Shown one piece after another: positions 1 through 64,000 of a stretch of DNA of 64,000 nt. Location: positions 248,001-312,000 of the forward strand of contig PMSV01000008.1 in the NCBI GenBank assembly GCA_003168265.1, read 5' to 3'. Position numbers and translations under genes: made by a program. Under the pieces are notes generated by a model. The model made no database searches, was not told where the DNA came from, and saw only the letters and a list, made by a program, of their open reading frames with translations. This DNA is from Chitinophagaceae bacterium (lineage in GTDB: Bacteria > Bacteroidota > Bacteroidia > Chitinophagales > Chitinophagaceae). The stretch's first letter is position 1; each line of letters opens with the position of its first letter.

Positions 1-1
1 T

Positions 2-994
2 TTCAATGTTATTTATATCCCTATTTATCCAGCCTGGATTTGGTTATGTCTGAGAGCAAGATCCTTTTTTTTCTTCGCCGCCTCCAATCCCGGCATTAAG
101 AACGGTGGATTCCTTGGCGAATCAAAAAAGGAAATTGCCGGGATCATTCCGGAAGAACTGCATCCCAGGACAGCGTTTTTTCCTACACATACAGATCCGG
201 AACATGTCCTGAAGGAAATCAGGCGACTGGGATTCCATTTTCCCCTGATCGGTAAACCCGATATCGGAGGCAGGGGACGTGGCGTGCACCAGCTTCAAAA
301 TGAAGAAGAAGTCACCCAATATGTGCAAATGGCCGACCTGGATTTTCATATTCAGGAATTCGTGAAATATGAAAAAGAAGCTGGGATTTTTTATTATCGT
401 TTTCCCGGGCAACAAAAGGGAAATTTATCCGGAATTGTAAGAAAGGAATTTCTGCAGGTCTGCGGCAATGGCAGGGATTCGGTGGAATCGCTATTAGTTC
501 AAAACAAGAGAGCGGTTTTGCAGTTACAGTCTCTTCGCAAAAAATACGGCGAGGAATTATCAACAGTATTGCCTGCCGGAGCAATAAAAGTGCTGGTTCC
601 TTATGGAAATCATGCCAGAGGTGCCCTCTTTATAGATGATTCCCGATTGATCGATGAAGAGCTGACGGAAACCATCGACAGCATCTGCCAAAAACTGGAT
701 GGTTTTTATTTCGGAAGGCTCGATATAAGGTTCCAGAGCTGGGAGGATTTGAAAAAAGGCAGAAATTTTATAATCATTGAGGTGAACGGTGCTGGTTCGG
801 AGCCAACCCATATCTATGACCCGGGGCATTCCCTATTTTTTGCATGGAAGGAGATCATCAGGCATTGGAGCCTTCTTTGGAGAATCAGCCGGATCAATCA
901 CCAGCTTGGTTATCCATATCTTACCTTTAAGGCAGGCTGGCAGATGTTCGCTGAAGACATAAGAGATTCGGAAAAATTAAAAAAAATGGCATAG
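2..994 (+). CDS. ATP-grasp (D-Ala-D-Ala ligase-like) protein, 5' end cut by the window
   Basis: The frame is open from the first bases of the window to the TAG at 994, so the N-terminus lies outside and about 330 residues are visible. The C-terminal half has the ATP-grasp layout. There is a lysine-containing beta strand (LIGKPDIGGRGRG, near residues 80-92), then an 'IQEFV' hinge-like segment, and near the end IIEVNGAGSEP, which matches the Mg-ATP ligand motif ExNG(x)nE of D-alanine--D-alanine ligase-like enzymes. The fold is therefore well supported. The substrate is not: similar proteins are annotated loosely as D-Ala-D-Ala ligases, but other carboxylate-amine ligases look alike. It probably activates a carboxylate with ATP to form an amide. 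The following gene begins 53 bases downstream on the same strand and is not obviously related. Confidence 0.75.
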   Translation, partial: FNVIYIPIYPAWIWLCLRARSFFFFAASNPGIKNGGFLGESKKEIAGIIPEELHPRTAFFPTHTDPEHVLKEIRRLGFHFPLIGKPDIGGRGRGVHQLQNEEEVTQYVQMADLDFHIQEFVKYEKEAGIFYYRFPGQQKGNLSGIVRKEFLQVCGNGRDSVESLLVQNKRAVLQLQSLRKKYGEELSTVLPAGAIKVLVPYGNHARGALFIDDSRLIDEELTETIDSICQKLDGFYFGRLDIRFQSWEDLKKGRNFIIIEVNGAGSEPTHIYDPGHSLFFAWKEIIRHWSLLWRISRINHQLGYPYLTFKAGWQMFAEDIRDSEKLKKMA

Positions 995-1046
995 GGCGAT
1001 TTGGGCAGCTTTAAGTTTAATGCGTTGAATTGTCTAAATTTATTGC

Positions 1047-1613
1047 ATGAAAAAAATGTTCATCACCCTGCTTGTTTTCCCCCTCTGCATAAACGCCCAA
1101 TTTGCAAAATTCGACTCTACCATGAAAATGGGCAAGGTGGGGTACAGGGTGATCTGTATGAATAAAAATCTTGGGAAGAATATGCTAACGATCAAGCCGG
1201 AAGGCTTTGAAAAAGATGCCAGGGAATTGTCCTTCCAGATACCCGGCCGTGTAAAAGGGGCCGAGATAGACGACCTTAACGGAGACGGATACCCGGACGC
1301 AGTCATTTATGTTTATTCCGGCAGGAATTCGGAATTTGGAACCGCTTATTGTTTTGCCTCCCAGGAAAATAAGATGTATATCCCCATGATATTGCCTGAT
1401 ATTCTCCTGGATGGAAAATTCAAAGAGGGTTACAAGGGTTACGATGAGTTCCAATTGCTCGAAGGAAAGCTGATGAGGACCTTCCCCTTATATAAACCCG
1501 ACGATGCAGCCGATAAACCGAGCGGAGGCAAAAGAGTGATAATGTACAATTTGATAGGGGATGCTAATACCCGTTTTGAGTTTAAAGTGCTGCGATCCTA
1601 TATAATAAATTGA
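1047..1613 (+). CDS. Secreted protein, possibly a PliI-type lysozyme inhibitor
   Basis: This is a 188-residue protein with a clear signal peptide (MKKMFITLLVFPLCINAQ, cleavage probably after the AQ). The mature part contains DLNGDGYPD followed by VYVYSG-like strands, a 'GYKGYDEF' segment, an 'LMRTFPLYKP' segment and 'GGKRVIMYNL'. From memory this order matches Bacteroidota proteins named PliI-family inhibitors of I-type lysozyme, but I cannot run the comparison. DxNGDGxxD is also typical of FG-GAP/VCBS calcium-binding loops, so a generic beta-rich periplasmic protein is the alternative. The start is fixed by the signal peptide and an AT-rich leader. It converges on the lipoprotein gene at 1751-2212. 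Confidence 0.6.
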   Translation: MKKMFITLLVFPLCINAQFAKFDSTMKMGKVGYRVICMNKNLGKNMLTIKPEGFEKDARELSFQIPGRVKGAEIDDLNGDGYPDAVIYVYSGRNSEFGTAYCFASQENKMYIPMILPDILLDGKFKEGYKGYDEFQLLEGKLMRTFPLYKPDDAADKPSGGKRVIMYNLIGDANTRFEFKVLRSYIIN

Positions 1614-1750
1614 ATCGCAATTTCATTCATGTATGGACATCAGGGTATATTGCCGTTAAATGCAATCCGCTTGATTAAGATCGTCCAGGCAAGAAATGCA
1701 GGATGGACTTGAAATTAAATTCTATCTGACAAAGTAGAATGCCCGAACTT

Positions 1751-2212
1751 CTAATACACGGTAGCCAGGAATTCATATCTGTTTCCATTGCTAAACAGAA
1801 AATTCTGTGAAAAGCCGGTAACGTCGGTTGAGACCTTGCTAAAGATTGTAGAACCATTTTGGTTGATAATCAATTTGATGCTATAAGACTTGATAAAGGT
1901 TGTGTCTAACTGAATGATTGCGGAGAGACTATCTCCGTCCCGAAGTATCGAATTGGGAAACACGGTAGAATCCTGCAGGGGCAGAATGATGGGAGTGATC
2001 AGGCCTTCCCCTGAAGTGCCGCATAATTCATAGGAGGAGCGATAATTAACAATGCCAAGCGATGCAATATTGGCATTATCTGTCTGTATATCGAGCGAAC
2101 CGCTGGCAATGAGAGTAGTGGTAGGAGAGGAAGCGATGGTTGGTGCGGGTTCAAAACTGCTGTTCTTAACACAAGACGTAAGCAATACAATGCCTACTAA
2201 AATTTTTTTCAT
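1751..2212 (-). CDS. Small lipoprotein of unknown function
   Basis: I place the start at the ATG at 2212, because the residues that follow (MKKILVGIVLLTSCVKNSS) form a lipoprotein signal with lipobox LLTSC. An upstream in-frame ATG at 2239 would add nine charged or hydrophobic residues before the signal and is less likely. The mature chain, about 137 residues, begins with a Ser/Thr/Pro-rich linker (EPAPTIASSPTTT) as expected of a surface or periplasmic lipoprotein, and is otherwise beta-rich. It has no catalytic motif I can recognise. The gene stands alone, convergent with the possible lysozyme inhibitor gene and followed upstream by a non-coding stretch. Confidence 0.7.
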   Translation of the reverse strand: MKKILVGIVLLTSCVKNSSFEPAPTIASSPTTTLIASGSLDIQTDNANIASLGIVNYRSSYELCGTSGEGLITPIILPLQDSTVFPNSILRDGDSLSAIIQLDTTFIKSYSIKLIINQNGSTIFSKVSTDVTGFSQNFLFSNGNRYEFLATVY

Positions 2213-2239
2213 CAAATTTAGTTTTAAAAGGTCAATCAA

Positions 2240-2677
2240 TAATTAAGAGACCACTATCAATGTTCTAAATAGCGCTCTCTACGATCAACAAAAAAATGAT
2301 TCGGTACTGCAGTATTGCATCAGGACGGATAGCATATCAAACTTAAATATCTTACACTCATGTGTACGGTAAGAAAATTTCAAAGGTTGCCGGAATCAGT
2401 TGGCTGAGTAAGTTCGCAGGAACAAGCGGATGGGAATTATCTTCAAACTAAAATTCTACACGAAGTTACCCATTTTCATAATACCGAGCCTTTTTATTTG
2501 AATGATTTTGAACGAAGAGTGTTCGGAGCCAGTAGCAGTTTCAGATCACCCGGAAACAGGATCCAGGGGCAATGAGGGTTTTCAACATTGTCAGGGTCGT
2601 TAGTAAAGAATGCTTAGATATTCATCTAGTTCTTCGACTACCTAATAATTGGTGCAGCGGAGTGACCCGGCAAGGAC
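2240..2677. other. Intergenic stretch without a recognisable gene
   Basis: About 440 bases separate the lipoprotein gene from the response regulator. I find no open frame with coding character, no tRNA, no strong hairpin followed by T residues and no tandem repeat. Frames on both strands are broken by stops. It should contain the lipoprotein promoter near its left end. Confidence 0.6.
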
Positions 2678-3310
2678 TTAAATGATATTGTTTTGCAATG
2701 CATAGCGGGTCAAATCGGCATTGCTTTTCATATTCATTTTATCCAATATCCTTGCCCTATAGGTGCTGATTGTTGTCGGGCTCAGTGAAAGCATATTAGC
2801 AATTTCAAGGATCGGTTTGCCTGAAGCAAGCAATTTCATGACGTCGAATTCCCTATCGGTAAGCAATTCATGCGGGGCTTTGTCCGAATCGGAGCTGAGA
2901 TCACTGGCGAGTTTTTCAGCGATGGAGGGTGTGATATATTTTCGGCCAATCAAAACTTTTTGAATGGCTTTTACCAACTCTGCAGGAGCGGTATCCTTAT
3001 TGATATATCCAGATGCTCCTGCCTTTAGCACACGCGTTGCATACTGGTCTTCCGGATAATTGCTCAGAACAAGCACGGGCAGTTTGGGAGAATTCTGTTT
3101 GATCTCTCTAAGCGCCTCCAATCCACTTCGGCCGGGCATGGATAGATCTGTGATAACTACATCCCATTCCGCTTTCAGGGTTTTTTTGAAAAGGGAATCT
3201 GCATCAGCCACCTCTTCGATATATGCTGAAGGGTATTCATCAAGCAATATTTCTCTTAAGCCCTTTCTTAGAATCGCATGATCATCTGCTATTAGGATTC
3301 TCATAATCAA
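2678..3310 (-). CDS. NarL/FixJ-family response regulator (orphan)
   Basis: The 210 residues divide into an N-terminal receiver (about 1-125) and a C-terminal LuxR-type helix-turn-helix (about 145-210). The receiver has the acidic pair in LIADDH, the phospho-acceptor Asp55 in VITDLSMPG, the switch region LVLSNY and the conserved Lys in YINKD. The DNA-binding half has LTDREFDVMKLLASGK and the recognition segment SPTTISTYRARILDKM. It would be phosphorylated by a histidine kinase and control transcription as a dimer. No kinase gene is adjacent, so it is an orphan or answers to a distant kinase. A start two codons later, at 3304 (MRILIADDH), is equally plausible. Non-coding DNA flanks it on both sides. 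Confidence 0.9.
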   Translation of the reverse strand: MIMRILIADDHAILRKGLREILLDEYPSAYIEEVADADSLFKKTLKAEWDVVITDLSMPGRSGLEALREIKQNSPKLPVLVLSNYPEDQYATRVLKAGASGYINKDTAPAELVKAIQKVLIGRKYITPSIAEKLASDLSSDSDKAPHELLTDREFDVMKLLASGKPILEIANMLSLSPTTISTYRARILDKMNMKSNADLTRYALQNNII

Positions 3311-4366
3311 GATTTATTTTATTAGGGTTGAAATTCCGAAAATCCTTTTCAAACTTCTGAGAGAAAATACAAAATTCGTTCCTCCATATATCAAGATTGA
3401 TTGTGATATAAGCCCCTGATTCAACCAGATTTGTAATTTGGAAAAAAGTGAAAAGATTTAAACCGTTGGTCCATGGGGTAATATTGTCTAACCTAAAATA
3501 CATGGAAGCAACTTTAGGGGTTTCATTGAATGAGGTAAACGGTTAAAACATTAAAGCCATCGTTCATACTAATATTATAAAAAAACACTACTTTATATTA
3601 TGGAGTTTAATTGCTACACAATAAGCCATATCAAACTTATAAAGCTCTGGTGCTTTATTTAGCTATTCCCTGCTGTGATTGTTTGACTTGTGTTAGTATG
3701 AGAGCTCAACAAATTGCCCGATTGATTCAAAGTTAAACATTCTCAAAGTGAAGAAAAAAATTTTTTGCCGCAAGTGAATTCACCGGATAAAAGTTCAACG
3801 AAATGTCTAAGGAATATTCGGGGGTAAGATGTGGCAGCCCTTAAGACGGCGGAATGGTCGGACCATGGCCCTTTCAGGATGGAACCCGGCCCCAGTAATG
3901 GTTCTGATCATTTCTGAGTATTAGAGAAACCCCGGCTCAAATAAATATAGGATAGTAGTTTTAACAATAAGTGTTAGAATTTCTACTAGCCCATGTAGTA
4001 TGACTACTAGCTTGATCTTGAATTTAATCGACAAACAATCGGTAAAAGAATCTATTGTAAACGAAAAGGGATTGCGTTCTTTACAGGTAATTTCCAATAA
4101 TTTAAGACTTATCAAATGTTTGTAGTCGAAACCCTACAAAGCTTAAAGAATAGGCTACTTCCAATTGGAAGGCCCAGCTATTTCCAAATAAAAAAAAGTT
4201 TTATTATTTTACCTACAATCCATTAAAACCCATTCCTTCATGAGACCCTTTTTAACCCATCTGATCCGCCTATTCAATTGGCAGGCCTATTTCCCGGACA
4301 TTTTTAATGTTCCAGCATACAGATCAGGCAGCCTGATTCTCACACCTATCTATATCTGTTCCTGAT
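3311..4366. other. Long non-coding interval between two regulator genes
   Basis: This is 1056 bases without a convincing gene, unusual in an otherwise tightly packed window. The two short minus-strand frames here (73 and 64 codons) have no coding character. Most of it is AT-rich, with a more GC-rich patch around 3825-3940. It must hold the promoter of the NarL regulator (right to left, near 3320-3400) and that of the downstream sigma-54 activator operon (near 4250-4366). No tRNA or terminator-like hairpin was found. Confidence 0.55.
4279..4294 (+). promoter_or_regulatory. Weak candidate sigma-54 (-24/-12) promoter
   Basis: TGGCAGGCCTATTTCC resembles the sigma-54 consensus TGGCACG-N4-TTGCA with the right internal spacing. 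It lacks the G of the -12 GC, a position that usually matters. It lies 73 bases before the start codon of a sigma-54 activator gene, where autoregulation would make sense. The call rests on a single imperfect match. Confidence 0.22.
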
Positions 4367-5716
4367 ATGAGCGATTATCATATTTACATAGTGGAAGACG
4401 ATCCATGGTATGGCGAAGTCCTGCAATACCATCTTCAATTGAATCCGGATTATAAAATAACCAGGTTTCAAAATGCAAAGAGTGTGCTCAGTCATATGCA
4501 TCCCGCTCCTGACCTGATCACTATCGATTTTTCCCTGCCGGACATGAGCGGGGATCAGTTATACCAAAAAATAAGGGAACAGAACCCGGAAATTCCAGTC
4601 ATCGTTATAAGTTCCCAGAAGGATATCAAGGTGGCTGTCAACCTGCTTAAAATGGGAGTCAAGGATTACCTGGTGAAGGACGATTCATCTAAAGAATTGC
4701 TCTGGAACAGCATCATGCGGATAAGGGAAAATCAGAAACTGAAAAAAGAAGTGGAGGTGCTTAGGGAGGAGCTGGGTCAGAAATATTCCTTCAGCAGGAC
4801 GATCATCGGTCAAAGCGAATCGTTGAAAAAAGTATTTTCCATGATGGAGAAAGCCATCAATACGAAGATCAATGTGTCCATCCTTGGAGAGACCGGCACG
4901 GGGAAGGAAGTAGTAGCCAAAGCCATCCACTATAACAGCGATCGCAGGAAGAAAAAATTTGTAGCTGTCAACGTCGCTGCCATCCCGTCCGGGCTCATTG
5001 AAAGCGAATTATTCGGTCATGAAAAGGGTGCATTTACCGGATCAGTGGGAAGGAAACTGGGATGTTTCGAAGAAGCGGATGGAGGAACACTTTTTCTTGA
5101 TGAGATAGCCGAAATGGATTTGAATGTGCAGACCAAGTTGCTTAGAGTCTTACAGGAACGCGAACTAACAAGGGTGGGGGGCAATGAAGTAATCAAACTG
5201 GATGTCCGTTTGATCGTAGCCACTCATAAAAACCTTACCGAAGTGGTCAACAATGGCCTTTTCAGACAGGATCTCTTCTATCGGATAATGGGTATCCCTG
5301 TCGAACTTCCCCCATTAAGGGAAAGGGGCAACGATATTCTCATTCTGGCTCGTCATTTTGTCGACGATATGAGTAAGGACAACAATTTGGGAGAAATCAG
5401 CCTGACGCAGGAGGCCATGGACAAATTAATGCAATATAATTTTCCTGGTAATGTGAGGGAATTGAAAGCCACTATGGAATTGGCAACCATCATGAGCAAT
5501 GGGGGGGAAATCGGCGCGGAAGATATCCAATTCAATTCTCCGAAAAAAGAAGACATTTTTTTTGGGGAGAAAAAGACCCTGAAGGCACATAATTGCGATA
5601 TTATACGTTATTATCTGAAAATATATGATGGCAATATCGCAGAAACGGCAAGTCAACTGGATATCGGTGTCAGCACCATTTACAAAATGCTTAAGTTAAA
5701 AGAAATAGTCCTCTAA
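4367..5716 (+). CDS. Sigma-54-dependent response regulator (NtrC class)
   Basis: A 449-residue transcription activator in three parts. The receiver (about 1-125) has the acidic pair in IVEDD and phospho-acceptor Asp54 in ITIDFSLPD. The AAA+ sigma-54 interaction domain (about 145-380) has Walker A GETGTGKE, Walker B GGTLFLDEI, the arginine-finger region FRQDLFYR and the sigma-54 contact loop. The Fis-type helix-turn-helix lies at the C-terminus (NIAETASQLDIGVSTIYKML). The contact loop reads GAFTGS instead of the canonical GAFTGA; the essential Phe and Thr are kept. It is the first gene of a three-gene operon: the FIST gene starts 4 bases after its stop, and the hybrid kinase overlaps that. The kinase's Hpt domain is the obvious phosphate source for Asp54. 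Confidence 0.95.
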   Translation: MSDYHIYIVEDDPWYGEVLQYHLQLNPDYKITRFQNAKSVLSHMHPAPDLITIDFSLPDMSGDQLYQKIREQNPEIPVIVISSQKDIKVAVNLLKMGVKDYLVKDDSSKELLWNSIMRIRENQKLKKEVEVLREELGQKYSFSRTIIGQSESLKKVFSMMEKAINTKINVSILGETGTGKEVVAKAIHYNSDRRKKKFVAVNVAAIPSGLIESELFGHEKGAFTGSVGRKLGCFEEADGGTLFLDEIAEMDLNVQTKLLRVLQERELTRVGGNEVIKLDVRLIVATHKNLTEVVNNGLFRQDLFYRIMGIPVELPPLRERGNDILILARHFVDDMSKDNNLGEISLTQEAMDKLMQYNFPGNVRELKATMELATIMSNGGEIGAEDIQFNSPKKEDIFFGEKKTLKAHNCDIIRYYLKIYDGNIAETASQLDIGVSTIYKMLKLKEIVL

Positions 5717-5719
5717 ATC

Positions 5720-6862
5720 ATGAAAACCACCCTTTTCCATTATTCCAGGCCGAACTGGGTTGAAATCTCGTCTTCCGGAAAACCGGATTCTCAAAAAGCG
5801 CAGTTAATACTCTGTTTTGGAGGCAAATCCGAACTAATGGACAGCCTGATATACCCATCGCTTAAAACAAAGTTTCCGCAAGCTGAAATCGTGCTATGCA
5901 GCACGGCCGGTCAAATTTCCGGGGGGTTGGTAAATGACCAGGGGGCAACGGCGGTCTGCCTTGAATTCGAACAGACCCTGGTCCGGCCGGCAAGCGTGAA
6001 TATCAATAATTATAAGGATAGCTATCAGGCCGGCTTGGCACTAGGCAGTTCCCTTCCCCCGGAAGACTTGATTTACATGATGATACTCTCGGACGGGAGC
6101 CTGGTCAATGGCAGCGAACTCGTTAAAGGACTGAATGAATCAACCGGAAGTAAAATACCGGTTACAGGAGGGTTGGCCGGTGATGGTACGGAATTCAAAT
6201 CCACATTGGTAGGTTTGAACGGGCAGGCTTCCGAAGGGATGATCGTAGCCATCGGGTTTTATGGATCTCAACTTCAGATCCACCATGGCTCGCAGGGAGG
6301 CTGGGAGACTTTCGGACTGGAAAAAAAGATTACAAGGTCTATCGGCAACATACTTTATGAAATTGAGGGTCAGAATGCGCTCGATCTATATAAAAAATAT
6401 CTCGGCCCTGAAGCAGCAGAACTGCCTAAATCGGCTTTGTTCTTTCCTCTTTCCATAACGATACCCGGAAGCAATCAGGCCGTAGTCAGGACCATTCTTT
6501 CCATAGATGAACAAAACAAGAGCATGATTTTCGCAGGGGATGTGCCCGAAGGCTCCTCTGTCCGGTTTATGAAAGCCAATTTTAACCGGTTAACTGATGC
6601 TGCAGCAAGCGCAGCAAGGCAAACCACTATCAATAAGCAAGGGCCACCGGTTTTTGCTTTGCTGATCAGTTGCGTGGGCAGGAAGATCGTTCTTGGACCC
6701 AGAGTGGAAGAGGAAGTGGATGCCGTCGCCGAAGCTTATGGAAAAAATACCATCCTGGCCGGTTTCTATTCCTACGGAGAGATTTCGCCCTTCAATGAAG
6801 GAGGCGATTGTCAGCTTCATAATCAAACAATGACGATCACTTCATTTTATGAATTACCATAA
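5720..6862 (+). CDS. FIST domain sensor protein
   Basis: The 380-residue cytoplasmic protein has no signal peptide or membrane segment. It matches the FIST_N plus FIST_C architecture: an N-terminal half with LCSTAGQISGG and 'LILSDGSLVNGSELVKGL', the 'PVTGGLAGDG' loop, then the C-terminal half with GNILYEIEGQNALDLYKKYLG and a closing FYSYGEISPF segment. FIST domains are proposed to bind small ligands, possibly amino acids, and occur in signalling proteins. Here the domain is a stand-alone protein, translationally coupled to the hybrid histidine kinase, which begins 14 bases before its stop codon. The arrangement suggests that it senses a ligand and reports to that kinase. This is inference from gene order. 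Confidence 0.9.
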   Translation: MKTTLFHYSRPNWVEISSSGKPDSQKAQLILCFGGKSELMDSLIYPSLKTKFPQAEIVLCSTAGQISGGLVNDQGATAVCLEFEQTLVRPASVNINNYKDSYQAGLALGSSLPPEDLIYMMILSDGSLVNGSELVKGLNESTGSKIPVTGGLAGDGTEFKSTLVGLNGQASEGMIVAIGFYGSQLQIHHGSQGGWETFGLEKKITRSIGNILYEIEGQNALDLYKKYLGPEAAELPKSALFFPLSITIPGSNQAVVRTILSIDEQNKSMIFAGDVPEGSSVRFMKANFNRLTDAAASAARQTTINKQGPPVFALLISCVGRKIVLGPRVEEEVDAVAEAYGKNTILAGFYSYGEISPFNEGGDCQLHNQTMTITSFYELP

Positions 6863-9800
6863 ATTACTTGCAAAGCAGATTGGCAAGCACCTGCCTGCTT
6901 CCTATCGGGAGGACCCGGAAATAAGAAAGTTTCTTGAGGTGATCAGCGATTCCTATGGAGCATTCGACAAAGACAATGAAGTAGCTGCAAGGGCTTTTGT
7001 CATTGCCGAAGAAGAATACCTGGAGGTAAACAAGAAATTGAACCATGAAATGAGCGTAAGGGAGCAGTCCGTTGAGAAATTAAAGGAAGCCATTGAAAAG
7101 ATAACCGGAGAGGTTAAAATGGGTGGCTCCAATGATTTACTGATGATCACGAGATACCTGAATCAACAGATCAATAAGCGCAAGAATGCAGAGTTGGTCT
7201 TTAATTCCCTTATCGCAAATCTACCCAGCGGCATATTATTAGAGGATGAAAATGGATCGGTCGTATATGTTAATCAGCAGTTTTGCGAACTTTTCCGTTG
7301 CCCTTCCACAGCAGATACGATGCAGGACATGGATCGAAAGACCAGCAGGGAACTCAGGAAGTCACAGTTTATGCATCCGGAAGAGTTCAAGAACAGTATT
7401 GAGAAGAGAGTTGAGGAGAAAAAACTCTTTACCGGAGAGATCCTGGGTCTGGCTGATGGCCGGATATTTGAAAGAGATTATATACCCATTTGGATGGACG
7501 GGAAATATAAGGGCAGTTTGTGGAGCTATTCGGATATCACCGAGAAAAAAAAGACTGAGGAAGAATACAAGAGAATATCACTTGTTGCCAGCGCCAATGA
7601 AAGCGGTGTGCTTTTCACTTCTTTTGATGGCAGGATAACCTGGGCCAATGAAGGTTTTTGTAAGCTAACAGGTTTTGCCATGGAAGAAGTTATTGGCAAA
7701 ACGCCCATTGAGCTATGCAGAGGACCCCTGACGGATAAATCGGCCCTGGATAAGGTACTAAATGCATTTTATAATGGCCTTCCCTTCAGTATTGAAATTG
7801 TCTATTACCGAAAAGACGGCTCCTGGTTCTGCGGACGGTCCACTACTCAGCCCGTCAAGGATGAGCGGGGAAATGTCATTCAGTTCTTTGGGATCATCGA
7901 TGATGTTACGGAGGAGCGGGATTCTGAGAATCGATTCCGCATGGCCCTTGACAAGATCGGAGACAATGTATGGGAACATAATTTTTTGACCGGAGAAACG
8001 AAATTCTCTGACACGGAAAACCATTTGCTTGGGTATTCAAAATCAGAATTCAATAGTAACTCTGACCTATGGTGGAATAATATCCATCCCGATGACAGGC
8101 ATTTGCTGGAAGAAAATGACCGGAAATACAAACTGGGCTTACTGGATCACCACGGGCTTGAATACCGCATGATCCATAAATCCGGCGAGATCCGGTGGGT
8201 ACTCGACAAGGGAGTTGTCATAGAATGGACTGCTGATAAGCAACCATTTCGGATCATCGGCACCCATACGGATATCAGTTTTATCAAAAAAACAGAGATG
8301 GCCCTCCGGGAGAACGAAGAAAGATTCCGTTCACTGGAGGAAAACATACCCGGGATTTTATACAAATACGAATTCGATAATAACGGACAGGAGCGATTTA
8401 CTTATATCAGTCCCGAACCCGAAAAAAAGATCGGAATCACTGCTGAAGAACTGCAAAATTTTTACGATATCATACACCCGGATGATAAGGAAAGGGAATT
8501 GGAAGTATCCCGGATAGCCAGGGGGAAAAACAGACCCTACCATTTTGTAGGAAGGTTCCAGGCTCCAGGCAAGCCGGCAGTCTGGCTCAGTCTCAGCTCC
8601 TCCTATTCTCATATGGACGAAAAAGGTAGCATCGTTTATACCGGGATCATTCTAAATATCACAAGGGAAAAGGAAACAGAGTTGATCTCTCAATTGAAAG
8701 AAAAAAAATACCGAAATATTATCGCAAACATGAACCTCGGCCTGCTCGAAGTGGACACCCAGGAAATAATTCAGTTCGTCAACAGCAGTTTCTGCGATAT
8801 GAGCGGCTACAAAATGGAGGAATTGGTCGGCAAGAGTGCAGCGAAACTCTTTATCAGGAGCGAGGATAATCAGTTGCTGGAAATGAAAAACGAGAACAGG
8901 CGTAAAGGCATTTCCGATGCCTACGAAATTTGCATAAAAAGCAGGAAAGGGGAAAACAGGTGGTGGCTGATCAGCGGGGCCCCCAGGTATAATGACCGGG
9001 GTGAATTGATCGGATCCATCGGGATCCACCTGGATATTACCCAGCAGAAAAAACTGGAATACGAATTGGTGGAAGCACGTGTACAGGCCGAATCTTCAGC
9101 AAAGGCGAAACAGATATTCCTGGCTAATATGAGCCATGAGATCCGCACTCCAATGAACGCAATTATCGGAATGGCCAATCAGTTGAAGAAGACGACTCTC
9201 GATAAGGATCAGCAGTTTTATCTGAAAATCATCAATTCGGCTGCCGACAACCTACTCATCATCATAAATGATATCCTGGACCTGTCGAAACTGGAAGCCG
9301 GGAAATTGAATATCGAACAGATCGGATTCAAACCCAGGGAACTCTTGAACCAGTCCCTATTGGTCATGATGCATAAGGCAGAAGAAAAGGGGCTTAGCCT
9401 GACCAATTCCCATTTTGACGAAGGGGTCTTCCCCATTTTGATCGGAGATCCTTACAGGCTCAACCAGGTATTGCTAAACCTCTTCTCCAATGCCATCAAA
9501 TTCACTGAAAAAGGCGTTGTGGATATTACATGCCGTCTTGCCGGAGGGGGCGAGCAGGAACAGATCGTGGAATTCATTGTGAAGGACAGCGGGATCGGCA
9601 TGGAGGAATCCTTTCTTAAGAATCTTTTCCAGAAGTTCAGACAGGAGGACGAGTCGGTGACCCGGCGATTTGGAGGCACAGGACTCGGTCTGAGCATTTG
9701 TAAGGAATTGATAGAATTCATGGGAGGAAGCATCCGGGTAGAAAGCAAAAAAAATGTTGGTACTACCGTATTTTTCAGCCTTCCTTTAGGGAAGGGTAAG

Positions 9801-10598
9801 GAAAGCGATTTAAAGGTGGAGGTATCGGGATCAGTCGATGCACGTGCACTGATGGGCAAAAAAATATTGATCACGGACGATAATGAGATGAACCGCCTTC
9901 TGGCCAATACCATCCTGAAACAATATGGCGCCATCCTTGACGAAGCGCAAAATGGTGTCGAAGCGATAGAAAAGATCAGGAAAAATAGCTATGATGTGGT
10001 CCTGATGGATGTACAGATGCCGGTCATGGATGGTATACAGGCCACCCGGATCATCAGGGAAACCATTTCCAGCAAGCTTCCTGTAATTGCATTGACCGCC
10101 CTGGCCCTGAAGGGAGATGAAAGCAAATTCCTGGAAGCCGGCATGAGCGGTTATCTTTCAAAGCCTTTCGATGAAAACCAGATCCTTCATGTCATAACCA
10201 ATTGTCTGGGACAGCCCCAGGGTCCGGTACAAATAAGTGGAGCAGCCTTGCAAAATGGTTCCCTATATGATCTGGCCAAGCTGAATGAAATAGCAAGAGG
10301 GGATACCGCTTTTGTGGAGAAGATGGCCAGGATCTTCATCTCCCAGGCTCCCCAGTCCGTCCTGGAAATTACAGAGGCCTATAATCTAAAAGACCTGGAA
10401 AAAATGGGTAAGGTCGCTCATCGTTTCAAAACCTCGCTAATGAATATGGGGGTCGGATCTTTAAAGGAGGATATTAACCGAATCGAAGATATGGGCCAGA
10501 CCAATCAGGACGGAGAGTCCCTGGGTTCCATGATAACCCATGTAGGGCAGATTGTCCGGCAAGTGGTAGAAGAATTAAGTGTTCAGTTTAAGGAATAA
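6849..10598 (+). CDS. Hybrid histidine kinase with five PAS domains, receiver and Hpt
   Basis: This 1249-residue soluble kinase has no transmembrane segment. Residues 1-110 are helical and partly coiled coil. Five PAS modules follow (about 115-235, 240-360, 360-485, 490-610 and 615-740), several with PAC tails such as 'GSLWSYSDITEKK' and 'GSIGIHLDITQQKK'. HisKA has His763 in SHEIRTPMN. The HATPase has the N box NLFSNAIKF and G boxes DSGIGM and GGTGLGLSI. The receiver has Asp1054 in LMDVQMPVMDG, and the C-terminal Hpt domain has His1191 in AHRFKTSLMNMG. The layout supports an internal His-Asp-His relay ending on the NtrC-class regulator of the same operon. The start ATG lies inside the end of the FIST gene. 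A strong terminator follows the stop. Confidence 0.95.
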   Translation: MNYHKLLAKQIGKHLPASYREDPEIRKFLEVISDSYGAFDKDNEVAARAFVIAEEEYLEVNKKLNHEMSVREQSVEKLKEAIEKITGEVKMGGSNDLLMITRYLNQQINKRKNAELVFNSLIANLPSGILLEDENGSVVYVNQQFCELFRCPSTADTMQDMDRKTSRELRKSQFMHPEEFKNSIEKRVEEKKLFTGEILGLADGRIFERDYIPIWMDGKYKGSLWSYSDITEKKKTEEEYKRISLVASANESGVLFTSFDGRITWANEGFCKLTGFAMEEVIGKTPIELCRGPLTDKSALDKVLNAFYNGLPFSIEIVYYRKDGSWFCGRSTTQPVKDERGNVIQFFGIIDDVTEERDSENRFRMALDKIGDNVWEHNFLTGETKFSDTENHLLGYSKSEFNSNSDLWWNNIHPDDRHLLEENDRKYKLGLLDHHGLEYRMIHKSGEIRWVLDKGVVIEWTADKQPFRIIGTHTDISFIKKTEMALRENEERFRSLEENIPGILYKYEFDNNGQERFTYISPEPEKKIGITAEELQNFYDIIHPDDKERELEVSRIARGKNRPYHFVGRFQAPGKPAVWLSLSSSYSHMDEKGSIVYTGIILNITREKETELISQLKEKKYRNIIANMNLGLLEVDTQEIIQFVNSSFCDMSGYKMEELVGKSAAKLFIRSEDNQLLEMKNENRRKGISDAYEICIKSRKGENRWWLISGAPRYNDRGELIGSIGIHLDITQQKKLEYELVEARVQAESSAKAKQIFLANMSHEIRTPMNAIIGMANQLKKTTLDKDQQFYLKIINSAADNLLIIINDILDLSKLEAGKLNIEQIGFKPRELLNQSLLVMMHKAEEKGLSLTNSHFDEGVFPILIGDPYRLNQVLLNLFSNAIKFTEKGVVDITCRLAGGGEQEQIVEFIVKDSGIGMEESFLKNLFQKFRQEDESVTRRFGGTGLGLSICKELIEFMGGSIRVESKKNVGTTVFFSLPLGKGKESDLKVEVSGSVDARALMGKKILITDDNEMNRLLANTILKQYGAILDEAQNGVEAIEKIRKNSYDVVLMDVQMPVMDGIQATRIIRETISSKLPVIALTALALKGDESKFLEAGMSGYLSKPFDENQILHVITNCLGQPQGPVQISGAALQNGSLYDLAKLNEIARGDTAFVEKMARIFISQAPQSVLEITEAYNLKDLEKMGKVAHRFKTSLMNMGVGSLKEDINRIEDMGQTNQDGESLGSMITHVGQIVRQVVEELSVQFKE

Positions 10599-10624
10599 TT
10601 AAATTCGAACAATGTACATATGCC

Positions 10625-10652
10625 GCCCGCAGTCCTAAGCTGCGGGCTTTTT
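10625..10652 (+). terminator. Rho-independent terminator of the FIST/kinase operon
   Basis: A perfect 8-bp stem, GCCCGCAG paired with CTGCGGGC around a 7-base loop, is followed directly by TTTTT. It begins 27 bases after the kinase stop codon. Confidence 0.88.
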
Positions 10653-10690
10653 ATTTCTACCTGAAAGAAATTTTTCTATATGGTAGAAAT
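10653..10690. repeat. Perfect 9-bp inverted repeat just after the terminator
   Basis: ATTTCTACC at 10653-10661 is the exact reverse complement of GGTAGAAAT at 10682-10690, separated by 20 bases that contain a smaller inverted repeat (AGAAA/TTTCT). It lies about 100 bases before the next start codon (10787). It may be an operator or promoter-region structure, or a second termination structure. The function is unknown. Confidence 0.5.
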
Positions 10691-10786
10691 ATCAGAAGAT
10701 TGAGAATCTGTATCATATTCAATATCAAGTAGATATAGACTGGCACCGCATTGGTAATGACAAGCCATAACCTACAAATTAAGAAT

Positions 10787-12139
10787 ATGAAACAGATTTA
10801 CACTTTGATTTTGATGACGCTGACCCTAAGCTTTGTTTCAGTGATCCATGCTCAAAAGACTTATACCATTTCTTCGAATACTTCCTGGACCGCTGGATCC
10901 TATCCTTCTTATTGCAGTTCCTGCACATTCAATATTTCCTCTGGAAAGACCCTTACATTGAATAGCAGCAGCCCAACCTGTGCGAACTGTGTGTTTACCG
11001 GAGGCAATATTGCGATTACACAAGCTTTTATATGTCAGACCTGCAGTTTTAGTTCGGACAGCATTACGATGAGCAGCGAGACCATGACCCTGGAATCTTC
11101 GACAAGCACATTTTCCAAAACTGTATTTAATGTAGCAGGGAACGGCGCTGTTATCGGAGATGCGGCTGTGACATTGACCAATTCGCTTTTTATTTTTAAC
11201 GGAACATCTTACTTCCTGAACAATGGAGGTGCACTTAATATGACTGGCAGCATCATGGATTTCTATGGAAGTTCTTATTTTCTTGCAAACGCAGGCCCTG
11301 TGAACCTCATATCCACCAGCAGCCTGGTAGCAGGAAACGGCAACAAATCCAATACATCCTATATTGAAATGAACGGACCCCAATTGAATATCTATGATAA
11401 TTCCTTTATTGGACTGGCCAACCTGAACAACTATTATTTCAATTGGACCTCTTATTATTCTGAATCGAATAACAAAACCTATTCAACCAGTGTCAATACC
11501 ATGAACTGCGGAAGAACGGGACAGAATGCCTGCGCAACGCCGAAGGTCTATGGCCCCGCTTCCCTGAATTCTATGGGCATCCTCTCGAATAATGTTTTGC
11601 CGGTCGTGCTCTCTGAGTTTTCAGCAACATTGAACGGAAATGAGGTCCTGCTTCAATGGCAGACTCAGCAGGAGATCAATTCTGATTATTTTACGGTGGA
11701 ACGTTCTGAAGATGGGATCAATTGGAGCCCGATTGCTACGGTCAAAGCCATGGGCACGACCACAGAGGTTACCAATTATAGTTTTACCGACGAAGATCCC
11801 CTGCATCCGGCAAGTTATTATCGTCTCCAGATGACCGATGAAGACGGAAGCGCACTGAACTCCGGAGTTGTAAATATTCAATTCCAGAATACTGAAAACA
11901 ATATTTCGGTTTATCCGAACCCGATACAGCAGTCATCCTTCACAGTGAAAACCGGTTCTGAAGAAGTGGCAAGGATTCAGTTATACGGCAGCGACGGGCG
12001 CTTATTCAATAGCTATGCTGTACAAGGGCAGACCCAATACCAGCTTCAGTTGCCGGCCTCGATTCCACACAATAGTTATCTGATCATTAAAATATCATTG
12101 ACTTCGACCGTGAAAACACTGGTTGTCTTAAACAAATAG
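10787..12139 (+). CDS. Secreted T9SS cargo protein with CxxC ladder and type A sorting domain
   Basis: I place the start at 10787 because MKQIYTLILMTLTLSFVSVIHAQ is a textbook signal peptide; an ATG 36 bases upstream would only add polar residues. The 450-residue protein has a Ser/Thr/Asn-rich N-terminal half that reads like a beta-helix. Three CxxC pairs occur near residues 43-46, 65-68 and 83-86 (CSSC, CANC, CQTC), each followed by a Phe one residue later. Next comes a fibronectin-like linker (LLQWQTQQEINSDYFTVERS) and a final 75-residue tail starting ISVYPNP, the hallmark of the type IX secretion type A sorting domain. It should be exported across the outer membrane and attached or released there. 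The passenger's function is unknown. Strong terminators bracket the gene. Confidence 0.9.
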   Translation: MKQIYTLILMTLTLSFVSVIHAQKTYTISSNTSWTAGSYPSYCSSCTFNISSGKTLTLNSSSPTCANCVFTGGNIAITQAFICQTCSFSSDSITMSSETMTLESSTSTFSKTVFNVAGNGAVIGDAAVTLTNSLFIFNGTSYFLNNGGALNMTGSIMDFYGSSYFLANAGPVNLISTSSLVAGNGNKSNTSYIEMNGPQLNIYDNSFIGLANLNNYYFNWTSYYSESNNKTYSTSVNTMNCGRTGQNACATPKVYGPASLNSMGILSNNVLPVVLSEFSATLNGNEVLLQWQTQQEINSDYFTVERSEDGINWSPIATVKAMGTTTEVTNYSFTDEDPLHPASYYRLQMTDEDGSALNSGVVNIQFQNTENNISVYPNPIQQSSFTVKTGSEEVARIQLYGSDGRLFNSYAVQGQTQYQLQLPASIPHNSYLIIKISLTSTVKTLVVLNK

Positions 12140-12156
12140 TTTTTGGGGTTATAGTA

Positions 12157-12193
12157 AAGGCGGAGCTTTTTAAGGCTCTGCCTTCTTTTTTTT
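12157..12193 (+). terminator. Rho-independent terminator after the T9SS cargo gene
   Basis: A 10-bp stem (AAGGCGGAGC with GCTCTGCCTT, one G-U pair) with an 8-base loop is followed by C and a run of eight T residues. It begins 18 bases after the stop codon. Confidence 0.88.
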
Positions 12194-12225
12194 CAACCGT
12201 ATTTGACTATTTTTAGAAAAAAAAG

Positions 12226-13395
12226 ATGATTCTAATGGAACAAACCATGCGTTGGTTTGGGCCGGATGATCCGGTGAACCTGATGCATTTAAAGCAGGCC
12301 GGATGCACGGGGGTGGTGACTGCATTGCATCAAATCCCTGTTGGCATGGTCTGGAGTCTTGAAGAAATTGAAAAACGAAAGGTCATGATCGGGGAAGTGG
12401 GGCTGGACTGGTCGGTGGTGGAGAGCCTGCCCGTGCATGAGGATATTAAAAAGCAAAAGGGAAATTTTGATATTTACATTGAAAATTATAAAGAGAGCCT
12501 GATAAACCTGGCAAAGGCCGGATTGAAAGTGATAACCTATAACTTCATGCCGGTATTGGACTGGATGAGGACAGATATCGATTATGCTCTTCCGGACGGC
12601 AGCAGGGCCCTTCGTTTTGAAAAGGCGGCATTGATTGCAATGGACTCATTTCTTTTAAAGAGGCCAGGGGCGGAAAAACAATATAGTGAAACTGAACTCG
12701 AATCCGCAAAAGAAAGACTAAGCCGGATGACGGAAAAAGAAAAGGGAATTCTTTACAAGACGGTTTTACTCGGATTGCCAGGAAGTGAGGAAAGATTCAC
12801 GGAAAAGCAACTGATGGAAGCGATTCAGGACTATGAGCATATTGATGCAGACAGTCTTAGAAGCCATTTATTCTATTTCCTGGAAAGAGTCATACCTGTT
12901 GCCGAAGAATCGGGACTGCAAATGGCGATACATCCCGACGACCCCCCCTTTCCTGTAATGGGGCTTCCCCGTATACTGTGTACGGAGGAGGATGCAAAAG
13001 CAGTTATTGAATCCTTTCCTTCCGAAGCCAACGGCCTTTGTTTTTGCACGGGGTCATATGGGGTACTCTCTTCGAATGATCTGCCTGGCATGGTGAGACG
13101 CCTGGGCAAAAAAATATTTTTTATTCATCTTCGTAGTACCTTAAGGGATGACCAGGGCAATTTCTATGAAGCGGACCATCTCGGCGGAGATGTGGATATG
13201 TACGAGGTGGTGAAGGAAATTCTTGGGGTCATCCGGGAGAGAGGAAGGACAATTCCTATGAGGCCGGACCACGGGCATCAAATGCTGGATGATCTTGATA
13301 AAAAAGTACAACCAGGATATAGTGCGATAGGAAGGCTGCGGGGACTGGCTGAATTGAGGGGATTGCAATTGGGACTTGCGGGGGAAAGCTATTAA
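12226..13395 (+). CDS. uxuA: Mannonate dehydratase
   Basis: The enzyme dehydrates D-mannonate to 2-keto-3-deoxy-D-gluconate in hexuronate (glucuronate) breakdown, using a divalent metal. The 389 residues align by eye with the Escherichia coli enzyme along the whole chain: MRWFGP at the N-terminus, [59 protein letters not shown] with GLPRI, CTGSYGV, FIHLRST and the closing [12 protein letters not shown]. The ATG at 12235 would give the same N-terminus as E. coli (MEQT...). I keep 12226 because an A-rich tract sits directly in front of it. No other uronate gene is adjacent. An SDR-like protein follows 12 bases downstream and may be co-transcribed. Confidence 0.95.
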
Positions 13396-13407
13396 AAACC
13401 AAATCAT

Positions 13408-14070
13408 ATGTCTTTTAGAGTAATCATTACGGGCGCTACAGGCATGGTAGGGGAGGGGGTTTTACTTGAATGTCTGGACAGCCCCCTTGTAACTGAGGTG
13501 CTGATCATTAACAGAAAACCCTTTCAACCTGAGCATCCCAAATTAAAGGAATGCATCGTCCCTGATTTCATGAAGCTGGAAGATTACAGTACCAGTTTAT
13601 CGGGTTACGATGCCTGCTTTTTCTGCGCCGGTATCAGTTCAGTGGGCATGTCTGAAGCAGAGTACACAAGAATCACCTACACGATTACCCTTTATTTTGC
13701 AAAGGTCCTGTCGGGTGTAAACCGGCAGATGGTCTTCAATTATGTTTCGGGCAGTCTTACGGACAGTTCGGAAAAGGGCAGGATCATGTGGGCCAGGGTA
13801 AAAGGGAAAACGGAAAATGATCTCATGAAACTTCCATTTCGTGCGGTTTATTGTTTTCGCCCTGGCTTCATGAAAGCCTCTCCCGGGCAAAAGAATATCA
13901 AATCCTACTACCGGTGGATCGCTGGTTTATATCCTGTTTTACGATTATTACTTCCCAATATGGTGAGTACGATGAAGGAAGTGGGACGGGCGATGATCCA
14001 TACAGCGATCGATGGTTACCCGAAACAAATCCTGGAAGTCAGGGATATCAACGCAATTGGAAAATTATAG
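13408..14070 (+). CDS. Atypical short-chain dehydrogenase / NAD(P)-binding epimerase-like protein
   Basis: The 220-residue protein has a Rossmann nucleotide-binding loop at the N-terminus (ITGATGMVGEG, GxxGxxG type), an Asn-Arg at the end of strand 2 (IINRKP) and an 'FFCAGISSVGMSE' segment in place of the usual NNAG. The YxxxK catalytic pair of classical SDRs is not evident; the corresponding region reads MWARVKGKTEN. This is the pattern of atypical or extended SDRs related to NAD(P)H-binding and HTATIP2-like proteins. The substrate is unknown. It follows uxuA closely on the same strand, but a link to uronate metabolism is only suggested by position. Confidence 0.8.
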   Translation: MSFRVIITGATGMVGEGVLLECLDSPLVTEVLIINRKPFQPEHPKLKECIVPDFMKLEDYSTSLSGYDACFFCAGISSVGMSEAEYTRITYTITLYFAKVLSGVNRQMVFNYVSGSLTDSSEKGRIMWARVKGKTENDLMKLPFRAVYCFRPGFMKASPGQKNIKSYYRWIAGLYPVLRLLLPNMVSTMKEVGRAMIHTAIDGYPKQILEVRDINAIGKL

Positions 14071-14216
14071 CCCGGTTCCGCCTTTTCCTGCGCTTGGGGC
14101 CGAATCCATTGCTTAGGCCTTTATTTTCATATATATTTAGGAATTGGGTAATTAATTGTTAACGCATTAAATCAATCGCCTATTTTTATATATTGCTATA
14201 GCAAAAGCTAACCAAA

Positions 14217-14537
14217 ATGCACTACCTACACGATGTATTCATCTATTCGTGGGTTATAAGCCTATTTATTGCCATTTTTTTTGAGATCAGAGCTACCTAT
14301 TTTTCCGGAATTATTGAATCGCACTACAAGATTGAATTGCCTGGCAGATTTTTTTGGATTAAAAGAGCCAGAACAATTGCAAGACTTAGGGAAACCACCG
14401 ATTCGAAAGAACTGAGGCGGGTGAGTTCCAAATACCTGGATTCAAAAGCCTGGATCGTCACTTTTTTTGCGATGGCCGTCTTATTGCTACTACTAAGGAT
14501 TTTTCTATCCACAGTGGATCATACCGTCCATATTTAG
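14217..14537 (+). CDS. Small two-helix membrane protein, unknown function
   Basis: A 106-residue protein with one hydrophobic helix at residues 6-25 and a second at about 78-97. Between them is a basic segment rich in Arg and Lys (WIKRARTIARLRETTDSKELRRVSSKY) that should be cytoplasmic. I recognise no family. The composition is ordinary for a real gene, and the leader is AT-rich. It converges on purC with 29 bases between them. Confidence 0.6.
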   Translation: MHYLHDVFIYSWVISLFIAIFFEIRATYFSGIIESHYKIELPGRFFWIKRARTIARLRETTDSKELRRVSSKYLDSKAWIVTFFAMAVLLLLLRIFLSTVDHTVHI

Positions 14538-14566
14538 CGGATCTTGAGCGCGCCCAGAGCCCCTGA

Positions 14567-15493
14567 TCAGGAAAGGTTACCCAGGCTATAGAGTATTCGC
14601 TGGTAGGTTTCTTCCCCGCTCAGGATCTGAGGTACGAATTCCTTTCCAATCACTTTTTCGAACAGTTCTATATATCGTTTGCTGATCACCGTTACCCAAT
14701 CTTCATTCATTTCCGGTACAGTTTGCCCCTCCTTTCCCATAAAGCCGTTTTGAATGAGCCATTCCCGGACGAATTCTTTACTCAATTGCTTTTGCTTTTC
14801 CCCTTTTTCCTGTCTTTCCCCGAAACCTTCTGCATAAAAATACCTGGACGAATCGGGGGTATGGATCTCATCCATCAGCAGGACTTTCTCTCCTAATTTC
14901 CCGAATTCATACTTGGTATCTACCAGGATCAATCCCTGTCTTTCGGCTATCTGTTTTCCTCTTTCAAAGAGGGATAAGGTATATTTTTCGAGCATTTCAT
15001 AATCTTTTTCTGATACGATCCCTCTTTTAATTATTTCTTCCCTGGTGATATCCTCGTCATGACCGGCTTCTGCCTTTGTGGAGGGAGTTATAATGGGCGA
15101 GGGAAAATAATCATTTTCCTTCATGCCCGAAGGAAGCGCAACACCACAGAGTTGCCTTTTCCCGCTGTTGTAAGTGCGCCATGCGTGACCTGTCAGGTTC
15201 CCGCGAATAACCATTTCAACACGCAGAGGAATGCATTTTTTACCAAGAGCAACATTCGGTGCAGGGATATCAAGCAGCCAATTTGGACAGATATCAGTTG
15301 TAGCGTGTAGCATAAATGCTGCGATCTGATTTAAGACCTGTCCTTTATAGGGTATGGGCCTGGGCAAAATAACATCGAATGCGGAAATCCTATCCGTAGC
15401 GATCATGACCAGCCATTTGTCGGATATAGTATACACATCGCGCACTTTACCGCGATAAAATTGAGTTTGATTCGGAAATTGAAGAGTTTTCAT
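14567..15493 (-). CDS. purC: Phosphoribosylaminoimidazole-succinocarboxamide synthase
   Basis: SAICAR synthase joins CAIR with aspartate using ATP in purine biosynthesis, in the cytoplasm. The 308 residues carry the family signatures: KVRDVY near the N-terminus, [11 protein letters not shown], the glycine-rich [34 protein letters not shown] and [12 protein letters not shown]. The length fits the longer, single-domain form common in Bacteroidota and similar to yeast Ade1, rather than the roughly 240-residue Escherichia coli form. No other pur gene is adjacent. A conserved 67-nt element lies 20 bases upstream of the start and is shared with two other genes of the window. Confidence 0.96.
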
Positions 15494-15512
15494 CTGCTCA
15501 TCTTTAGTTTTT

Positions 15513-15581
15513 TCTGTTGCCAGATGGAACCTCGCTTATTCATTACCCTGATATGGGAAATTTCTTTATGCTTGGTTTCAT
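15513..15581 (-). promoter_or_regulatory. Conserved leader element, copy A (upstream of purC)
   Basis: Read on the minus strand, this copy has ATGAAACC, 42 variable bases, GGTTCC, and then the small hairpin TCTG-GCAA-CAGA (a GNRA-type loop), which ends 20 bases before the purC ATG. Two other copies in the window have the same order and spacing. It is probably transcribed as 5' UTR or is a promoter-proximal binding site. I know of no named motif that fits. Confidence 0.55.
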
Positions 15582-15767
15582 ATAAAATGAATTGCTCTGA
15601 ATTCATAATCCCGGCGAGCACTCGAAATTACATGTGAGCGATGAATTTGCAGGTGATCATAATTCACGAAATATCAACAAACTATTATGTTCATGTGAAA
15701 ATAAAATTTCTGTTTCCTAGTTAGAATCATTATTTTACTTTCTGAAACAACAACGAAAATTTGCTTT

Positions 15768-18647
15768 ATGAGAAAATACACACATGTGCTATTTATCAGT
15801 GCAGCTATGGCACTGCCTCTTGCCCTTTTAGCCCAAACAATCACCATCCGCGGAAATGTCAGGAATTCATCTACCAGGGAATCCGTGCCTGCCGTTTCGG
15901 TCATATTAAAGGGGACCAAAAACGGAACTTTTACCGATGATAAAGGTAATTTCAGATTAACCACCAACAAACAACCCCCCTTTGTCCTGGTCATCAGTTC
16001 CATAGGATATGAATCGCAGGAAATTAGCTATTCGGGTGGCAATGAGCCTCTAAAGATCGAATTCAAATCCACCTCTTCCCTGGGTACGGAAATAGTTGTT
16101 TCTGCCAGCCGAATTCCTGAAAGGATTTTGGAGTCTCCGGTATCAGTTGACCGGATAGGAGCGGCCGATATTCGCAATTCGGCAAACCCCAATTATTATG
16201 ATGCCTTGGGTTCACTCAATGGCGTCGATGTAACCAATTCCAGCCTCACTTTCACAACTATTACGACCCGCGGTTTTAACGGGAGCGGAAACCCGCGTTT
16301 CAATCAGTTCGTAGATGGAATGGACAACCAGGCTCCGGGCCTTAACTTTTCAGTCGCAGCCATTGTAGGTCTGACCGATCTGGATGTGGACAATATGGAA
16401 TTGCTTTCGGGTGCATCTTCTGCTCTTTATGGTTCTGGTGGAATGAATGGAACCCTTCTCATGACCAGTAAAGACCCGTTTAAATACCAGGGAGTCAGCT
16501 TCGAAATCAAACAGGGTGTGATGCACCTTGGCGGTGGCAACGGCAAAGCCGACCCCATTTCCGCATCGCCCTACTATGATTGGTCCCTGCGTTGGGCCCA
16601 GAAAATAGGCGATAAATTTGCTTTCAAAATAAGCGGTGAATATACCCAGGCAAAAGACTGGGTGGCCAATGACAGCAGCGATTATACCGGTGCAGGCACC
16701 GGATCTGGTAACCATGTCATCCCAGGAGGAACCAGGGCCAACGATCCCAATTACAACGGAGTAAATGTATATGGAGACGAAACCAGTGAAAACCTTCTGA
16801 ATATCACTAATGAGATCCTGGCCTATGCCACCCAACAATATGTTGCCGGTTATGAAGCCCAAAGCGGTGGGGCTCCGCCTAGTCAGTCTCAGATCAACAG
16901 TTATTTGTCAACCAACCCGCAAACCTCTCCTTTTTATAATGGCAAGGCAGCCGGAATCATTCCCAACCAGAACGTCTCCCGAACAGGCTATCCTGAATAC
17001 CAGATCATTGACAATACGACCATCAGTTTCAAGGTTTTGGGAGGAGTTTATTATAAACTGACCCCCAATACCCAAATTTCTTTGACCGGTAATTGGGGTA
17101 CTGGAAATACCGTTTATACAGGTGCAGACCGTTATTCCCTGAAGGATTTCAGGATGGGTCAATACAAATTAGAGATCAGGAACGACAATTGGTTTTTTCG
17201 TGCATATACCACACAGGAAAGGGCGGGAAAATCCTTTGATGCAACAGTTACGACCCGGCTTTTCGATGAGGCCTGGGGCCCCAGCAGCACATGGTACCCT
17301 GAATTCATAGGCGCCTATTTGCAGGCCGTTTCAGCAGGGGCGCCTTCAGCGACAGCTTTCAATATAGCCAGGGCTTATGCCGACAAAAACCGTCCCATTG
17401 CCGGTTCGGCCCAGTTCACCCATCTCTTCGATTCAGTGGCTTCCCTGCCCATCCCACAGGGAGGATTGCTACTGGACAAAAGCAATCTCTATCAAACGGA
17501 AGGCCAGTATAATTTCACGGATCTCGTGAAAGTGATGGAAGTCCTGGTCGGCGCTACATGGAGGCAGTACGTGCTTAATTCAGACGGCACCCTTTTCTCC
17601 GACAGCGCGGGTCCCCGCCATACCAACGAATACGGTGCGTATGTTCAGATCGCGAAGAAATTTTTCAATTCCCTCAAGATCACGGCTTCCGGAAGATTTG
17701 ACAAGAACCAGAATTTCGAAGGGAAATTCACGCCCCGCGTTTCGGCGGTCTGGACCTTTGCCGAAGGCCAGAATATCCGGGCTTCCTATCAGAATGCCTA
17801 TCGCTTTCCATCTAACCAGAACCAGTGGATCAACCTGAATACTGGAGCCGGAATTCTGATCGGAGGGCTGCCAGAGCTTAGGGACCTCTATCATTTCGGT
17901 CCCAATAACAATACCAAACCTGTTTATACCGAAAACAGCGTACAGGCCTATGGAACATCGGTAGCCATGGGATCGCCCAATCCAGCTTTATTGCAACAAC
18001 AGCAATTCGGAACCTTTAAGCCGGAATCGGCCAATTCCTATGAATTGGGCTATAAGGGACTTTTCAACAAGAGGATACTGATCGATCTCTATGGTTACTA
18101 TGCAGAGTACCAGAATTTTCTTGGCAGGGTGAATGTCCTTCAGCCGATATCCGGAAATCCAACGACTGATTTCCTCGATGGCAATTACCAGGCCTATTCT
18201 GTATCCGTGAACAGCCCTTATAAGATTGGCACCTACGGTTGGGGGTTGAAAGTGGACTACCTGATGGAACATAATTTTGTGATCGGGTTTAATCTATCGT
18301 CAGATATGATCCATAATTCGGATACCACTTTTGCGACTTATTGGAATACTCCAAAATACCGGGCCAATGTCTCTTTTGCCAATACCGGTTTCGGGTATCA
18401 GAAGCGCTATGGATACAAGATCTCCTGGAGATGGCAGGACAGTTATTTTACACAGGCTGATTTCATGCAAGGACCCGTGAACGCATTCAGCACCATCGAT
18501 GCACAGGTAAACTATAAATTTCTCGATATACATTCCATGCTGAAACTCGGAGCGACCAATCTGCTGAATCATTATTATTATTCACAGTTCGGTGATCCGG
18601 CGATCGGAGGGTTGTACTATATCAGCTTTGCATATAATGTATTCTGA
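15768..18647 (+). CDS. TonB-dependent outer-membrane receptor
   Basis: A 959-residue protein with a signal peptide (MRKYTHVLFISAAMALPLALLAQ). An N-terminal carboxypeptidase-regulatory-like beta domain follows (about 25-105, with GTKNGTFTDDKGNF), then a candidate TonB box (EIVVSASR), a plug (about 120-235, with GFNGSGNPRFNQFVDGMDNQ and LLSGASSALYGSGGMNG) and a long beta-barrel ending in the aromatic C-terminus YNVF. It should import a ligand across the outer membrane with energy from TonB. No SusD-like partner is adjacent, so a role in uptake of a siderophore, vitamin or other small ligand is as likely as glycan import. It converges on ychF. Confidence 0.93.
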   Translation: MRKYTHVLFISAAMALPLALLAQTITIRGNVRNSSTRESVPAVSVILKGTKNGTFTDDKGNFRLTTNKQPPFVLVISSIGYESQEISYSGGNEPLKIEFKSTSSLGTEIVVSASRIPERILESPVSVDRIGAADIRNSANPNYYDALGSLNGVDVTNSSLTFTTITTRGFNGSGNPRFNQFVDGMDNQAPGLNFSVAAIVGLTDLDVDNMELLSGASSALYGSGGMNGTLLMTSKDPFKYQGVSFEIKQGVMHLGGGNGKADPISASPYYDWSLRWAQKIGDKFAFKISGEYTQAKDWVANDSSDYTGAGTGSGNHVIPGGTRANDPNYNGVNVYGDETSENLLNITNEILAYATQQYVAGYEAQSGGAPPSQSQINSYLSTNPQTSPFYNGKAAGIIPNQNVSRTGYPEYQIIDNTTISFKVLGGVYYKLTPNTQISLTGNWGTGNTVYTGADRYSLKDFRMGQYKLEIRNDNWFFRAYTTQERAGKSFDATVTTRLFDEAWGPSSTWYPEFIGAYLQAVSAGAPSATAFNIARAYADKNRPIAGSAQFTHLFDSVASLPIPQGGLLLDKSNLYQTEGQYNFTDLVKVMEVLVGATWRQYVLNSDGTLFSDSAGPRHTNEYGAYVQIAKKFFNSLKITASGRFDKNQNFEGKFTPRVSAVWTFAEGQNIRASYQNAYRFPSNQNQWINLNTGAGILIGGLPELRDLYHFGPNNNTKPVYTENSVQAYGTSVAMGSPNPALLQQQQFGTFKPESANSYELGYKGLFNKRILIDLYGYYAEYQNFLGRVNVLQPISGNPTTDFLDGNYQAYSVSVNSPYKIGTYGWGLKVDYLMEHNFVIGFNLSSDMIHNSDTTFATYWNTPKYRANVSFANTGFGYQKRYGYKISWRWQDSYFTQADFMQGPVNAFSTIDAQVNYKFLDIHSMLKLGATNLLNHYYYSQFGDPAIGGLYYISFAYNVF

Positions 18648-18679
18648 ATCTGATTTGATTTTTCTATGGTGGATATTTT

Positions 18680-19780
18680 TCAGACATTGAAACGGAAATG
18701 CATGACATCCCCGTCCCTGACGACATATTCTTTGCCCTCGATACGAAGCCTGCCGTTCTCGCGGCAGGCTGCTTCAGAACCATATTGAATGAAATCATTG
18801 TAGCTGATGACCTCGGCCTTGATAAAGCCCTTTTCAAAATCAGTATGTATGACGGCAGCAGCCTGAGGGGCCTTCCAGCCTTCATGAATGGTCCAGGCCC
18901 TGACTTCCTGAACTCCCGCAGTGAAATAGGTCTGCAGATTGAGTAGTTTATACGCGGAGCGAATGAGCTTATTCAAGGCAGGTTCCTTCATTTTATATTC
19001 TTCCATAAACATTTGCCTGTCTTCCTGGTTTTCCATCTCCCCGATCTGGGCTTCAATGGAATTGTTCATTACGATCACCGCTGCGTCTTCTCCTGAAACA
19101 GCCTGGATCAGGGCTTCAGAGAATTTATTTCCGGTATGCATGCTGCCCTCATCCACATTTGCAACATAAAGAACCGGCTTTTCGGTTAGCAGGAAAAGAT
19201 CGCCTACAGCGTTTTTTTCTTCCTTTCCCAATTTGAGGGAGCGTATATTCATACCCTTCTCTAAGTGCTCCCTGCATTTTTTCAACACTTCAAATTCCGT
19301 CTTCGCTTTGAGATCCCCTGATTTTGCGAGTTTCTCCGTCCTGGCGTATTTTTTGTCGATACTTTCCAGGTCCTTCAATTGTAATTCAGTATCGATGATC
19401 TCCTTATCGGAAACCGGGTGTATGGGCCCCTCCTCTCTTAGAATATTCTCATCCTCAAAACAGCGGATCACATGCACGATTGCATCCACTTCCCGGATAT
19501 TGGCAAGAAATTTATTTCCGAGCCCTTCCCCTTTACTGGCCCCTCTGACCAGGCCTGCAATATCAACTATTTCTATCTGAGTCGGTACGACCCTTTGAGG
19601 GATGACAAGTTCTGCCAATTTATCGAGCCGCTCGTCAGGTACATTCACGAGGCCCACGTTGGGCTCTATGGTGCAAAAACGATAATTGCTGGCCTGCGCC
19701 TTTGCGCTGTTACTGACCGCATTGAATAGAGTTGATTTTCCCACATTAGGCAGACCTACAATCCCTGCTTGCAATGACAT
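18680..19780 (-). CDS. ychF: Redox-regulated ATPase YchF (Obg-like)
   Basis: A 366-residue P-loop protein of the Obg family. It has the P-loop GLPNVGKST, switch II DIAGLVRGASKGEGLGNKFL, and NVDE in place of the guanine-specific NKxD, which explains the preference for ATP over GTP in this family. There is a coiled-coil insertion around 130-200 and a C-terminal TGS domain (about 283-365) ending VVRDGDVMHFRFNV. YchF binds ribosomes and is linked to oxidative stress and leaderless mRNA translation in other bacteria. The length matches the family (about 363). Confidence 0.96.
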   Translation of the reverse strand: MSLQAGIVGLPNVGKSTLFNAVSNSAKAQASNYRFCTIEPNVGLVNVPDERLDKLAELVIPQRVVPTQIEIVDIAGLVRGASKGEGLGNKFLANIREVDAIVHVIRCFEDENILREEGPIHPVSDKEIIDTELQLKDLESIDKKYARTEKLAKSGDLKAKTEFEVLKKCREHLEKGMNIRSLKLGKEEKNAVGDLFLLTEKPVLYVANVDEGSMHTGNKFSEALIQAVSGEDAAVIVMNNSIEAQIGEMENQEDRQMFMEEYKMKEPALNKLIRSAYKLLNLQTYFTAGVQEVRAWTIHEGWKAPQAAAVIHTDFEKGFIKAEVISYNDFIQYGSEAACRENGRLRIEGKEYVVRDGDVMHFRFNV

Positions 19781-19858
19781 AGATATCTGTTTTTTTTGAG
19801 CAGCAAATCTAAGGAAAACAAATGCTGTTTTTAGAATTCGATATAGTAGTTTTAGGGC

Positions 19859-21094
19859 ATGGCAATGAATATCATCTGGATTGCTTTTTTTCTGATCGCC
19901 TTCGTGGTGGCCATTATCAAGCTGGTCGCATTCGGGGATACGACCATATTTAAGAGCATGATGGACGGGGTATTCGATGCGGCCGGAACCGGTGTGCAGA
20001 TCTCAATTGGACTGATCGGAGTCATGTCGCTGTTCCTGGGATTTATGAATATCGGCGAAAGGGCAGGAGCGGTCAGATTCCTCTCCAGGATCGTGGGCCC
20101 TTTCTTTAATAAATTATTTCCGGAAGTGCCAAAAAACCATCCTGCGATCGGGCATATGATGATGAATTTCTCGGCAAACCTTCTGAACCTGGATAATGCC
20201 GCTACTCCTTTTGGACTCAAGACCATGCAAAGTTTGCAGGAATTGAATCCGGACAAGGAAACGGCTTCCAATGCCCAGATCATGTTCATGGTCCTGCATG
20301 CTTCGGGTCTGACTCTGATCCCGATCAGCGTCATCGCTCAGCGGGCCATTATGAAATCAACGGACCCCGCTCTCATTTTTATACCTTGCATGATCGCAAC
20401 TTTTGCTGCCACAGTCACGGGACTTGCAATAGTTGCAATCCGACAAAGGATCAATTTATTCAATCCGGTGGTTATGGCATGGATTGGCGCAATCAGTCTG
20501 CTGATTGGATTGCTGATCTATTACTTCAGGACCCATCCGGACAGGATCGATATTTTTTCAAAAGTGGTGAGCAATGGGCTCATCCTGCTCTTGTTCATTT
20601 CATTTATTATTGGCGGATTGATCAGGAAGATCAATGTATATGAATCATTCATTGATGGGGCTAAACAGGGTTTTGATGTGGCTATTAAGATCATCCCCTT
20701 CCTGATTGGGATCCTGGTTGCCATCAGCGTACTCAGAAACTGCGGTGTATTCGATTATATCATTCAGGGGTTTACCTGGTTTTTCGGGCATCTCGGCATC
20801 AATACGGATTTCGTCAGGGCCCTTCCCACTGCCCTGATGAGGCCTCTTAGTGGCAGCGCCTCCCGGGCCATGATGATCGACACGATGAAGCAATATGGAC
20901 CCGACTCCTTCCCCGCCCTTGTTTCCGGTGTGATGCAGGGATCATCCGATACTACTTTTTATATTGTTGCACTCTATTTCGGATCGGTGGGCATCAAAAA
21001 AACACGCTATGCCGTGCCGGCAGCGCTTCTCGCCGACCTGGCGGGAGTAACGACGGCTATCGTCATTTCCTATCTGTTTTTCCACAGGGGATGA
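19859..21094 (+). CDS. SpmA-SpmB fusion, nucleoside-recognition (Gate) membrane protein
   Basis: A 411-residue polytopic protein in which the SpmA-like half (about 1-200) and the SpmB-like half (about 205-411) are fused. Typical features are NLLNLDNAATPFGLKTMQ in the first half and RPLSGSASRAMM followed by VSGVMQGSSDTTFYI in the second, each flanked by hydrophobic helices. The two genes are separate in spore formers. In Bacteroidota the fused form is common and cannot serve sporulation. Its transport or gating substrate is unknown. The start may be the ATG at 19865 (MNIIWIAFF) rather than 19859. Confidence 0.9.
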   Translation: MAMNIIWIAFFLIAFVVAIIKLVAFGDTTIFKSMMDGVFDAAGTGVQISIGLIGVMSLFLGFMNIGERAGAVRFLSRIVGPFFNKLFPEVPKNHPAIGHMMMNFSANLLNLDNAATPFGLKTMQSLQELNPDKETASNAQIMFMVLHASGLTLIPISVIAQRAIMKSTDPALIFIPCMIATFAATVTGLAIVAIRQRINLFNPVVMAWIGAISLLIGLLIYYFRTHPDRIDIFSKVVSNGLILLLFISFIIGGLIRKINVYESFIDGAKQGFDVAIKIIPFLIGILVAISVLRNCGVFDYIIQGFTWFFGHLGINTDFVRALPTALMRPLSGSASRAMMIDTMKQYGPDSFPALVSGVMQGSSDTTFYIVALYFGSVGIKKTRYAVPAALLADLAGVTTAIVISYLFFHRG

Positions 21095-21100
21095 GCAAAT

Positions 21101-21562
21101 TCATTTGAAAATAAATCTTACAGTGATAGCGAAAGCGTCCGGCACAAAATTGATTGCAGGCAGGATATCGAGTTCGGGTTTCCAGTCAAGGGAAAGATTG
21201 ATGGGAGCTTTCTGAAATTTATAATCGAGTCCAACGACCCCTGTAGGGCCCACATAAGGATCTCCGTTTTCGAAACCCAGGTAAGCTCCGCCTCCATAGA
21301 ACCATGTGAAATCCGGTACGGCCCCAATGATCTGGTGGACTTCAAATAATCCCCCGATACCGAAGCGCGTTGGGCCAAAAGACAGTAATCCCTCAACGGC
21401 ATCCTGCCCGTTTATAAAATATTTCACGCTGATCGAATTGCTGAGTGTCGGGGTCGCCGTACTTAGCCTAATGCCCATGGCGAATTTATAATCTTGGGAA
21501 AGAGCGATTTTTGAGATACCCATAGCGGTCAACAGCAGAAGGGTGCATACGGTCTTATTCAT
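21101..21562 (-). CDS. Small outer-membrane beta-barrel protein, unknown function
   Basis: The 153 residues start with a signal peptide (MNKTVCTLLLLTAMGISKIALSQ). Short amphipathic strands rich in Gly, Tyr and Phe follow, ending in the aromatic C-terminus VRFIFK, as in eight-stranded barrels of the OmpX/PorT kind. I do not recognise a specific family. The gene ends 6 bases from the stop of the SpmAB gene (convergent). The 67-nt leader element copy B lies 20 bases in front of its ATG. Confidence 0.75.
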   Translation of the reverse strand: MNKTVCTLLLLTAMGISKIALSQDYKFAMGIRLSTATPTLSNSISVKYFINGQDAVEGLLSFGPTRFGIGGLFEVHQIIGAVPDFTWFYGGGAYLGFENGDPYVGPTGVVGLDYKFQKAPINLSLDWKPELDILPAINFVPDAFAITVRFIFK

Positions 21563-21581
21563 CAGATTATTTTTAGTTTTA

Positions 21582-21650
21582 TCTGTTGGCGAGAAGGAAC
21601 CTTAGGTGAACACTGCCCGTTTAAGCAGAATTGCTCATGGCCGGTTTCAT
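21582..21650 (-). promoter_or_regulatory. Conserved leader element, copy B (upstream of the small barrel gene)
   Basis: On the minus strand it reads ATGAAACC, a variable interior, GGTTCC, and a small TCT...AGA hairpin (with one fewer pair than in the other copies) that ends 20 bases before the start codon. The distance between the two hexamers is 47, against 48 in the other two copies. The variable interior contains its own CTGC/GCAG hairpin. Confidence 0.5.
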
Positions 21651-21748
21651 AAATGCTTTTAATCTGTTGGAACGAAAATAAGTATAAAACCTTGAGTGGG
21701 TTATGTTAGAAATTTCTTAATGTTTAGGAAAGTGGGCTGTTGGTAACC

Positions 21749-23884
21749 TCATTGACCGAAGAGCTCATATTTTGTTTTGGGACGTTTGTCATCCAGCCAT
21801 TTGAAGTTCTTCAATCGCATTTCATCGATATTGACTTTTTTAATGGGATACATAGTGCCTTCGGCCTCATTGCGAAGAATGACCTTATTCAGTTCTTTAT
21901 TGACAAAGAGCATATCGATTATATCCGCCTTGGATTGATTGACTCCGAAAAATGCCTTATTATCATCCTGCGCATAATAAATGCTTTCCGCATTGCCTTT
22001 CGCTCGCATATGGTCGATCACTCCTTCTCTAAAATATCCATTGATTGTTTTTCCCTTGATCTGGTTGAAAAGGCCGTTGCCCAGTTTATTCACAGCCAGC
22101 CCGTTTTCAAATACGTAGAGCCTGTCTGATTTTTTGTTTTTTGTAAATAAATAGATTGTATCACCAGTGATCTGATTGCCATTGGCCCACACAATAGGAT
22201 CGGTGAAAAGCCTGAATACCGAATCTTTTCCGGAATAGAACATGCTGTCTGAAATGGCTTGCAGGGAATCGGAAAATATGCGTACATGGTGGTAGGCTTG
22301 CAGGAACCTGTCGGCACTGTCATTTGGGGAAACAGTCACAGTATAAATTCTTTTGGAGGTATCATTGTCCAGGCTGTCTTTTGTTTGCGGAGGCCTATGT
22401 GTGGCAGTATCAATTCCTGTTCCGGAATGATTGATGGGAAGATCGCCCTTCAGGGAATCCCTGGTAACTGTTGGGGATTTCAATGAATCAGACCCGGATG
22501 ATTTGTTACCAGCAGCGTTCAACGAAGGGGGTGATTTTGAGGTGCTATCCTTCGGATTGGCATTGAGTTGTTTTTGGTCAGGATTGGCAGGCTTCTGATC
22601 CGTCTGGGAATTTGTCTTCTGTGCTTGTTTCCTGCCCCTTCCATGCCTGTGAGCCCCTTCCTCCAATATGGTTTTCTGTTCTGCGATCACTCCTTTTAGA
22701 AAAACAGAGTCCGGAATATCGATATGCGCCCTCATTGCACTATCCTGTATTCTCAGGTTTTCCTTCATAATGGCTTCATTAACGAGTGCGATCGAATCGG
22801 TGATCCGGATCCTGATCCCGAGCAGGCTGTCATTAAGCAGACTGTCCTGGATCCGTCTTTTTTCAGTCTTTACGCTATCATAATAACGGGCAATGGAATC
22901 AGCCCGGATCAGGTCGGAAAGCCTCCCTGAAAAAAGAGTATCTGCTGCAACATAGATTGAATCGTCTTCCTGTTTGAGGATCATCAACGGCTTCCCTGTA
23001 GCCAGAAAGGTCTTTGACTTCTTATCTGCAATCATATGTGTAGATAATACAGATACGCCCTGCGTTGAATCGACAAAAACCGCATTTCCATCTGCCACAC
23101 TGATGCCTGTGCTATCATCGAATTTTACGAAATCGCCCGTGATATTTTGTGAACCCTGTTTTATACGGGGCCTTCTTCCGAACTGCGCCCGGTGATTCTT
23201 CATGTCGTAATTTCCTTCCTTTGTATCAATGGTACTTCCGCTGCTATCCCGGATATGAGTTCTGGTAATGAATGTTGCATATTCGGATTGGGTGTTATAC
23301 AGCATGGAATCCGTGTTCAGGTCATAGGCGGGATCCTTCAATACTACATCATTTTTGAAATAAATATCTTTTGTATCCGCATAATAAACCCCTTCCTTAG
23401 AAGTCAGGACACTACCCTTATTGAATAATTTACCTCCATTGTTATAAGTGCCAATTTTTTGAGAGAGATCATAGTTCAGATCATCCGTATAAAGGATGGC
23501 CTTCCCATCCGTCATTTTTACATTCTTTTGAAAATACACATATTTTTTTGCCTCATAATATTTCATGTAATCGGAAAAGATATTGGTAGTGTCCGAATCA
23601 TTCATGTGTACATGGCCAAAGGCTTCAATGATGCTGTCCTTTTCATTACGAACCACGCTGTCCGCATAATATAAGGTGCTTCCCTTTTGAAGGAGCACGT
23701 TTCCGGACAGATACAGGAATTTAACTGAATCCTTTGTCTTTTCCCCCAATTTGTCGGTATGGCGGATATTCAGGGGCACCAGGGTATCTTTCTTTGGTCC
23801 GCTATTTTCCGGGTTGACGGTTTGCTGGGCATTGGATAGATGACTGCAGAAAAATAAATTTATAAGAAACAGGAGCCTCTTCAT
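21749..23884 (-). CDS. OstA-like (LptA-domain) periplasmic protein
   Basis: A 711-residue protein with signal peptide MKRLLFLINLFFCSHLSNAQ. Residues 45-330 are a run of OstA/LptA-type strands of the form 'GNVLLQKGSTLYYADS', 'GHVHMNDSDTTNIFSD' and 'KNVKMTDGKAILYTDDLNYD', which in the LPS transport pathway build the jelly-roll that passes LPS across the periplasm. Residues about 415-515 form a low-complexity Lys/Gln/Pro/Ser linker. Residues about 520-711 return to OstA-like strands. It is much longer than Escherichia coli LptA (185 residues). It shares an operon with an MlaD-type protein and lies near lptD, so a role in LPS delivery is likely. Confidence 0.85.
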   Translation of the reverse strand: MKRLLFLINLFFCSHLSNAQQTVNPENSGPKKDTLVPLNIRHTDKLGEKTKDSVKFLYLSGNVLLQKGSTLYYADSVVRNEKDSIIEAFGHVHMNDSDTTNIFSDYMKYYEAKKYVYFQKNVKMTDGKAILYTDDLNYDLSQKIGTYNNGGKLFNKGSVLTSKEGVYYADTKDIYFKNDVVLKDPAYDLNTDSMLYNTQSEYATFITRTHIRDSSGSTIDTKEGNYDMKNHRAQFGRRPRIKQGSQNITGDFVKFDDSTGISVADGNAVFVDSTQGVSVLSTHMIADKKSKTFLATGKPLMILKQEDDSIYVAADTLFSGRLSDLIRADSIARYYDSVKTEKRRIQDSLLNDSLLGIRIRITDSIALVNEAIMKENLRIQDSAMRAHIDIPDSVFLKGVIAEQKTILEEGAHRHGRGRKQAQKTNSQTDQKPANPDQKQLNANPKDSTSKSPPSLNAAGNKSSGSDSLKSPTVTRDSLKGDLPINHSGTGIDTATHRPPQTKDSLDNDTSKRIYTVTVSPNDSADRFLQAYHHVRIFSDSLQAISDSMFYSGKDSVFRLFTDPIVWANGNQITGDTIYLFTKNKKSDRLYVFENGLAVNKLGNGLFNQIKGKTINGYFREGVIDHMRAKGNAESIYYAQDDNKAFFGVNQSKADIIDMLFVNKELNKVILRNEAEGTMYPIKKVNIDEMRLKNFKWLDDKRPKTKYELFGQ

Positions 23885-23898
23885 CTTTTTGCTGGCTG

Positions 23899-24882
23899 TC
23901 AGGGTTTTGAAGTGGAATCGCCAAGAGGGCTCATAAGCGGGCCTGATTTATCCTTTTTCCCGAATACGCTGATATTCACATAACGCTTTGGGTGCATTCT
24001 CAGGTCATCCATCAATGTGTTCAGGCTTTTTGAAGTGCTTTCCAGGCTGAAGTATAATTTCTTATCATTAAGGAAAAGCCCCAGCGTGCCTGAACTGTTG
24101 TTCATTTTGTCGACGGCCTTATTCAATTCTGCCATGGTCGAATGGATGGATTCCACGGTTTCTTCGATTTTCGAATTGGATAATCGGGCGCTTGTTTTAT
24201 TGAGATTCGATAGAGTTTCAGTTATATTATCATTGTTTTTTGCAAGGTTCCTTGTGAATGAGTCCACATTTTTCAGGGATCTTGCAAGTATCCCGGTTTG
24301 GGTATTCAGGATAACCTGGAGGGATGCGGTAGATGCTGCCAGGTTGGCCAGAATGGAGCTGAAATTGTTTTTTGTCCTTGGATCGAAAAGGCTTCCAACC
24401 ACATGTATCAGGGAGTCCAGTGAATATAGTGTGCCATTCAACTGTCCGACAATTGGATTCAAATTGCTTTCGACCTGGGCCAATAATCCCGGCCTATCCC
24501 GGGTCAAAAGGGTATCCCCACTGGAGATATAATCCGTTCCCGTTCCCTTCTGTATAACGATCACCGGTGAATTGATCACGCTGGTTTGGATTTCGGCAAC
24601 CGAATTCTTGGGAATATGAATGTCTTTCTTAAGGTTAATTTCCACCACAATCCCATGCAAATCCTTGTCGGTTTCCGTGATCCCCGATACATTGCCGATC
24701 AGCAGTCCGTTGATCTTAACGGCATTGGACACTTCCACGCCTTCCACAGCATTAAAAACGGCGTATATTTTTTTGCTATGTTCAAATACCTTTTTCCCTT
24801 TGAGGAAATTGAAACCTAGAATTAGCAGGGTAATGGAAATGGCTGTGAGGGAACCAATTTTAGTTTCATTAGAAATTTTCAT
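23899..24882 (-). CDS. MlaD/MCE-domain lipid transport protein
   Basis: The 327 residues begin with a signal-anchor helix (about 12-28, IGSLTAISITLLILGFNFL). A single MCE domain follows (about 38-115, with VFNAVEGVEVSNAVKINGLLIGNV, then 'GIVVEINLKKDIHIPKNS' and 'GTDYISSGDTLLT'). A long helical C-terminal part (about 140-280) has heptad-like Leu/Asn spacing and probably forms a helical barrel or needle. MCE proteins bind and shuttle phospholipids between membranes. No MlaE/MlaF genes are in the window. The OstA-like gene starts 14 bases downstream, and the amidase lies upstream on the same strand. Confidence 0.9.
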   Translation of the reverse strand: MKISNETKIGSLTAISITLLILGFNFLKGKKVFEHSKKIYAVFNAVEGVEVSNAVKINGLLIGNVSGITETDKDLHGIVVEINLKKDIHIPKNSVAEIQTSVINSPVIVIQKGTGTDYISSGDTLLTRDRPGLLAQVESNLNPIVGQLNGTLYSLDSLIHVVGSLFDPRTKNNFSSILANLAASTASLQVILNTQTGILARSLKNVDSFTRNLAKNNDNITETLSNLNKTSARLSNSKIEETVESIHSTMAELNKAVDKMNNSSGTLGLFLNDKKLYFSLESTSKSLNTLMDDLRMHPKRYVNISVFGKKDKSGPLMSPLGDSTSKP

Positions 24883-25029
24883 TCACAGGCTGTTTAGTTG
24901 GAAAAGAGACAAATGAAAAATAAAATTCACGATAATAATTCAAACAGGCAACAAATGTAACAAAATTGTGAAGGCCGGCTTAGAAGGGCAAGTTAAAATA
25001 CCCTATAGCCGGGAATAACCTGCTGCATG

Positions 25030-26028
25030 TTATTTTTTTAAACTATCGCTTGTTTGTGCTGAGGAGGGCGCTTTGACGCCATCGAGGTATTGAATATACC
25101 TGCCAAGGGCATCAATGATGTTTTGGACGACCTCGTCCTGGCCTTTTTCGCTGTTCAGGTATTCTTCCTCCTCTTTATTGCTGAGGTATCCCGTTTCGAT
25201 CAGGACACTAGGCATGCCTGTGGCTTCCAGGACCTGGATCCCTTTATCACGCTGCTTTACTCCCCATACCTTCCTGCCGGCTTTTTCGAATTCATCCTCC
25301 ACCATGGTAGCAAATACTGCGCTTTTCTTGAAATATCGCTGTTCATAGATCTGGGCCATCATCTTTGCTTCAGGAGACTGGGTGTCCCAGTCCACCCGGT
25401 TCGCACTATCCGTACTGTCCGTAAATTCTTCCCCTCCGGTTTCTTCGTCCTTCCTGGTAATGGCATTGATTTTATCGGTCTCTTTCTGTGCCTTCCAGAT
25501 ATAGGTCGTAGCGCCGATTGTCGTATTTTTCACCCAATAGGACTCATAGATCGGGGCATTCACCCATTTCTTGTGTTTTTTGCTTCCCTTGCCCACATAT
25601 TCCAGTTTCTTTTTATGGCCGATTACCCTTTTGGCATAATATCCTCCTGGAGCAGGGGGCATGGCATCGCAATGTATGCTGATAAACAGATTTCCCCTGG
25701 ACTGATTGGCAATATTGGCCCTGTCATGCAGATCCTCTTTAAGTGTCGTGGCACCTTCCACTGAATTCTCAGTGGTTCGGGTATAAACAACCTTTATGTT
25801 CGGGAAGGTTTTATTTATCGCTTCTCCCAGTCTCAGGCCGATTTCCAGCGTGACATCCTCCTCTTTTGAGAATAGTCCTTTGGTACCGGTAAAAAACTTG
25901 TTATGGCCAGGGTCTATCACAACAGTATGGATGGGCTGCGCTAAATAGTGCCTCAATGTAATTGCACTATAAGGCTCAAAAGAACTTAGCGTTCCTATAA
26001 CAATTAGTAGCGCAGCCAATTTTTTCAT
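25030..26028 (-). CDS. N-acetylmuramoyl-L-alanine amidase (Amidase_3)
   Basis: I place the start at 26028 (MKKLAALLIVIGTLSSF, a signal peptide) rather than the ATG 39 bases upstream. The 332-residue protein has the Amidase_3 zinc-enzyme residues: the His in VVIDPGHN, the Glu in EEDVTLEIGLRL, the His in FISIHCDAM, and the catalytic Glu in SVLIETGYLSN. An inserted segment of about 100 residues between the second His and the last Glu is common in Bacteroidota members. It cleaves the bond between MurNAc and the stem peptide in the periplasm, for cell separation. It is divergent from lptD and upstream of mlaD and the OstA-like gene. Confidence 0.92.
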   Translation of the reverse strand: MKKLAALLIVIGTLSSFEPYSAITLRHYLAQPIHTVVIDPGHNKFFTGTKGLFSKEEDVTLEIGLRLGEAINKTFPNIKVVYTRTTENSVEGATTLKEDLHDRANIANQSRGNLFISIHCDAMPPAPGGYYAKRVIGHKKKLEYVGKGSKKHKKWVNAPIYESYWVKNTTIGATTYIWKAQKETDKINAITRKDEETGGEEFTDSTDSANRVDWDTQSPEAKMMAQIYEQRYFKKSAVFATMVEDEFEKAGRKVWGVKQRDKGIQVLEATGMPSVLIETGYLSNKEEEEYLNSEKGQDEVVQNIIDALGRYIQYLDGVKAPSSAQTSDSLKK

Positions 26029-26196
26029 CTTATTGTCTCTCGAATTTTGATGGTTAGTAATCTTCACAAATTCTTATGGTCTTATGGTCTAAATTTGTAA
26101 AATTGCAAAGAATTCAATTCCTGCTTCCAATTTGACTGCAGGTCCAAACAACATAAAACTGAATGAATCTGAAACCCTGTTTCTGCACAATCAAAT

Positions 26197-29130
26197 ATGA
26201 ATAACGGACGCAAAATTAATTCAAATTATTTTCCGCCGTTGGTTTTGACTGCGTTATTATTCATATTAACGCATTTCGTTAAGGCAAATTATTTCGGGCA
26301 TTTGAGATTTGGCAAAACCTTAACCTCGAATAAAGCCAATTTCCGTGGCAATATCCAAAAAAATTTTCGGAGTAATATTCAGAAAGAACTTAGCCAGAAC
26401 CTCAGCCAGAACTATAATCAGAACCTTAACCAAGACACTTCCCGACCCGATCTGAAAAAGGATATGGCCAGAAAAGGCAGCGATACCAGCCTTCCAATGC
26501 CGCTCATAACTCCCATGGATTCGGTAACCAGGAGTCATCTTAAGGACAGCCTGAGTAATAATATAAGCTTCAAAAACCCGATCCTCAAGGACGCCTACCT
26601 CAAAGACAGCAGCTATTACGACAGTTCGAACCTGCAATGGGATACCCTGGGGATCAAGCTCTCTAAGGACACCCTCGAAGCACCGATAAATTATGGCGCT
26701 TCAGATTCCATCGTAATGGAGATCCCGAGCAAGAAGATCATACTTTTCAATAAATCCACCGTAAAACAAAAAGACCTCAACCTCGAAGCCTACAGGATCG
26801 AATACGATCAGAAAAACGATGTATTGGTGGCGACCTATTCAACAGATACAGGCGGGAATATGGTCGGACGGCCCAAAATGGTTCAGACCGACAATACCAT
26901 CGAATCGGATACCATGGTCTATAATATCAAGTCGCAAAAGGGTATTACCAGGAACAGTTATACCCAATCCGGCGAAATGTATTTCTATGGAGAGCGGTTT
27001 AAGAAATTTGCTCCTGAACAGTTCTATGCCTATCACGGACGGTTCACAACCTGTAACCTTGATACCCCGCATTTCGCCTTCCGTGCAGCTAAAATGAAAG
27101 TTATCAAGGGGAAATTTGCCATTACGGGCCCTGCACATCCCGAATTCGAAGGGATACCCATACCCATTTATATTCCTTTCGGTTTTTTTCCTCTTGTTGA
27201 GGGAAGACATTCCGGGATACTTCCTCCTGAATTTACGGCAAGCGATCAATTCGGACTGGGCCTGACCCAGATGGGATATTACAAGGTGATCAACAACAAT
27301 TTTGATGTGACTTTCCGGGCAGACGTCTATTCCTATGGGGGCTGGGCACTTTACCTGGACCCGGAATACTATGTCCGTTATCACTATAAAGGGCGCCTCG
27401 ACATATCGATCCAGGACAGCCGGATACTGAATCCAACAGGAGTCGGCAACGAGGAGTTCTCGGATACCCGGCTCTTCAAAATTTCCTGGAGCCATACGGT
27501 AGATTCAAAAGCCAGGCCTGGTACGACATTCAGCGCCAGCGTAAACGTCCAATCAGAAAAATACAACCAGTTACAGATTAATAACCCGATCGCCAATTAT
27601 CAAAATCAGGTCGGGTCGAGCATCGCCTATTCCAAAACCTGGGACAATGGAAAAGTAAACCTGACCCTGAGCGGAAATCATAGCCAGAACAGCAACAATG
27701 GAACGATCTCCATCACCCTTCCCAATATGGGTTTTACGGTCACTACTCTTTATCCCTTTCAAAAACAGGAATCGATCGGAGCTCCGAAATGGTACGAAAA
27801 GCTGGGGATCGGCCTGACCACATCTTTGTCCAATCAGGCCACTTTATACGATTCCCTATTCAGTATAAAAAAGCTGATCGATACCTTTCAATGGGGGGTG
27901 CATCATAGCATTCCCATCACCCTGGCCCTCCCCCAAATGGGGCCTTTTCAGCTCGCCCCAGGCATGAGCTTCCAGGAGAACTGGTATCAAACCAAGTCCA
28001 TAGTCGCCTGGCAACCTGCACCGGATGGAGGTTATATGGATACGACCACGCAAAAAGGATTTTTCACTGAAAACAGCGCTTCTTTCAGCCTTGGGGTCAG
28101 CACGGCTATATTCGGCACATTCAATAAATTCGGGGAAAACAGCTCAATTCTGGGCATCAGGCATACAATCAGGCCCACTATCAGCATCAGCTATTCTCCG
28201 AACCTGGCGGGAAAGGATTATTATTGGGCACAAAATGACAGTTCCGGGCTAAGAGAAAGGCTGAATTATTTTCAGGGCAATGCGGCAGCGCCATTTCCGG
28301 AGGGCAAATTCGGAGGGATGTCCTTTGGTTTCGACAATACACTTGAGATGAAGGTCCGGTCCAAGACCGATACCTCCGATTCCGGGGTGAAAAAAATTAA
28401 ATTGCTGGATGGGTTCGGCTTTACGGGCAGCTATAACTACCTGGCTGATTCCAACCGGTTGTCACCGATCAGTTTTTATCTGCGCAGCACTCTGTTCGGA
28501 AAGATCAATATTACTGCCAGCAGTACCCTGGACCCCTACGTTAAAGACTCTCTCGGTAATGACATAAAGAATTTTTATGCCTGGGAACAAAAGGGGGGTT
28601 TTTCATTGGGTCATCTGACCCAGGGCACGCTCTCTTTGTCTACCAGTTTCAAAAGTGCGCCTAAGGACCCAAAGGCCGAAGACGAGAAAAAACAGGAACA
28701 ATCTCAGGAAATACCGCTCACGCCTGACGAGCAACAGTCCCAAATGAACTATATCGCCACTCATGCGGCGGAATTCGCCGATTTCAATGTGGATTGGTCC
28801 TTTACAATGGCATTTTCTCTGAACTATACCCATAGCATTAAAGCGGATTTCTCAGGTTACCAAACCATCATCAACTCGGGCCTGAACCTCAATGGAGACT
28901 TCAACCTGACACCAAAATGGAAACTGGGTATGGGGACTTATTATGATGTTAAAAATCTTAAAGTGAATTCCCTGACCATGTCCATTGCCAGGGATATGCA
29001 TTGCTGGCAGTTAGCCATCAACGTTATTCCCATCGGCATAACCCGGTCTTTTAATATCACCCTTAGCCCCAAGGCCGCTATTTTGAGAGATCTTCGCGTG
29101 AACCGTTCCCGGTTTTTCTATACGGAGTGA
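26197..29130 (+). CDS. lptD: LPS assembly outer-membrane protein LptD
   Basis: The 977-residue protein has an N-terminal hydrophobic signal (PLVLTALLFILTHFV) and an Asn/Gln-rich low-complexity stretch (about 45-85). An OstA-like N-terminal domain follows, with EAYRIEYDQKND and YNIKSQKGITRN. The Bacteroidota LptD block comes next (CNLDTPHFAFRAAKMKVI, then HPEFEGIPIPIYIPFGFFP and GRHSGILPPEF), and a long beta-barrel completes the chain. It forms the outer-membrane LPS translocon. Escherichia coli LptD is shorter (784 residues). The gene is divergent from the amidase, with about 170 bases between them, and its last 13 bases overlap the end of plsC on the other strand. Confidence 0.92.
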   Translation: MNNGRKINSNYFPPLVLTALLFILTHFVKANYFGHLRFGKTLTSNKANFRGNIQKNFRSNIQKELSQNLSQNYNQNLNQDTSRPDLKKDMARKGSDTSLPMPLITPMDSVTRSHLKDSLSNNISFKNPILKDAYLKDSSYYDSSNLQWDTLGIKLSKDTLEAPINYGASDSIVMEIPSKKIILFNKSTVKQKDLNLEAYRIEYDQKNDVLVATYSTDTGGNMVGRPKMVQTDNTIESDTMVYNIKSQKGITRNSYTQSGEMYFYGERFKKFAPEQFYAYHGRFTTCNLDTPHFAFRAAKMKVIKGKFAITGPAHPEFEGIPIPIYIPFGFFPLVEGRHSGILPPEFTASDQFGLGLTQMGYYKVINNNFDVTFRADVYSYGGWALYLDPEYYVRYHYKGRLDISIQDSRILNPTGVGNEEFSDTRLFKISWSHTVDSKARPGTTFSASVNVQSEKYNQLQINNPIANYQNQVGSSIAYSKTWDNGKVNLTLSGNHSQNSNNGTISITLPNMGFTVTTLYPFQKQESIGAPKWYEKLGIGLTTSLSNQATLYDSLFSIKKLIDTFQWGVHHSIPITLALPQMGPFQLAPGMSFQENWYQTKSIVAWQPAPDGGYMDTTTQKGFFTENSASFSLGVSTAIFGTFNKFGENSSILGIRHTIRPTISISYSPNLAGKDYYWAQNDSSGLRERLNYFQGNAAAPFPEGKFGGMSFGFDNTLEMKVRSKTDTSDSGVKKIKLLDGFGFTGSYNYLADSNRLSPISFYLRSTLFGKINITASSTLDPYVKDSLGNDIKNFYAWEQKGGFSLGHLTQGTLSLSTSFKSAPKDPKAEDEKKQEQSQEIPLTPDEQQSQMNYIATHAAEFADFNVDWSFTMAFSLNYTHSIKADFSGYQTIINSGLNLNGDFNLTPKWKLGMGTYYDVKNLKVNSLTMSIARDMHCWQLAINVIPIGITRSFNITLSPKAAILRDLRVNRSRFFYTE

Positions 29131-29870
29131 TTACGATGCTCCAGGTAATAGGACTTCATGATTTCAAACACTCTTTGTTTAAGGCTTTGAAGGTTGTCTG
29201 AAGGTAGGGGGGCTACCGGTTCCAGAAAATGCATGTATAGTTTTTGCGGGTAAAGACAGAAGGTTTTATCCGCAGGCATGGCTTTACGGGTATTGAAGAT
29301 AAGGGCGGGAATAATCTTTTTGCCTGTATCAATAGATAGTCGGAAAGCGCCGTCGTGGAATGGTTTCAAAGGTTCATCCGTGACATTGCGTGTACCTTCA
29401 GGATAAATGCACATATGCAGGCCCATATCCAACACTGCTTTCATCTTGCCATAACTTTCTTTTCTGCTCGCGTCACTTTTCCTGTCTACAAGAACGCTGC
29501 CCGTACTATAGATCATGCCGAAAAGGGGTATCCTGGATAATTCGATCTTCGCGATCGTCTTATTTCCGCCCGGAATAAAGGGATAGGAAACCGGAACGTC
29601 CATAAAAGCATTGTGATTGCAAACAACGATATAGGTCTCTTTATTGATGAAATTTTCCCTTCCCCTCACTTGTAAGGGGCAGCCTACCAGTCCAAGGAAT
29701 ACATTCATCCAGCCCCTGGCAAGTAGTATGAAACGTCGGGTCTTAAGGGGCTCTTTGCGGAAATAAGAAAAAGCGAGAAAGGGTATCAGGAAAAATAACA
29801 TAGTGACAAAAAAGGCGATAAGCCCCCATCCTGCCCAGATCCTTGCAAATATTTCCCTGAAAATTTTCAT
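29118..29870 (-). CDS. 1-acyl-sn-glycerol-3-phosphate acyltransferase (PlsC family)
   Basis: I place the start at 29870 (MKIFREIFARIWAGW); the frame continues 16 codons upstream, but that part is Lys/Asn-rich and lies in the leader. The 250-residue protein has a membrane helix near the N-terminus (about 12-35). The acyltransferase motifs are NHNAFMD (HX4D catalytic pair), VLVDRKS and YPEGTRN (EGTR), with ALIFNTRKAMP after them. It acylates lysophosphatidic acid to phosphatidic acid at the inner membrane. It converges on and overlaps lptD by 13 bases. Leader element copy C lies 25 bases before this start. Confidence 0.9.
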   Translation of the reverse strand: MKIFREIFARIWAGWGLIAFFVTMLFFLIPFLAFSYFRKEPLKTRRFILLARGWMNVFLGLVGCPLQVRGRENFINKETYIVVCNHNAFMDVPVSYPFIPGGNKTIAKIELSRIPLFGMIYSTGSVLVDRKSDASRKESYGKMKAVLDMGLHMCIYPEGTRNVTDEPLKPFHDGAFRLSIDTGKKIIPALIFNTRKAMPADKTFCLYPQKLYMHFLEPVAPLPSDNLQSLKQRVFEIMKSYYLEHRNHSV

Positions 29871-29894
29871 CTGGGTATTATATATTTTGTATTT

Positions 29895-29964
29895 TCTGTT
29901 TTTCAGATGGAACCTCACATATTGATTGACCTATTTGCAGTATAATGTGCATGCCTGGTTTCTT
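29895..29964 (-). promoter_or_regulatory. Conserved leader element, copy C (upstream of plsC)
   Basis: On the minus strand it has GAAACC, 42 variable bases, GGTTCC, and then the hairpin TCTG-AAAAA-CAGA, ending 25 bases before the ATG at 29870. The loop differs from that of copy A while the stem is kept, which favours an RNA structure. Flanking bases GCAT before and after GAAACC also recur. Confidence 0.52.
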
Positions 29965-29999
29965 ATGCTTAGTTGTCAAATAATGGCAAGCGGTCGTGA

Positions 30000-30671
30000 T
30001 CAGATTCTCCAGTCGATCGGCTGAACACCGTTTTGGACAAGATAATCATTTGACTTTGAAAAATGCCGGCATCCAAAAAAACCTCTCTCTGCCGAAAGGG
30101 GAGAAGGATGGACAGTTTTTAGAATCAGGTGCTTCCGGCCATTAATGAGGGCCTGTTTGTCCTGGGCAAACTTACCCCAGAGAAGAAAAACAATATGCTC
30201 CTTCAATTCAGAAACTTGATGTATGACAGAGTTCGTAAACTCCGCCCATCCTATTTTGGCATGGCTCATGGGCTCGTTGGCGCGAACAGTCAGGGATGCA
30301 TTCAGCAATAAAACGCCTTGCTCTGCCCAACAGCTCAGATTGCCATGTGTTGGGATACCGATCCCTAAGTCCGCCTTCAGTTCTTTAAAAATATTCACAA
30401 GGGAAGGAGGGGGAGGAATGCCCGGGGGAACGGAAAAACTCAGGCCATGGGCCTGACCGGGACCATGATATGGATCCTGTCCGATCAGCACGACCTTAAC
30501 GATTGAAAAAGGCGTACTGTTGAAAGCATTGAAGATAAGAGGGCCAGGTGGATAGATCGTCTTTCCGGAATTTTTTTCCTCTTTGAGAAATTTGGCTATC
30601 TGCGAAAAATAGGGCTTGGAGAATTCATCCTTCAATACTTCCTTCCAGCTCTGTTCGATTTTTACTTCCAT
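30000..30671 (-). CDS. ung: Uracil-DNA glycosylase (family 1)
   Basis: The enzyme removes uracil from DNA in base excision repair. I place the start at 30671 ([13 protein letters not shown]), which matches the N-terminus of Escherichia coli Ung; the open frame extends a further 23 codons to the end of the preceding gene but lacks family similarity there. The 223 residues carry the catalytic [18 protein letters not shown], the PPPPSLVNI proline loop, [10 protein letters not shown], and the DNA-intercalating motif [13 protein letters not shown]. It lies 65 bases after the EF-G2-like gene on the same strand and may be co-transcribed with it. Confidence 0.97.
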
Positions 30672-30736
30672 TGCAGTATGAAATAGAGGGAAAGCCGACA
30701 AATTAATGAAAGTTTGGGACACACCCGGAAGACAGA

Positions 30737-32875
30737 TCAAACTTCCTCCTTAACAGCGGTCTTATGGTATTCATCAATGAGTTTGCGCTGCAATTCAAAG
30801 GGAACCGGCACATATTCGAAGAATTCCATCCGGAACTTAGCCCTGCCTTGTGTAATTGACCGAAGTGATGAAGAATAGTCACTCATTTCTGATAGCGGAA
30901 CTTTCGCTGTGATCTTAGTAAAATGCCCTTCGGTATCCATCCCTTCCATGATTGCCCGCCTGGTTTGCAGTTCACTGATGATATGCCCGGTAAGATCATC
31001 CGGGCCTAGAACGGTCACGGTATAAACGGGTTCCAGTATCTGTGGGTCAGCTTGCTGGAAGGCTTGCTTAAAGGCCATAAGGCCTGCTATTTTAAAGGAT
31101 ATGTCATTAGAGTCCACCGGATGCATTTTCCCGTCATAGACGGACACACGGACATCCCTTACATAGGAACCGGTGAGAGGGCCTTCATGCATTTTCTCCA
31201 TGACCCCCTTCAAAATGGAGGGAAGAAAACGCTGGTCGATGGCACCTCCGACTATGCAGTTCAGAAAAACCAGTTTGCCGCCCCAATCGAGCTGATGCTC
31301 ATCCCGGCCGCGCACCGACATGCCTTTTGGATCAGCCATGCCATCATGCCAGGGCTCGACCTGCATGTACACTTCGGCGAACTGTCCTGCACCGCCCGAC
31401 TGCTTTTTATGTCGATAATTTGATTGAATGGATTTTCTTATTGTTTCCCGGTATGGGATGCGCGTCTTTGAGAACTTAACGGCCAGGTTCCTGGAAATAT
31501 GTTCAATCTTCCATTTGATAACAGCCAGGTGCAGTTCTCCCAGACAATGGATGATGATCTGTTTCAATTCCTGTGAAACCTCCACCTGTACGGTTGGATC
31601 CTCTTCCTGGACCTGATGTAATGCAAGTGAGAGTTTTTCCTCATCGCCTTTTTGAGCAGGCTCGATCGCAACGCTCATTGTAGAGGCCGGAAATTCAATT
31701 GGCGGAAGTTCATAGTTTTTTCCTCTGGCATGAAGAGTATTGTTTACATGGGTGTGCTTGAGTTTTATTGTAGCTCCGAGGTCCCCGGCCGTCAATTCAT
31801 TGACGGCGGTTCTTTTAGCTCCTTCGACGATAAAAAGCTGGTTCAGCTTTTCTGTGACACCGTTGGATTCGTTGACCAGTTCTATTCCGGACTTGATTGT
31901 TCCGGAATAGACTTTAAAAAAGGACATGTCCCCGATATGGGATTCGGAAATCGTCTTGTAAATAAAAATGCATGCAGGTCCATTGGCATCGCAGGGAAGG
32001 AGTTCGCCGGAACTGGTCTTTTGGGGGGGCATTTCATTGGCGCTTGGACAAACATTGTCAATGAAACCCATCAGGCGGCCTGCACCCATATTTTTTTTTG
32101 CTGAAATGCAAAACAATGGAAACAGGTCATGATTGATCATAGCTTTCTTAAGTCCGGCTTTCATTTCGTCTTCGTCGAGCTCTCCCATATCGAAGTATTT
32201 TTCCATCAGGGTTTCATCATTCTCGGCGATGGCCTCGATCAATTCTTTATGAAGCCGTTCCGCTTTTTCCTGTTCATTATCAGGAATGGGCAGCTTTTCA
32301 GGTTTGCCTCCCGAGACGGGGAATTTATACATCGTCATCCGCAACACATCGATGATGGAATCGAATTCCATGCCCTGGTTCAAGGGATATTGCACTACAG
32401 TGATATTGCGCCCGAAATGGTCCTTAGCCTGGGTGACGGCCCGGTCGAAGTCCGCTTTGTCGAGATCGAGTTTGTTTACGGCGAAGATCATCGGGGTCCT
32501 GAATTGCTCGGTGTATTCCCAGATGATATCCGTTCCCACTTCGACGCCAAAACTGGCATTCAGAAGCATAATACCGGTATCGGCTACACGTAATGAGGAT
32601 ACTACCTCCCCTGCGAAATCGTCATAACCCGGCGTGTCCAGTACATTGATCTTGTATCCGCGCCAGTCAGCATGCAGCAATTTTGAATAGATCGAATTGC
32701 CACGCTGTTGTTCCAGCTCATAAAAGTCAGAAGTCGTGTTTTTCTCTTCTACGCTTCCCCGTCGAGTCAGCAGGCCAGCTTCAAAAAGCATGGATTCGGC
32801 AAGGGTAGTCTTGCCTGATCCTGCATGACCGAGAAGAACGATGTTTTTAACATGTGAGGTATCGAAATTTGGCAT
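30737..32875 (-). CDS. EF-G paralogue (EF-G2-like) with altered catalytic His
   Basis: A 712-residue elongation-factor-G homologue covering all five domains: GTPase domain (about 1-270), beta-barrel domain II, and the EF-G III-IV-V region with PYRETI and '[11 protein letters not shown]'. The P-loop GHAGSGKT (16-23) and NKLD (134-137) are intact. Switch II reads DTPGY (80-84), so the catalytic His of canonical DTPGH is Tyr. Switch I has RGNSI instead of RGITI. These features mark the EF-G2 class, some members of which have been reported to lack GTPase activity (mycobacterial and Bacteroides paralogues). It is therefore unlikely to be the main fusA product and may support translation under starvation or another special condition. 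The start at 32875 ([14 protein letters not shown]) is preferred over 32884. Confidence 0.9.
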
Positions 32876-33010
32876 GACAAGCAAAATTTGAGAAGGAAGG
32901 TAAGCAAGTCTGCCATTAATTTGAAATGATTTTTGTCAGAGAGGGAACATGATTACCTATGTTTGGTAAGAGGCAAACTATTTTATAATTTTGCGCCCTT
33001 GTGCTGTTCC

Positions 33011-33084
<74 letters not shown>

Positions 33085-33091
33085 CTGGTTT

Positions 33092-33129
33092 GGGCAAATC
33101 GATTTTTTTTTTCGGTTTGTCCATTTTTA
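33092..33129 (+). terminator. Terminator downstream of tRNA-Arg
   Basis: An 11-bp stem (GGGCAAATCGA at 33092-33102 with TCGGTTTGTCC at 33112-33122, all positions paired, counting two G-U pairs) closes a loop of nine T residues and is followed by ATTTTTATTTT. It starts 8 bases after the tRNA. Confidence 0.75.
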
Positions 33130-33259
33130 TTTTCGATGAAACCCACACCAATATTGTATATTATCGAGTCAAGAAGGGATTGTTCCATTAACAATACACA
33201 ATATATAAACCCAAATATCCATTCTCAAACATTTATAAACCTGATTAAAAAATCAAAAT

Positions 33260-33925
33260 ATGTTTAGTTTAATCGGTATAGTTGGTCATCTTTCCAACGC
33301 AATTTTAGCCTTTGGCACAGGGTTCAGAAATATTCTGTACCTCAGGACATCTTTAATTATCGCCTCAGTGCTCGAAATAATTTATAACCTTTTTGTTTCG
33401 GCCACGCCTTTCTGGACTCCTATTATGTGGAGTTTTTTAATTATTGCCATCAATATTTTCCAGGTAATTTATTTCCTCTATCAAAAGCGGTTTCTTAATT
33501 TATCCGTTGATGAAAGGAAAGTATTCAATATGATAGGCAGCAAAATGGGCATACTGAATTTTAAAAAACTTATGAAAGCCGGCAACTGGGACACTTACCC
33601 CAAACATAAACAGATAATAACCGAAAACGAGGCTACCGAAAGACTGTTTCTCCTGGTGGATGGTGAAGCTGAAGTTAAGATAAAGCATAAACATATAACA
33701 ACCATAAAAAAAGGCAATTTCATCGGGGAAATGAGTTTCCTGAGCGGCGATTTACCTTCCGCTCATGTTTCCACCCTCACCCCATCAAAGATGCTCAGTT
33801 GGGAAAAAGGAAAATTAAGGTTGCTGATAGACAAAAATGATGATTTAAGACATGAGATCCACTCAATCTTCAGCAATGATCTCATTTTAAAACTTATTAA
33901 CCAGAACAAAAAAGGTATTATCTAA
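33260..33925 (+). CDS. Popeye-domain-like membrane protein with cyclic-nucleotide-binding fold
   Basis: The 221-residue protein has three hydrophobic helices (about 1-22, 28-48 and 53-75) and a cytoplasmic beta-rich domain (about 85-215) of the cyclic-nucleotide-binding/RmlC fold, with LFLLVDGEAEVKI, 'KKGNFIGEMSFLSG' and an 'AHVSTLTPSKMLSW' strand before the last helices. Three short helices, a 'FLYQKR' junction and a C-terminal 'W-(x)n-L...L' helix pattern match the vertebrate POPDC layout. Bacterial Popeye-like proteins are known but hardly studied. An Arg typical of the classic phosphate-binding cassette is absent, so ligand binding may be unconventional. It probably senses cAMP or another nucleotide at the membrane. 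It stands alone and is followed by a bidirectional hairpin. Confidence 0.75.
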   Translation: MFSLIGIVGHLSNAILAFGTGFRNILYLRTSLIIASVLEIIYNLFVSATPFWTPIMWSFLIIAINIFQVIYFLYQKRFLNLSVDERKVFNMIGSKMGILNFKKLMKAGNWDTYPKHKQIITENEATERLFLLVDGEAEVKIKHKHITTIKKGNFIGEMSFLSGDLPSAHVSTLTPSKMLSWEKGKLRLLIDKNDDLRHEIHSIFSNDLILKLINQNKKGII

Positions 33926-33941
33926 TGATGTTCACTAGGTT

Positions 33942-33970
33942 AGGATCCCAGCAAAAGTAGGATCCTTCTT
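33942..33970. terminator. Bidirectional hairpin terminator candidate
   Basis: AGGATCC at 33942-33948 pairs exactly with GGATCCT at 33960-33966, followed by TCTTAATTTT. It sits between two convergent genes (stops at 33925 and 33990). Confidence 0.6.
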
Positions 33971-33989
33971 AATTTTCGTATGTAAATAG

Positions 33990-34397
33990 TTAAGGCTTAT
34001 CTCCCTGTTTGTTTTTATTAATAATGTCATATGGGATCTTTGTGTCTGCATAAACTTGCCACAACTTAATCTTATTGTCTCTCACTAAGACTTTCCAGGC
34101 TGCAGGAAGCCGCCAGAAATTTTCATTCTTGTCTGTTTTGATTCCTTTAAATGTGCCGCTGGCAAATCCAAATGCAGCAACAATATCACCATCAGAAAAG
34201 ACAGATATTATCTCGACCTTATAATCCGGGAACCATTGAAAATAGACTGTCCAGCCCACTTTCATTTTGTCCTTGCCGGATACTTCGTTGCCTTGAGCAT
34301 CGACGAACATATGATCGTCTGTCATCATCGGATAAAGGTTAGCAACATTGTGCTCGTTGATTGCATTGACAAACTCATAAAAGGCTTTTATTTCCAT
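33990..34397 (-). CDS. NTF2-like / SnoaL-like domain protein
   Basis: From the ATG at 34397 the product is 135 residues with the cone-shaped NTF2-like fold pattern: an N-terminal helix (FYEFVNAINEHNV), 'YPMMTDDHMFVDAQGNEVSG', a central 'WFPDYKVEIISVFSDGDIVAAFG' and 'RLPAAWKVLVRDNKIKLWQVYAD'. Such proteins are small ligand-binding or isomerase-like enzymes, and the substrate is unknown. The frame is also open 19 codons upstream with a secretion-signal-like stretch (FLGLAASGQ), but a TAG at 34455-34457 blocks any ATG that would include a full signal. The original N-terminus may have been lost. Confidence 0.7.
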   Translation of the reverse strand: MEIKAFYEFVNAINEHNVANLYPMMTDDHMFVDAQGNEVSGKDKMKVGWTVYFQWFPDYKVEIISVFSDGDIVAAFGFASGTFKGIKTDKNENFWRLPAAWKVLVRDNKIKLWQVYADTKIPYDIINKNKQGDKP

Positions 34398-34488
34398 ATT
34401 GCTCTTGTTGTGAGAATTTGTTTGTCCGGAGGCCGCAAGTCCCAAGAAAATATCCTAGAAATTCTGCAATTCCCAATAATTTTCCATT

Positions 34489-35481
34489 CTAAGATGGATA
34501 ATATTTTATTTTCCTAATAAGTCTTCCCAGAAAATAATAAAAAGGTGATATTTTACTTTTGTATAACATCTTTTTTAAAAGCAAATCATTTTCAACAATT
34601 TGATAAATGGTCTTTATAAAATAATTATCGTTTTTTTCTTTTTTTATTCTATTAATCCAATTTTCTTGTTTATTTTTTTGATCATTTAATAAAAAAGTAA
34701 GAATAACAGCTTTCGCTCTTCGTCGGGCTTTTCCTGCTAACCAGTTGTTTTTAGAAGATAAATATTGAGAAATGTTCATAAACATTAACGGCCAGCAATC
34801 CATAGTAACTGATTGTGAAAGAACTGCATCCTGATTAGGGTGTCTGCGCCAATAGTTTAACGTTTGGGAACTTGCATAAAGCTTTAAATGATGTGCATTA
34901 GTATAAATCCATAACCAATCATTTCCACTATGTGGTTTTGAAACAAAAGGATATTGAATAGCTTTATCTCTTTTGATTACGGATAAAACAGGAAAGCAGG
35001 GACCATTATTTATTGCATCAGTATATAACTCTAATGCAGAAATCAAACCACTCCGAAAACTACGATGCACAACACTATCATTAATCGAATTACTAAATGT
35101 AACGAAGTTGCCAAAAAAAATATCTAAATCTAAATGCTCAGAATATGCTTCTAAAAAAAGCTTATATATATCAGAATTAATTAGATCGTCGCTGCATAAA
35201 ATAGAAATATAATCTCCTTTTGCCAATTCGATTCCTTTATTCCAATTACCAAATAACCCCAGGTTAATATGGTTTTTAAAGTATCTGATACGATTATCAT
35301 TGTATGATTTACATATAATTTCAAAATCGTTTGTATCTGAATTATCATCAACAATTAGAATCTCTGTACATTCTTTCACAGATAATGCAGAATCCAAAGA
35401 TTCTTTAAACCCATAGACACGATTATATACAGGTATTGATATTGTATATGTTGGCTGAGATAACTTGAAGTCATCATTCAT
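34489..35481 (-). CDS. Glycosyltransferase family 2, AT-rich
   Basis: A 330-residue GT-A enzyme. The N-terminus has YTISIPVYNR, the nucleotide-sugar aspartates are in ILIVDDNSD, and the DxD-like motif is in SILCSDDLI. An acidic 'GNDWLWIYTNAHH' segment at about 190 precedes 'NYWRRHPNQ'. It would transfer a sugar from a nucleotide donor to a surface-glycan acceptor. It lies 5 kb from the main polysaccharide locus and has no glycan gene next to it. Its base composition is far more AT-rich than its neighbours (the line 34621-34680 has 9 G or C of 60), which suggests separate acquisition. Its stop lies directly next to the damaged-looking leader of the NTF2-like gene. Confidence 0.88.
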   Translation of the reverse strand: MNDDFKLSQPTYTISIPVYNRVYGFKESLDSALSVKECTEILIVDDNSDTNDFEIICKSYNDNRIRYFKNHINLGLFGNWNKGIELAKGDYISILCSDDLINSDIYKLFLEAYSEHLDLDIFFGNFVTFSNSINDSVVHRSFRSGLISALELYTDAINNGPCFPVLSVIKRDKAIQYPFVSKPHSGNDWLWIYTNAHHLKLYASSQTLNYWRRHPNQDAVLSQSVTMDCWPLMFMNISQYLSSKNNWLAGKARRRAKAVILTFLLNDQKNKQENWINRIKKEKNDNYFIKTIYQIVENDLLLKKMLYKSKISPFYYFLGRLIRKIKYYPS

Positions 35482-35967
35482 TTAAGATGAGGTAAAGTCG
35501 TTAACCAAAATTGAGTCTTTATGGATTAGTTCTTATTTTTAAATTTATAAAACTATTGCAGCATAATATAAAACTACTTAAGCACCAAAAGGCTACCAGG
35601 TGACGTGCTGCAGCATTCTAACCCTGTAAAGCACATGGCTGATTGCAATGTCGCATTGATAAGATGATTGTGAATGTAGGAAGGAGGGTAAACACCTGTA
35701 AATGCAGGATTGAATTAGGTTGGACAAATAAATTGCAATAGACACTATTTAACCATACTCTATTTATTGGTAAAGCAACATTTGATCTTACACTGATTTA
35801 ATCGGCAAAGGGGATGTGTTTCCCAAATACCCGATAAAACTGAACATAGAGTGCCCGCAATCGAACAGGTCTCCATCACCGCCAAAAGCCAACCAGTTGA
35901 TTATCATCGTCTAACTAAAGCGGCATTTTTTTGGCAGCACTACCGATCATATCCCAAAATTAAACCT
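35482..35967. other. Intergenic stretch before the FtsX-like permease
   Basis: About 490 bases between a divergent pair (glycosyltransferase to the left, permease to the right). The permease frame remains open leftwards to a GTG at 35851, but that extension has no family similarity. The rest shows no coding frame, no tRNA and no convincing hairpin. Confidence 0.55.
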
Positions 35968-38349
35968 ATGTTCCAGAACTACATTCTTCTCGCCTGGCGC
36001 CACCTTGTTAAGAACCGGGTCTACACCGCCATCAATATCGCAGGCCTCTCCATCGGCATGGCTATTGCCATTGTCATCGGGCTGTGGATTGGCGACGAGT
36101 TTTCCTTTGATCACAATGCTCCCAACCACCGGCGGCTCGCCAACATTATGCTCAATGTCCATGTTCACAAGGCCACGACCAAGGACCAATTTTATACCGG
36201 CAATACGCTTCAGATACCCCTGGGGCCAGCCCTGGCGACCCAATACAAGGACCTTTTTACCCGCGTTGCGCTCATTGACAATAGCAATGGCAGTAGCGCC
36301 CTTTTCAATTTTGACGACATTAACGTCAGCGGCATAGTTGCCGCCGCACAGTGGGAGCTTCCGGGAATGTTTGGGTTCCGAATGGTCACAGGCAGCGCTG
36401 ATGCCACGAAAGACCCAAGTACGACTATCATCGCGCAGTCGCTTGCAACTGCCCTTTTCGGGAAGGAGAATCCGCTTGGGAAAAAAGTAAAGGTTAACAG
36501 TGGCCTCGTGTTGCAGATCGGCGGCGTATATAGCGATCTTCCGCGGAACAGCAGCTTCTATGGCCTCCAGGCGATAATTCCCTGGGATAACGCTGCCAAC
36601 GCTTACCGCCGGGACAATACCGACTGGGGAGACCATAACAGCCAGCTCTATGCGGAATTGGCGCCCGGTATCAGAGCCGCACAGGCAACCGCCCGAATAA
36701 AGAATTTGCCCACGCCCTTCAACAAAGTATATGACGAAGAAGCCTTTGTCTATCCTATGGACAAAGCCTATCTCTATAATGGATTCGAATTCAATAAGCC
36801 CTCCGGCGGCCGTATCCTTATGGTTTGGCTGTTTGGCATCATCGGCCTCTTTGTACTGTTTCTGGCATGTATCAATTTCATGAACCTGAGCACTGCCCGC
36901 AGCGAAAAAAGGGCAAAAGAAGTCGGCATCCGCAAAACCTTCGGATCGTTGAGGGGCCAGCTTATAACGCAATTTCTCAGCGAATCGGCGCTCATCGCTC
37001 TTATCGCCCTCGTTTTCGCCCTTATCCTCGTCACGGCCAGCCTTCCCTTTTTCAATGGGCTGGCGGCAAAGGAAATGTCTGTTCCGTGGGTAAGCCCCGT
37101 CTTTTGGCTGGCCATCCTCGGTTTTACGCTGTTCACGGGCCTGCTCGCCGGCTCTTATCCCGCGTTCTATCTTTCGGCCTTCCGTCCTGTCCGCGTGCTG
37201 AAAGGCGTCTTCCCGACAGGAAGAACACGCTCTTTTCCGAGACAAGTCCTGGTCGTTCTCCAATTCACAGTCTCGCTGACGCTGATCATCGGGACCGCCA
37301 TCGTCTACCGCCAGATCTTGTATACCAAGGACCGTCCCGTCGGCTATCACCGGGAGGGGCTTTTCACGGTCGATATGCACACCACGGATATCAACCAGCA
37401 CTATGAAGCGCTTCGCGCCGAGCTGATCCAGAAAGGCCTCGCCGCCGATGTCGCGGCTTCGAATATGATGCCAACTGCCCTCAACAACAACAACGGCCTC
37501 GACTGGTCCGGCAAACGTCCCGACCAGAACATCATCGGATTTTGGAATGTCAACATTACGCCTGATTATGGCCGGACTATCGGCTGGACTATCACGAGGG
37601 GTCGCGACATGTCCCGTGATTTTGTCACGGACAGCAACGCCGCCATATTAAACGAAAAGGCCGTCAAGGCCATAGGCTTCAAGGATCCCGTTGGCCAGGT
37701 GGTGAAGCTTTTTGACAAGCCCTACAACATCGTCGGCGTTTCGGCCGACATGGTCAACAACTCGCCCTATGATACCGTGCAGCCGGCTGTCTTCGTCGGC
37801 GGTGGTTACACCGGCGAGATCATTGTCAAAATAAAGCCCGGTCTAAATCCGCATACGGCACTCGCGCGCATGACGCCGGTCTTTAAGAAATACGACCCTT
37901 CCAGCCCCTTTATCTATAAATTCGTCGACGTGGCCTATGAGACGAAATTCGAAGCCGAAGAGCGTATAGGCAACCTCGCCGCGGTCTTCACCGGTCTGGC
38001 CATCTTTGTCTCCTGTCTCGGGCTTTTCGGTCTCGCCGCTTTCGTCGCCGAACAGCGCACAAAAGAGATCGGGGTGCGCAAGGTCCTCGGTGCAAGCATT
38101 GTCAACCTCTGGGGTCTGCTCTCAAAAGAATTCCTGAAGCTTACAGGCATCTCGATCCTGATCGCGGTACCACTGGCGTACAATGGCATGAACCAATGGC
38201 TGAAGGGTTATCTCTATCATGCCCCCCTGTCCTGGTGGATCTTTGCGCTGGCGGGTACGGGAATCATCGTCCTCACCCTGCTGACGGTGAGCTATCAGTC
38301 CCTAAAAGCCGCACTCATTAACCCTGTAAAAAGTTTGCGATCAGAATGA
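35968..38349 (+). CDS. FtsX/MacB-type ABC transporter permease (orphan)
   Basis: I place the start at 35968 (MFQNYILLAWRHLVKNRVYTAIN), the standard N-terminus of this Bacteroidota family; it gives 793 residues. There are two FtsX modules. A first membrane helix (about 20-40) is followed by a periplasmic MacB-like domain and a TM bundle with LACINFMNLSTARSEKRAKEVGIRK; a second helix and periplasmic domain lead to a second bundle with EQRTKEIGVRKVLGAS near the C-terminus. Such permeases need an ABC ATPase, often encoded elsewhere, and export or release lipoproteins, peptides or drugs. No ATPase gene is adjacent. The gene is clearly more GC-rich than its neighbours (33 G or C of 60 in the line 37921-37980), and codons ending in C or G dominate. 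Confidence 0.92.
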   Translation: MFQNYILLAWRHLVKNRVYTAINIAGLSIGMAIAIVIGLWIGDEFSFDHNAPNHRRLANIMLNVHVHKATTKDQFYTGNTLQIPLGPALATQYKDLFTRVALIDNSNGSSALFNFDDINVSGIVAAAQWELPGMFGFRMVTGSADATKDPSTTIIAQSLATALFGKENPLGKKVKVNSGLVLQIGGVYSDLPRNSSFYGLQAIIPWDNAANAYRRDNTDWGDHNSQLYAELAPGIRAAQATARIKNLPTPFNKVYDEEAFVYPMDKAYLYNGFEFNKPSGGRILMVWLFGIIGLFVLFLACINFMNLSTARSEKRAKEVGIRKTFGSLRGQLITQFLSESALIALIALVFALILVTASLPFFNGLAAKEMSVPWVSPVFWLAILGFTLFTGLLAGSYPAFYLSAFRPVRVLKGVFPTGRTRSFPRQVLVVLQFTVSLTLIIGTAIVYRQILYTKDRPVGYHREGLFTVDMHTTDINQHYEALRAELIQKGLAADVAASNMMPTALNNNNGLDWSGKRPDQNIIGFWNVNITPDYGRTIGWTITRGRDMSRDFVTDSNAAILNEKAVKAIGFKDPVGQVVKLFDKPYNIVGVSADMVNNSPYDTVQPAVFVGGGYTGEIIVKIKPGLNPHTALARMTPVFKKYDPSSPFIYKFVDVAYETKFEAEERIGNLAAVFTGLAIFVSCLGLFGLAAFVAEQRTKEIGVRKVLGASIVNLWGLLSKEFLKLTGISILIAVPLAYNGMNQWLKGYLYHAPLSWWIFALAGTGIIVLTLLTVSYQSLKAALINPVKSLRSE

Positions 38350-38370
38350 TGCTGACTTTAGGTTTGTAAG

Positions 38371-38392
38371 ATTAGTTGTTAACTAATATTTT
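38371..38392. terminator. Hairpin between convergent genes, possible bidirectional terminator
   Basis: ATTAGTT and AACTAAT form a perfect 7-bp stem with a 3-base GTT loop, followed by ATTTTCT. It lies between the stops at 38349 and 38436. The stem is AT-only, so it would be weak. Confidence 0.4.
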
Positions 38393-38435
38393 CTATTTGT
38401 TGGCTCAAGTTGTGACCATTTGAAATAAAGAGTTG

Positions 38436-40169
38436 CTACAGCTGCAGATCGCTGGATTTGATCGAAATGATCTGGTATTCAACTTTCATGCCTTTTGGAC
38501 TATCTGGTGCATTTAATGACTTTGAGGAAAGTGGCCCGATAACATAATAATTCAGCAACTCTGTTTTATATAGTGTTTGATCAGGTAATAAATATTTGAC
38601 TTCCACGGTTACCTTGTCTATTTTGTAAATGGTCTGATTATAAATAGTCAATTTAATATTCGATAATCCGCCATCAGGGGATAGCTGGAAATTGTTTAAC
38701 AAACCTGTTACCAGGTGAATTATGTTTTTTCTGACTCTTTCTTTTTTTCGGTTTAATATATTATTATTTGCCGAATAGATGTTGCTGGTATCGCTTTTTA
38801 CGGAAGGAATTTCTATTGAGTGATCATTTGGGTTTTCATTCTTTAATTGCCGGTTGTTTTTTTCTTGCGAAATACTGTCAGGAAAAGCTCCTGTTTTGTC
38901 GGTTTTATTCTGCTGCAAACTGTCTTCTTCACCAATCACAACTTCATTTTTTTTCTTAAGTGAATCAGTCGTTTTGCCTTGAGCCGAATCGGTAAAGGAT
39001 AAAGAATCAGCACTGGCCGCATTTTCATTTTTATTGTTATTTTGAAGTGATATACTCTTAGCCGGATCGACATTTGATGGCCTTAAGTAGTACTTACCAG
39101 CGAAAATGCCAGCCGCGACCAGGATTAAAGCAAATATGCCAATTAGCAACCCTTTCTTTAATTTCTTTTTGTTCCCTCGGTCCACATTTAACTGAAACTC
39201 AGGTATGCTCACAACATGATTGACATTTTCCAGGACAGGGGATAGTTCAATTACAGAAGAATTCTCGATGTGCTTAATATTAGTTTTTTCACGGATCCTT
39301 TCAAGCATCGACATGTTGGTAAGTTCATTGAAATAATAAGACTTGTAATAACATGTTTTTATTGCTTCGTATATTATTTCTGAATTATCTGTTTTGGTTA
39401 AATAAGCATTGGCACCGGTTTCCATCAAATTAGTCACCATTGAAGGATCATTGTACATTGAAAGCATGATCACTTTTAGGTCTCCGTAGCGGTTACGGAT
39501 TGAGGCTAAGGCAGATCTTCCGTCCATAATCGGCATTTGAATATCCAGTAATATAACATCCGGAAGATTATGCTTCAGTAAATGAAGTAACTGAAGGCCG
39601 TTCTCGGCTTCGCCAACAATACTTATGTCAGCTTTCATCGACAAGGTCATTTTAAGCCCTTCACGGAAAAGTGTATGATCGTCGGCTATAATTACCTTGA
39701 TAACATGCGGTTCGGGCTTTGTACTGTCTTTTGCTTTCTGTTTATCGAAATCTCCTTCCCCAATATCCGGCGGATTGGCAGAATTGATTGCGAATTGATT
39801 TGCCTTCCGGAATTCACTAAATCTTTGATTAAATGTGTTGGTATTTTTAACATCAGATGGGGGTTCATTTATTTGGTATTCATCAGTTTTCGACTGCTCA
39901 GGATTATTTTGAATTTTATTCCGGTTATTTTCCGAGTCATTATATGAACGGTGTCTGGTAGGCAGGTTTGGGTTTGCAATCTTATTTGAATTTTCCGGGA
40001 AGGACCAGAACAGCGACATTAGCTCTTCAATTTCGTTTGGGAAACGCCAATTTATGCTGATACCATTTACCCAAATCAAATCTGTAGGTTTGATGCCTAA
40101 TCCTCTTAAATCGTCAAAGGAATAAGGGCCCAATATCATTTTATCACGCAATAACAAATACTTTGACAT
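38436..40169 (-). CDS. GYF_2 / receiver / transmembrane / periplasmic fusion protein
   Basis: Residue numbers count from an alternative ATG at 40178; I prefer the start at 40169 (MSKYLLLRDKMILGPYS). Residues 7-53 form a GYF_2 (DUF4339-like) domain with the GPYSFDDLR signature and the trailing WVNGISINWRFP. Residues 60-155 are a polar linker. Residues 158-285 are a receiver with IIADDH, phospho-acceptor Asp212 in LLDIQMPIMDG, and Lys262. A single membrane helix (342-361) is followed by a Ser/Asp/Lys-rich periplasmic linker and a C-terminal beta domain (about 470-580). There is no DNA-binding domain, so the output is not classical transcription control. Phosphorylation of the receiver may control an envelope activity. 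The gene stands at the end of the polysaccharide locus on the same strand. Confidence 0.85.
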   Translation of the reverse strand: MSKYLLLRDKMILGPYSFDDLRGLGIKPTDLIWVNGISINWRFPNEIEELMSLFWSFPENSNKIANPNLPTRHRSYNDSENNRNKIQNNPEQSKTDEYQINEPPSDVKNTNTFNQRFSEFRKANQFAINSANPPDIGEGDFDKQKAKDSTKPEPHVIKVIIADDHTLFREGLKMTLSMKADISIVGEAENGLQLLHLLKHNLPDVILLDIQMPIMDGRSALASIRNRYGDLKVIMLSMYNDPSMVTNLMETGANAYLTKTDNSEIIYEAIKTCYYKSYYFNELTNMSMLERIREKTNIKHIENSSVIELSPVLENVNHVVSIPEFQLNVDRGNKKKLKKGLLIGIFALILVAAGIFAGKYYLRPSNVDPAKSISLQNNNKNENAASADSLSFTDSAQGKTTDSLKKKNEVVIGEEDSLQQNKTDKTGAFPDSISQEKNNRQLKNENPNDHSIEIPSVKSDTSNIYSANNNILNRKKERVRKNIIHLVTGLLNNFQLSPDGGLSNIKLTIYNQTIYKIDKVTVEVKYLLPDQTLYKTELLNYYVIGPLSSKSLNAPDSPKGMKVEYQIISIKSSDLQL

Positions 40170-40219
40170 TTCTTTCAATTACGCTTTCAACTAACCACAA
40201 TTCAATAAATAGACATTGA

Positions 40220-40235
40220 ATGAACTGGCGTTCAT
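40220..40235. promoter_or_regulatory. Palindrome ATGAAC-TGGC-GTTCAT upstream of the GYF_2-receiver gene
   Basis: A perfect 6-bp inverted repeat with a 4-base spacer lies about 50 bases upstream of the start at 40169. It could be an operator or a weak hairpin at the end of the preceding transcript. There is no T tract on the relevant side. Confidence 0.25.
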
Positions 40236-40376
40236 AATTAATAATGTTGTAAAAATAGGTTAGAAAGTAATGGGATAATTATTTTGAAATTAGACCAAGT
40301 TACAGATTTCCGGGAAAGGTTGAAGATGGATTTTGCGATGAGTGAAATAGACTATCAGAAGGAAAATTCTAAAAGA

Positions 40377-40790
40377 TCATTTAACCTTTCTCATTAATAG
40401 AATGCGTGTGTAAAACACTAGAAAAAGAAAAGATATAAACATGCCTGTAAATGCACCAAAAGCACCCCATACGATATCGAACAGATCAAAAACACGGTGC
40501 GGAAGAAAGAGTTGGCCCGTTTCAGCAATGGATACTGTTGCAACAAGACCTAACCATGCCCACAACCATCTGCGCCAGGATCTTTTTTTTTGTTCTAATA
40601 CTATTCCGGTAAGTATGCCCAGAAAAAAAAATGGCACCGCTGTTCTCATTCTATCATGTTCATTTGTCCAACGTCCTAGCCATCCTGGCATGAACCATTG
40701 TTGGCTTAGGTCCGGGGAGGGGAGCCAGCTCAGGTAAAATACAATTCCGACACCAATGGCCAGTAACACATAATAAATTAGCAGGCGCAT
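40377..40790 (-). CDS. VanZ-like membrane protein
   Basis: The 137 residues contain four hydrophobic helices (about 3-22, 50-65, 75-92 and 105-130). VanZ-family marks are FYLSWLP near the first helix, 'NEHDRMRTAVPFFFLG' (the usual spot is the conserved D-K/R-x-x-H region) and 'FDLFDIVWGAFGAFTG'. VanZ proteins occur in many surface-polysaccharide loci and in teicoplanin resistance clusters, and their biochemical role is unclear. Here it is the last gene of the polysaccharide locus, about 135 bases after a glycosyltransferase. Confidence 0.85.
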   Translation of the reverse strand: MRLLIYYVLLAIGVGIVFYLSWLPSPDLSQQWFMPGWLGRWTNEHDRMRTAVPFFFLGILTGIVLEQKKRSWRRWLWAWLGLVATVSIAETGQLFLPHRVFDLFDIVWGAFGAFTGMFISFLFLVFYTRILLMRKVK

Positions 40791-40926
40791 AATTGCATTT
40801 GAGATTTCTTAAAACCATCGAATATGAGGATTAAGTTGCCGATTGGTCACGCAAAGAAACAATTTTCCAGTAGATCAGCCTAATAGATATCGTAGGGAAT
40901 CCATGTAATATGAAATCCCGCGGTTG

Positions 40927-41868
40927 TCAATATTTTTTAAATCTTTCTAGTAAAAAACCGGATGCTGAACTTTTTATCAGGGTTAGAAACCAACGGAGTT
41001 TCTTACGGTCAGGACTCCGAAGGAATTCAAAAAATGCCTTTCTGGCTACTTTTAAATCCCTGAATGGCTGATGCGTTGAATAGTAATATCTTTTCGCGTC
41101 TCTCAACATTTTTATACCGGATTCATTTGATAGGTTCAGATTATCCCATTTTTTTCGGAATGAGCCATGAGAATCCTGGACTCGCTTAAAGTTATTCATG
41201 CCTTGCGCAGGATGTGTTCTCTTATAATATAGCTTATCCGGAAGAAAATGTACTTTTCCATTAATTGCCATCTGACAAAACATGTCAGTATCTTCATGTG
41301 GCCAGAAACTTGTTTCCCACCCTGTAGTTTTTGCATATACCGCTCTGCTGTACATGGCAAATGGACCTTGACCCGTCGCACAAAAAAATGTAACAAATGG
41401 GGTGTCGAATTCTTCATCCTTTAATTTCCTGGGGAAAATAAATCCAGGAACCCACCTGCTGGATTTTTTGGATTTCAAGGCCTTTCCTCGCTCATCTATC
41501 ATGAAATACTGGCATGCCACAAGGCCCACCTCCGGCGTTTCTTCCAGATAGGTGCTTAAGCGTATCAATGTGTCCGGATGAAGCAGATCATCGTGATCCA
41601 GGAAAAATAAATATTTGGATTCACTGTTGGCCAAGGAATAACCATAGTTGCGAGTGTCTGATGTGCCCCCGTTAGTTTTCTTATAGGAGGAGATTCTATG
41701 GTCAATAAGATTATATTTTGAAATTATTTCCCAGGTTTTGTCGCTGCTACCATCATCAACCAAAATGAGTTCCCAATCTTTCAACTTTTGGTTGATAACG
41801 CTCTCAATAGTGGCATTGATAAAGGCCTCAGAATTATGACATGGAACGATGACGGATATTTTGATCAT
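40927..41868 (-). CDS. Glycosyltransferase family 2
   Basis: A 313-residue GT-A fold enzyme: ISVIVPCHNSEAFI at the N-terminus, LILVDDGSSD for the nucleotide, GGTSDTRNYG and FLDHDDLLHPD as the DxD metal site. The segment 'WPHEDTDMFCQMAI' supplies the E/D acceptor-side motif near residue 190. It probably adds one sugar to the locus's repeat unit or core; donor and linkage are unknown. It follows the WcaI-like gene by about 60 bases on the same strand. Confidence 0.92.
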   Translation of the reverse strand: MIKISVIVPCHNSEAFINATIESVINQKLKDWELILVDDGSSDKTWEIISKYNLIDHRISSYKKTNGGTSDTRNYGYSLANSESKYLFFLDHDDLLHPDTLIRLSTYLEETPEVGLVACQYFMIDERGKALKSKKSSRWVPGFIFPRKLKDEEFDTPFVTFFCATGQGPFAMYSRAVYAKTTGWETSFWPHEDTDMFCQMAINGKVHFLPDKLYYKRTHPAQGMNNFKRVQDSHGSFRKKWDNLNLSNESGIKMLRDAKRYYYSTHQPFRDLKVARKAFFEFLRSPDRKKLRWFLTLIKSSASGFLLERFKKY

Positions 41869-41927
41869 TATGTGTTTAGTTGGTTATTTATTTTATCCTT
41901 ATGCGTAATTTAAGATCAAAACAGAAT

Positions 41928-43196
41928 TCAGGCCTGTTGTTTAAATATGATTTTTTGCATTTTATTTATCGTTTGCATATTGAATAAACGATTCTCAAAT
42001 TCAGCCATAACCGAGTTATGAGATAAATTATTCAATGCATATTCTCTTGCTTTTTGCCGATAGGGGTTTAAATCATTTTCAAGGGCTTTATTCAGTGATT
42101 CAATCAAAGATCCTGGGCATTCGGGTTCAACCAAAATGCCTATTTTATTTTTTTCTAAAAGATCATGCAGATAAGTGCCCTGAACTGCTGAAACAATTGC
42201 GCAACCACCTGCGGCTAGGATGCTTGAAAGTTTAGAGGGCATAACTAAATCTGCCGCCGATTTTTTTTGTAATACAAGATGGATATCGGCTGTCGCTAGC
42301 AAGGCTGGCAATTTTAAATAAGGCGCAAGGGGAAAGAATTTAATATTTTGAAGATGCTTTTTTCTGGCAATGTCTTCCAGGCTTGATTTGAATGCGCCCT
42401 CACCTACAATCATGAAAAGAATGTCCTTTTTTGCTTTAAAATGATCAGCTATTTCAACAATTATTTCAAGACCCTGTTTTTCTCCGAGATTCCCTGAATA
42501 CAAAATGACTCTTACATGATTGTCTATCCCAAGTTCCGATCTTAAGGATTGTTCTATTGTGAGTGGCCTGATAAATGCTGTATCTACTGAATTTGGGAAT
42601 AAGAAGATCCTTTCTTCCGGAATGTTCTTTATTCTGATGCGGTCCTTCATGCCCGGGCTAATTGTTGAAACATTATGACTGTTTAGTAATATGAATCTTT
42701 CAAAATCAAACATCAGATTAAGTATGGTTTTATTCTTGATCAGGATAAGGCTTTTTGCTGCATCCACCTGGAGATCCTGAACATGTGTCAATAGTTTTGA
42801 CCCTTTTAGTTTTGTATATAACAAGGGCATAAAGCTTAGGTGGAAAGGAGGTGAAATACTTATTACAAGATCATATTTTTTGTGAAAGAATGTTTTGAAC
42901 CAAATTGGAAATATGCTTGCAAGAAATGAAAACTCATGTATTATGCGTTTTAAGGGTGTTACTTTTTTCGGTACATACAGGGGGCATCGAATTACCTTAA
43001 CTCCATTCAACATTTCCACGCTCCAGAATTTACCTGAGTACCCTTCGTGAATTTTCCATTCCGGGTAATAAGGTTTGCCGGTAATTACGTGAACTGTATG
43101 GCCTCTGCCTGAGAGCCATTCTGCCATTTCTCCTGTATACTTTCCTATACCTGTTAGTTCCGGCGAATAGTTGATTCCGTAAATGATGATTTTCAT
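41928..43196 (-). CDS. WcaI-like glycosyltransferase (GT4)
   Basis: A 422-residue GT-B enzyme. The N-terminus (IYGINYSPELTGIGKYTGEMAEWL), followed by HVITGKPYYPEWK, is characteristic of the colanic-acid fucosyltransferase-like WcaI family. The C-terminal domain has VILYSGNLGEKQG and the donor-binding region VMPSKLSSILAAGG. It acts in the cytoplasm on a lipid-linked intermediate. A polysaccharide deacetylase gene lies upstream on the same strand, separated by about 135 bases. The family assignment is good; the exact sugar is not shown by the sequence. Confidence 0.88.
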   Translation of the reverse strand: MKIIIYGINYSPELTGIGKYTGEMAEWLSGRGHTVHVITGKPYYPEWKIHEGYSGKFWSVEMLNGVKVIRCPLYVPKKVTPLKRIIHEFSFLASIFPIWFKTFFHKKYDLVISISPPFHLSFMPLLYTKLKGSKLLTHVQDLQVDAAKSLILIKNKTILNLMFDFERFILLNSHNVSTISPGMKDRIRIKNIPEERIFLFPNSVDTAFIRPLTIEQSLRSELGIDNHVRVILYSGNLGEKQGLEIIVEIADHFKAKKDILFMIVGEGAFKSSLEDIARKKHLQNIKFFPLAPYLKLPALLATADIHLVLQKKSAADLVMPSKLSSILAAGGCAIVSAVQGTYLHDLLEKNKIGILVEPECPGSLIESLNKALENDLNPYRQKAREYALNNLSHNSVMAEFENRLFNMQTINKMQKIIFKQQA

Positions 43197-43331
43197 TGCT
43201 TTTCAAATCAGATGAAGAAATTTGCCTTTCGTTATGTACATTATAATGACATCTGTATATAGAAGGATAAAATGTCATTGGGCTTTAAGAAAAATGAATT
43301 GAAATGAGATGCGGTTCTTGAAACCAGGTTA

Positions 43332-44354
43332 TTAATTAAACTTCAGCCAGTGTTTTATCTGCTTTTTGAACTCGCTGCCGTTCTGATTCTTTACCTGAAA
43401 TCGCCCTATGGTTGTTGAGTTAGTTTTTTTGGTCGTAAGTGACTCTTCACAAGTAAATGCTGTCCGGAAGTTTTCTTCCTTTATAACTGCCAATGAGTTA
43501 ATATCGTAATTGCCATAAGGATACGATATTAAATCTATTTTCTTCCCTGACCAGTCTTCAAGCCAATTTCTGCACTCAACGATCTCATACTGTTGAATCT
43601 GTTTTGAATGAGCAGGTAATAGCTGATGATTGAGGGTATGGGTGCCCATTGTAAACAAGGGGGAACTAAACATTTCTTTAAGCTCCTTTTTATTCATTGG
43701 GAGATCTTCTTCCTTTGCCGGTTTTGTGTAGGATGCCCATTTCTTTAGCTCTCCGATACTTTGCTCGATCTGGTTTTGTAGCAGCGGCTGAATCAGTTCC
43801 CAGAGCTGAAAATACAATTCGCAGCGCTGCGAGGGAAAGGGATCGAGATAGTTCCAGTATCTGTGTTTCTGGCGGATTTCATGAGTAAGAATTATGTCGC
43901 CTAGTTTAAACGTGTACGGCCTATGACCGATATTTATGGAAAGGTCAGCAGGTAATTCTTCAGAATGAAGTATAATATTTTCAAGCTCGTCCCACCAGAA
44001 CTGCCTGTTTTTAGCTATATATGATGCTGATATAAAAAAGGTCGCAGGGCAATCGTATTTTTCTAATAACGGTCTGGCATGTCTGTAATTATCCCGGTAA
44101 CCATCATCGAAAGTGATGCAAACGCCATCTGATTTGATCTTCCCGCTGCGCATTTGTTGGTTGAGTTCATTGATTGAAATGACTTTGAAGCTTTCTTTTA
44201 ATACCTGGAGCTGCTCTTCGAAGTTATTTGGGCTAACTGCAAGTTGCCATGGATCAGTTTCCAACTCGGAAACTCTATGGTACATCAGGACAATTACCTG
44301 GTGATTAATTGCTTTATTTATTTTTTTAACTATTCGGGAAATCATAAATAACAT
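43332..44354 (-). CDS. Polysaccharide deacetylase (NodB/CE4 family)
   Basis: The 340 residues carry the CE4 motifs: LMYHRV near the N-terminus, ITFDDGYRDNY with the catalytic Asp pair, ATFFISASYI, and the metal-binding HTLNH at about 240. A late strand, YPYGNYD, supplies the Arg/Asp-side motif. An inserted helical segment in the middle (about 150-215) is unlike short NodB enzymes. It would remove N- or O-acetyl groups from the locus's glycan. There is no clear cleaved signal peptide, so cytoplasmic or membrane-associated action is possible. The ATG at 44345 (MISRIVKKINK) is an alternative start. Confidence 0.9.
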   Translation of the reverse strand: MLFMISRIVKKINKAINHQVIVLMYHRVSELETDPWQLAVSPNNFEEQLQVLKESFKVISINELNQQMRSGKIKSDGVCITFDDGYRDNYRHARPLLEKYDCPATFFISASYIAKNRQFWWDELENIILHSEELPADLSINIGHRPYTFKLGDIILTHEIRQKHRYWNYLDPFPSQRCELYFQLWELIQPLLQNQIEQSIGELKKWASYTKPAKEEDLPMNKKELKEMFSSPLFTMGTHTLNHQLLPAHSKQIQQYEIVECRNWLEDWSGKKIDLISYPYGNYDINSLAVIKEENFRTAFTCEESLTTKKTNSTTIGRFQVKNQNGSEFKKQIKHWLKFN

Positions 44355-44392
44355 TATTCCGGAAAAAAATATTCATTCATGTTGATTGGCGC

Positions 44393-45982
44393 TCATTTAA
44401 CAGCGACAGAAGTAATAATAACCTGGAAATTCGGGTCAGGAAAATCCATTTGCTCCTTTGTGAGTTCAGGAAGACCCATACCGAATAAAAATGCAGAGGC
44501 TGTCAGTACATTTCCAAAAACTTCATTCTTTACTTTCTCAGGTGAAAATGATTCAAGGAGGAGCTTTGAAACAGAATTTTCGGTAAAGGACCAATGCCAT
44601 GACTTGCTCCATTGATCCTGCGATATCTGCGTAATTCCCGGAACCGTCATTAGTAATACTCCACCCGGTTTCAAAATTCTAAAGCATGTTTTCAGTGCGT
44701 CCTTGGCATTGTAAATGAACTGAAGGGTTTGAGTGAGAACTATGCAGTCAAAACTATTATCAGGGAGTTGAGGGGCATTGCTTAGATCAGCTATGATGGT
44801 CGCATTTGGGTTTGATTCATCTATATGCAGGATATCGCTTTGAGAGACTTTTACTCCGCCAAAGCGCATAGTATAATCGTTGTCGGCTACTTCCAGGACC
44901 CTCCCCCTGATCCGTGACTCATTATTTTGAAGGAAGTTCTCTATGTAATACCGGTCAATCGGACCGCCACGGTCATATCCAAATTCCTCACTGAATGGCT
45001 TTGTCCGATTAAGGTCTCCAAGGTTTATTTTACCCATTTCGCGCAAATCAGATCTTCTGATGATTTTAACAATGAATCCGGGTATTACTTTTTTCAGGCT
45101 CCTTCGAATTGTGAGAGAATAATGTTCCTTCTTGAATTTAAGATATAATGTTGGATTGTATTTTTTCAGCGAATTAATATAGTTTTTATTTATTTCAGCA
45201 CCTCCATGGAGCTGGTTTCTTAATTCATGATACATTTCTCCTGTATAGAATAATTTCCAGGATGCTATTCCTGAATTAAATGCCGTTATTTCCGCATTCC
45301 CGTTTAAGGAGCTTTTTTGATTTTCGAGGACTTTCAATACGGTATCAAGCATGAATAAGTAATTTCGGGTGAGATTTGATTCGTGTTTTCGATAATAGGC
45401 GACAAGGACAGTGTGTTGAATTACCGGATAATGTCTTGCAATTCTCAGGTAGAGATCATAGTCTTCACAAACCTTTAATGAAGTATCATATCTGTAAGAT
45501 TCCAAGACCTTTTTCCGGAACATTACGGTCGCAATCATTTTAATATAATTCCCTTCAAGCAAATGAATAAAGTTATTATCAGTCACCTCTTTCTCAACAA
45601 GGATGACCTGGGCACCTTCTTGAAAATAAATTGAGTGTGCTCCGGATACAAATGCTAATGCGGGGTTCTTTAATAAATAGTCCAGGTTGGTTTCAAGAGC
45701 AGTGAAATTTAGCCAATCGTCTGAATCCAGGAATACAATGTAATCCCCCCTGCTGTGATCTATTCCCCTATTTCGGGCAGCAGAAAGGCCCTGTCTCGTC
45801 TGAAAAATGTATTCTACTTCAGTAAAGCCGGTGGCAACTGATTTGGTTTCATCTTCAGAACCATCATCAACTACAATAATCTCATAATGTTTATGGGTTT
45901 GTCCAAGTACACTTTTAATTGCTTTGCCTAAAAAATGGCCCTGATTAAAACAGGGAATGATGACCGATACGAGATTTTGCAT
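44393..45982 (-). CDS. Glycosyltransferase 2 - SAM methyltransferase fusion
   Basis: The 529 residues fall into two enzymes. Residues 1-230 are a GT2 domain with VSVIIPCFNQ, IIVVDDGSED and FLDSDDW (86-90). Residues about 340-529 are a class I methyltransferase-like domain with IIADLSNAPQLPDNSFDCIVLTQTL as the adenine-side strand region and a 'RILKPGGVLLMTVPG' post-motif. The usual glycine-rich SAM loop (ExGxG) is replaced by VLEVADNDYTMRFG (362-375), a variant I have seen in glycan-locus methyltransferases. The protein could add a sugar and methylate it. Because the adjacent Wzt carries a glycan-recognising domain, a role as chain-end modifier is possible by analogy with WbdD-type systems. 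Confidence 0.88.
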   Translation of the reverse strand: MQNLVSVIIPCFNQGHFLGKAIKSVLGQTHKHYEIIVVDDGSEDETKSVATGFTEVEYIFQTRQGLSAARNRGIDHSRGDYIVFLDSDDWLNFTALETNLDYLLKNPALAFVSGAHSIYFQEGAQVILVEKEVTDNNFIHLLEGNYIKMIATVMFRKKVLESYRYDTSLKVCEDYDLYLRIARHYPVIQHTVLVAYYRKHESNLTRNYLFMLDTVLKVLENQKSSLNGNAEITAFNSGIASWKLFYTGEMYHELRNQLHGGAEINKNYINSLKKYNPTLYLKFKKEHYSLTIRRSLKKVIPGFIVKIIRRSDLREMGKINLGDLNRTKPFSEEFGYDRGGPIDRYYIENFLQNNESRIRGRVLEVADNDYTMRFGGVKVSQSDILHIDESNPNATIIADLSNAPQLPDNSFDCIVLTQTLQFIYNAKDALKTCFRILKPGGVLLMTVPGITQISQDQWSKSWHWSFTENSVSKLLLESFSPEKVKNEVFGNVLTASAFLFGMGLPELTKEQMDFPDPNFQVIITSVAVK

Positions 45983-46009
45983 ATATTAAAATATGGTCTG
46001 GTTTAGGAA

Positions 46010-46945
46010 TTAAAATAATTTGGAAACCTTTTGTTTGATTTTTTGAAGTTGCCTCCTTAATGAGAAATTCTTTAGTTTCTTTGGAACTGTCGTTCCTATA
46101 AAGTGAATGGCCGGATAGCGGTAGGGAAAGATCGCCTTGTCGAAAAGCTTAATGATATCCTCGGTTGCTCCATCATTGGAACTTAGGTAAATTTCCATCC
46201 ATCTTAAAAAAAAGCCCCTTTGTTTTTCATAAAGGCCATGTGTAACTGAATAATTTACCAGCGATGTTTTTCTCTGCCGGTATTTATTATTACAATCGGA
46301 TGAAATGTAAATTCTTTCATGCAGATACAACTTAATATGAAATGCCTGGTCTTCGTACATTCCCCTGAAGGGTAATTCAAAGCACCCATATTGAAGGACT
46401 GCCCTTTTCTCCACAATCAGGCTGCAGATACAGGGTGAGGTGCCGGTGCTTAAAGGATATAAGCGTCTTAATAATTCAGGATGTGAATAAACAGCGTTTT
46501 GAGGAACACCTACTTCCAGTTTGTAATCTTTTTTTGTTGGATCTTCCCAGCTATGCCAATACAAAGTTGCTTCACAAACCATGGCTACCTGTTTCTCCTT
46601 CCAGCAATTAATGATATTTTCCAGAAATATAGGCATCCAAACATCATCTCCGTCGAGGAAAGCAAGCAGATTGCCGGAAGAATAACTTATTCCTGTATTT
46701 CTGCTAAAACTCAAACCATGGTTTTTATGCCCTTGATGATCCTTGTATATTATCTTTCCTGGAAATTCAGTACTGTATTTATTTGCTATTTGACTGCTAT
46801 TGTCAGTTGATCCGTCATCTATAAGAAGCAACTCCCAATTTTGCCAGGTTTGTTGCAATACACTTTGTATTGCTTCTTCCAAAAAGGGCTCCAAATTCAA
46901 GAAACAGGTTATGACAGATACTTTTGGATTCAGTTCCGAGCCCAT
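46010..46945 (-). CDS. Glycosyltransferase family 2
   Basis: The 311-residue GT-A enzyme has VSVITCFLNLEPFLEEAI, LLLIDDGSTDNSS, GLSFSRNTGI and the metal site FLDGDDVW. A later acidic segment, 'FRGMYEDQAFHIKLYL', gives the E/D pair. It most resembles transferases acting on short lipid-linked acceptors. It lies between wzt and the GT2-methyltransferase fusion on the minus strand, separated by only 27 bases from the latter, so it is co-transcribed. Donor unknown. Confidence 0.92.
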   Translation of the reverse strand: MGSELNPKVSVITCFLNLEPFLEEAIQSVLQQTWQNWELLLIDDGSTDNSSQIANKYSTEFPGKIIYKDHQGHKNHGLSFSRNTGISYSSGNLLAFLDGDDVWMPIFLENIINCWKEKQVAMVCEATLYWHSWEDPTKKDYKLEVGVPQNAVYSHPELLRRLYPLSTGTSPCICSLIVEKRAVLQYGCFELPFRGMYEDQAFHIKLYLHERIYISSDCNNKYRQRKTSLVNYSVTHGLYEKQRGFFLRWMEIYLSSNDGATEDIIKLFDKAIFPYRYPAIHFIGTTVPKKLKNFSLRRQLQKIKQKVSKLF

Positions 46946-46994
46946 TAAGCAGGATTTAGTTCAAATACATTATTCATTAATTCTATTATTCCAT

Positions 46995-48263
46995 CTATGA
47001 ACCTGTTTTAGGAATTGTCTTTTTCAGTTTGAGGGGAAAATTGGGCCGAACTTGCCCCCACCATTTGTCATACCAATAAACGTTTTCACGAAAATCTGCC
47101 ACTTCGAATTGTAAACATTCTTCAAAATAAAAGAGCTCCTTCGAATGGCCCTCGACAAAATACAGGGAAAAATAATAGGCTCCGTCATTGAGGAAATTCC
47201 CGGGAATCATACATTCCGCCTCGATCATACCCTCATTGCAGGTTGAGGATTTTGACGGGATATCGAAGACACAATCTCCTGCCAGGGTGAAAAGAAGCAG
47301 ATCAACAGATAAATTGACATTTTTCCCTGCATTATAAAATTTAAATCTGACGGTCAAAGGCGTCCTGATATCTATGGGGTTCATTTGGTCAGTTAAATGA
47401 GGGATCAATTCCACTGACAATACTTTTATATAATCTGTACCGGGCGCTTCCTCCAATGTATGGAATTCCTGCTTCCAAATTTTTTTTTGTTCTCCTCCCA
47501 TATATTTACCGACAACTGACCTCGTGTCTCCAATCTCATTGATCATTCCTTTTTTAAGCCAGATGGATTTGGTACACAAGTTATTTATCGCCTGCATATT
47601 GTGACTGACAAATATGACAGTGCGCCCCAGTTTGGAAGATGCATCGTTCATTTTGCCAAGGCATTTTTTTTGAAATTCAGCGTCCCCCACAGCAAGCACT
47701 TCATCTACTATCAGGATATCAGGTTGCATGTGTGCGGCCACAGCAAAAGCAAGTCTAACATACATACCTGAAGAATATCGTTTAACCGGTGTGTCCAGAA
47801 AGAGTTCTATTCCGGAAAAATCAACGATTTCATCGAATTTCTCAGAGATCTCCCGTTTATTCATTCCCAATATATTCCCGCTTATGAAAATATTCTCCCT
47901 TCCGGTCAACTCATTATGAAAACCGGTTCCCACTTCAAGGAGACTGCTGACCCTGCCTCTGCCCCTGACAATTCCTTCGGTGGGCTTGACGATTCTGGAT
48001 AAAATTTTCAAAAGTGTTGATTTGCCGGCGCCATTTTGCCCGATAATTCCCCATGCTTCGCCTTCCCTGATCTCAAAGTTGATATTTTTTAAGGCCCAGA
48101 GATAATTCTTTTCATTCTCAGTTGATTGAAAATAGGGGTCTTCTTTTTTCAGAACAGTGTTCCTCCACCAGTGCATCATCTCTCTCCTTAAAGACCCGGT
48201 TCCAATAGCCCCTAGGCCGTATAGTTTCGAAATATTCTCCACCTGTATTATAATTTCTGACAT
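46995..48263 (-). CDS. ABC transporter ATPase for polysaccharide export (Wzt-like)
   Basis: A 422-residue protein with an ATPase domain in residues 1-265: Walker A GQNGAGKST (75-83), signature YSSGM (163-167), Walker B ILIVDEVL (183-190) and the switch His in VSHNM. Residues about 275-410 form a C-terminal beta-sandwich (Wzt_C type) with 'PLTVRFKFYNAGKNVNLSV' and 'YYFSLYFVEG'. In other bacteria this domain binds the modified end of the finished O-antigen before export. The permease gene ends 5 bases upstream of this start, so the two form a transporter. The extra domain implies that export depends on a terminal modification. Confidence 0.95.
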   Translation of the reverse strand: MSEIIIQVENISKLYGLGAIGTGSLRREMMHWWRNTVLKKEDPYFQSTENEKNYLWALKNINFEIREGEAWGIIGQNGAGKSTLLKILSRIVKPTEGIVRGRGRVSSLLEVGTGFHNELTGRENIFISGNILGMNKREISEKFDEIVDFSGIELFLDTPVKRYSSGMYVRLAFAVAAHMQPDILIVDEVLAVGDAEFQKKCLGKMNDASSKLGRTVIFVSHNMQAINNLCTKSIWLKKGMINEIGDTRSVVGKYMGGEQKKIWKQEFHTLEEAPGTDYIKVLSVELIPHLTDQMNPIDIRTPLTVRFKFYNAGKNVNLSVDLLLFTLAGDCVFDIPSKSSTCNEGMIEAECMIPGNFLNDGAYYFSLYFVEGHSKELFYFEECLQFEVADFRENVYWYDKWWGQVRPNFPLKLKKTIPKTGS

Positions 48264-48268
48264 AAGGA

Positions 48269-49120
48269 TCAGGCTAAATCAATGAGTTTATCACTCCATT
48301 TATTAAAAACGACGATTCCTGCCAATAATAATATGATCATGAATCCGGTACAATAAAAAATTTGTAAACTATTAAAGCTGCCTTTTCCGAAAAAGGCAAA
48401 ACGAAACATCTCAAATGGAATTGATAAGGGGTTGAAATTAACCAGCAATCTGACTTTTGGAGGAACCATCCCTACTGAGTAAAAGATCGGACAGATAAAC
48501 ATAAATAGCCTAATGAACAATTGAAGCAAATTGAAAAGATCCTTGTACTTAATGGTTATTATACTGAAGATTAAGCCTGCACCAAAACCTGTCCCGGAAA
48601 TAATAATGATTACCGGCAGGGAGATCAACAGACGGATAAAATTGAATTCTATATGTCTAAACAGATAAAAATATCCTGCAATAATTATCAGTAGTAAGAA
48701 TTGAATGCCAAACTTCAAAAAACTCAAGGCTAAAATGGATAGTGGCGCAATTAATCTTGGGAAATATACCTTTTCAAAAATTGTTATACTTTGAGTATAT
48801 GCATAGGAAGTGTTGGAAAAAATATCTGCAAAGAGATTCCAAAGGGTAATGCCTGTAAGATAGTATAATAGTGCAGGTACGCCGTCAGTGGATATGCCAA
48901 TGACTTCATGGAATACAAAGACATAAGTTATCACTGTCAAAATGGGTTGAAATACGACCCAAAACGGGCCTAATAAGGTTTGCTGATAAGAGCTCAGGAA
49001 ATCTTTTCGTACCAAACGGAACAAAAGGTCTTTATAGTTAAATAATTCCTTCAGGTTTACACCCAACCAGGAAGTGCCGCCGTTTATTTCCCATTCCCAC
49101 CAGTTCTGTTTATCAGGCAT
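48269..49120 (-). CDS. ABC-2 type polysaccharide export permease (Wzm-like)
   Basis: The 283 residues have about six transmembrane helices after a soluble N-terminus. Characteristic points are the 'LFRLVRKDFLSSYQQTLLGPFWVVFQPI' start (the KDFLxxYxxTxLGxxW signature of Wzm/KpsM permeases) and 'LFMFICPIFYSVGMVPPKV' near the end. It forms the membrane channel for a lipid-linked polysaccharide. The ATPase gene follows 5 bases downstream, and the preceding glycosyltransferase ends 4 bases upstream. Confidence 0.95.
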   Translation of the reverse strand: MPDKQNWWEWEINGGTSWLGVNLKELFNYKDLLFRLVRKDFLSSYQQTLLGPFWVVFQPILTVITYVFVFHEVIGISTDGVPALLYYLTGITLWNLFADIFSNTSYAYTQSITIFEKVYFPRLIAPLSILALSFLKFGIQFLLLIIIAGYFYLFRHIEFNFIRLLISLPVIIIISGTGFGAGLIFSIITIKYKDLFNLLQLFIRLFMFICPIFYSVGMVPPKVRLLVNFNPLSIPFEMFRFAFFGKGSFNSLQIFYCTGFMIILLLAGIVVFNKWSDKLIDLA

Positions 49121-49124
49121 ATTA

Positions 49125-50174
49125 TTAATATTTATCTTTTGAAAAGGATTTGGGAAGGCCTTTTTTTATTGATTGCATCTTTTTTATGAATTTCTTGTAT
49201 CCCAGAATATACATCATGTAAAAACGAAGTGCCCAAAATGAGGTTTCCAGGTCCTTACTCATCTTCCATGCCCCCTTTGTTTGTATAAGGGCTGCATTTT
49301 TATTTACAGATAACAGGCTATTGGCGGTTCTGACGCAATAAGTCGCATAGTATGCAGATGCAAACCTTTTATATCTGGCTCTTTTTTCTTCCGGCAGATA
49401 GGTTTGAATGATATTGATGACTTTTTTGATGTCCGGTATATTTTGTCCTGTCAGAAAATAGTTATGACTAATACCAGTCCCATGCCCTAATCTGTATGCG
49501 GCCAGATAATTAGGTGAATAGGCGACCTGGAATTTTGATGCAATCCTTGCCCACATTTCCCAGTCTTCTCCGAAATGCACCGCGTAGAAACTACCTAATT
49601 CCTCATAAACTTTTCTTTTGACAACCATGGCCGGCGGTTGCAATTCCTGGCGCTTCCCTATAAGGGATAAAAAATCAGAAATGATCCCGGGTTTTGAAAG
49701 TAAGGGTCTGTTGATAAGATCGACTTTCTGACTTTTGTAATCTATAAATATGAAATTAGTAAATGCCGCACCCGCTTCGGGATGAAGGGCAAACAAATCA
49801 GAGATCTCTTTGTAAAACCCGGGCTCAACCCGATCGTCCCCATGCAATATGTGTATATAATGGCCTCTTGCATGATTTATACAAGTTTCAAAGTTTCTCA
49901 GGCTGCCCTGGTTAACACACTGTTTGTTAAATTCCACTCTGCCTTGCCCAATTTTATTTACGAGTCCTTCAACATCGCCATCCGTGCTGCAATCATCAAC
50001 AATCTGGATTTGCATGATTTCCTTTCCCAGGTCCTGGCTCAATACACTTTTCAAAGTTTCTTCCACATATCCAAAGCAATTATAAGTTGGGATCATTATT
50101 GACCAAAGAGGCCGCACTATCCCTTCCGGAAGAGATTCAATAGTTGGAGGTATTTGTGGCGTTCGTTGGGTCAT
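49125..50174 (-). CDS. Glycosyltransferase family 2
   Basis: The 349-residue protein has a Pro-rich N-terminus leading to LWSIMIPTYNCFGYVEETL, IQIVDDCSTDG and the metal site ILHGDDRVEPGF, then 'FGEDWEMWARIA' as the catalytic-acid segment. A Lys-rich C-terminal tail (KKMQSIKKGLPKSFSKDK) may touch the membrane. It is part of the same operon as wzm and lies 24 bases from the secreted-protein gene. Donor and acceptor are unknown. Confidence 0.92.
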   Translation of the reverse strand: MTQRTPQIPPTIESLPEGIVRPLWSIMIPTYNCFGYVEETLKSVLSQDLGKEIMQIQIVDDCSTDGDVEGLVNKIGQGRVEFNKQCVNQGSLRNFETCINHARGHYIHILHGDDRVEPGFYKEISDLFALHPEAGAAFTNFIFIDYKSQKVDLINRPLLSKPGIISDFLSLIGKRQELQPPAMVVKRKVYEELGSFYAVHFGEDWEMWARIASKFQVAYSPNYLAAYRLGHGTGISHNYFLTGQNIPDIKKVINIIQTYLPEEKRARYKRFASAYYATYCVRTANSLLSVNKNAALIQTKGAWKMSKDLETSFWALRFYMMYILGYKKFIKKMQSIKKGLPKSFSKDKY

Positions 50175-50197
50175 CAGAGCCGAACTAATTTATACGT

Positions 50198-53100
50198 TTA
50201 TTCTTTTTTGAAAAATCGCAGTTCTGAAAAATCAACGGATCGGGTGTAATTATCTGCACTTTGGTTCGTATAGAAATAAAGCCTGAGCGTTTTCGGCCTG
50301 GACCAGTCTGCCCCAGGGTCAGCAGTGATGACAGTTTTCAACGTCTTATATTGTGCGTAATGAATAGAGATGTATCCGTCGGCTGCGCTGACTTCAATAG
50401 GCTGAAATTTTTTTTTCGTTACCTCCAGGTCATTCCCACGTGTATGGTAGATCAATTGCCCGTTTCCAATCACATTTGTACCGGAAATTGCGTCCCTCTG
50501 AATGAAAAACCGGGCGATGGTTTTTCCATTAATATCAAGAATTTCCAGATAACTGCCGCCCATGCTGGGATTGCTCGGTTCATTCGGGGTATTGTAGTCA
50601 AAAAGTACGAGGCCGCGCATTTTCCATGAGGATAACTTATGATCATTTCCAAGTTCCCTGGTGACTGAAGCCGTTGAAGATGGATTTGTCCACTTGAGGG
50701 CACAGATTATAAATAAATCCGGATCCTTTAATACATCATAGGTTTTTTCTCCGGTGGTTGCCCGGAAATAGTTGCCAGGCCCATCCTCATAATCCTGCTT
50801 AGGATTTCTGGACCAACCCGCGCTTCCATCAACCAAATTGATTCCCCTCGTTAATCCTTCGAGGAGGTCAGTTTGGCCGGAATCAATCAATCGATCAGGT
50901 AAGGGATACAAAGCGTTTTGAATCCGGATCGTGTTCAATCCTTTAATATGCCATCTGTGTACTGCAGCATGACAGGTTTCATCTCCATGGTATAAATAGG
51001 TTTCTCCGTTATACCTTACTATACTTCCTGTAAATGCATTTCCGGCTCCTTCTGCAAAAGCCTCTTCGCCGGGGTGATCAGGCGTCAGGGTTCCAAATTG
51101 GCCAACCATTAATCCATTATTGTATACATGATTCCATATATTGGTCTGACTTTGTTTCCAGTTTTCACCATGGTAACTCCAAAAAATATCCTGCCCGCTC
51201 ACAAGAGCCAGACCCCCTGGATATTTTACCCCATTTCCGCTGTCAAACCATCCATCCCGGGGAAATGGACCTGTGTATTTTACGGATGTGCTTTGTGCGG
51301 TTCTCCACAGCCATTGATCGGTACCCTTGGTTATGGCGCCCAGATGATACTGTTGCCCATGCCCGTTAACTGCTTTACTGTAATCAAAAAATACAATTTG
51401 ATTTGAACTGGTAAATGGCTCAGCCCTCCAACCTTCCCAGCAAATCGGATCATACATTGATATCGGCGGAGTTTCAACAAGCTCCTCTGAAGTATCAGTC
51501 CAGACAGGGTTGTTTTCCTGATCAAATCCGGTAAGGGAATATTTACTTAATGTTTGAGATAATCCGATAATAGGAGGGGAGCCTACAATTTTGGAACCAT
51601 CCCGGGACAGAATGGCAGACCTTGGAAATGAAATATTCGTATACCTGGCGGAGCCTCCCTTGACTAATTCAATGATAGTGTATTTATTACCTGTCCTCAG
51701 CCTGGCATAGGTTCGTCCATTTTTTAAGGTTACGATATATCTCATTTTTTCGGAAAAATCATACTCTTTCCCAATATTAGCTCCCCAGTTCCTGACCAAT
51801 ATCCAGGAACCATTGCTCCTGCCCAAAGGTTTGGAATAGTCAATCTTAAACTCCATGAAATCTGCGAATAGCCTGGTCGGGTCATTCGGATCGACAAATA
51901 CATTATATAAAGCTTGCTGATACATTACCATGTCGATGTAAATCCGATCTCTGGAATAATGCATTACCCTTCTGTTTTGCTGGTCGCCAACGTAAAAACT
52001 GCCATCAGGCAGATAGGATAAAAAAGTGGGGTATTCCTTCCGGATGTCCTTCCAATAGAATTTGTCATTTTCGACTTTAGAATTTTTGATATAACTAACT
52101 GAAGCTCCTAATGACCATAGAGATTTTGCAGTTTCGTTGGAAAAGGCTCTGACTGTTTCTTTATCCAGGTCCGCGATGATAATAACCTTATTGTCCGGAG
52201 AAATGGCAATTGCCCCTGCTTCAGAAATGGGTATTATCAAGCCTGAGGATGTTAATGCCCCATCTGTTCCAACAAAATATTTTTCAACTACGGACCCATG
52301 AACAAGCCAAATATTATTCTGATGATCGGACTGTATAATGGAAGGAGATTGAGTTATAATTGTTTTGATTAATTCTCCTGTGGTTTTGTTTATTACCTGC
52401 AACTGATTTAGACCCTTTCTGGTAACAAAGAAATATTTTCCCGAAGCCTGAACTGCCATTCCAGTGATTTGTGAAGGCACAGATCTGGGCGTATTCATGT
52501 AGGCGATAGTACTCTCATAAGTGCTGCCCCATTCCATTTTGGCTGCAACTCCCGCTGCAAATTTTGCCGGCTCATCGTCTGAGGTTCTCGTGGCAAAAAC
52601 GAATGTTTCGTTGTTTGTATCGAATGGATCACCCCCTCCCCAATACACTAGGTTTCCATCTGTGCATACAAATGTGGAAACCTGATTGGTTTGCTTCAGC
52701 GGACCGATCCAGGTCTTCGAATTCGGATCATTTAGGCTGGTCTTGAAATTGGCAGGCCAGCCTTCATCATAACCCGCCGCCCAATAAATGGTCCCATTCG
52801 CGACTGCCATTCCGAATAATGGATCAAAAAACCTCAGTTTTGTATTTCCGGTACCTGCATCGGATGTATTGCCTATGACTGCCCCTTCCCATTCGTATTG
52901 TACATTATTTGAAAGTATCTTGACCTGGTAATTATCCTTTGGCGCGGGAGTTCCGTCGTCCAGCAGACCATCCCATTTTTCAATATGCTCCCCTCCACTA
53001 TAATCAACCAGACTCCACAAGGTTCTTACCAGCGTGCCGTCTTGTTTGAAAACTCCTGCACTTGTCCTGGCCTTACCTGATAATGTGAATGAGAATGACC

Positions 53101-53200
53101 CCGAAGTCCGCTGGCATGTAGATAGAGCCGGGAATGCCAGGCATAAAATACAGCTTATCGTATTTAAAATGATCCGGTATGCGTTTAAAACTCTAAACAT
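50198..53200 (-). CDS. 1000-residue secreted protein with FlgD-like and propeller-like regions, unknown function
   Basis: The N-terminus is a hydrophobic signal (ILNTISCILCLAFPALS). Residues about 34-95 resemble a FlgD Ig-like fold (GVFKQDGTLVRTLWSLVDYSGG, 'WDGLLDDGTPAPKDNYQVKI'). Residues about 120-460 contain repeated blades of the type 'GMAVQASGKYFFV', 'AIAISPDNKVIIIADLD' and 'LSYLPDGSFYVGD', as in beta-propellers. The middle is of unknown fold, and the last 150 residues (EILDINGKTIARFFIQ to SELRFFKKE) look like a jelly-roll that could bind sugar. There is no T9SS sorting tail and no catalytic motif I recognise. It is embedded between glycosyltransferases, so it may process or attach the exported glycan. 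Confidence 0.75.
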   Translation of the reverse strand: MFRVLNAYRIILNTISCILCLAFPALSTCQRTSGSFSFTLSGKARTSAGVFKQDGTLVRTLWSLVDYSGGEHIEKWDGLLDDGTPAPKDNYQVKILSNNVQYEWEGAVIGNTSDAGTGNTKLRFFDPLFGMAVANGTIYWAAGYDEGWPANFKTSLNDPNSKTWIGPLKQTNQVSTFVCTDGNLVYWGGGDPFDTNNETFVFATRTSDDEPAKFAAGVAAKMEWGSTYESTIAYMNTPRSVPSQITGMAVQASGKYFFVTRKGLNQLQVINKTTGELIKTIITQSPSIIQSDHQNNIWLVHGSVVEKYFVGTDGALTSSGLIIPISEAGAIAISPDNKVIIIADLDKETVRAFSNETAKSLWSLGASVSYIKNSKVENDKFYWKDIRKEYPTFLSYLPDGSFYVGDQQNRRVMHYSRDRIYIDMVMYQQALYNVFVDPNDPTRLFADFMEFKIDYSKPLGRSNGSWILVRNWGANIGKEYDFSEKMRYIVTLKNGRTYARLRTGNKYTIIELVKGGSARYTNISFPRSAILSRDGSKIVGSPPIIGLSQTLSKYSLTGFDQENNPVWTDTSEELVETPPISMYDPICWEGWRAEPFTSSNQIVFFDYSKAVNGHGQQYHLGAITKGTDQWLWRTAQSTSVKYTGPFPRDGWFDSGNGVKYPGGLALVSGQDIFWSYHGENWKQSQTNIWNHVYNNGLMVGQFGTLTPDHPGEEAFAEGAGNAFTGSIVRYNGETYLYHGDETCHAAVHRWHIKGLNTIRIQNALYPLPDRLIDSGQTDLLEGLTRGINLVDGSAGWSRNPKQDYEDGPGNYFRATTGEKTYDVLKDPDLFIICALKWTNPSSTASVTRELGNDHKLSSWKMRGLVLFDYNTPNEPSNPSMGGSYLEILDINGKTIARFFIQRDAISGTNVIGNGQLIYHTRGNDLEVTKKKFQPIEVSAADGYISIHYAQYKTLKTVITADPGADWSRPKTLRLYFYTNQSADNYTRSVDFSELRFFKKE

Positions 53201-53238
53201 TTATTTTAGTGGAATGATTTTTCCGGGTTTTGCGATCC

Positions 53239-54084
53239 TTAAGTTCGCTCTTTGTATTTTTCCTGTTCGGTAATGAAACAATGGATCTGGTTAAAGTAGG
53301 ACATTTTGAGGATCGCAAAAGCCAATCCACGCCTTCCATCTAAAAACCCTCTTAATAGAAAAAAACTGCCAAAAAAGAAGGACGGCCCAATCCAGACCGA
53401 ACCCATTAACCGGTATTTCAGGCGTTGTTTCAAAGTCCATTTTGAACGGGTTTCTTTATCATTTCCTGATACAAGCCACCTTTTGGCTTCCCATATCGCA
53501 TATTCGTTGTGCTTTCTAACATAATTCGATAACCCTGTGAAATCCCGGTGATCAATTTTATTTTTGAAATGACCAATGCTTCCATTAAGTACCGGGTGTT
53601 CATGTATTTCCATATCTAAATTACTCCACCTCTGTTCTTCAATCCGCTCATACTCACCTGAACCCACTTTGAACAATGAAAGCTTATACAATGGGTATCC
53701 CCCTTTTAGCTTTTTCCCCATGAACCAGATACTGTATTTCAGCCAATAACCGGCTTTATCGTCTGTAGAAAGTTTGACAATTAATTCATTTTTGAATTCG
53801 TATGTAAGGTATTCGTCTGCATCAAGGAATAATATCCATTTTGTGGTGGGGGTGTGATTTTGAAGGAACCAATTTCTTTTTTTTGGGAACCGGCCATTCC
53901 ATTCAAATTGGAGTATGTCTGCTCCAAATTCTAAAGCGATCTGATTTGTTTTATCAGTGCTGCCCGAATCAATTACGATAATTTTTCTTGCCAGATCCTT
54001 ACCTATAGAATTCAAACATCCGGGAAGGTTTGTTTCTTCATTGAGAACGGGAATGGCAATAGTCAAATCCAAAGGCATTGTCAA
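53239..54084 (-). CDS. WaaE-like glycosyltransferase (GT2)
   Basis: A 281-residue GT2 enzyme of the LPS-core KdtX/WaaE type. It has LTIAIPVLNEETNLPGCL, IIVIDSGSTDKTNQIA, 'WNGRFPKKRNWFLQ' and the metal site ILFLDADEYL. These are followed by 'GGYPLYKLSLFKVG' and 'EIHEHPVLNG', hallmarks of the family (the GxYPxxxxRLF/WxxxxHE pattern). WaaE transfers a glucose to the core heptose in enterobacteria; the acceptor here is unknown. The start may be at M3 (54078). It lies 16 bases from the acetyltransferase gene. Confidence 0.9.
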   Translation of the reverse strand: MTMPLDLTIAIPVLNEETNLPGCLNSIGKDLARKIIVIDSGSTDKTNQIALEFGADILQFEWNGRFPKKRNWFLQNHTPTTKWILFLDADEYLTYEFKNELIVKLSTDDKAGYWLKYSIWFMGKKLKGGYPLYKLSLFKVGSGEYERIEEQRWSNLDMEIHEHPVLNGSIGHFKNKIDHRDFTGLSNYVRKHNEYAIWEAKRWLVSGNDKETRSKWTLKQRLKYRLMGSVWIGPSFFFGSFFLLRGFLDGRRGLAFAILKMSYFNQIHCFITEQEKYKERT

Positions 54085-54099
54085 TTATTATTTGTGCTT

Positions 54100-54666
54100 C
54101 TAAACGGAAATATTCTTATTAAAATTTGGCCTTGGCTTGATTGGTTCGCAAGGATGTCCGCCACAAACCGTCCATGGAGGCATATTTTTAGCGACAACTG
54201 CCCTTGCACCAATCACACATCCTTCACCAATAATAACTCCGGGATGAATAAAGGCTTCGGCCGCGATCCAAACATGATCTTCTATGATTATAGGTTTGGT
54301 AATCAAAGGAAACCCTGGCTTTGAGTAATCATGCGTTCCCGCTATTAAATGTGCGCGCTGGGAAATAACCACTCTATAACCAATTTTTATTTTGCCCTGC
54401 GAATAAAGTATTACATCATCGCCAATACCGCTTTCGCCTTTGATTTCAAGATTCCATGGCGCCCATATTTTTACCTTGGGGTAAACATGAACGCCATGCC
54501 CAATTTTAGCTCCGAACAATTTCAACAAAAAGGAGCGATACCTGTACATCGGTGTTGGTGTAAAGCGAAATAATAAAACATAAACTAAATTCCAGAGAAC
54601 CCTCGTAATCCGGTTTCGAAATGAGAATGAAGGGCCAGTGAAAGTATCATCGTTATGCATAGGCAT
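54100..54666 (-). CDS. WcaF-like acetyltransferase (left-handed beta-helix)
   Basis: The 188-residue protein has the hexapeptide repeat pattern of left-handed beta-helix acyltransferases (KVKIWAPWNLEIKGESGIGDDV, 'IIIEDHVWIAAEAFIHPGVIIGEGCVIGARAVV'). The N-terminus has the 'FSFRNRITRVLWNLVYVLLFR' segment and 'RSFLLKLFGAKIG' typical of putative colanic-acid acetyltransferases. The likely catalytic His lies in LIAGTHDYS. It O-acetylates a sugar of the locus's glycan with acetyl-CoA. It is in the operon between two glycosyltransferases. Confidence 0.92.
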   Translation of the reverse strand: MPMHNDDTFTGPSFSFRNRITRVLWNLVYVLLFRFTPTPMYRYRSFLLKLFGAKIGHGVHVYPKVKIWAPWNLEIKGESGIGDDVILYSQGKIKIGYRVVISQRAHLIAGTHDYSKPGFPLITKPIIIEDHVWIAAEAFIHPGVIIGEGCVIGARAVVAKNMPPWTVCGGHPCEPIKPRPNFNKNISV

Positions 54667-54751
54667 TGATTGAGAAAACGCAAATTAAAGATGAATGAAT
54701 TTCACTGGCTTTAAGCTGGTTTGGGTATATTTCTCAAATAAAGAAAATTCG

Positions 54752-55972
54752 TCAATTATTTACAATTGCATTTTTGAATCTTATTGCAGCAGCAAGGACT
54801 CCAAAATTATTTTCATAGACATTTCTTGCATTCTTTGCCATTTTCAATTTTTCTTCCATGTTTAAATTTACCCAGGATTTGATCAATTCTATTGTTCCTT
54901 CAAGTGTATCATCTTTTATCACGCCTCCGCCACCTTCAATAATTTCTTTCCAAATATTGATCTTGTCAGATATAAGAACAGGTTTTTCGCAAGCAAGAGC
55001 CTCGACTACCGAAATTCCGAAATTTTCCTGATGACTGGGTAAAACAAAGGCCTCCGATCCGTACAAAGCCGCCCATTTGCCTTCACCTGTCAGCATCCCT
55101 GGAAAGAAAACGGAATCTTTTATTTTAGGATCTCTTGAAATTAGTTTCATTAGATAATTGCCATAGTCGGTATCCATTCCAGGTCCTGCAATCACTAATT
55201 TCGGCAATTCGATTTGGCTTCTATTCTCATTGATTTCTAATAATTCCGAGTAAGCTTTGATTAACAGATCAACGCCTTTTTTTGGATGAACCCTTCCCAG
55301 GAAAAGTAAATAAGGGGAATCATTTAAACCAGGGCATTTTTCAGATAATGACCATTTCATCGTTTCCGTAAAAACTGGCGGTTCCTCAACTCCATACCCG
55401 ACATTAATTTCCTTTCTTGGTTTATAGTAGGAAAAACTGTGTTTGGCTAGTTCCATCTCGGTTTGGCAGGCAAAAAGCAATGCATTTACCCTCCTTATAT
55501 TATATCCTTCAATCAGGTACCAGTATATCCAGTTCCTGATGGCTTTTATTCTTCTGGTCCGGTCGTTTTGGAAATATGGATCCAACATGCCATGAAGCAT
55601 AATAAAGGCTTTGGGAAAGGTTCCGGATTCATTTTGAAATATTATTTTCCTCTTTTTAAACTTCTTTAAAGCTTTAATTGCTGCATAAACATGGTGGAGC
55701 CAGATGCCATTGATAATAACCACATCAAACCTTTCAATATTTTTGTTTAACCAAGGAATTAATTTCGGACTGTACTGCCATTTGGTTTTACTCGGGCCGA
55801 GAGCGTGTATCGGAAATTTATCTTTACCAAGATAGGTTGATTTTGGATCATCAAGACAGACCACTTCTCTTTCAATGTTCATTTGTTTTAAAACATTATT
55901 GAGATTCCTTATGCCCTGGCAGGGGCCTCCGGTGACAGGATCCATACTTCCGATTACATGAAGAATTTTCAC
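54752..55972 (-). CDS. Glycosyltransferase family 4
   Basis: The 406-residue GT-B enzyme starts ILHVIGSMDPVTGGPCQGIRN. The C-terminal domain has YLLFLGRVHPKKGVDLLIKA and the EX7E-type motif in VLPSHQENFGISVVEALACEKP. It uses a nucleotide sugar to retain configuration at the anomeric centre. It is separated by 8 bases from the next glycosyltransferase gene upstream (55981-57153), so the two are co-transcribed. Sugar unknown. Confidence 0.94.
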   Translation of the reverse strand: MKILHVIGSMDPVTGGPCQGIRNLNNVLKQMNIEREVVCLDDPKSTYLGKDKFPIHALGPSKTKWQYSPKLIPWLNKNIERFDVVIINGIWLHHVYAAIKALKKFKKRKIIFQNESGTFPKAFIMLHGMLDPYFQNDRTRRIKAIRNWIYWYLIEGYNIRRVNALLFACQTEMELAKHSFSYYKPRKEINVGYGVEEPPVFTETMKWSLSEKCPGLNDSPYLLFLGRVHPKKGVDLLIKAYSELLEINENRSQIELPKLVIAGPGMDTDYGNYLMKLISRDPKIKDSVFFPGMLTGEGKWAALYGSEAFVLPSHQENFGISVVEALACEKPVLISDKINIWKEIIEGGGGVIKDDTLEGTIELIKSWVNLNMEEKLKMAKNARNVYENNFGVLAAAIRFKNAIVNN

Positions 55973-55980
55973 AAGTCTAT

Positions 55981-57153
55981 TTAAGGATTGGCAATTTTCT
56001 TATAAATGGCTTCTATCTTTTCAACAGCCTCATCGATTTCAAATCTGACTGTATTTCTGAAACCATTTTGAACAACTAGTGCTTTTTCGGCTCTAGAAAG
56101 ACTGAGTACCCTTCTGATTGTTTTTACCCCTTCATTTGTCCAACTTTCAATTTCGGATAGTTCAGCACTATAAGATTTTCTGGGAATATAAAATGCCGCA
56201 GATCCACCCACTTCTGTCATTGGAGCCTCTTCGGTTGTAATTACAGGACAGCCAGCGGCCATTGCTTCAGCTATCGGCCAACCGAATCCTTCTGCTAAGG
56301 AAGGAAACAATAATAAACTGGCAGCTTTATAAGCCAGGCACAGAAGGTTATCATCCGCTTTATCAAGAAAATGGATCTGTTCTTTGACCGGTGAATTTTC
56401 TTTCGCTTTCTGCAGATTGGCGGATGGTTCCGCACCGATCATCAATAGCGGTAATTTTAAATGTTCCTGTTTCCGGAAAGCATTATATAATTGGATTACA
56501 CCCAATCGGTTTTTGTACCATTGGTTGCCGCCTACATGCAACAGGAATCCTTGCGAGAGGTCCAGGCTGGTTTTTTGCCCCAGTATGGCTCTGGCATTTC
56601 CGGACAGTTCTGAGTTCTTGAAGCTTTGATCCAGCCCGTTGTACACAACTTCGGAAATTGCCGGAATTCTGCCAAGAAATTTATGAAGATCATCCCTGGT
56701 CTTATTTGATACGGAAATAAAATTTTGCCCTTTACGGTAACCATTTCGGATATAAGCCTGGTATAGACGACCTGTGAATCCCGTTGGACTTTCCGGATAT
56801 TCGCCTTTTGCAGATCCCTGAGCAAGAAAATCGTGGCAATGGATTATATGCGGTCGTTTTCTGGCTAAATGTATCCATGGGCCCAGAGCGTGATCAGTGA
56901 AAACAAATAGAGTTTCCTGAGGGAGATGCTTCATGCGTTTAACTGCCTTTGCCTGAAAAATGATAAATTGATCAATGTATCCAAACCATTTTCTTATACT
57001 TTTTGGGAACCATGCTTTAGAAAATACAGGCAACGGTTTCCAAATTTCAACTTCATGTCCCCTTTCATTCATGCTGTTCGAGAGCATTTCTACATAACGT
57101 TTCATGCTTCGGGATTGAAAGAAATCGGGATGAGAAAAAAAAATAAGTTTCAA
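55981..57153 (-). CDS. Glycosyltransferase family 4
   Basis: The 390-residue GT-B enzyme has an N-terminal domain with FFSHPDFFQSRSMKRYVEML. The C-terminal donor-binding domain has GFLLHVGGNQWYKNRLGVIQLY and LLFPSLAEGFGWPIAEAMAAGCPV, with the EX7E pair in EGFGWPIAE. Its 'HVGGNxWYKNR' form is typical of transferases in exopolysaccharide clusters. It belongs to the long minus-strand operon. Sugar unknown. Confidence 0.94.
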   Translation of the reverse strand: MKLIFFSHPDFFQSRSMKRYVEMLSNSMNERGHEVEIWKPLPVFSKAWFPKSIRKWFGYIDQFIIFQAKAVKRMKHLPQETLFVFTDHALGPWIHLARKRPHIIHCHDFLAQGSAKGEYPESPTGFTGRLYQAYIRNGYRKGQNFISVSNKTRDDLHKFLGRIPAISEVVYNGLDQSFKNSELSGNARAILGQKTSLDLSQGFLLHVGGNQWYKNRLGVIQLYNAFRKQEHLKLPLLMIGAEPSANLQKAKENSPVKEQIHFLDKADDNLLCLAYKAASLLLFPSLAEGFGWPIAEAMAAGCPVITTEEAPMTEVGGSAAFYIPRKSYSAELSEIESWTNEGVKTIRRVLSLSRAEKALVVQNGFRNTVRFEIDEAVEKIEAIYKKIANP

Positions 57154-57201
57154 ATTTTCGTTTCTGAAAGATTTAAAATAATTGCAGTGAATTAGTGAAA
57201 A

Positions 57202-58512
57202 TCAAAAGAGGGCATTATTATTATTGAGGGAAGCAATGATCAGGCCACCGATCAGGGTGGAAAAGCCAAGATTGGTAGGTTGAGCCCATTGGCCTTCCGG
57301 AATTGTCAGAATGCCAAAGCTTAGCAACATCCAGGGTAATATATAACCTGTGTTTAACCTTCTGATGGAAACAAGCGCCATTTTTCCTACAAGGGAAAGA
57401 CGTATTAAGATGACGCTGATTCCTAATAGGGGTCCCAATTCTCCTATTAGTCTTCCCCATTCTTCTTCGGATATTAAAAATTTGTTCTTACCCGTTAATA
57501 ACATAGCTCCTGCATTGGTACCCATGCCTGAGCCGTACCCAAAAAAAGGCACTCTGGAACTGCCAATCAGTGCACCTGTCATCCCGCCTACATATCTTCC
57601 CCCGATTACACCTGAGATGCCTCCTTCGGTCTTGTTAGCAAAACTGAAACGTGCAGAAAAGGCTTCAGTGGATGTTTTGAAGAATCTTGTTTTACTTAAT
57701 ATCCCCAAACTTAATAAACCAACCAGCCCTATAATCAATGCTCTTCCAATGAACAATGGGTTTTTCAAAATTGTAATTGCAGCAAAAAAAACGGTTACTA
57801 ATATTGAAAAGAACAAGGTACGGCTTATTGATAATGGAATTGAAGCGATAATGGCTATAGTACTGCCAATTAAAATTAGCTTATTGATCTTTCCGGGAAT
57901 GAGCCAGAAGTAAAGGACGAAGCTTGAGACAAAAGAAAAGAATAGTGCAACGCCATTTGTAAATGAAAAAGTTCCGGGAGGCCGGAAATAACCAAGTGCT
58001 CCCGTAAATCCAGCGCCGTTTTCATCACCTCCTACACCTCTGTTAACCCAAGCTGATTGAGGACTGTAAAATTGTCTGGCGATTAATATAGCCATTGGGA
58101 TCGAAATCATGACTATTGCCTTACCCATTTTTTCCACATCCTCCCTGTCAAAAACATTGCCAATGATAAATATAAGCGGGAAATGGATCAATAAGATGCG
58201 AGCACCGAACAAGGCGACTAAGAGGTTTCCGTGACCAATAAAAATAGCAGTGAAAAAACTTGCAAATGCGATGAGTAGCATTAAATTCAGAAAAATATTG
58301 GAGGGGATCAAGCCTTTTTTTAAAGCTATAAAAATTAACCATAATCCCAACGGATCCCTGATAATAAGCAACGGAGTTGCAAGTCCGGGTAATACCCATT
58401 TCCTTAAGGCTCCTTCGAAGATCAAAAGAAAAAAATAAAGCCAGATCCCCAACTTCATATTTTGATTAGGATTAGTTGAATCCTGCTTTGTATCTTGTAT
58501 ATATTGATTCAT
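57202..58512 (-). CDS. O-antigen polymerase/ligase-like membrane protein (Wzy-like)
   Basis: The 436 residues have about eleven hydrophobic helices. A long periplasmic loop lies around 160-180 (WVNRGVGGDENGAGFTGALGYFRPPGTFSF) and a larger one around 290-350 with 'GGRYVGGMTGALIGSSRVPFFGYGSG'. Arg-rich loops, the overall layout and a position inside a glycan locus fit the Wzy/O-antigen ligase superfamily. Which activity it has, polymerisation of repeat units or ligation to a lipid, cannot be told from sequence. It lies between GT4 genes on the same strand. Confidence 0.85.
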   Translation of the reverse strand: MNQYIQDTKQDSTNPNQNMKLGIWLYFFLLIFEGALRKWVLPGLATPLLIIRDPLGLWLIFIALKKGLIPSNIFLNLMLLIAFASFFTAIFIGHGNLLVALFGARILLIHFPLIFIIGNVFDREDVEKMGKAIVMISIPMAILIARQFYSPQSAWVNRGVGGDENGAGFTGALGYFRPPGTFSFTNGVALFFSFVSSFVLYFWLIPGKINKLILIGSTIAIIASIPLSISRTLFFSILVTVFFAAITILKNPLFIGRALIIGLVGLLSLGILSKTRFFKTSTEAFSARFSFANKTEGGISGVIGGRYVGGMTGALIGSSRVPFFGYGSGMGTNAGAMLLTGKNKFLISEEEWGRLIGELGPLLGISVILIRLSLVGKMALVSIRRLNTGYILPWMLLSFGILTIPEGQWAQPTNLGFSTLIGGLIIASLNNNNALF

Positions 58513-58539
58513 GCCTTCCTTTTATCTTGATTTTGAAAG

Positions 58540-59793
58540 TTACACGATAATTCCTTTTATTGCCTTAGTAATGCCATTTCCATACGCATCCCAGGAATAT
58601 TTTTCAGCATGGTTTTGAGCCTTTTGCCCCATGGAATCAATGGCAGAACGATTTTCAAGGAACCACAATAATCTATCGGCGATTGCTTCAGGGCTACGTA
58701 TAGGAATCAGAAAACCCGTTTCTCCTTCAATGACCATATCTGAGCAACCCGTGTTTTCAGTGATTATAACCGGTAAACCCTGACTCATCGCTTCCTGTAT
58801 AACGAGGGCCCTCCCTTCTACTATGGAAGGCAGGCAAAACACATCGCATGAGCTCATTAAGGCCAATACCTCGTCATTAGGCCGACCTGCTTCAAAAGTG
58901 AATTCCGGCAACTCCTTTCGATAGAACTCCATCGGGGCTGACAAAGAACCCATCACCACTAATTCTACTGATGATTTGGGTAATAATCGAATTGCAGTAA
59001 AAAGGTCGCCGAGGCCCTTTCTTTGGCTCATCGAACCTGCAAAAAGAACCCTTAGGGCCCGGTCAGGGGTTTTAGTTTTCTCCTGGGAAGATCTTTTTGA
59101 AGATTGAATCATAGGTGAACCGAATGGAGCTACATGTATAATTTTATCCTTAGTCCAATCCGGCAGGGAATGCGAAACAAAATGACTAGGGGTAACTATC
59201 ATATCTGCCATTTCCAATTCTTCGGTCTTTCGTTTTAATTTTTCCCCTGAGTCATTAATTCCTCCCCCAAGCGTACAGGCCCAATAGGGCAGCCGTTCTG
59301 CTTCTTCTTTCAATAATTTCCGTCCTGTTTCCCAGAATGCGATAGGTAAGTCATATATACATTTCAAACCCAGGCGCTTTGCACTGGTGAATGTATGAAA
59401 TGCGCCATCCTCATAAGCATATACTGCGGAATGTCCTTTTGAAACAAACTTTTTGGTTAAACGGCTTGCCGTGACAAGGTCTAATTTCCTGTACACTGAA
59501 TAAATGCTAGCGAAACTCTTTTCATGATGAACAAGACTTCCGAGGCCTATTTTTGGCATTATCATCCTTGCTATTTCAGGCCAGGGATGTGTAATGATTT
59601 TATCTTTTGGTAATTCAAATGAACGCCTCAAAAATTCATTTCGGATTTTAGCGCTTAAAATTTTCAAATACAGAGAATCATGACTAGCGGCAATTGTAGT
59701 GTTGAACTCTTCGAGCATGTCCTGGCGAAATAGGCTTGAAATGACTGCTCTGACATTCTTATTGCCTGTTGGATGTGAGACTATCAAATGCAT
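58540..59793 (-). CDS. Glycosyltransferase family 4
   Basis: The 417-residue GT-B enzyme has an N-terminal acceptor domain with MHLIVSHPTGNKNVRAV and a 'VSKGHSAVYAYEDGAFHTF' segment. The C-terminal domain has LRVLFAGSMSQRKGLGDLFTAI and the EX7E region FCLPSIVEGRALVIQEAMSQG, followed by 'GFLIPIRSPEAIADRLLWFLEN'. It follows the Wzy-like gene's start by 27 bases on the same strand. Sugar unknown. Confidence 0.93.
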   Translation of the reverse strand: MHLIVSHPTGNKNVRAVISSLFRQDMLEEFNTTIAASHDSLYLKILSAKIRNEFLRRSFELPKDKIITHPWPEIARMIMPKIGLGSLVHHEKSFASIYSVYRKLDLVTASRLTKKFVSKGHSAVYAYEDGAFHTFTSAKRLGLKCIYDLPIAFWETGRKLLKEEAERLPYWACTLGGGINDSGEKLKRKTEELEMADMIVTPSHFVSHSLPDWTKDKIIHVAPFGSPMIQSSKRSSQEKTKTPDRALRVLFAGSMSQRKGLGDLFTAIRLLPKSSVELVVMGSLSAPMEFYRKELPEFTFEAGRPNDEVLALMSSCDVFCLPSIVEGRALVIQEAMSQGLPVIITENTGCSDMVIEGETGFLIPIRSPEAIADRLLWFLENRSAIDSMGQKAQNHAEKYSWDAYGNGITKAIKGIIV

Positions 59794-59864
59794 ATAAATC
59801 TATCGGGACAGCTCTTTGTATAAGAAAGCAAAAATTTGACAAATGTTTTGCTTCTTCCTTTAAA

Positions 59865-60992
59865 TTAATTTTTTCTAAGTGACTCAAGGAATAAGTCAGA
59901 AACTTCAGCAACTGAGACTATATGAATATCCCTTTTCTGTGATTTCAAAAAAGATTCTATAGCTCCTTTATGGAATTTGAACATCCCATCCGGCAGCGCA
60001 TCAGTTAGTATCCGTCTTCTGGGGCTCCATTGATTGGAAATACAAATGATTGGCAAACCATGTTCTCTCATTGCAGCAACTGATCCGCTTTTTAAAACCA
60101 TTGGTTCGGCTGTAGTTGTAATACCGGCTGATGCATTCTGCAATAGCCTGGAGATTTCTTCCGCAGACAAATTTCCGATAATTTTTAGTTCAATATTATT
60201 TGTTTCGCATAATTTGGTCCATTTGCTTGTTTGTGGACCCGCATGCCCTATAATTTGCAAGCATATTTTAGTGTTATTGTTCTTTTGATATTCGCCCAAT
60301 TCTTCTATAAATAGTTCTGTTTGAGCATTAGGATGCAGATAACCAAATGAAACTATAATCAGTGCATTTTCTCTCTTTTTTGAAAATGAATCAGGTTCTT
60401 CGAATATCACCTTAGGTATATTCGAAAATAATGGCAGGATTTCCGGCCTGACATTTGTCAAATTATTTAATTGGAACTGAAACAAAAGGTTCTGTGTATG
60501 GATTACCTGAGGGCTTATTTTTTTTAAGAAAGACCGGACTATGCCTTTCTGCAACCAGCCCCAGAGAATAAATTTATTCGATGCGTTCTGATGCATGCCA
60601 ACCCATAATTCGTGAAACATAATATGCCATCGTGAATTTTTTGCTAAACCGGCAAGATGATTCGATAAACCAAAGGGTAGCCCCTTTGGTTGAAATGAGA
60701 ATATGACGAATTGCAAGCTGACCCAGTCAGGTTGGAAAGTTTCAATCCATTCTTTTGCTTTTGTAAATCGTCTTTTGGCTGGCCAATTTGCCGGAAGCCG
60801 CAATATCGGAAGAATTTTATCGACTCCCGTTGATTTTGAACATTCAATTTGATGATTAATATGTTGGTCACGGAGTGCCACTATTCCAATTTTATGATCT
60901 CTTAAGATCAATTCTGCAGCAAGTCGATGAGTATAATCCCCAACTCCATCCTTTCCTGGTTCTAGTGAACCACAAAGAAACACTATTTTCAA
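59865..60992 (-). CDS. Glycosyltransferase (GT4-like, divergent)
   Basis: The 375-residue protein has an N-terminus typical of GT-B enzymes (KIVFLCGSLEPGKDGVGDYTHRLAAEL). The C-terminal half keeps the fold, with LIIVSFGYLHPNAQTELFIEEL and 'EEISRLLQNASAGITTTAEPMVLKSGSVAAMREHGLP'. The usual EX7E pair is not clear at the expected place, where TAEPMVLKSGSVAAM stands. It could be a degenerate or differently specific enzyme. It lies 19 bases from the next GT4 gene in the operon. Confidence 0.8.
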   Translation of the reverse strand: MKIVFLCGSLEPGKDGVGDYTHRLAAELILRDHKIGIVALRDQHINHQIECSKSTGVDKILPILRLPANWPAKRRFTKAKEWIETFQPDWVSLQFVIFSFQPKGLPFGLSNHLAGLAKNSRWHIMFHELWVGMHQNASNKFILWGWLQKGIVRSFLKKISPQVIHTQNLLFQFQLNNLTNVRPEILPLFSNIPKVIFEEPDSFSKKRENALIIVSFGYLHPNAQTELFIEELGEYQKNNNTKICLQIIGHAGPQTSKWTKLCETNNIELKIIGNLSAEEISRLLQNASAGITTTAEPMVLKSGSVAAMREHGLPIICISNQWSPRRRILTDALPDGMFKFHKGAIESFLKSQKRDIHIVSVAEVSDLFLESLRKN

Positions 60993-61011
60993 AATGAATA
61001 ATTAATCGGGT

Positions 61012-62166
61012 TTAAATATTTTCAACTGCATTAATAAAGCCCTGCTCTACCTGTTTCCAGGACATGTTATCATTGTAATGAGTGAAGCTGTCATTACACA
61101 GTTTGAGATATTTATCCGTTGAAGGCAGATTGTTTATGATAAATGAAGTTGCTTTTTCAACGAATTGGTCAACCGGGAACGAGCCTCCGTTTTTGCCATT
61201 TTGAACTGCTGAAGAAATCCCTCCCACATCGGTAGTAATAACAGGAAGTGCAAATGAATTTGCTTCGCAAAAAACTACTCCGAAACATTCTGCACGCGAT
61301 GGAAGAATCAGGAAAGTTGACTCTTTGATCAGGCTGGTCAAATAACTTTCTCCGTTCTTTGTGCTCTTGTCAATAAGCCCAATAGGTATCAGATCTGGAT
61401 TGTTAACATGGCGTTTTGGTATATTGGATCCGACTACTAGCAATTGAGTTTTGAATCCCAACTGATTTAGATTATTAAATACTTTAACCGCATCATCTCC
61501 GCCTTTTCTTTCCCAATCCAATCCTATGAATAAAAGCTTAATGCAATTCTTGACTTTGTTCCGTAGAATTGTTTCTATTTCTTTAATTGTTGGAAATATT
61601 GATAAATTGGAAGCCAACGGGATCTTACTGATCTTCGATCTTCCTGTATTGTAATATCCTGTAGCAGTGTCAATTGCCCAATCTGACGACAATATTGTAA
61701 CAATGGAATTATTTAATGCCTGTTTTTGGAAATCATGTCCACCTTTGATACAATAACTGCAGATATTTGTAACATATGAATAATTATCTAGCAGATTTTG
61801 AAACGTGGCGTCGCTCCACCAAATGATTTTATTATGCTTGTTTTTTAAGAGCGGGACCAGGAAAAATTGAAAAGTAATGATCAGATCAAATTCTTCTTCT
61901 ATTAGTTTGGAAAATTGAGATTTATATTTTTCCAACAATCTTTTGTCACACCAGGTAAGGTATTTTTTCTTCCTGATCCTATTGAAATAAAGACCGGATA
62001 AATAACTTATAAAATCTCTTCTAATTTGGGGGGCCTTGATACAGGATATATTATCTTTTGAATATAAATTCTCCAGCATGACTGAAATATGATAAGGAAT
62101 CCCGGACCACATTTTTATGTCCTTTGAATCATAGGTATTTATGATAGCTATCTTCAATGTTTTCAA
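61012..62166 (-). CDS. Glycosyltransferase family 4
   Basis: The 384-residue GT-B enzyme starts LKIAIINTYDSKDIKMWSGIPYHIS, a form seen in transferases of surface-glycan loci. The C-terminal domain has CIKLLFIGLDWERKGGDDAVKV and the donor region ILPSRAECFGVVFCEANSFALPVI, with the EX7E-type pair in ECFGVVFCE. It is followed upstream by the GT-A-like gene at 62210. Sugar unknown. Confidence 0.93.
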   Translation of the reverse strand: MKTLKIAIINTYDSKDIKMWSGIPYHISVMLENLYSKDNISCIKAPQIRRDFISYLSGLYFNRIRKKKYLTWCDKRLLEKYKSQFSKLIEEEFDLIITFQFFLVPLLKNKHNKIIWWSDATFQNLLDNYSYVTNICSYCIKGGHDFQKQALNNSIVTILSSDWAIDTATGYYNTGRSKISKIPLASNLSIFPTIKEIETILRNKVKNCIKLLFIGLDWERKGGDDAVKVFNNLNQLGFKTQLLVVGSNIPKRHVNNPDLIPIGLIDKSTKNGESYLTSLIKESTFLILPSRAECFGVVFCEANSFALPVITTDVGGISSAVQNGKNGGSFPVDQFVEKATSFIINNLPSTDKYLKLCNDSFTHYNDNMSWKQVEQGFINAVENI

Positions 62167-62209
62167 TTATGGTTGACTTCTGATGAGATTTCTTTTGCAG
62201 GTTATTGTT

Positions 62210-63160
62210 TTATTTCCTTGAATAAAAGCGGCTGATAAAGGAGGAAATCAAAATGCTGATTTGTTTTAGTGACACTTTAATCGGATGATAGCTCTTGATC
62301 AATAAATTGACATTTGACCAATACCCCTTGTCGGCAAGAGAGGGAGGCTTCCCATTCAATGCCGATAATAAATAGTGATTCTTCCAGGGTTTAGGGGATC
62401 CTGCAGCATGAGACATGGTCCAGCCACCATGGATAAAGTCCATCCCTTCGGGACCAATCTCACTTAATGGAGACTCGCAGCACATTGCGGCAATATTAAA
62501 GGCATCCTGATCCTGCCTGTAAAAGATATAAGTTCGGTCATAATCATGGTTCCACTGATCGTGTGTTAATTTGAAATGCTTTATTCCTGTTTCAAAAATC
62601 TCTTTCCATGTATGAAGAAATTCGATATATCTGATGTGTACACCGCAAAAGCCTCCGCTTAGATAGGAACTCAACTGATGGGTTGTTCTTCTATTGGTTA
62701 AATTTATGACCTTTTCCCATTCTTTCCTGAGGGGGTGCGAAACCGGCATATCATTAGAATTAATTTCATGAACCAATGCAACCCCGTATGACATCCAGTC
62801 AGAATAAAATTCCCATTTGCATTTTACTACTATATCCGGATCAAAATAAGCTATTGCCACAGCATCTTTTGCGGGTCCATCCCAAAGCTTAAGCATGAAA
62901 TCGGGTTTGTAATTGGTTAAATGAAAGCTGCTCTCAATTGGAAGGAAATGGATTTGAATTCCCTCTAGAGTATCTATTGATTTTACTCCGGGCCAGGGAA
63001 AAGACGGATTTTCTTTTGCTGCAAGAGCCCATTTCGGCAAGCCCCCCTTATATCCTGCATAAATATTTCCTTTAAAACCATTTTTGTGAAGCGAATTGAT
63101 CAAAGCGGCAACTCCGTAATGATAATGGCTTTCGAAAAGAGTGCAGACTGCAAGACTCAT
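62210..63160 (-). CDS. GT-A-fold glycosyltransferase-like protein, unassigned family
   Basis: The 316-residue protein has no signal peptide. The N-terminus, AVCTLFESHYHYGVAALINSLHKNGF, resembles the start of GT8-like or nucleotide-diphospho-sugar transferases, and IAYFDPDIVV supplies a DxD-type metal motif. 'SYLSGGFCGVH' and 'DQDAFNIAAMCC' are further family-like features. I cannot name the family with confidence. The start codon overlaps the stop of the flippase gene by 4 bases (ATGA), so it is translationally coupled to it. Confidence 0.78.
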   Translation of the reverse strand: MSLAVCTLFESHYHYGVAALINSLHKNGFKGNIYAGYKGGLPKWALAAKENPSFPWPGVKSIDTLEGIQIHFLPIESSFHLTNYKPDFMLKLWDGPAKDAVAIAYFDPDIVVKCKWEFYSDWMSYGVALVHEINSNDMPVSHPLRKEWEKVINLTNRRTTHQLSSYLSGGFCGVHIRYIEFLHTWKEIFETGIKHFKLTHDQWNHDYDRTYIFYRQDQDAFNIAAMCCESPLSEIGPEGMDFIHGGWTMSHAAGSPKPWKNHYLLSALNGKPPSLADKGYWSNVNLLIKSYHPIKVSLKQISILISSFISRFYSRK

Positions 63161-64000
63161 TGAAGATCACTTGTTTTTAGAATTCGAATTAAACCGTAGG
63201 AGAAATAAGCAATAACTTCAGTGCTCATAACAAGAATATTGAATTTGAATAATCCGGTAAGTGTAGAAATATCTATCATTAAGATGCCAATTAAGATCAC
63301 AAGTAAATCTAGTGGTATAAAGATCATAGGATGAATTGTCCAGCCTCTGCTGGAATTAAGAGAGAAAAGAGTTCCTGCAATCAAACCTATATAACTTCCG
63401 GAAAAACTCAATATAAGCTCATTCTTTAAATTTAAATAATTCGGACCGAGTATCCAAAGAGCCTGCCGGGAAATTGTGTAAATAAGAAAAATCAGCAACA
63501 CTCCAAAAATCATTAAACCTATCTGAATTTGAAGGAATCGCTTAAGTAGTAATTGGGGATGAATGGGCAGTCGTGCAAATCGCGGAATTATTAAAGTGCT
63601 GAATATACTGCTAAAAATGGTTAGTACCATAGCCACGCGGCCTAATGCTCCAACCTGTGCAACAGATGCAGTCGAACCAAAAATTGAAATGAGCCAGATT
63701 GTTATTTGACCGGATATGCAATAATAAATAGATCCGGGCAGGGTCCTTTTGACCAGTCCTAATATTTTGGTTTGCACAGACGGGTCAGGCTTTTGTAAAT
63801 GGTCTGTAAAATTGTGCGTTATTTTTTTCAGTTTTATATTTCCGTAGATCCTGGGTATGCCTGCAGCAATTAAGGCTATAAAGGTGAAAGGGAAAATGAA
63901 AAGAAATAATCCGCTTAGTATCAAACGAGCGACACTGACAGCCAACTGATTTTTTTGCAATATTATAATGTCCTGGTGAAGTTTTGGGACAATTTCTAAA
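63157..64000 (-). CDS. Wzx-like flippase / polysaccharide biosynthesis protein, 5' end cut by the window
   Basis: The frame is open to the right edge of the window, so the N-terminal part is missing and about 281 residues remain. They contain alternating hydrophobic helices, for example LILSGLFLFIFPFTFIALIAAG, 'IGLMIFGVLLIFLIYTI' and 'IPLDLLVILIGILMI'. A cytoplasmic loop with 'IPRIYGNIKLKK' and the region 'FSTLIIPRFARLPIHPQLLLKRFLQIQIG' fit the MOP superfamily flippases that move lipid-linked oligosaccharides across the inner membrane. It is the first gene of the operon visible here; more of the locus should lie beyond the window. Confidence 0.8.
   Translation of the reverse strand, partial: LEIVPKLHQDIIILQKNQLAVSVARLILSGLFLFIFPFTFIALIAAGIPRIYGNIKLKKITHNFTDHLQKPDPSVQTKILGLVKRTLPGSIYYCISGQITIWLISIFGSTASVAQVGALGRVAMVLTIFSSIFSTLIIPRFARLPIHPQLLLKRFLQIQIGLMIFGVLLIFLIYTISRQALWILGPNYLNLKNELILSFSGSYIGLIAGTLFSLNSSRGWTIHPMIFIPLDLLVILIGILMIDISTLTGLFKFNILVMSTEVIAYFSYGLIRILKTSDLQ

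Follow-up and report, generated by a model that had tools for sequence, protein, structure and literature searches.

What is the element that precedes three unrelated genes, in the same orientation, within 64,000 nucleotides of a Chitinophagaceae genome (the window; contig PMSV01000008.1, positions 248,001 to 312,000)? The initial annotation described a 67- to 68-nt unit. A sequence check confirmed the three copies at the positions it gave, and its conserved blocks are real, but the true unit is longer. Scores below are from R1, a sequence-only model built from 26 copies; P2 is one of two stems described further on.

15488..15581, minus strand: element copy before purC (72.0 bits with R1)
15521..15526, minus strand: left arm of stem P2, CATCTG, in the purC copy; the stem covaries
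15491..15496, minus strand: right arm of stem P2, CAGATG, in the purC copy; it contains the start codon, and 6 of 6 pairs form
21558..21650, minus strand: element copy before a 153-aa protein (61.6 bits with R1)
29865..29964, minus strand: element copy before a plsC-like acyltransferase (66.3 bits with R1)

The element is about 85 to 95 bases long, roughly 90, and has one ATGAA at its 5' edge and a second at its 3' edge, the latter usually the start codon of a gene. The consensus order is ATGAAACCGAGC ... GCGAGGTTCCATCTG ... CAG-ATGAAA. In the purC copy, the 5' ATGAAA occupies 15581-15576 and the gene-start ATGAAA 15493-15488 on the minus strand; Pfam identifies the gene product as SAICAR synthetase. 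The copy before the 153-aa protein, which has no Pfam match, has a decayed P2 (3 of 6 pairs). The acyltransferase copy keeps P2 intact (6 of 6 pairs), and its 5' ATG has decayed to AAG (AAGAAA). The interior, which had been described as free, is only partly so in the 26-copy alignment.

Across the 4.30-Mb genome, the pattern GAAACC-N38..45-GGTTCC was found 35 times, compared with 5 times for a reversed control. A search of the full genome with R1 gave 91 places at E≤1; 86 of these reach E≤0.01, and they include all three copies of the window. We read 85 of the 86 copies; the remaining one lies at a contig end, outside the fetched stretches. An ATG stands at the 3' edge in 77 of the 85, and a frame of at least 100 aa opens there in 61, so that the placement before genes and the orientation toward the downstream gene, both noted from the window, mostly hold across the genome. 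In 18 of the 85 there is no frame of 80 aa at or beside the edge. Some copies show a decayed 5' ATG, whereas most keep the 3' one, and tandem copies have one ATGAAA in common. The copies diverge by 14 to 46% from their consensus; many are therefore old.

Two stems make use of a single central CAT. The central GGTT-C-CAT-CTG has two complements. One is AACC near the 5' end, and pairing with this 5' arm gives P1; the other is CAG-ATG near the 3' end, and pairing there gives P2, in which CATNNN pairs with N'N'N'ATG at the 3' edge. The CAT thus has two possible partners, the 5' and the 3' ATG. Scanning named genomes for the exact pattern returned 76 stretches, eight of which lay outside Bacteroidota and were set aside as chance matches. 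The 3' end was recognized in 64 of the remaining 68, and the two variable P2 pairs in these were CG:CG in 29, TG:CA in 27, and TC:GA in 1, with no match in 7. Alignment A3 (63 rows) was derived from these 64 by dropping seven that were cut short or wrongly delimited and adding six copies from genomes G009 and G042. On A3, 98.7% of P2 cells were paired, compared with 17 to 33% when the arms were slid; the fifth pair was CG in 34 rows, UA in 28, and other in 1, and the sixth showed one change from GC to CG. None of 500 shuffles reached the observed number of paired cells or the covariation score, and 8 of 500 reached the number of two-sided pairs.

A class-wide set of 38 rows, two of them opposite strands of one sequence, extended these observations. 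The fourth P2 pair was CG in 17 rows, GC in 12, AU in 4, GU in 3, and UA in 1, in an alignment that was fitted to the model and so leans toward it. In two class-wide rows the guide is CAC, and the 3' edge reads GTG in one and GTA in the other; at L357, where CAC faces GTG, no long ORF follows the copy. Guide and 3' edge thus change together at every P2 pair, including those inside the ATG. For P1, 36 class-wide rows (leaving out the opposite-strand row and one lacking the left arm) gave 6.64 of 9 pairs, compared with 4.74 (standard deviation, 0.24) for shuffled partners, a value reached by 0 of 1,000 shuffles; choosing the best ATGA[AC] candidate as the left arm favors the observed value somewhat. 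P1 showed no covariation on the 63 rows of A3, since its bases were prescribed by the search pattern, and in 62 of the 63 the P1 position following the ATG is an A.C mismatch. RNAalifold on the first alignment gave four pairs and no covariation. We conclude that P2 covaries and that P1 covaries across the class, which supports the suggestion that the element is structured.

The stem on which that suggestion had been based fared differently. The local TCTG...CAGA hairpin, said to be mostly kept, shows 13 to 26 one-sided changes per pair in this genome, and the search for compensating changes in it found 0 to 1 two-sided changes per pair. None of the 63 copies examined in other genomes has it. 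The hairpin is limited to this lineage, and we rejected it as the conserved structure.

Within this genome, each P2 pair is formed in 51 to 63 of 67 to 68 copies, with 0 to 2 two-sided changes per pair (three in all) against 6 to 16 one-sided. The more diverged copies are not clearly less paired (Spearman −0.08; P = 0.49), a comparison that does not separate pairing kept by the host from pairing kept by movement.

A stem that covers a start codon raises the question of whether the element is a cis-regulatory leader, riboswitch-like or a translational operator, in which P2 hides the start codon and is kept because it is useful. Beyond the covariation of P2, folding is consistent with this: mean pair probabilities were 0.47 for P1 and 0.59 for P2, the mean z was −2.0, and the predicted unpaired probability of the start codon averaged 0.15 over 63 copies. 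Most copies also precede genes. Both strands fold about equally well, and folding therefore does not tell which strand is active. Against a leader, the pairing has decayed in many of the genome's own copies, and 18 of the 85 adjoin no 80-aa ORF. Rfam returned only a tRNA in the window at the gathering score and, on five loci at E≤1, three matches, none of them on the element, in line with the earlier remark that no riboswitch or leader of this form is known.

Element-free orthologous loci also speak against a leader. We chose two operon loci at which the preceding gene of the operon extends into the element. At the first, which encodes an MBL-fold protein, the upstream gene in this genome stops on the 5' ATGA and is followed by the element and then the gene, whereas in G010, G045, and G013 the upstream gene leads directly into the ATG of the gene. 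At the second (P0001), the upstream stop in this genome overlaps the 5' ATG, 87 nt before the gene. The corresponding stop in relatives is at −6 (G015), −4 (G021), −2 (G043, G047, G010, and G041), +1 (G005, G008, G016, and G003), or +7 (G014), and in more distant rows at +1 (G046), +4 (G039), or +20 (a second G021 locus); rows G042 and G040 yielded no upstream frame. We searched 50 loci (2 own and 25 plus 23 from relatives; among the 25, G019 ends at a contig end before the gene start) with R1 and a further model, R2. With either model, the two own loci alone gave the element at E≤0.1; none of the 48 orthologous loci of relatives did. These element-free orthologs argue for a dispersed mobile element and against an inherited leader, and insertion is well supported.

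Neither the reading of the unit as a regulatory 5'-untranslated-region or promoter element nor the view that it is not a copied repeat is supported: these orthologs, the tandem copies that share an ATGAAA, and the copies lacking an adjacent ORF speak for a dispersed mobile element.

The genes behind the copies are unrelated, as the three in the window (purC, an acyltransferase, and the 153-aa protein) had suggested. A Pfam scan of 30 proteins encoded behind the genome's own copies identified SecD, polyprenyl synthetase, nucleotidyl and cytidylyl transferases, NAD kinase, ATP synthase B, Lon, LytB, three short-chain dehydrogenases, and a sodium:dicarboxylate symporter, among others, with no functional theme. 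On the strength of these genes and the element-free orthologs, we rejected a leader or riboswitch as the main reading and consider it highly improbable.

The two bases after the ATG (N4N5) are AA in 72 of 77 own 3' sites. Genes that start with ATGAAT or ATGAAC have ATGAAA at the left wherever the left end is intact, and the left end of the G009 and G042 copies is ATGAAC; since the sixth bases differ between left and right, the segment common to both ends is ATGAA. By rough ORF calls, 288 ATGAA sites in the window comprise 238 coding, 29 intergenic, and 21 within the first 30 codons of an ORF. When the flanks of the element were joined, 5 of 77 own copies had an ATG frame that stayed open for at least 60 codons upstream, compared with 64 of 272 window ATGAA sites, and a stop-free frame of at least 150 codons spanned 18 of 77 own copies, compared with 210 of 272 window sites. 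Selective loss of copies that break genes would explain the bias toward start codons; an insertion preference for starts is a possible alternative cause.

Could the insert instead be translated? We read 38 copies in relatives from a genus that is probably Puia (Puia relatives below), of which 21 were delimited by script, 15 of them 84 nt long. These 84-nt copies average 0.07 in-frame stops, whereas the two remaining frames average 3.0 and 2.4. Variation is greatest at third codon positions (0.87 bits, versus 0.53 and 0.57). The in-frame insert is open in 14 of the 15, one having a stop, and several frames in Puia relatives continue into the gene. In these relatives, a host start may yield a 28-residue extension, and one could read the element as a selfish in-frame N-terminal insert of about 28 residues, like the Rickettsia palindromic elements. 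Against this, most copies in the present genome are closed: 28 of the 48 with a 5' ATG reach a stop within 16 codons. Lengths are not kept modulo 3 (residues 1/2/0 in 22/17/4 of 43 own copies; residues 0/1/2 in 23/18/17 of 58 named copies), from which we infer that translation must begin at the second ATG or resume there by re-initiation. Pfam domains, moreover, often start in the first residues after the second ATG, which is therefore the likely natural start of the downstream genes. Translation as the general explanation seems to us the least probable of the readings considered.

The element is spread across the class Bacteroidia, and the expectation that it would be widespread in its group was justified. 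At E≤0.1, R1 matched 18 of 33 genomes of the genus, with 86 copies in this one and 1 to 15 in the others. A class sample gave 27 of 159 genomes, again including this one, and 19 of 104 genera. With R2 at E≤0.001, among 150 candidates scored per genome, there were at least 87 copies in Chitinophaga japonensis, 76 in Agaribacillus aureus, 75 in this genome, 42 in C. cymbidii, and 1 in Sediminibacterium.

Copies of this kind presumably require an enzyme acting in trans. No autonomous parent with the same ends was seen among the 85 own and 38 relative copies. A reverse transcriptase was rejected as the mover, RVT_1 having no match in this genome, G049, or G051; matches are present in G048, G050, and G052. 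A further candidate is a TnpA_REP (Y1, HUH) transposase moving a REP-like element, perhaps of subclass 2.6, which PMC6006769 describes as mostly from Bacteroidetes, with atypical flanking secondary structures and copies elsewhere in the genome. Some of those structures may be this element. Agaribacillus has a Y1 transposase, and one subclass 2.6 gene there (L290) lies about 550 bases from an element copy. Several copy-bearing Puia relatives show weak Y1 matches, each some 200 aa long, though such matches also occur in others with few or no copies. On the other hand, C. japonensis, C. cymbidii, C. barathri, and C. chungangae all carry copies and gave no match to PF01797 (Y1 transposase) at E≤0.001; the matches in this genome are contig-end fragments of one IS200-type gene; and among 34 Y1 loci searched, only that of L290 has a clear copy nearby, with one weak match (E = 0.09). 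We regard a TnpA_REP mover as rather unlikely.

The element is very probably a non-autonomous mobile element of about 85 to 95 bases that inserts at ATGAA, mostly at start codons. The old site, the 5' ATGAA, would stay in place, with the element behind it and, after that, a second ATGAA that preserves the start and frame of the gene, which would be translated from that second ATG; copies landing inside genes would be lost by selection. When active, the element is probably single-stranded DNA or RNA folded into two stems, and this fold would direct insertion. We propose that the central TTC-CAT-NNN serves as a guide: its flanks would pair with both ends of the element, and its CAT could pair with either ATG, aligning two sites for exchange. 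A bolder reading, less likely than not, is a new kind of site-specific mobile element, in which one internal guide would pair with both ends of the element and with the target ATG, one ATG would be exchanged for another on the common CAT so that insertion and removal at start codons are clean, and the mover would be an enzyme not yet linked to such elements.

We found no prior description of such an element in the open-access literature searched. REP/REPIN sequences with TnpA_REP (RAYT) are likewise small, multicopy, structured, noncoding, and probably moved in trans, and guide-to-site pairing is an idea also applied to the ends of IS200/IS605 elements (PMC6006769). Unlike REPs, this element has two overlapping stems in about 90 nt, ATGAA on both sides, and start codons as its usual position, and the 5' GT[AG]G foot of canonical REPs (PMC6006769) is absent from its A2 and A3 consensus. 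Rickettsia palindromic elements are small in-frame repeats in unrelated genes, as copies are in Puia relatives (PMC10969869); they are spread inside genes, whereas this element sits at gene starts and its frames are closed in this genome and in named Chitinophaga copies. Miniature inverted-repeat transposable elements (MITEs) are also small, non-autonomous, and dispersed; here the ends are direct ATGAA rather than terminal inverted repeats, the 5' arm pairs with the center, and no parent element was seen. The TAACTGA repeats of Beggiatoaceae similarly lie directly upstream of the start codons of unrelated genes (PMC4679880) but are heptamer tandem repeats without a two-stem unit.

Genome annotation would be affected, because an open copy would appear as an extension of 28 residues. 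Regulation is a possible side effect of the element. Bacteroidia are reported to dispense with Shine-Dalgarno sequences and to depend at their start sites on low structure, on A-3/A-6, and on a scarcity of spare AUGs (PMC8710568). Here a 6-bp stem covers the start codons of dozens of unrelated genes in one genome, and under those rules each copy would be a natural experiment on start selection.

P0001, the gene that enters the window at its left edge, has its own copy of the hairpin element directly outside the window; the locus is the second of those at which orthologous loci in relatives lack the copy.

window 1-991, plus strand: P0001
contig C20:247845-247938, just beyond the window edge: element copy of P0001

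The 5' arm lies just 23 to 28 bases from the central CAT in two distant copies (L372 and L375), so the loop of P1, the stem that pairs this arm with the centre, seems to be mostly dispensable. Copies from Chitinophaga japonensis (L208 and L277) are missing the 3' end of the element and continue into another common sequence. This sequence contains GAAGCGTTCACTGA and appears to belong to a second family of repeats.

In Agaribacillus, a copy was found ∼550 bases from a gene of the Y1 transposase family.

L290 809-867, minus strand: element copy
L290 1417-1968, plus strand: Y1 gene, carrying the motifs NHIH and YIHNNP

Three contigs of the genome under study (L278, L279, and L280) terminate in the identical first 249 to 252 bases of an IS200-type element, and the assembly therefore breaks at this element.

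Once inserted, copies of the hairpin element can be inherited, since two pairs of Chitinophaga species (L228/L267 and L261/L272) each have a copy in common before what is apparently the same gene.
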